Shown: positions 1 to 33,100 of the stretch, piece after piece | Layout of the letters: every line of letters starts with the position of its first letter | Position numbering within the stretch: position 1 is the stretch's first letter | Assembly (NCBI GenBank): GCA_012517065.1 | Contig: JAAYVR010000209.1 | Location: 1 to 33,100 of the forward strand | Source: Verrucomicrobiota bacterium | GTDB lineage: Bacteria; Verrucomicrobiota; Verrucomicrobiia; Limisphaerales; J093 | Direction of reading: 5' to 3' | Length of the DNA stretch: 33,100 nt | Program-made: the position numbers and the translations under genes | The notes under the pieces: generated by a model | What the model was told of the DNA's origin: nothing | The model's input: the letters and a program-made list of their open reading frames with translations, nothing else | The model's database searches: none

Positions 1-201
1 CACCCGGACCAGTATGTGAAAATGATTGCTCATCACACAGTGGCTCACCAGCTCGATACCGCAGAACCTGCACAGCCGCTTGATCAATCCCTCAAGCTTG
101 TATTTGCACAGTTGATCCAGCAGATGCTCCTTGCCGACGATCCTGGACATGCAGTGATAGACCACAGTTTTACCCTGAAGTTTGATTCTGGGCAGTCTCA
201 T
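1..201 (-). CDS. REP-associated tyrosine transposase (RAYT, IS200-like Y1 family), 5' part, cut by window edge
   Basis: Reading the minus strand from 201 gives 67 codons without a stop, running off the left edge. The start is firm: an AAGGAGG Shine-Dalgarno (213-207) lies 5 nt before the ATG. The peptide begins MRLPRIKLQG and has the family's N-terminal layout: a YHCMSR strand near residues 15-20, a helix, then the HuH metal/nuclease motif MSNHFHILV with the two histidines at residues 60 and 62. Y1 transposases use this HuH pair plus a downstream tyrosine, which lies outside the window, to cut single-stranded DNA. RAYTs are usually single-copy domesticated relatives linked to REP palindromes. 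The dispersed palindromes in this window and a broken copy of the same gene start at 19531 fit that picture. Whether the gene is intact beyond the edge cannot be seen. Confidence 0.85.
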   Translation of the reverse strand, partial: MRLPRIKLQGKTVVYHCMSRIVGKEHLLDQLCKYKLEGLIKRLCRFCGIELVSHCVMSNHFHILVRV

Positions 202-379
202 TATAACCTCCTTGATTTGTATTGTTGTTCTCCTTGCAACAGGGCGACAGGGTCGCAGCCGTGCCTCCCATTGGCCGACTGGTTGGGCGGGTCCGGGTCC
301 GGAACCCGGGGCGCCCAAATATCGTGTCTGTCCCTCTATTTGGGGGTAAAATTGCACAACACGCTCCGGGAGTCAAACG
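202..379 (-). repeat. RAYT 5' leader, repeated at 19532-19703
   Basis: The non-coding sequence before the RAYT start is closely matched at 19532-19703. It includes the Shine-Dalgarno, a CTTGCAACAGGGCGAC stretch, a GC-rich hairpin with a CCGGGTTCCGGACCCGG-type core, the box GTGTCTGTCCC and a GGGAGTCAAACG end. The homology continues into the first 17 codons (151-201), so the duplicated block is 151-379. It is probably the left end and promoter region of the RAYT element. Confidence 0.75.
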
Positions 380-506
380 AGGCTGTCGTGCTATGAAGGG
401 TTCCAGGCTGCCGAGTCGGAAGTGGCTACCGAGATGTCGCTGGAAATGTCACGGACATGAGCACACACAGCGAGTGCAAACGACCTCGCTCAACAGCAAC
501 TTCTTA

Positions 507-576
507 GGCCGCATATTTCGTACCCTGAGCAGTCTGCGAAACGGGTTTCTTCGAGAGATCAAAGAAGATGCGGGCC
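507..576. repeat. 70-bp hairpin repeat, copy 1 (other copy 31147-31216)
   Basis: The ends are inverted (GGCCGCAT / ATGCGGGCC). Inside, TTTCG faces CGAAA and TACCC faces CGGGT. By hand alignment, 59 of 68 positions match the copy at 31149-31216. In both places the element is followed 2 nt later by the 59-bp GGAAATCTCACC element, so the two form a composite. Confidence 0.75.
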
Positions 577-578
577 TT

Positions 579-637
579 GGAAATCTCACCGCCTGACCAG
601 ACCAAGACACCGAAAGCTTCATTCCGGTGATATTTCC
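579..637. repeat. 59-bp inverted-repeat element, copy A
   Basis: The left arm GGAAATCTCACC (579-590) and right arm GGTGATATTTCC (626-637) flank a 35-nt core (591-625). The arms pair with one mismatch. The core matches copy B (19422-19456) at 30 of 35 positions in the same orientation, and copy C (31231-31265) at 30 of 35 only after reverse complementing. No open reading frame is associated with it. Confidence 0.85.
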
Positions 638-1033
638 GGGTTAGAGAGCTGGCACAATCGCGTCCAAGGGGTTGATTCCACAGATAGTGCGGAAAAGCCT
701 TGAAGCCGGAAATTCTGGGTTGGTGGTCTGGGACCGTCCACGGGACAAGTCACGGGTGTGAAAAAGGCGCTTGCATCTTTTTCGGCCTCGACTACTGTGT
801 CGCCTTGCCTGGACGCCGCGGGTGCGGCTGTCCGTTGAGGCTGAAACAGTGGTAGTTGAACAATTAACCTGACGTCAATCTCCGTTGCCTGTGCAACGTG
901 TAACCCGGCCGATGAAAGTGTCGCTGCGTCCGGTGACGTGACAGTCGGGGTGGGCAACGGAGGCTTTGCCGGGTGCGTTTCCCGGACCTGGCTTCCCACA
1001 ACGCCACGCCGCGAGGCGAATTAATCAACATTT
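638..1033. other. Non-coding gap upstream of rpsA
   Basis: No convincing gene is seen. A minus-strand open frame covers much of the gap, but it is low-complexity and ends inside repeat copy A. The rpsA promoter and leader should lie here. No clear -35/-10 pair was identified, and only a distant GAGG (1013-1016) precedes the rpsA start. Confidence 0.5.
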
Positions 1034-2737
1034 ATGCTGACAATGGAAGAAGCCCTGAAGCAAAGCGAGAAGCGCTTTGCGGTGGGCGAGATAGTGCCTG
1101 GAACAGTTATTGAAATCCGCCCGAAAGAAGTTTTGGTGGATATAGGGTACAAGAGCGAAGGAGTGATCCCCATAACCGAATTTGAGGATTTGCCGAACCT
1201 TAAGGTTGGGGATGTAGTGGACGTGCTGATAGAACGGCTCGAAGACCGCGAGGGGATGGTTGTCCTGTCGCGTGAGAAAGCAGAGTTCAAGAAGAACTGG
1301 CAGCGTATTCTCACGATTTGCAACGAAGGCGGGACCATCGAAGGAAAAGTCAAAGCGGTTGTCAAAGGCGGTCTTCTTGTGAACATAGGCGTCGAAGCGT
1401 TCCTTCCTTCTTCACAAGTCGATATTACGGCGCCGCGGAATCTTTCCTCCTACGTGGGCAACACGTACAGGTTCAAAGTGGTAAAGATCAATCAGGAACG
1501 GCAGAACATCGTGCTTTCGAGGCGGGAGCTCATCGAGCAGGAACGCAACGAGCGTCGTGCGAAGCTGTTGGCCGAAATGATGCCCGGGGACATCCGGAAG
1601 GGGACGGTCAAGAACATCACCGACTTTGGCGCGTTTATTGATCTGAACGGTTTGGACGGACTGTTGCACATCACCGACATGAGCTGGGGGCGGATTAGCC
1701 ACCCGTCAGAGATGCTGAAGGTGGGACAGGAAATAGATGTCGTTGTACTCGAGATCAATCGCGAAAAAGAACGGGTCAGTCTCGGGCTAAAACAGAAGAC
1801 GCCCAATCCATGGGACAGCATCGAACAGAAATACCCTGTCGGCGCCCATGTCAAAGGCCGCGTGGTCAATTTGGTTCCCTACGGTGCATTTGTCGAATTG
1901 GAACCGGGCGTCGAAGGCCTTGTTCACGTCACGGAACTTTCATGGACGAAGCGCATTGCAAAACCGAGCGATGTGCTCAAGCAAGGTGAAGAAATCGAGG
2001 CTGTCGTTCTCGGCATCAACCGCGAGGAACAGAAAATCTCGCTGGGTGTGCGGCAGCTTACGCCGAATCCATGGGAAGAGGCGGAACTCAAGTACCCGAA
2101 GGGCACGCGGGTCAAGGGCAAGATTCGGAATCTTACCAGTTACGGTGCATTCCTCGAGCTGGAGGAAGGGTTGGATGGAATGATTCATGTGTCCGATCTT
2201 TCGTGGACGCGCAAGATCAATCATCCTTCCGAAGTCCTCAAGAAAGGCGACGAGGTCGAAGCCGTTGTGCTGGAAGTGGACAAGATCAACCAACGGATTT
2301 CACTTGGGATCAAGCAACTCACCGAAGACCCGTGGGAGAACATCGACAAGTACTATCGCGTTGGCGATCTTGTGACCGGCAAGGTCACCAAACTGGCCAG
2401 CTTCGGCGCGTTTGTCGGGTTGCAGCATGACATCGACGGGCTTGTACACATCTCTCAGGTCAGTGAAGAACGCGTTGACAAGATCAAGAACGTCCTGTCG
2501 GTAGGCCAGGAAGTCACGGCGCGTGTCATCAAGATCGACCGCAGCGAACGGCGGATAGGTCTCTCGATCAAGGCTGCCAATTACACTCCTGAGCAGCTCA
2601 AGGCCGAGCAGGCTCTGCTTGATCAGCTCAAGCCCGGCGAAGACCTTGTGGCACTGCAACACGCTTTTGATGCTGCAGACGAGGCGCGGCAGGCCGAAGA
2701 ATCGCGCCAGTCAGACGAAACGAAGGATAAAGAGTAG
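1034..2737 (+). CDS. rpsA: 30S ribosomal protein S1
   Basis: The 567 residues match the usual length of six-domain S1 (557 in E. coli). S1 (OB-fold) repeats lie near residues 19-86, 103-170, 188-258, 273-343, 360-430 and 445-515. The last four share the typical GxVxxxxxxGAFVxL...GLVHxS pattern and repeat a PW(D/E) linker (NPWDS, NPWEE, DPWEN). The first two are more divergent, as expected for the ribosome-binding domains. The protein brings mRNA to the 30S subunit and helps start translation of structured or SD-poor messages, which is relevant because many genes here lack a clear Shine-Dalgarno. The tail is acidic and Gln/Glu-rich. An ATG at 1043 (MEEALKQ) is an alternative start. The gene stands alone with its own terminator. 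Confidence 0.97.
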   Translation: MLTMEEALKQSEKRFAVGEIVPGTVIEIRPKEVLVDIGYKSEGVIPITEFEDLPNLKVGDVVDVLIERLEDREGMVVLSREKAEFKKNWQRILTICNEGGTIEGKVKAVVKGGLLVNIGVEAFLPSSQVDITAPRNLSSYVGNTYRFKVVKINQERQNIVLSRRELIEQERNERRAKLLAEMMPGDIRKGTVKNITDFGAFIDLNGLDGLLHITDMSWGRISHPSEMLKVGQEIDVVVLEINREKERVSLGLKQKTPNPWDSIEQKYPVGAHVKGRVVNLVPYGAFVELEPGVEGLVHVTELSWTKRIAKPSDVLKQGEEIEAVVLGINREEQKISLGVRQLTPNPWEEAELKYPKGTRVKGKIRNLTSYGAFLELEEGLDGMIHVSDLSWTRKINHPSEVLKKGDEVEAVVLEVDKINQRISLGIKQLTEDPWENIDKYYRVGDLVTGKVTKLASFGAFVGLQHDIDGLVHISQVSEERVDKIKNVLSVGQEVTARVIKIDRSERRIGLSIKAANYTPEQLKAEQALLDQLKPGEDLVALQHAFDAADEARQAEESRQSDETKDKE

Positions 2738-2815
2738 TTTTCACAAGTCCGGCGCTGAGCAGATGCACGGCTCTGCAAATGCGCCGGGCTTTGAGAGTCT
2801 TACAACATAACCACG

Positions 2816-2873
2816 AAACCCTTGGGGGGCGAACGCGGCCAACCTGTGTCCGCCATCCAAGGGTTTTCTTTTT
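2816..2873 (+). terminator. Rho-independent terminator of rpsA
   Basis: AAACCCTTGG (2816-2825) pairs with CCAAGGGTTT (2857-2866), with further GGCG/CGCC pairing inside. The run TTTTCTTTTT (2864-2873) follows at once. It lies about 80 nt after the rpsA stop. Confidence 0.85.
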
Positions 2874-2996
2874 GGCGTTGATTTTCGGATTGCCGCTTCT
2901 TGTGTGAGATACAACAATTGTGTCACTCATTGTGCGGGCGGTCTGCAGCGGCCAACGTGCCCGTGGACCCACGCCTGACCGAATCATGTGATCGCC

Positions 2997-4358
2997 ATGA
3001 ACTCAAATGAATTGAACCGGCGCCAGTTTCTGACAACAGCCGCAATCGCCGCCACCACAGCAGCCGTTCCAACGACCGTGTTGCCGGCGCATTCTGCAGG
3101 GAAGGCGAGGTGGACCGGCAAACTCGCGCTACTGGGAGGGGAACCGATCCGAAAGGGCAAATCGTGGCCGTCATGGCCGTATTGGGACGACAAGGTGCTT
3201 GAGGCCGTGATCAAGACAACCAAGAGCGGGATATGGTGCCGCATCCAGTCTGCCTCGGGAACAGTCCCAACGTTCGAAAAGGAATTTGCCGCTCTGATAG
3301 GGGCCAAGTACTGCGTCGCAACCGGGTCTGGCACGCAAGCGCTGCATACTTGTGTTGAAGCGCTTGGCATCGGCGCTGGCGACGAAGTCATAACTTCGCC
3401 ATATACTGATCCTGGAACCATAGCTTCGATACTGTCAGCGCGTGCGCTGCCGGTGCTGGCCGACCTTGATCCGGAGTCATACCAGTTGGACCCGGCTGAC
3501 GTCGAACGCCGTATTACTGAAAACACCAGGGCAATAATGCCTGTGCACATGATGGGCCAGCCGGTGAACATGGATGCAATCATGGCCATCGCACGGAAAC
3601 ACAACCTGTTCGTGATTGAAGATGCCGCTCAGGCGCATCTTGCTGAGTACAATGGCAAGAAGCTTGGCACAATCGGCACCCTTGGCTGTTTCAGCTTCCA
3701 GAGCAGCAAGACCATCGCCTGCGGTGAAGGTGGCGCGATTGTTGGGGACGACGAAGCTTTGATGGACCGTTGTTACACGGTTCACAACCACGGGACAAAC
3801 CGGCGTGGCCGGACAGAGGTCATCGGCCCAAAATACAGAATGAACGAATTCGAAGCGGCTGTGTTACTTGGCCAAATGTCCGGTGTTCTCGAGCGGTTCC
3901 AGCGGCGCAACGAAAACGCCGCTCACCTCACATCGCGGTTGAAGGGATGCCCGGGCATTGTGCCGCAAAAGCTTTATCCGGGAACAGCCAGTGGGTCGTT
4001 CTATCTTTACGCGATGTCCTATCGAAAAGAACATTTTGGCGGTGTTGACCGAAGCCGGTTCCTCAAGGCGGTGGAGGCTGAAGGCGTCAGTCTGAGTCCG
4101 TACATCGAACGCGGATTGCACCGCGAACCGTGGGTGGATTTCGTGGTCGAGAGCAAGGTTTACCAGAAGATGTTTGGCGAAAAACGGCTCAAACAATACC
4201 GCGAAGAAATGCAATGCCCGAATTGCGACCGGGTCTGCCAGGAAATGGTGATGATTTGGGCCTCGGGACCGCTCCTCGGCACGAAGGAGGACATGGACGA
4301 CATCGCCGACGCGATACTCAAGGTGTACGAGAACCGCGACCAACTCCGCGCGGCATAA
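2997..4358 (+). CDS. DegT/DnrJ/EryC1-family PLP aminotransferase with Tat signal
   Basis: Family members transfer an amino group to keto-sugars, usually from glutamate, in the cytoplasm. From the ATG at 2997 the protein has 453 residues; a GTG three codons earlier (2988) also fits. Visible hallmarks are a GSGTQAL PLP-binding stretch, ED-AAQAH with the PLP-contacting Asp, and SFQSSKT with the Schiff-base Lys at about residue 238. The N-terminus is unusual: NRRQFLTTAAIAATTAA is a twin-arginine signal followed by a hydrophobic stretch and an AHSAG cleavage-like site, so the enzyme should be exported with PLP already bound. About 35 extra residues precede the normal family start. The 3' end overlaps the convergent amidohydrolase-like gene by 41 bp. 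A role in sugar breakdown or modification with the facing operon is inference; the substrate is unknown. Confidence 0.88.
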   Translation: MNSNELNRRQFLTTAAIAATTAAVPTTVLPAHSAGKARWTGKLALLGGEPIRKGKSWPSWPYWDDKVLEAVIKTTKSGIWCRIQSASGTVPTFEKEFAALIGAKYCVATGSGTQALHTCVEALGIGAGDEVITSPYTDPGTIASILSARALPVLADLDPESYQLDPADVERRITENTRAIMPVHMMGQPVNMDAIMAIARKHNLFVIEDAAQAHLAEYNGKKLGTIGTLGCFSFQSSKTIACGEGGAIVGDDEALMDRCYTVHNHGTNRRGRTEVIGPKYRMNEFEAAVLLGQMSGVLERFQRRNENAAHLTSRLKGCPGIVPQKLYPGTASGSFYLYAMSYRKEHFGGVDRSRFLKAVEAEGVSLSPYIERGLHREPWVDFVVESKVYQKMFGEKRLKQYREEMQCPNCDRVCQEMVMIWASGPLLGTKEDMDDIADAILKVYENRDQLRAA

Positions 4359-5337
4359 GCCGAATTGCATTGCCAGCGCACAATGCCGCAAGCTGGGTCG
4401 GCGAGAGGGAAGACTCTCGGAGCTTGAGTGCCGCCGACTCGAAGTAGAACAACGGCGCATTCGATCCGAACAGCACGCGTTCCACTGGTATTTCCGTGAC
4501 GAGCCGCTCCACGCAGCCGACGCCGTCGAGCGTGGAGATTTCCACATAAACCTCTCCCGATCGGATCAACTGCCCGAGTGGTTCGCCTCTGACAAGGCGC
4601 AATGCGTTGATCAACACCAGCCGGATGCCTTGAATCTCTCGCACCAACCGAACCAATGGCGTTGGGTCAACAGGCGCCACGCGCATCAACGGGTGCATCA
4701 TCCGTTCGTCTTCCATTGCAAGCGCGATTTGGACAATCAACCCGCGCTCGGCAGCCGCGCGCAGCAGACTTGCAGACGCCGGATCGTCGAGCTTGTACCC
4801 GTGGTAATTCGGGTACAATCGAATGCCGTGCATTCGGTGTGCTTCGGCGCAGCGGCGCAGCTCTTCTCGCCAATCTGGCAGGACAGGATTGATTGTTCCA
4901 AACGGCAGCAACAAGCCGCGTCCGTTCTGAGCGCACGCACGTGCCAGTCGCGCATTTGCAGCCGCGATGTCCTTGTGAAGCATTCCATCCAAGCTGCCAA
5001 CCCATGCCTGCGAAACCCCTCTGCTTCGGAGCAACTTCGCCAGCTCTGGCGCTTCGTCAAATTCCACACGCCGCGTTGGCCAGTGCGAGATGCTGACGTT
5101 GACATCGACCAGCGCGCCCGGCCGGTGTGAGCTGTCGGCTGATGAAACCGACAGTCCGGAGCGAACACCAACGAGAACTGCGAGCCCGCTGGCGAACCTG
5201 AAAAAATCCCGGCGCGCAATGCAATGCTTCGGATCGCCCAATTTGTTCCCTGGCGCGTGTTCCCAGCGTAAGGCCCGTGGTCTTTGGTCCTTTGTCTCCG
5301 GTCCATGGACTCTGGCCTGTTGTCTGGGCGCTTTCAT
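4318..5337 (-). CDS. Amidohydrolase-fold protein lacking metal ligands, Tat-type leader
   Basis: The 339 residues have an amidohydrolase_2 (TIM-barrel) layout parallel to the gene just upstream, but every expected metal ligand is changed. The HxH after strand 1 reads DVNVSI (N80, S82). The His of the later strands is absent (VQIALA; LINAL with N244). The strand-8 Asp is Asn in FGSNAP (N293). Catalysis by the normal metal mechanism is therefore unlikely; it may bind ligand, regulate, or use other chemistry. A twin-arginine motif ARRDFFRFASG followed by a hydrophobic run (residues 41-63) suggests export. The start at 5337 is chosen because ATGA overlaps the upstream stop by 4 bp, indicating translational coupling. 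It leaves an odd 40-residue hydrophilic extension before the RR, so a later non-ATG start is possible. The 3' end overlaps the DegT gene by 41 bp. Confidence 0.8.
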   Translation of the reverse strand: MKAPRQQARVHGPETKDQRPRALRWEHAPGNKLGDPKHCIARRDFFRFASGLAVLVGVRSGLSVSSADSSHRPGALVDVNVSISHWPTRRVEFDEAPELAKLLRSRGVSQAWVGSLDGMLHKDIAAANARLARACAQNGRGLLLPFGTINPVLPDWREELRRCAEAHRMHGIRLYPNYHGYKLDDPASASLLRAAAERGLIVQIALAMEDERMMHPLMRVAPVDPTPLVRLVREIQGIRLVLINALRLVRGEPLGQLIRSGEVYVEISTLDGVGCVERLVTEIPVERVLFGSNAPLFYFESAALKLRESSLSPTQLAALCAGNAIRLMPRGVGRGSRTP

Positions 5338-6167
5338 TGATGTTCGATTGTCGTGCTGCGATGTGTGGAGAATCCCTTCGACGTGAGGATGGGACGAAGC
5401 AGGCGTCTGAGATTGCCGACCAGAATCAAACGTTTCGCTGTCTCGGGAACGCTGGCACCGGTTACCTTTCCGAGCTGCGACGCAAAGCTCCGTCCGCCAG
5501 CGTCGCTGCCGAACAATACTCGTTCGGCGCCCAACTCGCGGACGGCCATTTCGGTTACGCCTGCGACCGGGTCGCCGCCCGAGAGTTCTACATAGACATT
5601 TTGGCAGGATCGCACGGCCCGAATGCCAACCTCCCAATCACCGCCGCTATGTCCGCAAATGAATTGTGCGTCCGGGTGCCGCCTGGCCAACTCTGCCAAA
5701 TCCATTGGCGTGGATTCGCCCGGTAGATTCCCTGTGATCTTGAGCCACGTGTGCTGATAGATGGGGGCGCGCAGCTCGGCGGCTCTGCGCACAATGGGAT
5801 CCAAAGCAGGCGAATTGCACTTTTCTGCAACCCAAAGTTTCACACCGACCATTGGCCCGTCGGCCACGCATCTGTTGAGCTCGTCGATGCTTGCTTGCGT
5901 GTGTTTCGGGTTCAGATACACAAACCCGAATGCGCGTTCGGGAAAACGGCGTATTGCTCGCAAAACATCGTCGTTGTCTTTTCTCAGCTTTTCCGGCGAA
6001 GGGTCGTACGCCCATTCCATACCCATGCAAATGCAGAGCTTTTGAATGCCGAGCCGGTCGGCGTAACCGATGAGCCGTTCCAGCCTTTCCTCCGGAGTGT
6101 TGCCTGGAACTCCGGACAAATGACAATGCACATCCCAGATTTCCATCCGATCAGGTGCTGCACTCAT
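5334..6167 (-). CDS. Amidohydrolase 2 family metal-dependent hydrolase
   Basis: This 277-residue protein shows the complete ligand set of the amidohydrolase_2 family (PF04909): DVHCH (H14, H16), YQHTW (H139), CGHSGG (H173) and FGSDAG (D222). Family members include decarboxylases such as ACMSD and lactonases or hydrolases acting on cyclic or aromatic acids and sugar lactones; the substrate here is not evident. No signal peptide is seen, so it should act in the cytoplasm, unlike its neighbours. A second ATG (6146, MEIWDVHC) is an alternative start. It lies third in a minus-strand operon, 39 bp after the nitrilase-like gene, and its stop overlaps the start of the ligand-less paralogue (ATGA). 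Confidence 0.88.
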   Translation of the reverse strand: MSAAPDRMEIWDVHCHLSGVPGNTPEERLERLIGYADRLGIQKLCICMGMEWAYDPSPEKLRKDNDDVLRAIRRFPERAFGFVYLNPKHTQASIDELNRCVADGPMVGVKLWVAEKCNSPALDPIVRRAAELRAPIYQHTWLKITGNLPGESTPMDLAELARRHPDAQFICGHSGGDWEVGIRAVRSCQNVYVELSGGDPVAGVTEMAVRELGAERVLFGSDAGGRSFASQLGKVTGASVPETAKRLILVGNLRRLLRPILTSKGFSTHRSTTIEHQ

Positions 6168-6206
6168 TCTTGGCGCTGCCTTATCTGGTCACCTGTATCC
6201 CGATGA

Positions 6207-7538
6207 TCAGTCGTATCGCCACACAGGCCTGTGACGCGGAATCTCCGCTTTGAAATCTCCGAGGCTTGACCAATGCAAACGCCGGTTCAAATCAACCTCT
6301 GCCACGGCGATTGTTCCCCACTCTTTCGCCTGGGCGATCACTTTTCCTTCATGGTCGAAGACTGCGGAGATCATCCAGTTGGCGGCTGCATCGGTGTAAG
6401 TGCTGCTAACCAGAAACACGTGGTTTTCGCAGGCGCGCGCCGCCGCTAATAACGGGTTGCAGCCCCAAACCGGGAACGCGATCACTTCCGCGCCGCGAAT
6501 CGAGAGCTGTCGCGCCACTTCGGGAAAAAACCCGTCGTAGCAAATCATCATGCCCACCTTGCCAAACCGCGTGTCGAACACGGGATAATCTTCGCCTGCG
6601 ACAACGCCGCCTTCGATTTCAGTGCGCGGCAAAGAAACCTTTCGGTACTTGCCAATTATTGCTCCGCCGGGGCCAATCAGAACTGCGGTGTTATAGACCA
6701 GATGACTGTCGCGCTCGACCAACCCCACGACCAGGTGCAGGTTATGCTCGCGTGCCAGACCTCCAAAGTATTCCGTGGACGGCCCGGGAATCGGTTCGGC
6801 TGCTTCGGCGTAAGAAAGCCCCGTTCCGCACACGGTGATTGTCTCGGGCAAAACAACAAGGTCAGCCTTTTGCCGGGCCGCCTCGGCTATCAACGGAGCA
6901 AAAAGCTTGCAGTTCGCTTCTGCTGTTTTCTGGCCGGACGGGCGAAAATGCACCGTTGCAAGGCGGACCTTGCGTGGTGGCGGTGCCGGCACTTCTTCAA
7001 GAGAAACCGCCGACCATTCAACTCGAGCTTGAGCAGCCCACAACAGGTGGAGTTCGACGATGGCCTTGGTGGCCTTTGACGGTACCTGGTACACGTCCGA
7101 CACCTCGGTCCAGCCCGAAACGTCGGTTCCCCGATCGGACGGATATTCCGGCTCGGCGATTGGCAACGTGCCCTCGCGGTAGCTTGTTGCTCCCGGTTCG
7201 TCATGGAACACGGAGCGGCCATGGTCATCACGCCACATGACACGCGCGAACACAGACATGCGCGGGACCGGCACGTTTGATGTTTTCCGCCACGCGGTGA
7301 ATCTGTAAAACGCACCGCCTTTGACCGGGAAAGCTCTTGACCAGTACCCTGCCAGTCCGTGGCGAGCATCAGTCGCAATTACAAGTATCGCGCCTCCGTC
7401 ACGCCCGCCGGTTGTTTCGGTTGCGAAAGCTGGGCGAACTTCGTCGCGCGGCGCACACGCGCGCCATCCGTCCATCGTTGTTTCCGCCGCAAACCCGATG
7501 CTCGATGCGGCCATCATCAAGATGAAATGCGTTTTCAT
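6207..7538 (-). CDS. Exported carbon-nitrogen hydrolase (nitrilase fold) with N-terminal beta-domain
   Basis: From the ATG at 7538 the protein has 443 residues. This start has a GGAG Shine-Dalgarno (7549-7546) 7 nt upstream and begins [18 protein letters not shown], a Sec-type signal peptide. Starts further upstream would overlap the preceding gene. Residues about 20-185 look like a carbohydrate-binding/jelly-roll domain ([31 protein letters not shown]). Residues about 190-440 are a nitrilase domain with the full catalytic triad: Glu232 in LPETI, Lys300 in GKYRK and Cys333 in MICYDG. The fold cleaves amides, ureas or nitriles, so an exported amidase acting on an N-acyl or carbamoyl group of a carbohydrate is a reasonable inference. 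It lies 29 bp after the oxidoreductase gene and 39 bp before the amidohydrolase. Confidence 0.88.
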
Positions 7539-7567
7539 CGTTGCTCTCCATACGACCGGGCAGATTG

Positions 7568-8896
7568 TCAAACCTGGTCTGGCATCACCCACGGCGCCCG
7601 ATATGCAGTGCGTTTCAGGAAACGATTTGCCTCTGGTGTTTTTGGGAACGACTCGGTTGCCCCATCAAAAATCAACTTCGCATTTTCCATGCGCCATGAA
7701 ATGTTCGCCAAATGACACAGCAAAGTTGAATGATGGCCCTGCTCGACGTCTGCGTTGGGCAGTTTGCCGCTTCTGATACACTGGAGGAAGTTGTCCAAGT
7801 GCGGGCGGTCGCCGGGCCTGCCCGGGGATTCAGCGATGACCTTGTTGTTTTCGTCATAGACCTGCCAACCGCCGCCGTGTCTTCCGAGGTACATGCAATC
7901 CTTTGTGCCGAGGATTTCTATTTTGGTTGCGCAGAACGGCCAGTCGGGGAATTGGTCGCCTTCGCGAATTGAGATTGGGATTTTCTTCATGTACGGTGTC
8001 CAGAGTGCCCCCTGAAACATCAGGGTGAAACTGTCATACTCGAACATGGCAAACTGTGTGTCTGGAGTATCACGTCCATCGCGCAGGACTAGAATGCCTC
8101 CGCAATGGCTGACACTGCGGGGCGCAGGCGGATCGCCCATGACAAACCGCGCAAGATCAAGTTGATGCACTGCGTCGCCGGGGATCGGACCGCAGCTAAA
8201 CTCGGCCATGTTCAGCCAGTATCGTCCAGGAACGTACGGCAACCGCGCCGCCGGCCCGCACCACATGTCATAATCGAATCCCTGTGGCACTGGTTCTTCC
8301 GGTCCCATCCGCTGGGGCGAGTGTTGCATTAGATTGTACACCCGAACGAGCCGCACCTCGCCCAGTTTGCCGGACCTGACCAAATCGCGTGCAGGTTGAA
8401 CATAGGGCGCACTGCGTGTTTGCGTTCCGACGGTGACAACCCGATTGTACTTGCGAGCTGCTTCGATCATTTTGCGGCCTTCCCACACGTTGTGCGCCAT
8501 TGGTTTTTCAACATACACGTGTTTGCCGGCCTGACACGCCAATACCGTGCCCAGTCCATGCCAATGATCAGGCGTTGCGTTGACCACGGCATCGACTTCA
8601 CGGTCCTCCAGCATCCGCCGAAAATCCTGAATGCACTCGGCCTTGTGCCCATGCGCTTCGACAACTCGCCGGGCTTGTGCATGCCGCCGTTGGTCGGGAT
8701 CGCACAAGTACTTGATCCGAACGTCGGGCCGTTCGGCAAACATTCCGGCAAGCCCTGTGCCACGTCCGCCCAGTCCCATGACGCCGATTACGATCTGATC
8801 ATTTGCTGATGCGGACACTGGACGTTGCGAGAGCGAAAGTGCAGTTGCGGCACCGAGAGAACCTTTGAGGAATTGGCGGCGATTCAATCTTTGCAT
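7568..8896 (-). CDS. Gfo/Idh/MocA-family oxidoreductase with Tat signal
   Basis: This 442-residue protein has an N-terminal twin-arginine signal ([18 protein letters not shown], residues 5-22). A Rossmann domain follows with [11 protein letters not shown] (38-48) and the EKP motif (130-132). The C-terminal domain carries the substrate-binding signature D241...H244..D247 in PGDAVHQLD. Such enzymes oxidise or epimerise sugars and inositols with NAD(P), often tightly bound. Tat-tagged members are common in Planctomycetes and Verrucomicrobia. It is the first gene of the four-gene minus-strand operon. A GGAAAGG stretch a few bases upstream serves as ribosome-binding site. The neighbouring aminotransferase, amidase and amidohydrolases suggest attack on an amino- or acyl-amino sugar, but no substrate can be read from the sequence. 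Confidence 0.92.
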
Positions 8897-9029
8897 GATG
8901 GACCTTTCCGGCTTGCGAAGGCGGGATGCGGCTGCGCATTCACGCCGTCTTGTCTATTCGGGGCGATTGTTTGGCGGACCGCACAGTCACGCAAGCCGAA
9001 TCAACAAGCAGGCCACTGTGAGTGCCGAT

Positions 9030-10556
9030 TCAGCCCCAGAGCTGGCGATCCAAAGTCCGGAACTGGACGGCTTCGAATATGTGATCTGAGGTGATGCGTT
9101 CGGAGTCGGCGAGGTCTGCAATTGTGCGGGCCACCTTCAGGATGCGGTCGTATGCGCGGGCGCTCAACTTGAGGTCGTTCATTGCGAGCCTGAGCATTTC
9201 AAGGGTTTGTTCATCAAGGGCACAATGAATGCGCAGGTCGCGCGGTGACATCCTGGCGTTGCAGGTGCAGCGGCTGCTGGTCCGGAACCGCTGCTGTTGT
9301 CTTTTGCGGGCTGCGATTACCCGGGCACGGATTTGGGCTGAAGTTTCACCTGTTCTGTTGGCGGTCATTTCCCTGAACTTGACGGCGGGCACTTCGACGT
9401 GGAGATCGATGCGGTCCAGCAAAGGGCCCGATATTTTGCCGAGGTAATTCTGAATCTCACGCGGTGAACAGCGCGACTCGCCCGGCATTCTGCCGTCGGG
9501 GCTTGGATTCATGGCGGCCACGAGCATGAATTCGGACGGGAAAGTTACCGTGCCTGCTGCGCGGGAGATTGTCACTGTGCCATCTTCGAGTGGCTGGCGC
9601 ATGGTTTCCAGCACGCTTCGCTTGAACTCCGGCAGCTCGTCGAGGAACAAGACACCGTTGTGCGCAAGTGAAATCTCACCGGGAGTCGGATTCATGCTGC
9701 CGCCGAGCAGGCCGGCGTCACTGGCGGTATGATGAGGGGCTCTGAACGGCCGCTTGGTGATTAGAGCCTGGCCCGGCTTGAGCAAGCCCACGATGCTGTG
9801 GATTTTGGTTGTTTCGAGCGCTTCTTCGATAGTCAGGGGAGGGAGAATTGTTGGGATTCGTTTTGCGAGCATTGACTTGCCGGTGCCTGGCGGCCCGATC
9901 AACAGAACATTATGGCCGCCGGCTGCGGCGATTTCGAGGGCGCGTTTGACCGATTCCTGGCCTTTAACATCGGCAAAATCAACCTCGTCGTCGGCTGTTT
10001 GCTCGAAGAGCCTGTCAATATCGACGCGCATGGGTGGTATCGAGATTTCGCCTTGCAGAAAGCTCACGGCCTCGCGCAAGTTCCGTATTGGGATGACGTT
10101 GAGCCCAGCGACAACCGCTGCTTCGGCGGCGTTGTCGGCAGGGACGAGCATTCCTGTCTTGCCGTCGGCTCTTGCGCGAAGTGCGATTGGCAGGACTCCT
10201 TTGACGGTCCTCACGACGCCGTTGAGCGCGAGTTCGCCGACGATCAGGTAGTTCTCCAACTGATCGGTCACCAACTGTTCGCTGGCAGCGAGCATGCCGA
10301 TTGCAATTGGGAGATCGAAACTTGGCCCTTCCTTTTTGACATGAGCCGGCGCGAGATTGATGGTTGTGCGGCCAAGCGGGAAATTAAAACCCGAGTTCGA
10401 GAGCGCGGTGGTGACTCTGTCGCGCGACTCTTTTACTGCAGTATCGGGCAGTCCGACGATGACGATGACCGTCTCGCCCCAACCGGAATTAACCTCCACT
10501 TCGACCGCGTATGCTTCTATGCCGTTGACCGCGGCCGAACACACCTTGGCCAACAT
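9030..10556 (-). CDS. comM: YifB/ComM-family Mg-chelatase-like AAA+ ATPase
   Basis: The 508 residues match YifB/ComM (about 506). The N-terminal ChlI-like/Lon-like domain (1-170) has [14 protein letters not shown]. The AAA+ domain has Walker A GPPGTGKS (221-228), Walker [11 protein letters not shown] and the MNPSP motif. The C-terminal Mg_chelatase_C part is also present. ComM is a hexameric helicase that promotes branch migration when single-stranded DNA is integrated during natural transformation. No competence genes are seen nearby. It lies on the minus strand downstream of a strong terminator and upstream of the oxidoreductase operon, with a 133-bp gap, so it probably has its own promoter in the short interval after 10556. 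Confidence 0.93.
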
Positions 10557-10603
10557 GTCGGAACTATCGCTTGATTTGCCCGAGATTGCAAGATGTCGGC
10601 ATT

Positions 10604-10637
10604 AAAAAACCCAGGGCAACTGATGTTGCCCTGGGTT
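10604..10637 (-). terminator. Strong rho-independent terminator of the fecR-like gene
   Basis: A 13-bp perfect stem (10608-10620 with 10625-10637; AACCCAGGGCAAC / GTTGCCCTGGGTT) has a TGAT loop. On the minus strand it is followed by TTTTTT (10609-10604). It ends transcripts from the fecR-like gene before comM. Confidence 0.92.
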
Positions 10638-10691
10638 GTCCGAAACAAATTCCGCGCTTTCTATTTAATTATTGACTCCGTTGGACGTGCT

Positions 10692-11510
10692 TCAGGGGCG
10701 CGGAGCTACTTCGGTGGTCGGATTGTAAACTGGTGGCACTCTGAACGGCTTCGAATCCAGTGTGCCGGGGGCTGGGTCGAACGGGCGATCGACAATTTCC
10801 CATGTCGGCATTGGAATCCAAACCTGAACTTTTTCACCCTCGACACCGCCGCCACGCAAATCTTTGAGGTCTTCGGCCAATTGGTCTTGAACGATACCAG
10901 GGGTTGGAATCGTCCCGCCGCGGCCGCTGTTTTCGCTTGGCTCGAAGGTGTAACCAGCGGGGACTTCAAACCTTACCGCTGCAGTTGCGCCAGCCGGCGT
11001 ATAGAGCACCTCAACCAAGCCCTCGTTCACTGTTGCACGGCCAGTGGCACTGATTTCATACCGCGTGCCGCGAATCTGGTAAGTTGCCACAGGAGTCTTT
11101 ACTTCAAAGCGCGAAGCCGCGCTCAACTTTCGGATGATACCCTGGATTCGGCCTGTGCTCAGGTACATCTCCGTGTTAATGACGGTTTCGCCGGCGCCCT
11201 GGTCATAACTCATTGTGCTGAGGCGCAAGGTTGTTCCCGGGGTAAGGCGGACATAATCGCCGCATTTTCCGAGGTTTAAATCGACGATTCCCATTGCATC
11301 GGTGCGCAAAGTGGTGCCGGGGCCGAGGACTTCACCTCCTCCAAGTGCGGTCCATGTAACGCCGTCGGTGCTGTAGTCTGCGCTTCCGACTCTGACTGCC
11401 GTTACACGTGCACTTCCTTCGGCGGCTTGTGCTGCAAGCCAAAACGAGCAAGCTGCAACAGCCAAACCCAGACCAACCACCCGGATTGAAATACGTCCAA
11501 CGTTCTTCAT
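10692..11510 (-). CDS. Exported FecR-domain protein
   Basis: This 272-residue protein has a Sec-type signal peptide (MKNVGRISIRVVGLGLAVAA..., cleavage near LAAQAA). A FecR domain (about 60-175) follows, with the typical run GTTLRL...STGRIQGII...F.VKTP.A...IRGT. The last 100 residues are Pro/Gly-rich and unassigned. The start has an AGGAGA Shine-Dalgarno 6-7 nt upstream. Classical FecR is an anti-sigma regulator in the cytoplasmic membrane. This protein lacks that N-terminal part and has no sigma-factor neighbour, so it is better seen as a surface or periplasmic FecR/LPS-assembly-like beta-domain of unknown role. It is transcribed alone, divergent from purA. Confidence 0.85.
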   Translation of the reverse strand: MKNVGRISIRVVGLGLAVAACSFWLAAQAAEGSARVTAVRVGSADYSTDGVTWTALGGGEVLGPGTTLRTDAMGIVDLNLGKCGDYVRLTPGTTLRLSTMSYDQGAGETVINTEMYLSTGRIQGIIRKLSAASRFEVKTPVATYQIRGTRYEISATGRATVNEGLVEVLYTPAGATAAVRFEVPAGYTFEPSENSGRGGTIPTPGIVQDQLAEDLKDLRGGGVEGEKVQVWIPMPTWEIVDRPFDPAPGTLDSKPFRVPPVYNPTTEVAPRP

Positions 11511-11611
11511 AGATTTCTCCTAGTTAGGCTGCAACTTAAATCCAAAACCGGCTTCAGTTTATGATTTTACGCCTGAATGTCAACCGATATTTATCGAGAT
11601 TTTTTCTCTCG

Positions 11612-12983
<1,372 letters not shown>

Positions 12984-13019
12984 GATCATGGTGGGCCAAC
13001 CTGAATTGGTTTCTTGCGA

Positions 13020-13757
13020 ATGAGCGCCAGCGGCATTCAGTTGAGCGCCGAGGCGCGTGCGGTATTGCCGACGCACGTGGCCATTATCATGGATGGGAAC
13101 GGCCGGTGGGCAAAGCAGCGCCATTTGCCGCGCGTTGAAGGACACAGGCACGGCGTCGAATCCGTGCGAGCAGTTGTCCGAGCAGCGGGTGAATTGGGGA
13201 TAAAGTATCTGACGCTGTACGCTTTTTCGGTCGAGAACTGGAACAGGCCGAAGGACGAGGTGGACACGCTCATGCGCTATTTGGCGCGCTATTTGAAAAC
13301 CGAGATTGACGAACTCCAGCGGAACAACGTGCGGTTGGAAGTGATTGGCCAGGTGTATCGGCTGCCCGAGTTTGTCCAGGAACAGCTCACCAACACACGC
13401 CAGGCGCTCGCTCGCAACAATGGGTTGACGCTGATCCTTGCTTTGAGTTACGGGGGGCGGACCGAAATAGTTGAAGCGGTTCGCCAGATTGCTGCAAAAG
13501 CCAAAGCCGGCCAGATTGAGCCGGAGGAAATAAACGAGCAGGTGATTTCCCAGCATTTGTACACCAGGCATTACCCGGACCCGGATTTGCTCATCAGGAC
13601 GAGCGGGGAGCTGCGGGTCAGCAATTTTCTTTTGTGGCAGATTTCGTATGCGGAGTTTGTGGTGACACCCACCCTCTGGCCGGATTTCAGGAAAGCGCAG
13701 TTTTTCGCCGCGCTTGAAGAGTACGCGCGGCGCCACCGTCGGTTTGGCGCAGTGTGA
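13020..13757 (+). CDS. uppS: Isoprenyl (undecaprenyl) diphosphate synthase
   Basis: The 245-residue cis-prenyltransferase has [14 protein letters not shown] with the catalytic Asp25, [18 protein letters not shown] and the C-terminal [15 protein letters not shown] and E-F signatures. It adds isopentenyl units in cis to farnesyl diphosphate to make the C55 carrier for peptidoglycan and other wall polymers, acting at the inner membrane face. The ATG at 13020 is preferred over a TTG two codons earlier. The usual partners cdsA, dxr and rseP do not follow; rpsO comes next, 67 bp downstream. Confidence 0.95.
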
Positions 13758-13824
13758 ACTTCGAAAACTTCTGCTTTACACCCTGGCGCATCGCAACTAT
13801 CTTCTGGCCTTTGTTCTGAGGCCG

Positions 13825-14094
13825 ATGTTAGACCGAATGGAAGCAAAGAATAAAACAATAGCTGAATTTAGGTTGCACGAACGCGATACGGGATCAGCAG
13901 CCGTGCAGATTGCACTGTTGACCCAGCGGATCAATCATCTTACCGAGCACCTTCAGAAACACAGAAAAGATCACAGCTCGAGACGCGGCCTGCTGATGAT
14001 GGTGGGCCAGAGACGTCGGCTGTTGAGTTACCTCGAGGCCACTGATTTCAAACAGTACGAAACGGTGACCAAAAGGCTGAAGTTGCGGAGATAA
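13825..14094 (+). CDS. rpsO: 30S ribosomal protein S15
   Basis: The 89 residues from the ATG at 13825 equal the length of E. coli S15 and align without gaps. The core signatures [31 protein letters not shown] and QRRRLLSYL are present. S15 binds the 16S rRNA central domain early in 30S assembly. A GAGG lies only 3 nt before this ATG. An ATG at 13837 (MEAKNK) would give 85 residues with a 15-nt spacing, so the start is not certain. It precedes pnp, the classic rpsO-pnp pairing, with a long intergenic hairpin. Confidence 0.95.
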
Positions 14095-14232
14095 CCGCAG
14101 CGTTGGTGGCCATCGGAAATGCCGACGCAGGCTGCGAAGCTGAAAAAGCTGACCAAAGTGCGCGGGTGGCTTGTGTTGGCAGAGAGTAGAAACCAGACCG
14201 CGCGTTATGCATGCCTGTTGGCTAAGGGTAAT

Positions 14233-14268
14233 TTCATTCAGCCCCCCCATCGTCGGGGGTTGAATGAA
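14233..14268 (+). promoter_or_regulatory. rpsO-pnp intergenic hairpin, possible RNase III/PNPase autocontrol site
   Basis: TTCATTCA (14233-14240) pairs with TGAATGAA (14261-14268), then G-U (14241/14260) and CCCCC/GGGGG (14242-14246/14255-14259). This is a 14-bp stem with an 8-nt loop. No T run follows, so it is not a standard terminator. It ends 40 nt before the pnp ATG and also buries an alternative in-frame ATG (14264). In E. coli a hairpin here is cut by RNase III and PNPase then represses its own message; a similar role is inferred by position and shape. Confidence 0.65.
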
Positions 14269-14308
14269 GTTCCTCGAAGCCGGCGGGCATGGAATTATTA
14301 AACATACC

Positions 14309-16591
14309 ATGCCAGAAAGTGTTGTTGCAGAAGTTGGCGCAGGAAAAATTGTCATTGAAACCGGCCGAATGGCCAAACAGGCCGACGGCGCCGTGTCAGT
14401 CCAGCTTGGCGAGACCGTGGTTATTGTGGCCGCGGTCGCCTCGATGACTCCGCGTGAAGGGCAAGAGTTCTTCCCGCTCACGGTCGATTACAGGGAGAAA
14501 GCCGCAGCGGCCGGCAAGTTTCCCGGCGGTTATTTTAAACGCGAAGGACGTCCGACCGAGAAGGAGATTTTGACCAGCCGGATGATAGACCGTCCCATAC
14601 GCCCGTTGTTTCCCAAGGGATGGTACAACGAAGTGCAGGTTCAAAGCATCCTGCTGAGCGCCGATGGCGAGAACGACCCTGACATACTCAGCGTAATTGG
14701 CGCGTCGGCGGCTCTGACGGTGAGCGACATCCCATGGAGCGGCCCCATCGGAGCCGTGCGCGTCGGCCGCGTCCGCGGTCAATTGATCGCCAACCCCACG
14801 CACAGCCAGCTTGAACAGAGTGATCTTGATCTCGTGTACGTGGGAAGCGAGACTGAACTGCTGATGTTCGAGGGTTCGGCCAAGGAAATCAGTGAGGTTG
14901 ATTTCATGGCCGCTCTTGCTTTTGCTCACACCTGTTGCCAGCCGATCATCGCGGCACAGAAAGAGCTCGCTGCCAAAGTCGGCAAACCCAAACGCCAAAT
15001 CACCCAGTTCGTTCTCCCGCAACCGATCCTGGACGAGGCTTTGGCAATCATCGGGGACAGAGCCGAGTCCGCCCTTCTGGCTCCGAGCAAACAGGCCCGA
15101 GAGGAAGCGTGGCGGTTGTTGGTCGAAGAGATGAGCGCCAAGCTTGTCGCGAAGTTCGGCGAGGAACAGGCTACGCCGTTTGTTGTCAAGGAAGCCGCGT
15201 ATGAAATCCAGCGCAGGGTGGTGCGAGGGCTGATCATGGACAAAGGCCGGCGTTTGGACGGGCGCGGAATGGATGATTTGCGGCCCATATCATGTGAAGT
15301 GGGGTTGTTGCCGCGGGCGCACGGGTCGGCTTTGTTCACACGAGGCGAGACTCAGGCTCTCGTTCTTGCAACGTTGGGCACAACCGAGGACATGCAGGAG
15401 ATCGACGCCTACGCAGGAGGCGAGACAGAGAAACAATTCATTCTTCATTACAACTTTCCGAATTTCTCGGTGGGCGAGACCGGCCGCATTGCAGGCCCGG
15501 GTCGGCGAGAGATTGGCCACGGCGCGCTGGCGGAGCGGTCCCTCGAACCAATGTTGCCGCTCGAGAATTTCCCGTACGCGGTGCGTGTTACGAGCGAAAT
15601 CATGGAATCGAACGGTTCGACTTCCATGGCAACAGTGTGTGGGGGCAGTCTGGCGTTGATGGACGCTGGCGTCCCGCTGACAAGGCCTGTTGCGGGAATC
15701 AGCATCGGCTTGTGCAGCGAGCCAAACGATCAGGGACAGATTCTGCGATACAAACTTTTGACGGACATACTCGGCTCAGAAGATGCGTTTGGTGACATGG
15801 ACTGCAAAATTGCGGGCACCGAGAAGGGGATCACCGGGTTTCAACTGGATTTGAAACTCAGAGGTCTGCCCCATGCCATAATCGGTGAAGCGGCGGAAAA
15901 GGCCCGTGTTGCACGTCTCAAAATCCTGAAGATCATGTCAGAGACTTTGGCCGCGCCGCGGCCGGAGCTCAGCAAGCACGCGCCACGGATCGTGACAGTC
16001 AAGATCAATCCGGAAAAGATAGGTGCACTGATCGGGCCCGGCGGAAAGAACATAAAACGGATTTGCGATGAGTCCGGGTGCGAAATCAACATCGAAAACG
16101 ACGGCACCGTCCAGATTTACAGCACCAACCCCGAAGGATTGGAGGTCGCAAAACGCGAAATCGAAGGCATGACCGCCGAGATCGAGGTTGGCAAGGTTTA
16201 CCGCGGCAAGGTCGTCACAATTAAAGATTTCGGGTGTTTTGTTGAAGTGTTCCCCGGCAAAGACGGGTTGGTCCATATAAGCGAGCTCGCGAACTTCCGA
16301 GTCAAGCAAACCGAAGACATCGTCAAGGTGGGTGATGAAATCTGGGTCAAATGCCTGGGTGTGGACGAAAAGGGCCGAGTCCGACTCTCCCGGCGAGCAG
16401 CGATGGAAGAGCGCGACAAACAGGAGCGCGAAAAGCGCAGCCCCGAAAAACAAGCCTCTCCAAATCGGGCTGACCGGGGTTCGTCGCCCAAGCAGGAGCC
16501 ACCCAAACACGGGGCGCCCAAACAAGATTCCCCAAGACAGGAGTCACCCAGGCAAGATTTGCCCAGGCAGGAATCACCCAAACAGGATTGA
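14309..16591 (+). CDS. pnp: Polyribonucleotide nucleotidyltransferase (PNPase)
   Basis: From [10 protein letters not shown] the protein has 760 residues. Domains in order are RNase PH 1 (about 8-145), an all-helical linker, RNase PH 2 (about 315-545) with the catalytic [10 protein letters not shown] stretch, KH (about 554-615, [10 protein letters not shown]) and S1 (about 627-695, [15 protein letters not shown]). A 65-residue basic/acidic tail follows. It degrades RNA 3'-5' by phosphorolysis and can add tails. The start at 14309 matches the family; the in-frame ATG at 14264 lies inside the upstream hairpin and would add 15 unusual residues. The tail ends in seven near-perfect 15-bp repeats, the last of which contains the stop codon. 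This tail takes the place of the usual short C-terminus. Confidence 0.97.
16487..16591 (+). repeat. Seven 15-bp tandem repeats encoding the PNPase tail
   Basis: Units start at 16487, 16502, 16517, 16532, 16547, 16562 and 16577. They encode [30 protein letters not shown] and PKQD-stop. The frame is kept exactly and the final unit supplies the TGA stop. Confidence 0.9.
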
Positions 16592-16664
16592 ACGCGGATT
16601 TGTGTGGCTGCTGAACCTCGAGATTGGCGGCCGCCAAATCTTGTGTTAGACAGATCAGCGGCTT

Positions 16665-18740
16665 ATGGGCGAGGATAAATCAACAGTCAAAGCTCTGGAA
16701 GCTCCGCCTTTGAGACCGGTTTCCAGGCCTGCACGTCTGGCGCAAACGCCACTGCGCCAGCCAAAATACAGTGTCACTGTCAAGGACCGGCGCGGCAATG
16801 AAGTTGTGCTGGCGGACCCCCGTGCGACGCGTGCGTTGGTTGCGCTGATGGATGTTCACGCGGTCCATGGCGGAGCAGCATGCCACTGGGGTGGCCCGGC
16901 GGCTTTTGCTGAGATCATGTCCGCCATTCATGGGCTCATGTTCAGCGTGCGCGACCGCCAGTGGCACGAGGCGTTCAATTTCGTCAACGACGCCGGCCAC
17001 GCTGAGAACGGCCTGTACGCGCTCCGGGCAAACTACGGCTTTGACGGTTTGACATTCGATGACCTCAAGGGGTTTCGCAGTCTGACCAGCAAACTCACCG
17101 GCCACGGCGAGTCTCACGTCAACCCCGAACAAATCCTGCTCAGTAACGGCCCGCTCGGGTCGGCGCTCGTTCAGTCGGAGGGGTTGGCGCTTGCGGACAA
17201 GCTGATTGGGAACGATCGCGTGACCATCACCGTGGCTTCAGACGGAGCCGCTATGGAAGGCGAGGCAAAAGAGGCTTTCGCCTCAATACCCGGCCTTGCC
17301 GCCAAGGGCCGATTGAATCCCTTCGTTCTGGTGATTTCTGACAACGACGCCAAACTTTCCGGCCGGATTTCCCAGGACGCTTTCAGCATGGCGCCGACCT
17401 TTGCCGCCATGAGCGTTTTGGGCTGGAAAGTCATTCACGTGCCCAATGGGCACGACCTGCAGGCTGTCTATCAAGCCGTTGAAGAGGGCGTAGAATGCGC
17501 TCGAGCGAATCCGCTCGTGCCGGTCTGCCTTCATGTCAAGACGATCAAAGGCTACGGCGTCAAGGCCACCGAGCAAAGTCCTTCCGGCGGGCACGGTTTC
17601 CCGCTGTCAAACGGAGAGAAAATAGTCGAGTTCGTCACCGAGATTTACCAGGGCAATCCGCCAGCTGAGTTTGTCGAGTGGGCCAGGTCGTTGCGCGCCG
17701 AATGGGAAGCGAAAGAAGCGGCCCGGAAAGCAGCCGCAGCGCAAAACGCAGCCGGGGCAGTGCAGGCTGTTAAGAAGGACAAGGTTCAATCCGGTTTGGG
17801 CAAAGGCGCAGTCAAGGCTGCGTTGGCGGGATACCCGGTCTTTTCGGTTTCCTCCGATGTCCAGGGCTCGACTGGGATGGGTATCTTCCAGAAGAGTTTC
17901 CCCGGCCGTTTTGTCGAAGTCGGGGTTGCTGAGGCCAACATGGTCAGCGTCGGCGCAGGCCTTTCCAAGATGGGGTTCATCCCAATCGTTGATACGTTTG
18001 CGCAGTTCGGCGTAACCAAAGGGAACCTTCCTCTGACGATGGCGGCTTTGTCGCAGGCGCCCGTGATAGCAGTTTTCTCTCATGTGGGTTTGCAGGACGC
18101 TGCCGACGGCGCTTCGCACCAGGCCACAACCTATTTTGCCGCTACTTGTGCGATTCCTCACACCATTATCGTGGCGCCTTCTTGTGCAGATGAAGCCGAG
18201 GCTTTCATGTTTCAGGCTGTGGAACGCCTGGCTGCGGCCCGGTCCCGCGGCGAGGACGGAGAATCCGTGGTGTTTTTCGTCGGGCGGGAAAACTATCCGC
18301 TCAGTTGGCAGCCCGGGGCGCGATACGAATGGGGGCGCGCACAGGTATTGCGAGAAGGAAGTGACGTTGCGCTCGTGGGGTGCGGCGTCCTTGTTGGACA
18401 GGCACTCGAAGCTGCGGATCTATTGGCCCGCGACGGATTAAAAGCGGCGGTTATCAATAACCCTTTCATTAACCGACCGGACCTTGAGACCATCAGCCCC
18501 ATCGTTCGGCGTTGCGGAGGACGGCTTGTGACCATCGAAGACCACCAGCTCATTGGCGGGATGGGATCGCTCCTGTCCCACGCCCTTGCGGGCTCGGGTG
18601 TGGCGCACAAAGTCGAGTCGATTGGCATTCGCGGTGAATTTGGCAGATCGGCCTATGTTGCAGCGCACCTTTACAAGAGCTATGGTTTGACGTCCGATGC
18701 AATGGCGACTGCGGCACGGCGTTTGCTCGAAAACAGGTGA
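16665..18740 (+). CDS. Divergent transketolase-like ThDP enzyme
   Basis: The 691 residues follow transketolase order. An N-terminal ThDP-binding domain (about 45-345) precedes an Ala/Lys-rich linker (about 350-375), the pyrimidine-binding domain (about 378-545; EVGVAEANMVSVGAG carries the Glu that activates ThDP) and a C-terminal domain (about 560-691). Several signatures deviate: the GDG...N cofactor motif reads SDG (192-194) with DND (226-228) downstream, GSLGQG reads GPLGSA, and the early GHPG region reads ACHWGGPAA. The fold and ThDP use are clear, but classical transketolase activity (ketol transfer in the pentose phosphate pathway) is not assured. It could be a paralogue. It starts 73 bp after pnp. 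Confidence 0.85.
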   Translation: MGEDKSTVKALEAPPLRPVSRPARLAQTPLRQPKYSVTVKDRRGNEVVLADPRATRALVALMDVHAVHGGAACHWGGPAAFAEIMSAIHGLMFSVRDRQWHEAFNFVNDAGHAENGLYALRANYGFDGLTFDDLKGFRSLTSKLTGHGESHVNPEQILLSNGPLGSALVQSEGLALADKLIGNDRVTITVASDGAAMEGEAKEAFASIPGLAAKGRLNPFVLVISDNDAKLSGRISQDAFSMAPTFAAMSVLGWKVIHVPNGHDLQAVYQAVEEGVECARANPLVPVCLHVKTIKGYGVKATEQSPSGGHGFPLSNGEKIVEFVTEIYQGNPPAEFVEWARSLRAEWEAKEAARKAAAAQNAAGAVQAVKKDKVQSGLGKGAVKAALAGYPVFSVSSDVQGSTGMGIFQKSFPGRFVEVGVAEANMVSVGAGLSKMGFIPIVDTFAQFGVTKGNLPLTMAALSQAPVIAVFSHVGLQDAADGASHQATTYFAATCAIPHTIIVAPSCADEAEAFMFQAVERLAAARSRGEDGESVVFFVGRENYPLSWQPGARYEWGRAQVLREGSDVALVGCGVLVGQALEAADLLARDGLKAAVINNPFINRPDLETISPIVRRCGGRLVTIEDHQLIGGMGSLLSHALAGSGVAHKVESIGIRGEFGRSAYVAAHLYKSYGLTSDAMATAARRLLENR

Positions 18741-18780
18741 CGCCGGTGCCGGGCGCCAAACCGAATAAGGCGCCAAACAG

Positions 18781-19341
18781 ATGGGCAAGCAGCCAAAATA
18801 CTTGAAAGGCCAGTTACTGCTGGATGGAGGAAGGTTGTACGGGTCTTTCTTCCACAGGACAGTCGTGCTGATATGCCAGCACGACGCTGATGGCGCGTTT
18901 GGTCTGGTTCTTAACCGCGATAGCGGAACCAAGGTTGGCGATGTGCTCATTGCCGACCTGCCAGATCAAATCAAGAACCTCCCACTTTTTGTCGGCGGCC
19001 CAGTTCAGCCTGCCGCCATGAGTTTCTTGCACTCGGACACTTTCCTCCCGGACGCTAATGTAATGCCAAATCTCAGCGTCGGACATTCGCTGGACGACCT
19101 CATAGAAATCGGCGAGTCATTTTCGCCGAGCAAGAAACTGAAGCTCTTTGCCGGTTACGCCGGCTGGAGCCCCGGCCAGCTCGAGGACGAAATGCGGCGG
19201 CAGGCATGGCTCACTCATCCGGCCACACTTGAACTCGTGTTTGATGTGGACCCAGACCAACTCTGGCGGACGATCCTCCGGCAGAAAGGATGGAAGCACA
19301 GGCTGCTGGCGGAATCACCGGACGACCTGTCCGTGAATTGA
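18781..19341 (+). CDS. algH: UPF0301 / AlgH (YqgE) family protein
   Basis: This 186-residue protein has the family signatures: LKGQLLLDGG...FHRTVVLICQHDADGAFGLVLNR, FVGGPVQ, and LKLFAGYAGWSPGQLEDEM. AlgH/YqgE proteins are small alpha-beta proteins of unresolved biochemical function; in Pseudomonas alginate strains algH was described as a regulator. The gene lies 40 bp after the transketolase-like gene and probably closes the purA-to-algH run. A small hairpin follows. Confidence 0.92.
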   Translation: MGKQPKYLKGQLLLDGGRLYGSFFHRTVVLICQHDADGAFGLVLNRDSGTKVGDVLIADLPDQIKNLPLFVGGPVQPAAMSFLHSDTFLPDANVMPNLSVGHSLDDLIEIGESFSPSKKLKLFAGYAGWSPGQLEDEMRRQAWLTHPATLELVFDVDPDQLWRTILRQKGWKHRLLAESPDDLSVN

Positions 19342-19362
19342 TTCTGCACCCCGCGCCATTCA

Positions 19363-19378
19363 GAACCCGACAGGGTTC
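19363..19378 (+). terminator. Weak hairpin after algH
   Basis: GAACCC (19363-19368) and GGGTTC (19373-19378) form a 6-bp stem with a GACA loop, 21 nt after the algH stop. No T run follows, so a terminator role is uncertain. Confidence 0.25.
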
Positions 19379-19409
19379 ATCCTCTGCACCGGTCCGCCGT
19401 GCCTGGCCC

Positions 19410-19468
19410 GGAAATCTCACCGCCTGACCGGCCCAAGACACCCAAATCTTCATCCCGGCGAGATTTCT
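19410..19468. repeat. 59-bp inverted-repeat element, copy B
   Basis: The left arm GGAAATCTCACC (19410-19421) and right arm GGCGAGATTTCT (19457-19468) flank a 35-nt core in the same orientation as copy A (30 of 35 identical). This copy lacks the 70-bp hairpin companion. Its right end lies 11 nt from the broken RAYT fragment. Confidence 0.8.
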
Positions 19469-19479
19469 GGGCTAAACTT

Positions 19480-19531
19480 GCAGTGATAAACGACGGTCTT
19501 ACCCTGAAGGTTTGATTCTGGTTAGTCTCAT
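19480..19531 (-). pseudogene. Remnant of a RAYT transposase gene start
   Basis: The minus strand from 19531 has the same AAGGAGG and ATG arrangement as the gene at 201 and opens MRLTRIK. One extra base (the GG at about 19509) shifts the frame to a stop after ten codons, and homology ends after about 52 bp at the ATCACTGC stretch. It is a decayed 5' end with no downstream gene. Confidence 0.8.
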
Positions 19532-19703
19532 TACAACCTCCTTGATTGCTTTGTTCTTCCTCTTGCAACAGGGCGACAAACTCGCAGCCGCGCCTCCCCG
19601 GCCGACTGCCGGGCGGTCCAGGTCAGAACCCTGGCCGCCCAAATACCGTGTCTGTCCCTCTATTTGGGGGTAAAATTGCACAACACACTCCGGGAGTCAA
19701 ACG
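19532..19703 (-). repeat. RAYT leader, second copy
   Basis: This is collinear with 202-379: CTTGCAACAGGGCGAC, a GC hairpin with altered sequence, GTGTCTGTCCC, TTTGGGGGTAAAATTG and GGGAGTCAAACG. The hairpin loops differ most while the box sequences are unchanged. The following 19704-19926 stretch holds a partial box (GTCTGTCCCCATT, about 19766) and no gene. Confidence 0.75.
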
Positions 19704-19926
19704 GGCCGGGGTGTTAACAAGGCGTCGGGGTAAAGTGGGGGGACTAATCGGGGTAGTCTGTCCCCATTGCGCTCCACCTCCCGGGAACAAAGATAAAGTG
19801 CCAGACTCGAAATTGTGATTTTGGCGCGTTAACGACGGCGGGGCCTCCCTTTTATGGCGTCGGGCTGTTTCCCAAGGTTGCAATTCAAGCTTGATCCATT
19901 GGTTGTGTCAGCTATACGCATCAGGC

Positions 19927-20637
19927 ATGAAGCGAATCGCGGTTGTGACCGGCGCGGGAAGCGGTGTGGGCCAGGCAGTGGCTCTGGCGCTAGCAGCAGA
20001 GAATTGGGACGTTGCATTGGTGGGCCGGAGATTGGAGACGCTCCATGCGACGTGCCAATGGGCCGGGGCCCATCGGAGCAATTGCCATTGTTACCTCTGC
20101 GACGTCAGGGACGTTGAAGCGGTGAACCGAACCACAGCCCGGATCATCGAGGAGCTGGGCAGTGTCGAAGTCCTTGTAAACGCCGCAGGCACAAACGTGC
20201 CCAAACGCGCGCTGGAGGTGCTTTCAATCGAGGATTACCGCGCAACGATCGAGACAAACCTCAACGGCGCGTATTACTGGATTCAAGCTCTCCTTCCCCA
20301 CATGCGCGCCCGGGGTTCCGGAACTATCGTAAATATCGTCTCCGATGCCGGCAAACAAGCCAGCCCAAAAGCCGGCGCAGCCTATGTAATGTCCAAGTTC
20401 GGCCTCGCAGGGCTGACGCAAAGCGTCAATGCCGAGGAACGTGCACGGGGTATCCGGGCCTGCGCGATTTTTCCGGGCGATATTGACACACCGTTGCTTG
20501 ATAAGCGCCCGCAACCACCTGACAGCGTTGCCAGAGCAAAAATGTTGCGCCCGGAAGACGTGGCCGCGTGCGTCCTTCTGTGTGTGAACCTACCGGCTCG
20601 CGCAATCGTCGAAGAACTGGTTGTGCGCCCGCGCTAA
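19927..20637 (+). CDS. Short-chain dehydrogenase/reductase (SDR)
   Basis: From the ATG at 19927 the protein has 236 residues, normal for a classical SDR. It shows TGAGSGVG (8-15, cofactor loop), CDVRD with Asp59, NAAG (85-88), the catalytic Asn111, Ser139 and the YVMSK pair (Tyr153, Lys157), and PGDIDTP after them. Arg at 34-35 (GRR) suggests NADP preference. The substrate cannot be told. It is a single gene on the + strand whose stop overlaps the stop of the convergent sulfatase-modifying-factor-domain gene by 4 bp. No strong Shine-Dalgarno is seen. Confidence 0.92.
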   Translation: MKRIAVVTGAGSGVGQAVALALAAENWDVALVGRRLETLHATCQWAGAHRSNCHCYLCDVRDVEAVNRTTARIIEELGSVEVLVNAAGTNVPKRALEVLSIEDYRATIETNLNGAYYWIQALLPHMRARGSGTIVNIVSDAGKQASPKAGAAYVMSKFGLAGLTQSVNAEERARGIRACAIFPGDIDTPLLDKRPQPPDSVARAKMLRPEDVAACVLLCVNLPARAIVEELVVRPR

Positions 20638-22481
20638 CGCGCCGGCGTGGGGCAGGTCGGGGCAAGAACGACCCTGAATCCGAAGCTGCCGTACTGGGTG
20701 ACGGGCCTGTCAAGAAACCAGTTGTGCCTGTCTGCCGCCCGGCAACCTTGAGCATCGATGTGCCACGCGCCGCCACGAATGCATTGAAACGGCAGATCGT
20801 TCGTGGCTTCCCCAACCGTGACAGTGAGGTGCCCGCCGGGGTAGAGCACGAACGGGTTCAAACACCATTCCCAAACGTTGCCGTGCATGTCGAACAGACC
20901 CCACGGATTTGGCTTTCGCGTCCCGACCGGATGCGTCTGCCAGCCGCTGTTGTGCGATGTCCATGCGTATTCGCACAGAGTATCCACGTAATCATCCCAT
21001 GGCGTACATCGGTCGAATCCGAAACTGAAAAGTGTCGTTGTCCCGGCCCGACACGCATATTCCCACTCGAATTCAGTCGGCAATCGATAGACATGCCCAT
21101 GCGGAAGCCGCCCCATTCGCCGTTCGCGATCGGTTAGCTTTTCGCAGTAAGCGAATGCTTCGGCCCATGTGACATTTTCCACGGGCCGGTTTGGATCGCC
21201 TGAGAACATCGAAGGATTTGTCTCCATCACCGACTCGTATTCGCTCTGTGTGGTTTCGTACTTGCTCATCCAAAATCCGTACGTGAATCTGACCAGTGTC
21301 ATTGGCTGCTCGTCCGGGTCGCGATGGTCTTCGCAGGGCGGGCTGCCGACCACAAATGTGCCGGGCGATATCCAAACAAGCCTCGGGTTTGCCACAGGAC
21401 CCAGTACCAATCGGAAACCCGTGGCACTGTCCCGGGCAGATTGGTCAACAGCGCGCCGACGTGCCGACCTGCAGTCGCGCACCAGATCGCTGTTCCATGC
21501 GCCGCCGCGGCAAATCCGGCGTGTCCCGGGTGCGGTTCCCTGCCAGTCTTCAACTGCGCCGCCCGGGTAGGTGCTTTCGGAATCGAGACACCATTCCCAA
21601 ACATTGCCGTGCATGTCGTACAGGCCGCCGCTTTCGTGGGCGTCGTACAATGTCCAGTTGTTTGGTTCTTTTGTTCCTGTTTGCTGCGGCCCTTCACCGG
21701 TGGCATGTGGCTCTGTCCAGAGCTCCGCCATGGCGTTCAGATTGTACCATGCGTAGCGTTTGGCCACCGCTTCGTCTTCACTGTCGCCCCAACCGAATCT
21801 TGTGGTTGTTCCGGCACGACATGCGTATTCCCATTCTGCTTCAGTGGGCAATCGATAAACGTAACCCGGCGGCAATCTGCCGGCCGCCCGCTCACGCTCG
21901 GTGAGCTTCTCGCAGAACCGCACCGCTTCATCCCATGTGACATTCTCGACGGGCAGCTTTGCATTGCCGATGAAGATCGACGGGTTGTACCCCATGACAG
22001 TCTCGAACTCCCGTTGAGTGACCTCGCGCCTGCCGATAAGAAAACCGCGCGTGATTGTCACCTCGGTCACAGGCCCTTCGTTCTCGTACCGACCCTCTTC
22101 GGTTTCCGGGCTGCCGATTGCGAACTTGCCCTGCGGAATGTACGTGAAGTCGAGCTGGCCGGGCACAGGAAGGCCAAGTGCAACAGCGCGGTAAAACCGT
22201 CTGGAGTTTCTGACCGGTTCAGGGTCGTGGAACACGTAGTTGTCAGATGGCAACTCTATCTCTGCGAGCGTTTGCCACTGTTCGCCTGAAGCGGGATCAC
22301 TGCAATACTCTATCCTGTACCGCTCGCCTGCGCGGCCGTCGATCCGGATGCCCGGATACAGCTCCACCCCCAATAAGGGCCGGTTCCCCTGTTCCTGTGC
22401 CAAAACCGAGAAGGACAGAAGACTCGCGGCAAATCCAGCAAGACACAGCTCCCCGAACAGAAACGCTGAATGCACTTTCAT
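20634..22481 (-). CDS. Exported protein with two FGE-sulfatase (SUMF1) domains
   Basis: From MKVHSAFLFG (22481) the protein has 615 residues with a Sec-type signal peptide (cleavage near VLAQ). A small module (about 35-105, YRIEYCSD...W..L..I.LP...FYRAV) is of a kind often seen in verrucomicrobial exoproteins. Two FGE-sulfatase domains follow (about 110-355 and 360-610), each with the order GSPE/GSPP, VENVTW.EA..(F/Y)CEKLT, YRLPTE.EWEYACRAGT, DMHGNVWEWCL and RGGAW. In true formylglycine-generating enzyme two Cys follow GGS(W/Y) at +2 and +7. Domain 1 has Ser at +2 and Cys at +8; domain 2 has Ile at +2 and Cys at +7. Neither has the copper-site pair, and no sulfatase is nearby, so it is probably a binding or structural relative. 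Confidence 0.9.
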   Translation of the reverse strand: MKVHSAFLFGELCLAGFAASLLSFSVLAQEQGNRPLLGVELYPGIRIDGRAGERYRIEYCSDPASGEQWQTLAEIELPSDNYVFHDPEPVRNSRRFYRAVALGLPVPGQLDFTYIPQGKFAIGSPETEEGRYENEGPVTEVTITRGFLIGRREVTQREFETVMGYNPSIFIGNAKLPVENVTWDEAVRFCEKLTERERAAGRLPPGYVYRLPTEAEWEYACRAGTTTRFGWGDSEDEAVAKRYAWYNLNAMAELWTEPHATGEGPQQTGTKEPNNWTLYDAHESGGLYDMHGNVWEWCLDSESTYPGGAVEDWQGTAPGTRRICRGGAWNSDLVRDCRSARRRAVDQSARDSATGFRLVLGPVANPRLVWISPGTFVVGSPPCEDHRDPDEQPMTLVRFTYGFWMSKYETTQSEYESVMETNPSMFSGDPNRPVENVTWAEAFAYCEKLTDRERRMGRLPHGHVYRLPTEFEWEYACRAGTTTLFSFGFDRCTPWDDYVDTLCEYAWTSHNSGWQTHPVGTRKPNPWGLFDMHGNVWEWCLNPFVLYPGGHLTVTVGEATNDLPFQCIRGGAWHIDAQGCRAADRHNWFLDRPVTQYGSFGFRVVLAPTCPTPAR

Positions 22482-22588
22482 ATTCGCTTGCCATTGCCGA
22501 GCCGAGACCAACACGCCAGCCTCGATTTTGCGACGTCAAAACAGCAACAACTCGGATGCCGCTGGTGCGCACCCTCGAATGCGCCAGC

Positions 22589-24460
22589 TCAGCCAGCAGT
22601 AGATTCCTCGCCAGGCTTTTGTTCCGGTTGCGTCTGTTGGCTGGTTTGATCCGGTGAAAGCGATTGCTTGCTTGATTCGTCCGTTTCAGCCGACGAAGGC
22701 AATGGTTCCGCCCGCTCGAAAGCTGGCGCAGAGCTTTCCACTACATTCGTTGTGCTCTGATCCGGAACCGTCGGCAAAGAACTTTCATTCCCGGGTTCCG
22801 GAGCTGTTGATTCCTCTGATTTACTCTCGGTGTTTGGCTGAGCGACCGGCTCAGGCTCTGGAGTGTGACCTTCAGGACCCGGCGCTTGGTTGTTCGATTG
22901 ACCGCTTTGTTCGGCAGGCGGAACGCTGGCTTGCTCTTGGGTTTTCGCTTCGCTCACCTCGGCGGGTTGTGGCTTTGGTTTCGGCGGTTTGGCGACCTCG
23001 ATGTGGCCGTCAAAAAACTCTATGATGTGTCCTTGGTGAATCAGCCAGTGAAGGTCCGCGATGATCGCCGTCTGCTCCGGTGTGGGCGCAGGGGATTCTA
23101 CCTGAACACTCTGATTCTCGGTGGTCTGCGCAGTGCCACTGTCGCCCTGAGTTCCCTGAGTTTGAACGACCGGCTGCTCTGCAGGTGCCGGGGTAGGAGC
23201 GTTCGCCGACGGCGCATCCGCAGGCGCCGGCGCAAGCGCGTCCATCAACTGACGCCGCGTGCAATTCGGATTGGCCGTAATGAACTCGATTATTTTCCGG
23301 ACATTGTCCGAGACAACCGTGCTCTGCAAATCAAGATAGTGCGGACGAGCAACGCTCACATGAACAGCGCGGTTCACTTTGAAGAATTGCAGCCCGCGCG
23401 CTGCAAACTGCTGACTCAGCTTCGTGGCCAGTTTCAACGGGAACCTCTTCTGGTCTTCGGTCGCATGCCTGACCAACACATTCAGAGCGCGAGACATCGG
23501 CGGGCGTTTCGCCCCCGGCCCCAACACGAACTCGTCAACTTCCCGCACAAGGTTCGGCAGATGAACGGTCCGAAAATGCTGTTCAACCTCCTCGCGGGTC
23601 TTGAGCCGCAAAGGTTCGGGCACGTTCAGGCAGGTGTATTCGACGCGCCAGCTTTGCTCTTCCAGCCACTGTTTGACCACTGCTTCGTCGCGAACGATTT
23701 TGACCTTTGACTTGTAAACCTCGAACGGTATGTGTGAGAACCGCTCCGCATGCAGCCGATGCAGTTTCGTCTGGTAATCGTGGTAATTGGGCGGGCCGAG
23801 TATCACTCCGCTCAGACTGCATTTGGCGACAAACGTGTATGTGCCCTTCGGCGGATCAATCGGCACTTTCTCGGTCTGGTAGAACGTCGCAAAGTGCCGC
23901 CGCATTACGTAATCAACGATTTCATCCTCATTGAGCCAGACTGATTCGTCCAACGAACACACGACAAGACGTTGCAAAGGCTTCCCTTCCTTGTCGCGTC
24001 GCACTGCAAAACGCACCTGGTATCTGTCCGGCGTCTTCAGTATGAGCTTCGCAATCTCGAACAGCGGATAAGCGCGCCCACGCAGCTTGATCTGTTTTGT
24101 CAGCGACTCGACTCCTCGCTCATCTGCGATGAACTCAACCTCAATTTCCGGCAGCGGGACCTCAGGTTGCGGAGCTTCCTGTGGCTGCGGACGGCGCCCG
24201 CGCTCCATCCGCCGGTCGGGACGTCTTCCCTGAACGCCCGGAGCCGCCTTGCCCCAGCCGCGCTCCGGACGATCTCGTCTTTGCTGGCGTGCGCCCCCCT
24301 CAAAGTCACGCCCGCGCCGCATTTGGCCGCGCCTGCCCCGTCGCTCTTCCTCTGGCGCGCCCTCATACTTGGCAAATCGGTTGGCGTCCGCTGGTTCGCG
24401 TGCCCATGCCGGCAGAAACTGCAAATCCAAATCCAGATCGATTTCAGGTCTTGTGTTCAT
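22589..24460 (-). CDS. Large basic protein of unknown function with C-terminal winged-helix-like segment
   Basis: I do not recognise a named family. From the ATG at 24460 (MNTRPEIDLD) it has 623 residues; ATGs at 24466 and 24484 are also possible. Residues 1-25 are acidic and hydrophobic. Residues 36-92 are a strongly Arg/Gly-rich, RGG-like stretch suited to RNA or phosphate binding. Residues about 105-375 form a folded core with CSLSGVILGPPNYHDYQ (214-230). Residues 385-412 (RKIIEFITANPNCTRRQLMD) and 463-491 (AIIADLHWLIHQGHIIEFFD) read as the two halves of a winged helix split by a Pro/Gln/Thr linker. Residues 492-623 are Pro/Glu/Ser/Gln-rich and look disordered. No signal peptide is visible. 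It is transcribed alone or from the 24461-24787 gap; an RNA- or ribosome-linked role is a guess. Confidence 0.8.
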   Translation of the reverse strand: MNTRPEIDLDLDLQFLPAWAREPADANRFAKYEGAPEEERRGRRGQMRRGRDFEGGARQQRRDRPERGWGKAAPGVQGRRPDRRMERGRRPQPQEAPQPEVPLPEIEVEFIADERGVESLTKQIKLRGRAYPLFEIAKLILKTPDRYQVRFAVRRDKEGKPLQRLVVCSLDESVWLNEDEIVDYVMRRHFATFYQTEKVPIDPPKGTYTFVAKCSLSGVILGPPNYHDYQTKLHRLHAERFSHIPFEVYKSKVKIVRDEAVVKQWLEEQSWRVEYTCLNVPEPLRLKTREEVEQHFRTVHLPNLVREVDEFVLGPGAKRPPMSRALNVLVRHATEDQKRFPLKLATKLSQQFAARGLQFFKVNRAVHVSVARPHYLDLQSTVVSDNVRKIIEFITANPNCTRRQLMDALAPAPADAPSANAPTPAPAEQPVVQTQGTQGDSGTAQTTENQSVQVESPAPTPEQTAIIADLHWLIHQGHIIEFFDGHIEVAKPPKPKPQPAEVSEAKTQEQASVPPAEQSGQSNNQAPGPEGHTPEPEPVAQPNTESKSEESTAPEPGNESSLPTVPDQSTTNVVESSAPAFERAEPLPSSAETDESSKQSLSPDQTSQQTQPEQKPGEESTAG

Positions 24461-24787
24461 CAACATGCATCGTCGGGCACACACTTATGCGCGCCCGCGC
24501 TCAACAACTCACAGACCCAAAAAAGATGACCGTCACCGCCACGAAATGCAATTCAAATGCACATGGCGGAGCTGTGGCTTGGGCCGGACAATCGTGCTTT
24601 GCCATAAGATACAACGGGTTTTCTCCGGTCTGACTGCTTCGCCCGCGCCGCCAAAACGCGGCCGCACCGCAGCCACTTGGTTACCCAGCAAGGCCGCCCC
24701 ATGTTGCATTTGCACCGCCGCGACTGAGCAGTCCTAATCGAGTTGAGCCCCGTTTGGCTATAACATGCGCGCGCAATCTTATGGCAT

Positions 24788-24836
24788 TAGCTGTTGCAAA
24801 ACCGAGACCAGCGCTGTCGCGGTTTTGCAACAGCTA
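24788..24836 (-). terminator. Long hairpin overlapping the GntR stop codon
   Basis: A 17-bp perfect stem (24788-24804 with 24820-24836; TAGCTGTTGCAAAACCG and its complement) has a 15-nt loop. The GntR TAG stop (24836-24834) is the first three bases of the stem on the minus strand. No T run follows, so it may stabilise the 3' end or end transcription weakly. The rest of the gap 24461-24787 shows no gene. Confidence 0.6.
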
Positions 24837-25559
24837 CCGCACCGCTTTGGCAGCGAAACGGTACATGTCGCCGCGGTAAATCGAGTTCTCCATTTCGACG
24901 ATCAGCTCTTTGCCGCAGAACGACACGCCCTCGACACGGAACGCTGGAACAGGTTTGTCGAGCCTGAACGGACGGAGATGGTCGCCTTCCAAGACTATCG
25001 CGCTCAACATCTGCTGGATTTCCGTGAGTATCAGGCCGTACTCGCGTTCGTAGATTTCGTAAAGGGAACGTTCGAGGTTTCGCCTGTGAATGTCAGGACA
25101 AAGCTGAAGTGAAATGTACCGCGTCTCCTGCATCATCGGCACATCGTCGGCGTACCTGACTCGTTCAATCTCACAAAGCGGCGCCTTCAATGTGTATTCT
25201 CGTCCGTTGATCACCTGGGTGTGATCCGAGTCGCGCAGATGGAATCCTATCAGGCGCGTGGACGGCTTGCGACCGGCTTCGATCATGTTCCGTGTAAACC
25301 CGAAGATGCGGTTGATGGCGCGGACGATGGTGTTGTCTCTGACAAACGTTCCCCGGCCCTTCTCGCGGGTCACCCAGCCTGCTCGTTCGAGCTCGGCAAG
25401 CGCCTTGCGCGCGGTCGTGTTGCTGACGTGGAAACGCTCGATGATCTCGTTCTCAGAAGGCACCGGCGACCCTGGCTGCAGCACGCCTCTTTGGATCGAG
25501 GCGATGATCTCGCGGCTGATCTGGAAGTACTTGGGTAAGGAATTTGACTCGGTGCTCAC
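24834..25559 (-). CDS. GntR-family transcriptional regulator (HutC/UTRA type)
   Basis: With the GTG at 25559 the protein has 241 residues, typical for the HutC subfamily. A winged helix-turn-helix lies at about 10-75 (LPKYFQISREI, GSPVPSENEIIERF, SNTTARKALAELERAGWV, KGRGTFV). A UTRA ligand-binding domain follows (about 90-235; ER.RYADDVPMMQETRYI, GDHLRPFRLD). A GTG at 25628 would add 23 residues; neither start has a clear Shine-Dalgarno. HutC-type regulators bind small effectors such as sugar phosphates and usually control adjacent genes. It is divergent from the Ig/PA14 exoprotein across 558 bp that contain palindromes, so that gene or the gene itself is the likely target by position only. 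Confidence 0.88.
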   Translation of the reverse strand: MSTESNSLPKYFQISREIIASIQRGVLQPGSPVPSENEIIERFHVSNTTARKALAELERAGWVTREKGRGTFVRDNTIVRAINRIFGFTRNMIEAGRKPSTRLIGFHLRDSDHTQVINGREYTLKAPLCEIERVRYADDVPMMQETRYISLQLCPDIHRRNLERSLYEIYEREYGLILTEIQQMLSAIVLEGDHLRPFRLDKPVPAFRVEGVSFCGKELIVEMENSIYRGDMYRFAAKAVR

Positions 25560-25724
25560 AGCCGACCACGACAACAACTCTTCATTTTTTGTGGCATGCG
25601 GCCGCAACACAGGCCGCCGATCCGCCACTTCAACGCCACATGGTTGTAACAGCGCCTCGCCACTGTCTCAAGGACAAACTGCATGCACACAGCTCGTTGG
25701 AAAAACAATCCCACCAAGAATGCA

Positions 25725-25844
25725 GCCGTCCCCAGCCGCATCAACCCGACGACTGAACGCGCGGCCAGTTTCGATTCTGCGAATCCGGCGCCCGAATGTT
25801 GACCGGTCGGCGGACGGCAACCACGTGTCTGTCCCCATATCGCA
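25725..25844. repeat. RAYT-box repeat unit, copy 1
   Basis: About 120 bp running from GCCGTCCCCAGCCGCATCA through GCGCCCGAATGTTGACCGG to GTGTCTGTCCCCATATCGCA. It is related to the units at 30859-30980 and 30991-31107 and sits in the GntR/exoprotein gap. It shares GTGTCTGTCCC and GCGCCC(G/A)AA with the RAYT leader. The rest of the gap 25560-26117 has only palindromes. Confidence 0.7.
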
Positions 25845-26049
25845 TGCCGAGAATCGCCGCGTTCCTGCACTGATGCTACTTGGGATTATTTGTCGATTTC
25901 TCTTGCATTGAGCTGGAAGAACTCGACAATCAAACGGATGGTCATGCTTGCGGAAAACTGGCGACCATGCCCGCCTAGTGGAGGTTGCACCTCTTGCAAC
26001 ACATTCTCTTGGACTGCGCATGGTTGCCGCGCCAGCATGGTGAAGAACA

Positions 26050-26072
26050 GCTTGCCTTTTTCAAAGGCAAGC
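26050..26072. promoter_or_regulatory. 23-bp perfect palindrome before the Ig/PA14 gene
   Basis: GCTTGCCTTT (26050-26059), TTC, then AAAGGCAAGC (26063-26072), 45 nt before the ATG at 26118. It may be a dimeric repressor operator (GntR is divergent) or a leader hairpin. A smaller palindrome, GTTGCA-5-TGCAAC, lies at 25984-26000. It does not match the GT-TA-AC type consensus I know for HutC regulators. Confidence 0.45.
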
Positions 26073-26117
26073 ATGCAAACAGCAGAAAGGAACCAACCGA
26101 AACCACTCACCAGCATT

Positions 26118-29100
26118 ATGAAAACAAGAGTATTAGTTGGTATGGCGACCGCGTTGTTCCTGACGACGACTGCGCTGCAAGCGCAAACGTTTACAGGAAT
26201 CGACCTCGGCACGCCCGCATTGTCCGGCTCTGTAACATCCAACCCCGATGGCACAAAAACCATTGTGGGCGGCGGAGCCGACATTTGGGGCACGGCAGAC
26301 GCCGGTTATTATTACTATGCAACGATCTCAGACCCCGTCTGGGATGCTGTCGTCCACGTCCGAGACCTTCAAGGACCCGACACGTGGACCAAGTGCGAGT
26401 TGATGGTCAGAGTGCCCGATGGCGCCACTCCGGACGCCGCTGATCCGTTCATCGCTGCAATGACAACGCGCACCGGAGGGCAAAACCAGGTCGCCCCTCA
26501 ATGGCGTACCGCACGTGGCGGGAATGCCGACTGGAATGCGTTTGGCCGCACTATTCGTCCGACGTACCCAGGTACATGGCTTCGCATCCAGCGTCAATGG
26601 AGCATCTTCACAATGTGGTACGGCAATGACGGTGTGAACTGGACCAAGTACGTGGACATCGACACTGCCAAGACGGACGTTGTCGGCTCAGATAATGGTA
26701 CAACGTTCGGTGAGGCTTGGCCGGATACGGTCTTCGTCGGAGTGGCTGTTACAGCTCACAATGACGGCGACGCGACCGGCGGTGTCGCTTTGATATCGGA
26801 CTTAAAGATCACCAAAGGCCCGAGCACACCGAATCTGGTCATCTTGCAGGATGTCCAGGATGCCACGGCGGTCGTTGGCACAGCCGCGCTGTTCTCTTTC
26901 GCGGTTACCAACAGCGCCATCGAAAACGGTTTCGTCAGCGATTATCAGTGGTACAAGAACGGTTCGCCGATACCCGGGGCCGTGGGTTCTCGCCTAAACA
27001 TCATTGTTGGCGCGAACGATGACGGCGCGAAAGTGTCCTGCAAAGCTTCTCTGGCAGGCGCAAGCGTCCAAAGCCGTGAGGCCACCCTGACCGCCAAGCC
27101 CGGAGCATCTTACGCCGGTTACTTGAAGTGGGAATGGTTCAGCGGCCAAACCCGTCCTAATGTGGCAGGTGGCAATTGCGGGCCGGCTAATAGGATCATG
27201 GACATTGCCGCGTTCGAAACGATCACCGGCTACGCAGATAATTACGCTAGCCGAGTAAGCGGCTTGTTCATTCCGCCCGAGACCGGCAAGTACGTGTTCT
27301 TTATTGCGGCGGATGACGATGCCGACCTGTTCCTCAGCACTGACGAGAATCCGTCCAACAAGCGGCTCATTGCACAGGAAACCGGTTGGAGCCCAGCCCG
27401 AACGTGGGTAACCAGCCCGGCCTCGGATGTGCTTCAAAAGCGATCGGATCAGTTCACTCCAGACCAAGGAATGACCTACCCATACATGGATGGCATAGAC
27501 CTTGTAAAAGGTCAGAGTTACTACATCGAGGCTGTCCATCATGAAGGCGGTGGCGGTGACAACCTGGCCGTTACATTCAAGCTGATTAGTGATGCCGATC
27601 CGGTTGATGGTGATGCGCCAAAGATGACCAACGGCGTCATTCGCATGCTAACATGGACGCCAACCAAACTCGATGTCGCCACCAATCCGTTGGACGCCGA
27701 CATGTTCGAGGACCAATCTGTCACGTTCACAGCCGAGTTCTCGACAGACGCCGAGACCCTGCCCAAGCTGCAATGGCAGCGCCAGGCACCCGGTTCGAGT
27801 GATTGGGTGGACATCGCTGGCGCAACCGGAAACTCTTATCTGGTCACCACGCGCTTGGCCGACAACGGCACCAAGTTCCGTTGTGTGGCAACCATACCGT
27901 ATGCCGGCTTGACCGCCACAACAACGGCAGCCACCCTGACTGTGAAGGCCGCACCGTTTATCACTGGCCTGGTCAAACGCGAACTGTGGGGGCCAGACAA
28001 CAGCAGTGTCACCCGCGCACAGGTTGAAGCCGGAACGGCAGGGACGCCAAACGCCACAGATTATCTCAGCTCGTTTGCGACCACCGACTTCGCCGAGAAT
28101 TACGTGCAGCGGTTGAGCTGCTATTTCGTGCCGCCTACAACAGGCGATTATGTGTTCTTCGTTTGCTCGGACGACGACAGTGACCTCTTCCTGAGCACAG
28201 ACGAAGACCCTGCCAACAAGCGGCTAATCGCCCAAGAATCCGGATGGAGCGGTGCCCGGGCATGGAACAGCATCGGCGGGGGCTCGCAGGTGGCACAGAA
28301 GAGATCTGATCAGTTCAGCCCCGATGGTGGGATGACGTACCCGTACGCTTCGGGTATTCGCTTGGAAGCCGGCAAGCGCTACTACCTTGAAGCTGTTCAT
28401 CATGAAGGCACTGGCGGCGACAACCTCGCTGCGACTTACAAACTCTTTAGCGAAGCTGACCCCGTCGATGGCGACTACACGAAGTTGACCGGCAACGTCA
28501 TCGGCGTGAAGGCCCCAGCCCCAACTCGCTTGGACATCACCGTTCAGCCTCAAGATGTTGTGGCCCACGGCTGGGACCAGGCAATATTCACCGTGGATGC
28601 TTCTACCGATGCGCTTTACCCGCCCACCTACCAGTGGCGGCGAAACGGGACGCCAATCCCGGGCGCAACAGGCAAGACGTATTCATTGGTTACCTGCCTG
28701 AGCGACAACGGCGCTGAGTTCGATTGCGTTGTCAGCCTTGCCGGGTACGCAACGCCGGCTATTAGCAGGAAGGCCAAACTGACCGTCCTTGGCGACGCCG
28801 TGTTTGTGCCGGGCACGCTCAAAGCCGAGCGGTTCAGCAACCAAAACCGCGAAAATGTTCTGGCAGGCCGTGTCGGCGCACCAGACCTGCTCGAGTACTA
28901 TTCATCGTTTGAAGCGCCCGTGAACGCGGCCGACAATTATGTGCTCCGAGTGAGCGGGTTCTTTATCCCGGCTGTCACCGGAAATTACGTGTTCTTCACC
29001 TGCTCTGATGATGACAGTGACCTGTACATCAGCACCGACGATCAGCCTTGCAACAAGCGGCTGGTCGCCCAGGAGCAGGGTTGGAGTAACAACCGCGAAT

Positions 29101-29555
29101 GGAATAGCGCCAATGGCGGATCAGTGGATATGAAGCGGTCGGATCGCTGGTCGCCAGACGGCGGAACAACAGTTCCGTGGGCTGACGGCATCCGGCTCGA
29201 AGCCGGCAAGCGGTATTACATCGAGGGTTTGATGCACGAAGGCGGTGGTGGCGACAACTTCAGCGCCACGTTCAAACTCATCGATGATGCGGATCCCGAT
29301 AACGGGACACCGACCGCTTTTGTCGCTGCCGTGATCGGTCACATGGAAGCACCGGCAGCTCAGGAGATCAAGTTCACCAAGATCACCGTGAACGCCAACG
29401 GCACGATCACTGTAGAGTGGACCGGCGGTGGCACCCTTGAAGCCACGCCGAGCTTGGACCCGGGCAAGGTCAATTGGCAGCCTGTTCCGGGCGCAACAAG
29501 CCCATTCACATTCGCGCCGACTGAGAAGATGCTGTTCGGCAGAATCAAGAAGTAG
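26118..29555 (+). CDS. Large exported protein with three Ig-like + PA14-like repeats
   Basis: From MKTRVLVGMATALFL (26118) the protein has 1145 residues with a signal peptide cleaved near LQAQ. The in-frame region upstream (from 25890) lacks family character, so this start is preferred although no good Shine-Dalgarno is seen. Residues about 25-232 resemble a LamG/DUF1349-type beta-sandwich (WGTADAGYYYYA, TWLRIQRQW, DGVNWT). Three tandem pairs follow, each an Ig-like domain (YQWYKNG, LQWQRQ, YQWRRNG) and a PA14-like domain with a DNYxxRxSGxFxPPxTGxYVFF...DDDxDL(F/Y) pattern, near 373, 656 and 936. The last 70 residues (ITVEWTGGGTLEATPSL) are a common verrucomicrobial tail module. PA14 domains bind carbohydrate or act as adhesion/enzyme spacers. 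No catalytic domain, membrane anchor or sorting tail is seen. The role is probably glycan binding at the cell surface. Confidence 0.9.
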   Translation: MKTRVLVGMATALFLTTTALQAQTFTGIDLGTPALSGSVTSNPDGTKTIVGGGADIWGTADAGYYYYATISDPVWDAVVHVRDLQGPDTWTKCELMVRVPDGATPDAADPFIAAMTTRTGGQNQVAPQWRTARGGNADWNAFGRTIRPTYPGTWLRIQRQWSIFTMWYGNDGVNWTKYVDIDTAKTDVVGSDNGTTFGEAWPDTVFVGVAVTAHNDGDATGGVALISDLKITKGPSTPNLVILQDVQDATAVVGTAALFSFAVTNSAIENGFVSDYQWYKNGSPIPGAVGSRLNIIVGANDDGAKVSCKASLAGASVQSREATLTAKPGASYAGYLKWEWFSGQTRPNVAGGNCGPANRIMDIAAFETITGYADNYASRVSGLFIPPETGKYVFFIAADDDADLFLSTDENPSNKRLIAQETGWSPARTWVTSPASDVLQKRSDQFTPDQGMTYPYMDGIDLVKGQSYYIEAVHHEGGGGDNLAVTFKLISDADPVDGDAPKMTNGVIRMLTWTPTKLDVATNPLDADMFEDQSVTFTAEFSTDAETLPKLQWQRQAPGSSDWVDIAGATGNSYLVTTRLADNGTKFRCVATIPYAGLTATTTAATLTVKAAPFITGLVKRELWGPDNSSVTRAQVEAGTAGTPNATDYLSSFATTDFAENYVQRLSCYFVPPTTGDYVFFVCSDDDSDLFLSTDEDPANKRLIAQESGWSGARAWNSIGGGSQVAQKRSDQFSPDGGMTYPYASGIRLEAGKRYYLEAVHHEGTGGDNLAATYKLFSEADPVDGDYTKLTGNVIGVKAPAPTRLDITVQPQDVVAHGWDQAIFTVDASTDALYPPTYQWRRNGTPIPGATGKTYSLVTCLSDNGAEFDCVVSLAGYATPAISRKAKLTVLGDAVFVPGTLKAERFSNQNRENVLAGRVGAPDLLEYYSSFEAPVNAADNYVLRVSGFFIPAVTGNYVFFTCSDDDSDLYISTDDQPCNKRLVAQEQGWSNNREWNSANGGSVDMKRSDRWSPDGGTTVPWADGIRLEAGKRYYIEGLMHEGGGGDNFSATFKLIDDADPDNGTPTAFVAAVIGHMEAPAAQEIKFTKITVNANGTITVEWTGGGTLEATPSLDPGKVNWQPVPGATSPFTFAPTEKMLFGRIKK

Positions 29556-29577
29556 CAAGCTTCTGATCAATTGACAC

Positions 29578-29612
29578 GAGAGGCCGGGGTTGCACCCGGC
29601 CTCTTCGTTTTT
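29578..29612 (+). terminator. Rho-independent terminator of the Ig/PA14 gene
   Basis: GAGGCCGGG (29580-29588) pairs with CCCGGCCTC (29595-29603) across a GTTGCA loop, followed by TTCGTTTTT (29604-29612). It lies 23 nt after the stop. The remaining gap to 29724 shows nothing else. Confidence 0.88.
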
Positions 29613-29724
29613 GGCCCGCATATGCCAGACGCAGAGTGACCTGCAAAGCAGATTCCTCCACTAAGGCACCAACCTCAGCCTCGCGGCAGGTTCGCAGCCG
29701 CGACGAACACCAGGAATTAATCGG

Positions 29725-30750
29725 TCAGGGCGGACACAAGCGAAGATGGCACAATAGCCGTTCGAAGTCGCAGGTGGCAACTGCGCAGTACTTGTCCCCG
29801 GCGCCATAGTAAACAAACAGACGGCCATCAATCACCACCGCGCCGCAAGGAAAACATACGCCCCGATAGTAACCTTCGATTTCGTAATCGGTTTCGGGTT
29901 GCATCAGCCAGTCGGGCGTGCGGTGCAACACCACTGATGGATCCTCGAGGTCAAGGAGCAATGCGCCGATTCGATAGTACCCGTCCGGTCCGACGGCGTG
30001 ATATAGCGTGAACCAGCCGTGGTCGGTTCTTATAGGCGGGGTGTTCACTCCGAGCTTGGCTGCTTCCCACGGGTACCGGTTCTTGATCAGCAGCTTGCTC
30101 TTGGCCGCCGGAAACCCGAGCAAATCGGTTGAAAACGCAATCCATGCGCACGCGTGTTCAGTGCCGTACTCGGGTCCGACCCATTCCAAGGGCCGATGAA
30201 TCAATGCGAATCGGCCGCCCACACGCTCTGGAAACAGCACGGCATCCCTGTCATCAAGGAGCGGGTCAGTGATCCAACCGGCTCGAATCCAGCTTTTGAA
30301 ATCGCGTGTCATGGCCAGCCCTGTGAGGGTGGCGTTCACACGGAGATAGCGCGGGAACTCCGGCGGGCAATCTGGCGTGATGTAATGTTGTCGAACTTCC
30401 GGCCGCCAGAACTGACCGAAAGGGAAATGTCTGCACGCGTACGTCACATAAAACCAATCGCCCATTTTCACAATGCGCGGGTCCTGGATCGTTGCGCCGT
30501 CGAATCCTTCAATGCTCGGGCTCAAACATGGCTGGTCTGAAACACGCTCGAACTGGAAACCGTCTCTGCTCACGGCCAACCCGAACCAGCACTTGTATTC
30601 AGGGCCTGACTCGGCAGCGCGGTAGAGCAACAGCACTTCACGCTTGCTTTGATCGTACCATGCCGCGGGATTGAACACGGCAAGGTCTTCCCACTTGTGA
30701 TCGTGATGCGGTGCGAGAATCGGGTTTCCCGGGTAACGCTCCAGTTTCAT
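29725..30750 (-). CDS. GH130-like glycoside phosphorylase/hydrolase (five-bladed beta-propeller)
   Basis: This 341-residue protein has no signal peptide. It starts MKLERYPGNPIL and shows the family layout: WEDLAVFNPAA, YRAAES, the conserved Asp in IQDPRIV (Asp90), DDRDAVLFPER, LIHRP and YYGAGDKYCAVA near the end. GH130 enzymes mostly cleave beta-mannosides, many by phosphorolysis, and act in the cytoplasm on imported oligosaccharides. Whether this one uses phosphate cannot be decided here, and a GH43/GH32-type relative is not fully excluded. It is alone on the minus strand, convergent with the Ig/PA14 gene. A short inverted repeat TGCTTGC-15-GCAAGCA (30765-30793) lies just upstream. Confidence 0.85.
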   Translation of the reverse strand: MKLERYPGNPILAPHHDHKWEDLAVFNPAAWYDQSKREVLLLYRAAESGPEYKCWFGLAVSRDGFQFERVSDQPCLSPSIEGFDGATIQDPRIVKMGDWFYVTYACRHFPFGQFWRPEVRQHYITPDCPPEFPRYLRVNATLTGLAMTRDFKSWIRAGWITDPLLDDRDAVLFPERVGGRFALIHRPLEWVGPEYGTEHACAWIAFSTDLLGFPAAKSKLLIKNRYPWEAAKLGVNTPPIRTDHGWFTLYHAVGPDGYYRIGALLLDLEDPSVVLHRTPDWLMQPETDYEIEGYYRGVCFPCGAVVIDGRLFVYYGAGDKYCAVATCDFERLLCHLRLCPP

Positions 30751-30858
30751 ATCGGGGGATATGATGCTTGCTGGCGGGTTCTTTCTGCAAGCAGGCTTTG
30801 CTGTTGAACTACCGTCGTCTATGACAGCGCGTTTGAGAAAGCGCTGGCGCCCGGGGGC

Positions 30859-30980
30859 GCGGCCATCCCCGGTCGCATCAGGTCAGAGACCGATCTTGCG
30901 AACGGTTCCGACCCCGCAAATCAGGCGCCCGAATGTTGACCGCTTGGGTGCGCAAACAACGTGTCTGTCCCCATATCGCG
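30859..30980. repeat. RAYT-box repeat unit, copy 2
   Basis: It runs from GCGGCCATCCCCGGTCGCAT through GCGCCCGAATGTTGACCG to GTGTCTGTCCCCATATCGCG. It is followed 10 nt later by copy 3, so the pair is a tandem array with a period of about 132 bp in the gap 30751-31323, where no gene is seen. Confidence 0.75.
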
Positions 30981-30990
30981 TTTCGGGAGC

Positions 30991-31107
30991 GCGGCCGTCC
31001 TCGGCCGCATCAACCCGATGACTGATCTTACCAGCGGTTACTATCGCACAAATAGGGCGCCCGAACGTTGACCGGTTGCGGAACTGCATGTCTGTCCCCA
31101 TGTCGCA
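30991..31107. repeat. RAYT-box repeat unit, copy 3
   Basis: It runs from GCGGCCGTCCTCGGCCGCAT through GCGCCCGAACGTTGACCGG to TGTCTGTCCCCATGTCGCA. Its first 20 bases form a GCGGCCG/CGGCCGC-like palindrome. It shares CATCAACCCGA-GACTGA with copy 1. Confidence 0.75.
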
Positions 31108-31146
31108 CCAAGAATCCCCGCGTGACTGCCGTCCGATCAAGGCTTA

Positions 31147-31216
31147 GCCCGCATATTTCATACCCTGAGCAGTCTGCGAAACGGGTGCCTTCAAGCAACC
31201 AAGGAATATGCGGGCC
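31147..31216. repeat. 70-bp hairpin repeat, copy 2
   Basis: GCCCGCATATTTCATACCCT begins it and ATGCGGGCC closes it. CTGAGCAGTCTGCGAAACGG is identical to copy 1 at 507-576. Element copy C begins 2 nt later. Confidence 0.75.
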
Positions 31217-31218
31217 CC

Positions 31219-31277
31219 GGAAATCTCACCGGAGTGAAGCTTTGGGTGTCTTGGGCTGGTCCAGCGGTGAGATTTCC
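31219..31277. repeat. 59-bp inverted-repeat element, copy C (core inverted)
   Basis: The arms GGAAATCTCACC (31219-31230) and GGTGAGATTTCC (31266-31277) are perfect complements around a 35-nt core. The core matches copies A and B only as its reverse complement, although the sequence on both sides (ATGCGGGCC before, GGGTTAG after) is in the same orientation as at copy A. Confidence 0.85.
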
Positions 31278-31323
31278 GGGTTAGCAGGAACGTTCTTGGG
31301 GCAAGATTCCCAGGTCAGCAACT

Positions 31324-32670
31324 TCACTGGCGCATCAGCCGCGCAAGTGACATTGCCATCTCGAGTGCCTGTTCGTAGTTGAGGCGTGGATCGACTGACG
31401 ATCGATAGTCGCGTGTAAGGTCGGCTTCGGTCAACCCGCAGGCGCCACCAACACATTCGGTGACCTGATCGCCGGTGAGCTCGAAATGAACGCCCCCGAG
31501 GTGTGTTCCGTGTTCTTTTAGGATTTGGAATGACAATTCAAGCTCGCGCACTATGCGTTCGAACCGCCGGGTTTTTACGCCCGTCGAAGTCACCTCGGTG
31601 TTCCCGTGCATGGGATCACAGCACCACACCACAGCTAGTCCGTGTTTCTGGACAATATCGACCAGCGGCGGCAGTTCCCGCTCGACCGCGTCAGCGCCAA
31701 ACCTGTGGATCAAAGTGAGACGGCCAAGTTCGTTTTCGGGATTCAAGATTCTGCAAAGTGCGACCAGTTCGTCGGGCGTAATTGGCTGGCCGATTTTTAC
31801 TCCGATGGGATTGCGGATGCCGCGGAAATACTCGACGTGGGCGCCGTCAAGCGACCGCGTGCGGTTCCCGATCCACGGAAAGTGCGTTGCGAGGTTGTAC
31901 CAGTAAGGCCGGCGCGGCACCTTCCGTGTCTGGGCCTGTTCATACCAGAGATGAAGGCCCTCGTGACTGGTGAAGAAATCGACTCTGTTCATTTCGGCAA
32001 TGGTACTGCCGGTGAGTGTTTCCATGAACCTGAGGGATTCTCCCAATGACTCCACCATTTGCATGTATTCAGCGGCACGGGGCGACTTGCGAACAAAACC
32101 GAGTTCCCAGTATTCGGGATGATGCAGGTCCGCGAACCCGCCATCTATGAGCGCCCTGATGAAATTGATCGTCAAAGCGGCTCGTTCATAAGCGCGCAGG
32201 AGCAGGTCGGGGTCCGGTCTGCGTTCTTCTTTCGTAAACCCCGGCCTGTTTATCATGTCACCGCGATATACGGGCAAGGTCACGCCGTTGTGCGTTTCCG
32301 TCTCGGACGATCTGGGTTTTGCATATTGACCGGCAAAGCGGCCGATGCGGATGACACGTTTTCGCCCGCTCTGAGTGAGGACAAGGCTCATCTGCAGGAG
32401 AATCTTCAGTTTCGATGTGATTGCGTCGGACTGGCAATCCTCGAAGCTTTCCGAACAATCACCGCCCTGAAGCAGAAACCGTTCGCCCCGGACAACGTCG
32501 GCGAGCTGGCTTCTGAGCTTCTCGATCTCCCAACTTGTTACGAGCGGCGGGAGCTTCGAGAGCTTTTCCACTGTTTTGTGCAAAGCTTCTGCGTCAGGAT
32601 AACTGGGCTGCTGAGCAGCCGGCTTGCTCTGCCATGAATCTGGCGTCCATTGTCGTGTGTCGTTTGTCAT
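31324..32670 (-). CDS. 3-deoxy-7-phosphoheptulonate synthase, class II
   Basis: The 448-residue plant/mycobacterial-type DAHP synthase condenses PEP and erythrose-4-phosphate, the first step of the shikimate pathway. The four metal ligands are visible: Cys72 in GGDCSESF, His355 in CDPMHGNT, Glu397 in HFELTG and Asp427 in VDPRLN. Their spacing agrees with the M. tuberculosis enzyme (Cys87, His369, Glu411, Asp441). RIGRFAGQYAKPRS is also complete. The start has an AGGAAAG Shine-Dalgarno just upstream. No other aromatic-pathway gene is nearby. The long N-terminal extension that forms inhibitor sites in the mycobacterial enzyme is only partly matched, so feedback control cannot be predicted. The gene follows the TPR gene on the same strand after a 95-bp gap. 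Confidence 0.96.
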   Translation of the reverse strand: MTNDTRQWTPDSWQSKPAAQQPSYPDAEALHKTVEKLSKLPPLVTSWEIEKLRSQLADVVRGERFLLQGGDCSESFEDCQSDAITSKLKILLQMSLVLTQSGRKRVIRIGRFAGQYAKPRSSETETHNGVTLPVYRGDMINRPGFTKEERRPDPDLLLRAYERAALTINFIRALIDGGFADLHHPEYWELGFVRKSPRAAEYMQMVESLGESLRFMETLTGSTIAEMNRVDFFTSHEGLHLWYEQAQTRKVPRRPYWYNLATHFPWIGNRTRSLDGAHVEYFRGIRNPIGVKIGQPITPDELVALCRILNPENELGRLTLIHRFGADAVERELPPLVDIVQKHGLAVVWCCDPMHGNTEVTSTGVKTRRFERIVRELELSFQILKEHGTHLGGVHFELTGDQVTECVGGACGLTEADLTRDYRSSVDPRLNYEQALEMAMSLARLMRQ

Positions 32671-32765
32671 TCTTTCCTGTCGTGCAATCGTCTAACCAAG
32701 AGCAAAATGTTGGTCATGGAGAAACAATTGCAAGATCATTCAGTTGAAGGTGCGCCGCACCGGGA

Positions 32766-33100
32766 TTATCGTGGTTGTTCGGATTTCTTTTCCATGGCCT
32801 GCCTGAGGTTGTCCTGAGCAGGGGTGAACTCGGGCTGCAACCTGAGCACTTCTCGGTACGCGCCAATTGCTTCGTCCCATTTGCTCTGGGACATGTAAAT
32901 GCCGGCGAGGTTGAACTTGGCCTGCCAGTAATTGGTATCCAGCAACGACGCTTTGAGAAAAGCGTCGGCAGCTTGTGGAATGAGCCCCAGTTCGCGGAGG
33001 GCTATCCCGAGGCTGTTGTAGGCAACCGCATAATCCGGCAGGATAGCTATTGCGGTGTTGAAATGAACCAGGGCGTCGTTGAGGTTGCCCTCGCGCAACA
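32766..33100 (-). CDS. Tetratricopeptide-repeat protein, C-terminal part, cut by window edge
   Basis: About 110 residues remain, with three TPR units. The first is partial (NLNDALVHFNTAIAILPDYA). Then come AYNSLGIALRELGLIPQAAD and AKFNLAGIYMSQSKWDEAIG, each followed by a helix ending in a Pro-containing or Asp turn. A short charged tail (MEKKSEQPR) ends the protein. The first visible codon that could be a start (TTG near 33098) sits mid-repeat, so the true start lies outside the window. TPRs mediate protein-protein contacts; nothing more specific can be said. Confidence 0.85.
   Translation of the reverse strand, partial: LREGNLNDALVHFNTAIAILPDYAVAYNSLGIALRELGLIPQAADAFLKASLLDTNYWQAKFNLAGIYMSQSKWDEAIGAYREVLRLQPEFTPAQDNLRQAMEKKSEQPR

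Follow-up and report, generated by a model that had tools for sequence, protein, structure and literature searches.

Y1 transposases work on single-stranded DNA by a cut-and-rejoin route. RAYT-class transposases are mostly low-copy, and it is their partner repeats that move, the gene itself staying put (PMC6006769). According to the excerpts of that paper used here, class 2 genes are low-copy except for subclass 2.3, with its low similarity between copies, and no REP-like sequences are given for subclasses 2.1 and 2.3 (PMC6006769). TIRYTs, as far as the excerpts of their description go, carry inverted terminal repeats sharing GGGGWSAS, and the TIR families are moderately abundant and occur in dimers or clusters (PMC3733652). 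The TIRYT/TIRtrons of PMC3733652 probably correspond to subclass 2.1 of PMC6006769. Our searches found no literature on IS200 transposase copy number in Verrucomicrobiota and, among the matches listed for the box string described below, none that by title concerned bacterial repeats.

A 5.26-Mb draft genome in 298 contigs includes, as contig C59, the 33,100-nt stretch analysed here (the window). We consider it probable that a mobile element of IS-like kind, whose Y1 (HUH) transposase is related to RAYTs and TIRYTs, has multiplied in this Verrucomicrobiota genome and that window 1-383 is its left end. Support comes from comparisons of sequence: many copies with different flanks, a same-strand box at both ends, one deletion derivative at four places, and remnants that end at the box. 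Going by the Y1 family, the transposase would cut at the box-bearing ends or close to them, in single-stranded DNA, then join the ends and reinsert the strand elsewhere. The element is an IS-like, direct-box variant near TIRYT/RAYT, and a proven member of neither. It differs from these systems in that its ends are direct, its copy number is IS-like, and its copies are nearly identical; the GGGGWSAS sequence of the dispersed boxes is shared.

The transposase and its relatives

The edge gene is a minus-strand ORF of 67 codons (1-201) that starts with ATG at 201-199 and runs off the contig start. It matches PF01797 (Y1_Tnp; 28.7 bits, cut-off 23), its HUH motif is H60-F61-H62 (HFH), and a Shine-Dalgarno sequence, AAGGAGG, lies directly 5' of the ATG on the same strand (207-213). 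A preliminary description of this DNA, made from the letters alone, was right about a Y1 transposase with an intact HuH motif at the edge, and about a good ribosome-binding site for it. By its HUH motif and by the Y1 fold of a homologue model, the protein belongs to the Y1/HUH transposase superfamily. The stretch that would hold the catalytic tyrosine lies beyond the window, and a protein search of this assembly did not find it. H60, H62, Y173, and N177 are all invariant in 23 homologues, as is the Y-x3-N motif, in which the next residue is P in many and A in most copies of a related genome, G006; the signature of class 2 is Y---NP. Complete relatives have 319-391 aa, except L055 (253 aa). A Pfam search of one homologue returned Y1_Tnp alone, and no HTH or DnaA-type domain.

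Four homologues scored 59.9, 70, 57.1, and 61 bits on the NCBIfam REP_Tyr_transpos model, below its cut-off of 80. A search of the PDB by sequence gave three weak matches (E 0.05). In the predicted model of a G006 homologue (mean pLDDT 71.4, pTM 0.77), the best solved match was E. coli TnpAREP (4er8; Z 14.3, 3.2 A, 159 residues), followed by IS608 TnpA (Z 10.5). The model predicts a helical insertion after the HUH strand (helices 75-86, 91-107, and 112-120), and a first strand (13-22) leading to helix 30-47 with no insertion between strand 1 and helix A.

With RAYT/TnpAREP, as excerpted from PMC2817692 and PMC6006769, the element shares the catalytic core, the fold, and many dispersed partner repeats; it differs from RAYT/TnpAREP with REPs or REPINs in that its gene is present in many copies, its boxes are direct and not palindromic, inverted REPs with a GT[AG]G foot were not seen at its ends, and the NCBIfam score of homologues is below the cut-off. 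Its multi-copy state, Y1 chemistry, and related fold recall IS200/IS605, but the NCBIfam IS200 scores of the homologues were 16-21 bits (18.6, 20.8, and 16.5, with one of four tested proteins having no listed match) against a cut-off of 55, the motif is Y-x3-N, and hairpins are only predicted here. The excerpted account of subclass 2.3 (PMC6006769) fits in the long protein, several copies per genome, the lack of clear REPs, and, in the model, a helical insert that separates the third strand from helix C, the core helix that follows; it differs in that our model is without an insertion between the first strand and the first helix, and in that 2.3 copies are not highly conserved within a genome, whereas those here are ~95% identical. 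Class 3 Y1 transposases also resemble both IS and REPtrons and had ~600 flank-type structures in one genome, but their Y-x4-Q motif and CnGA-footed structures set them apart by description, in the part of the paper excerpted (PMC6006769).

Element ends and their boxes

The left end and leader occupy 202-383 on the minus strand. All 40 scored copies (the best 40 of 287, rows not chosen by the box) extend to query 379-393, mostly to 383. The left-end box, CAAATAGAGGGACAGACACGATATT (318-342, minus), contains GTGTCTGTCCC at 324-334 on the plus strand. The box core is invariant in the left-end alignment partly because rows were chosen by the box. The left side varies upstream of GTTTGAC, and the tips of the element as placed here are approximate, not fixed. 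In 31 of 51 left-end rows (a script-gathered set that includes one copy from the sister species, L040, and is distinct from the 51 27-mer places given below), another, weaker box was found 106-108 or 116-117 nt upstream of the left-end box, against 2/44 control stretches; by the strict pattern it was not found in 20/51 rows, including the window 1-383 copy. A possible hairpin 3' of the left-end box (284-317, minus) is predicted with z about -2.0 for a 124-nt stretch. This left-end signal is weak (z from -2.0 to -2.4), the right-end unit gives none (z 0.27), and among 35 copies, which are too alike, there was no covariation (0/35 predicted pairs changed on both sides). An Rfam search of the window returned nothing at the gathering threshold.

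Twenty right ends were read, and extend ~410 nt after the stop codon. Two boxes (typically AAATAGAGTGACAGACACGATATT), ~126 nt apart, were present in 18/20; L084 and L095 are without the second, and in L097 a third follows. Beyond the second box the alignment of right ends has no conserved columns; a box is the outermost conserved part of this end and adjoins unique DNA. The check for the box at the downstream ends, proposed in the preliminary description, turned out positive: most copies have the one-base variant GTGTCTGTCAC, and a few have GTGTCTGTCCC. Both ends have in common AAATAGAG[G/T]GACAGACAC, and because the left-end box is on the same strand as the right-end boxes, the ends are direct repeats. 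In one locus (L251; C274, 33700-35100), a left-tip box is followed by a close inverted box copy.

Inverted REPs with a GT[AG]G foot flanking the gene were not found by reading the ends, and the REP/REPIN reading of the ends was ruled out, the boxes being direct. Of the earlier picture of a RAYT beside its REPs, the relationship to RAYTs stands; a usually single-copy RAYT beside REPs does not, given 51 left-end copies, direct boxes at the ends, and homologues whose NCBIfam RAYT score falls short. The palindromic repeats at 503-643 are a repeat family separate from the element. The dispersed box GGGGACAG fits GGGGWSAS exactly, the transposase is a RAYT-like Y1 transposase outside REPs, and the TIR families of TIRYTs are also dispersed in dimers or clusters, all of which recall the TIRYT/TIRtrons as excerpted (PMC3733652). 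The same excerpts, however, describe the TIRs as inverted, while the left and right boxes here are direct, on the same strand, and the element's own boxes (AGGGACAG and AGTGACAG) depart from GGGGWSAS.

Deletion derivatives and dispersed boxes

Four copies (C77, C78, C83, and C184) have the left end joined, at about position 204 (nine codons in), to the same C-terminal point of the reference, and are without the transposase core. That a single deletion junction occurs at four places suggests that copying followed the deletion. A further seven copies (C61, C90, C127, C166, C241, and two on C274) consist of the left tip and box only (56-65 nt), and these remnants may be scars of excision or recombination.

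The GTGTCTGTCCC sequence occurs 573 times (298+275) in this genome, often in same-strand arrays, against 0+1 for the reversed control. In a sample of 417,202 bases (20 stretches and the window), GGGACAGACAC, GTGACAGACAC, GAGACAGACAC, and GCGACAGACAC occurred 48, 7, 1, and 0 times, respectively (reversed controls 0, 0, 0, and 1). A weight matrix trained on 55 exact boxes found 105 boxes at score 12 and none in a Markov control, training and test sample being the same. Most dispersed boxes are GATATGGGGACAGACAC and lie within repeats whose bodies differ from the element ends. In the window, this type occurs at 25817-25842 (minus) in a ~130-nt repeat without a transposase gene; another dispersed box is at 30953-30978 (minus) in the same type of repeat, with a weaker box on the same strand 127 nt away (31080-31105). 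The RE-type 25-mer (up to 2 mismatches) was found at 178 places, some of them left-end boxes (control 0). By a crude choice of ORFs, 21/55 exact boxes lie inside ORFs of at least 150 aa, which cover 85.1% of bases. This genome has two other Y1-type genes, L031 (C124) and L034 (C169), one IS200-like with YIDKQ and the other RAYT-like with YIELNP, and no box was found near either in the stretches read.

Gene-less boxes may have been moved or left behind by the same transposase activity, as the Y1 family would suggest. We regard as somewhat unlikely the alternative that homologous recombination or slippage between direct boxes left the gene-less boxes and left tips as scars, that the arrays are copies of a composite repeat, and that the transposase moves the whole element only. 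Recombination between direct end boxes would give exactly the left-tip-plus-box remnants seen at the seven places. Among the boxes found with the weight matrix, neighbours within 400 nt are on the same strand in 50 cases and on opposite strands in 3, but these are not 53 independent events because a single composite repeat accounts, through its copies, for many of the pairs; the fixed spacings of 37 nt (16 times) and 115-117 nt (19 times) speak for such copies as well. Against this alternative, hundreds of boxes lie in repeats with bodies unlike the element, and boxes far outnumber genes both here and in G006.

G006 has at least 41 transposase homologues, of 381-391 aa in the aligned full-length copies. 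Its upstream box, WWWTARWWSTTGACA, differs from that of this genome and occurs 110 times (reversed control 0); it was not found in six other genomes searched, and an earlier, badly specified pattern had given 25 matches in G006 against 4 in the control. Among 100 places listed, all 15 pairs of neighbouring boxes within 200 nt are same-strand. The GTGTCTGTCCC sequence itself occurs at least once in 82/146 genomes, this genome included, with 50 copies in the sister species, 36 in G130, 21 in G066, 17 in G017, 8 in G010, and 0-4 in the others tabulated. G026, of the same order, has 39 matches to the transposase start, yet 0 copies of GTGTCTGTCCC. A motif upstream of the gene was found in relatives at 72/106 loci in forward and 5 in reverse orientation, a count to be read with the motif having been chosen after seeing examples and the loci, many from G006, not being independent. 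Among 29 full-length relatives, one had a clear direct end pair (L217, score 21; shuffled controls reach 14), with a repeat starting 3 nt past the stop codon. No general end pairing was found in these 29, L215 (direct, 13.5) and L142 (inverted, 12.0) being within the shuffled range.

The box could also be a promoter, terminator, or other regulatory signal that flanks the gene by chance and spreads for other reasons. The G006 box ends in TTGACA, often ~40 nt upstream of the start codon; this part may be a -35 element, which could explain part of the pattern. We think this explanation improbable, because in this genome the right end, too, has the box as its outermost conserved part, beside unique DNA.

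It is possible, and we propose it tentatively, that a RAYT/TIRYT-type Y1 lineage of Verrucomicrobiota moves non-palindromic direct-box modules, as whole elements, internally deleted copies, and gene-less box-to-box units, and that the box of each host lineage changes with its transposase. If so, direct boxes would take the place of palindromes in a REP-like system. A genome in which a RAYT-class relative behaves as an insertion sequence and has both deletion derivatives and hundreds of matching boxes would lend itself to tests of how these repeats spread and of the joint change of box and transposase.

Copy number, contig ends, and the relic

A 27-mer of the left end (up to 3 mismatches) was found at 51 places in the genome (reversed control 0). 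This count does not agree with the usual single-copy state of RAYTs on which the preliminary description had relied. Repeat families D5, D9, and D11 of the window, together with 51 places against 0 in the control, put the recurrence far beyond chance. The leader, which had been considered as perhaps a widespread non-RAYT repeat, is indeed widespread, but as the left end of this RAYT-related element. All 40 scored matches to window 1-480 (the best 40 of 287 candidates) lie within 154 bases of a contig end. With a G006 homologue as protein query, 47 places were found in this genome, of which 26 extend to the C-terminus of the query; apart from a single 30-residue fragment (C156), the assembly is without the middle of the gene. 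The contig that forms the window stops within a high-copy element; the assembly breaks at this repeat, and some contigs of this genome end because of it.

An assembly artefact, in which collapsed or mis-joined repeats inflate a few copies into many, is very improbable: the draft is in 298 contigs and nearly all gene-bearing copies stop at contig ends, but the upstream flanks differ between contigs, internal copies exist, and the listed contamination is 0.03. The differing flanks also rule out local duplication, so that of mobility and local duplication, both offered earlier for the second copy, mobility explains it better. We give next to no credence to an ordinary domesticated RAYT with a REP family, that is, a stable single-copy gene with one decayed local duplication, because the nearness of the protein to RAYT/TnpAREP by NCBIfam and fold and the nearby palindromic repeats are outweighed by 51 left-end copies with different flanks, by 40/40 scored matches (best 40 of 287) near contig ends, and by direct boxes where inspection found no inverted GTAG-footed REPs.

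The mean pairwise identity of 34 left ends, relic included, was 94.9% (lowest 87.0%), a value that leans high because the rows compared are best matches. Identity to the copies of the sister species was 84.7% (five rows, but four copies, since L040 and L220 are one locus). Most copies look recent because the left ends are ~95% alike as against ~85% to the sister. The copies on C184, C203, and C248 share only 85-87% identity with the reference, as does the relic, and by this measure the relic and these few copies are older than most. In the longest matches, the identity between sister DNA and the window is 85-93%.

The recurrence of the gene start and leader, reported at 19480-19703, was found at 19476-19702 (minus), where 220 of 268 aligned columns are identical to the edge left end. 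As had been supposed, this broken copy is the same gene start, a decayed left end of the same element. It retains the ATG (19531-19529, minus), its left-end box lies at 19642-19666 (minus), and a further box-like sequence, GGGGACAGACT, is 107 nt upstream of that box (19755-19765, minus). The single inserted base described before holds for the coding part, where a single extra C follows about codon 7 and codon 11 is TAA, but not for the leader, which has several further small indels. Homology is lost after ~17 codons, where a different palindromic repeat starts. In our tree, the relic falls among the sister-species copies (support 0.72 and 0.90) and, because of this grouping, it is probably older than the burst of copies. 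The 19476-19702 copy is a truncated, frameshifted, and probably older left end of the same element.

In the sister species (G001), no empty site was found at the two sites compared, those of the relic and of the 1-383 copy; the flanks meet other DNA there with no clean join, and synteny is broken. Synteny with G001 breaks at 19386-19792, with flanks matching its contigs C55 and C607, each with other DNA at the break. The relic is truncated by one copy of the palindromic repeat with the GGAAATCTCACCG core, which occurs at 579-643, 19407-19474, and 31216-31280, with longer copies at 503-591 and 31143-31231. A 417-kb sample of this genome has 27 exact copies of this core, against 0 for the reversed control, and the repeat recurs in the sister as well. 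At 27234-29108, inside a 1221-codon ORF (25890-29555), there are 134-180-nt repeats of 68-71% identity, ~840-860 nt apart.

Follow-up and report, generated by a model that had tools for sequence, protein, structure and literature searches.

What keeps a gene for an amidohydrolase-fold protein without metal ligands beside the gene for an intact enzyme of the same Pfam family? The question is raised by two adjoining reverse-strand genes, here termed A and B (locations in Table 1), in a 33,100-nucleotide stretch of DNA from a Verrucomicrobiota bacterium (GenBank assembly GCA_012517065.1, contig JAAYVR010000209.1, positions 1 to 33,100), hereafter the window. An earlier note on this DNA, made from the sequence alone, had read A as an active amidohydrolase and B as a paralogue stripped of its ligands, and had proposed a heteromeric or regulatory partnership or a new chemistry. 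Both genes are expected to be labelled 'amidohydrolase' in databases from their Pfam match, a label that masks the ligand-free half; NCBIfam assigns a name to neither, PDB sequence searches returned remote relatives only, and no earlier account of the pair was found in literature searches of open-licence papers.

Both proteins score above the curated cut-off (26.4 bits) of Pfam family PF04909 (Amidohydro_2), A with 82.2 bits and B with 64.5 bits, and share 24% identity across 241 columns in a profile-profile comparison. They are the sole members of their two families in the host genome, which encodes two further PF04909 proteins elsewhere, both remote. Protein A has the HxH, His, His and Asp metal ligands all in place (H14, H16, H139, H173 and D222) and carries no export signal; at the five ligand positions of a metal-dependent amidohydrolase, B reads N/S/A/N/N (N80, S82, A205, N244 and N293).

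Table 1. The A-B gene pair, its parts and its neighbours, in window coordinates.
Feature	Coordinates	Strand	Basis
Gene A: PF04909 amidohydrolase, 277 aa, full ligand set	5334..6167	-	sequence, Pfam
Gene A, ligand codons	H14 6126-6128, H16 6120-6122, H139 5751-5753, H173 5649-5651, D222 5502-5504	-	
Gene B: PF04909 barrel lacking all canonical metal ligands, ORF of up to 339 aa	4318..5337	-	sequence, Pfam, AF2
Gene B, codons at ligand positions (also A205)	N80 5098-5100, S82 5092-5094, N244 4606-4608, N293 4459-4461	-	
ATGA: stop of A overlapping first possible ATG of B	5334..5337	-	sequence
Tat-like leader of B, ARRDFFRFASGLAVLVG..., residues 40-70	5128..5220	-	sequence
Barrel core of B, residues 78-328	4354..5106	-	Pfam, AF2
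B motif around NYHGY: near-invariant H179 (85/86) with Y178 and Y181, after strand 4	4792..4812	-	
B motif MEDERMMH, residues 208-215, after strand 5	4693..4716	-	alignment
Secreted carbon-nitrogen hydrolase (PF00795), 39 bp upstream of A	6207..7592	-	Pfam
Gfo/Idh/MocA oxidoreductase with Tat signal, overlapping the carbon-nitrogen hydrolase gene	7568..8896	-	Pfam
DegT/DnrJ aminotransferase with Tat-like leader, convergent to B	2988..4358	+	Pfam

The residues named in the earlier note were correct for both proteins, and the difference between them extends to their homologues. Each of the five ligands of A is retained in 78-80 of 79-81 aligned homologues (≥98%; n = 81), and loss of the ligands runs through nearly all of 86 homologues of B: none has His at 205 or 244 or Asp at 293, a variable position (His in 45, Tyr in 12 and Gly in 9 of the 86; Asn in the window). 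A search for HxH among these homologues, suggested in the same note, returned a single sequence (L048), and conservation was confirmed for the Asn position, with Asn at 80 in 75 of 86. The suggestion that H180 or H205 might supply ligands from elsewhere did not survive, since position 180 holds Gly and position 205 Ala; a neighbouring His, H179, belongs to the NYHGY motif. Other positions of B are nearly fixed, namely D78, W156 and H179 (85/86 each) and, counted over the rows aligned at each position, D210 (83/85), R212 (84/84), P295 (85/85) and K305 (80/85). H215 is present in most homologues, and the octapeptide MEDERMMH is invariant across 28 close ones. Read from these alignments, ligand loss in B is a family trait and neither chance nor a single bad sequence, and B represents a family of its own, ancient and devoid of the metal ligands.

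The two families are inherited together. A first scan with B in one genome per species found 29 B loci in Verrucomicrobiota, Planctomycetota and Hydrogenedentota (47-94% identity), and every complete locus has an A orthologue (58-92%) immediately upstream in the same orientation. A contig scan relied on short exact motifs of the window's B, so conclusions are limited to the phyla sampled. Across 387 Verrucomicrobiota genomes, 57 of 70 B-like matches have an A-like match directly 5' on the same strand. Three of the remaining 13 prove to adjoin A on inspection of the region (L168, L172 and L175), in swapped B-A order at L172 and L175. Two genomes (G199 and G234) retain both genes on different contigs, one match sits at the end of its contig, another (G305:C73) lacks an A in its vicinity, and the remainder are too weak for assignment. 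Nearly all of the 30 Planctomycetota loci examined are paired, with the order B-A at two of them (L144 and L148). A-like proteins without an adjacent B do occur (L165, L166 and possibly L163), so the fold of A is not always dependent on B.

Twenty natural fusions carry the pair in a single open reading frame of about 500-690 aa, with the A half at the N-terminal end and the B half behind it. None of the 20 C-terminal halves has an HxH within its first 60 residues; most carry B-type motifs (a Y/F-(x)-H-x-W/Y stretch and an x-D-x-R-F stretch), and GSE-x-P is found in 19 of 20. In a FastTree phylogeny of 205 sequences, A proteins and fusion N-halves separate without exception from B proteins and fusion C-halves (support 0.998), and B forms one clade with a long stem; the sequences were gathered by profile score, a mild circularity, and their labels were not used in building the tree. 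Nineteen fusions form one clade, and the twentieth, L111 (the fusion of genome G278), stands apart from it, which indicates at least two independent fusion events.

Selection was compared by dN/dS, which is 0.08-0.17 for B and 0.05-0.17 for A, and by this measure B is under purifying selection. Its reading frames are open, with no widespread frame-disrupting changes seen; a candidate frameshift in the sister genome L031 was rejected, the gap being a scaffold run of N. The distance matrices of A and B correlate with r = 0.93 over 81 pairs (shuffled maximum 0.25), a value inflated by shared species history.

That B keeps the fold, as the earlier note had held, is borne out by its Pfam score and by the AF2 model of the window's B core (pLDDT 92.9, pTM 0.91), a predicted TIM barrel whose nearest solved fold is gamma-resorcylate decarboxylase 2dvt (Z 24.4, 245 residues). 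Further PF04909 enzymes, ACMSD among them, come next, and two entries of 2-aminoisobutyrate hydroxylase, AibH1H2, score lower (6m1w, Z 21.3; 8ful, Z 21.0). Most of the near-invariant residues come after the C-terminal ends of the barrel strands in this model; N80, H179, D210/R212, N244 and N293 lie on or after strands 1, 4, 5, 6 and 8, at the C-terminal strand ends and so on the catalytic side. The two-barrel arrangement was modelled on the natural fusion L111, not on the window pair. From a 48-row alignment, AF2 placed its 527 residues in two barrels (mean pLDDT 90.9, pTM 0.91), and a pTM this high with two domains of equal size implies confident relative placement and hence, in the model, that the interface between the barrels is well defined. 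Among solved structures, the best match of the fusion's A half is the uncharacterised amidohydrolase 3cjp (Z 27.5); 2dvt matches it with Z 24.6. In the isolated B core, confidence is lowest at the MEDERMMH loop (block 131-140, pLDDT 69), and the equivalent loop in the fusion model reaches 87-88; this gap fits an ordering of the loop by the partner, in a comparison between different sequences.

Adjacency in both orders, joint retention of unlinked genes, at least two independent fusion events with a confident two-barrel model of one fusion, purifying selection and the invariants of B together make a heteromer the best supported reading, and within the earlier proposal, which the sequences support well, the heteromeric partner is the strongest branch. 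We consider it probable that A and B form an obligate heteromer, with A as the metal enzyme and B as a pseudoenzyme subunit with a re-modelled pocket. Such a complex would be built like the homodimer of ordinary PF04909 members, one chain having turned pseudoenzyme. A would bind metal and do the chemistry, expected to be hydrolytic or decarboxylating and non-redox, on a small molecule, and B would hold no metal at the old site and would complete the dimer. Residues N80, W156, H179, D210/R212 and P295 of B would line the old catalytic face, K305 would sit on the helix that comes next, and this set may bind a ligand and/or lend side chains across the interface to the site of A. If the heteromer is real, Verrucomicrobiota and Planctomycetota share a widespread pairing of enzyme and pseudoenzyme within the amidohydrolase superfamily, and the coexistence of two-gene and one-gene natural versions makes it a good system for studying what a pseudoenzyme contributes to its active partner.

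The strongest competitor, which we rate as rather unlikely, is that B is an enzyme itself, with a metal-free catalytic set or a metal site built from other ligands (H179, D210 and H215 are candidates, together with the His found at 293 in about half of the homologues), and that A-B is bifunctional, acting on successive intermediates. The near-invariance of H179, D210, R212 and W156 in 86 divergent homologues seems to exceed the demands on a purely structural subunit, H179 comes after strand 4 and D210/R212 after strand 5, all on the catalytic side, and some characterised PF04909 enzymes are stated to lack a cofactor (PMC10811679). Against this, the window has no His at 293, a variable position, and such conservation is also compatible with ligand binding or an interface. 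A rebuilt active site in B (N80, W156, H179, D210/R212 and mostly H215), with the amidohydrolase metal dispensable or differently held, is conceivable but likewise rather unlikely. Were B to have its own active site, on the less favoured side of our estimate, the pair, fused in some lineages, would be an enzyme with two active sites for which the superfamily offers no described counterpart.

The heteromer reading must also accommodate the leader of B. The earlier note was right that B has a Tat-like leader and A none in the window, where a twin-arginine motif (ARRDFF, at residue 41) is followed by a hydrophobic stretch as judged by motif reading, and TatC is encoded in the host genome; the leader is no family trait. 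Of 28 close B homologues, 18 have an RR-motif leader, against none of 28 A homologues, the bearers being verrucomicrobial records and one labelled Pirellulales, and B of Planctomycetota, Hydrogenedentota and most distant Verrucomicrobiota starts at the barrel, leaderless. From this distribution the pair was probably leaderless ancestrally and the verrucomicrobial leader derived. The ATGA overlap (5337-5334) is likewise present as described, and start/stop overlaps recur in relatives, but it may not be the real start of B: codons 1-39 share 56% amino acid identity with those of L031 and evolve nearly neutrally (dN/dS about 0.78), and codon 40 is ATG in L031 and ATT in the window. The start is therefore uncertain; codons 1-39 may be non-coding, and the true start may lie just ahead of the RR motif.

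A leaderless A beside a B with a Tat leader could place the two in separate compartments, which counts against a heteromer, as do the Tat-like leaders that neighbouring DegT proteins carry even where A and B are leaderless. The concern of the earlier note, that the leader complicates a complex, is weak, since A-B pairs in other phyla are leaderless and Tat carries leaderless partners: such hitchhiking, in which a leaderless protein is exported with a leader-bearing one, is established for PaoABC (PMC4273604). By this analogy the leader of B is compatible with co-export of A, and in the verrucomicrobial clade the folded A-B complex would probably be exported through it with A as passenger, a testable case of Tat co-export. 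The same facts (leader on B and none on A in that clade, TatC, established hitchhiking) would suit a B that is mainly an export or localisation escort, carrying A to the periplasm with a barrel of no further role. This we hold to be very unlikely, because leaderless B is conserved and paired in Planctomycetota, Hydrogenedentota and distant Verrucomicrobiota, because fusions exist, and because the barrel rather than the leader is conserved.

Among known systems, the nearest solved folds of B are PF04909 decarboxylases and hydratases (2dvt, ACMSD 4ifk, LigW2 4qs5 and LigJ 6dwv). These enzymes have a single chain type, each with its own active site, and none of those listed, unlike A-B, pairs with a chain lacking ligands. 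Pseudo-dihydroorotase has an amidohydrolase fold that has lost its metal ligands and is an obligate structural partner of aspartate transcarbamoylase; its partner is an unrelated transcarbamoylase, whereas that of B would be the active paralogue A. For ACMSD, the title of entry 4ifk speaks of an essential arginine from the neighbouring subunit, a precedent for the proposed heteromer; R212, invariant in B, was considered as a putative counterpart.

AibH1H2 of Rhodococcus wratislaviensis (PDB 6m1w and 8ful; PMC7782822, PMC12141560) is described as a heterotetramer of two PF04909 proteins, one subunit being non-catalytic (PMC7782822, PMC10401708, PMC12141560). It resembles A-B in its adjacent genes and two PF04909 barrels (AibH1 and AibH2 are 28% identical, A and B 24%), and each pair has one silent chain, likenesses that, with the structural matches of the B model, would favour A-B as an AibH1H2-like dinuclear monooxygenase. 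AibH1H2 is reported as a tight heteromer of a catalytic and a non-catalytic chain, an arrangement that A-B would share; for a stable alpha2alpha'2 complex of A-B the signs are indirect, namely the fusions and the AF2 model of L111. The details differ. In AibH1 a mononuclear metal site is retained (D24, H26, H201, E255 and D328), unlike the window's B with no canonical ligand, and its metal seems to be structural and needed for folding (PMC7782822, PMC10401708, PMC12141560). AibH2 is given a dinuclear set (Asp25, His27, His211, Glu265, Asp337 and His340; PMC7782822) of D-x-H / H / E / D / H pattern, whereas A has the mononuclear hydrolase-type HxH, His139, His173 and Asp222. AibH2 uses Rieske/reductase partners, and no match to PF00355, the Rieske ferredoxin family, was found in the host genome (95% complete). 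No fusion figures in the available text of the published account, in contrast to the natural fusions of A-B. An AibH-type monooxygenase is rejected on the differing ligand set of A and the missing Rieske partner and is, in our estimate, highly improbable; A-B is like AibH1H2 in architecture, yet not a member of that system. Lastly, that B is a decaying paralogue kept beside A by chance would account for the loss of all canonical ligands, and is contradicted almost beyond doubt by its presence in three phyla, its open frames, its low dN/dS, its new invariants and its single long-stemmed clade.

The neighbouring genes make the pair a lead to a pathway that includes DegT, carbon-nitrogen hydrolase and beta-propeller-like genes. 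The usual order in close relatives is a secreted beta-propeller-like protein, the carbon-nitrogen hydrolase (conserved beside the pair in these relatives), A, B and DegT. In the window the 3' ends of the DegT/DnrJ gene and B overlap by 41 bp, and many relatives have DegT genes close to the pair, several distant pairs among them.

The gene for the DegT/DnrJ-type aminotransferase (DegT) lies downstream of B, the PF04909 barrel without canonical metal ligands, and on the same strand in most close relatives; in the window it is instead convergent with B, the two genes sharing their 3' ends. The lysine motif of DegT also differs, reading SSKTIACGEGG in the window versus NSKHITCGDGG in close relatives. 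Tat-like leaders (e.g. SRRHFI) are found on these aminotransferases in the window and at loci L004, L010, L018 and L127, and the DegT leader is present in nearly all close relatives, even where B and its partner A, the amidohydrolase with a complete ligand set, are leaderless. A PLP aminotransferase in the periplasm would be unusual, were DegT exported.

High-scoring paralogues of A with no adjoining B occur in G345:C31 (L165) and G357:C44 (L166), and each of these genomes also carries a complete A-B pair, offering an opportunity to set an A that lacks its partner beside one that has it. Elsewhere in the window's own genome there are two remote PF04909 matches, one of them held within a 946-codon open frame. 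One B-like protein has HxH (FDTHVHLG), restored or retained, with most later ligands absent.

Coordinates of the features described
Feature	Location	Strand
DegT aminotransferase gene	window 2988-4358	+
41 bp common to B (-) and DegT (+)	window 4318-4358	
B-like protein with HxH	L048 1330-2259	+
Remote PF04909 match	G000:C248:13782-14546	
Remote PF04909 match	G000:C186:1116-1757	
Secreted protein, two tandem formylglycine-generating-enzyme-like (sulfatase-modifying) repeats, recognized by eye	window 20634-22514
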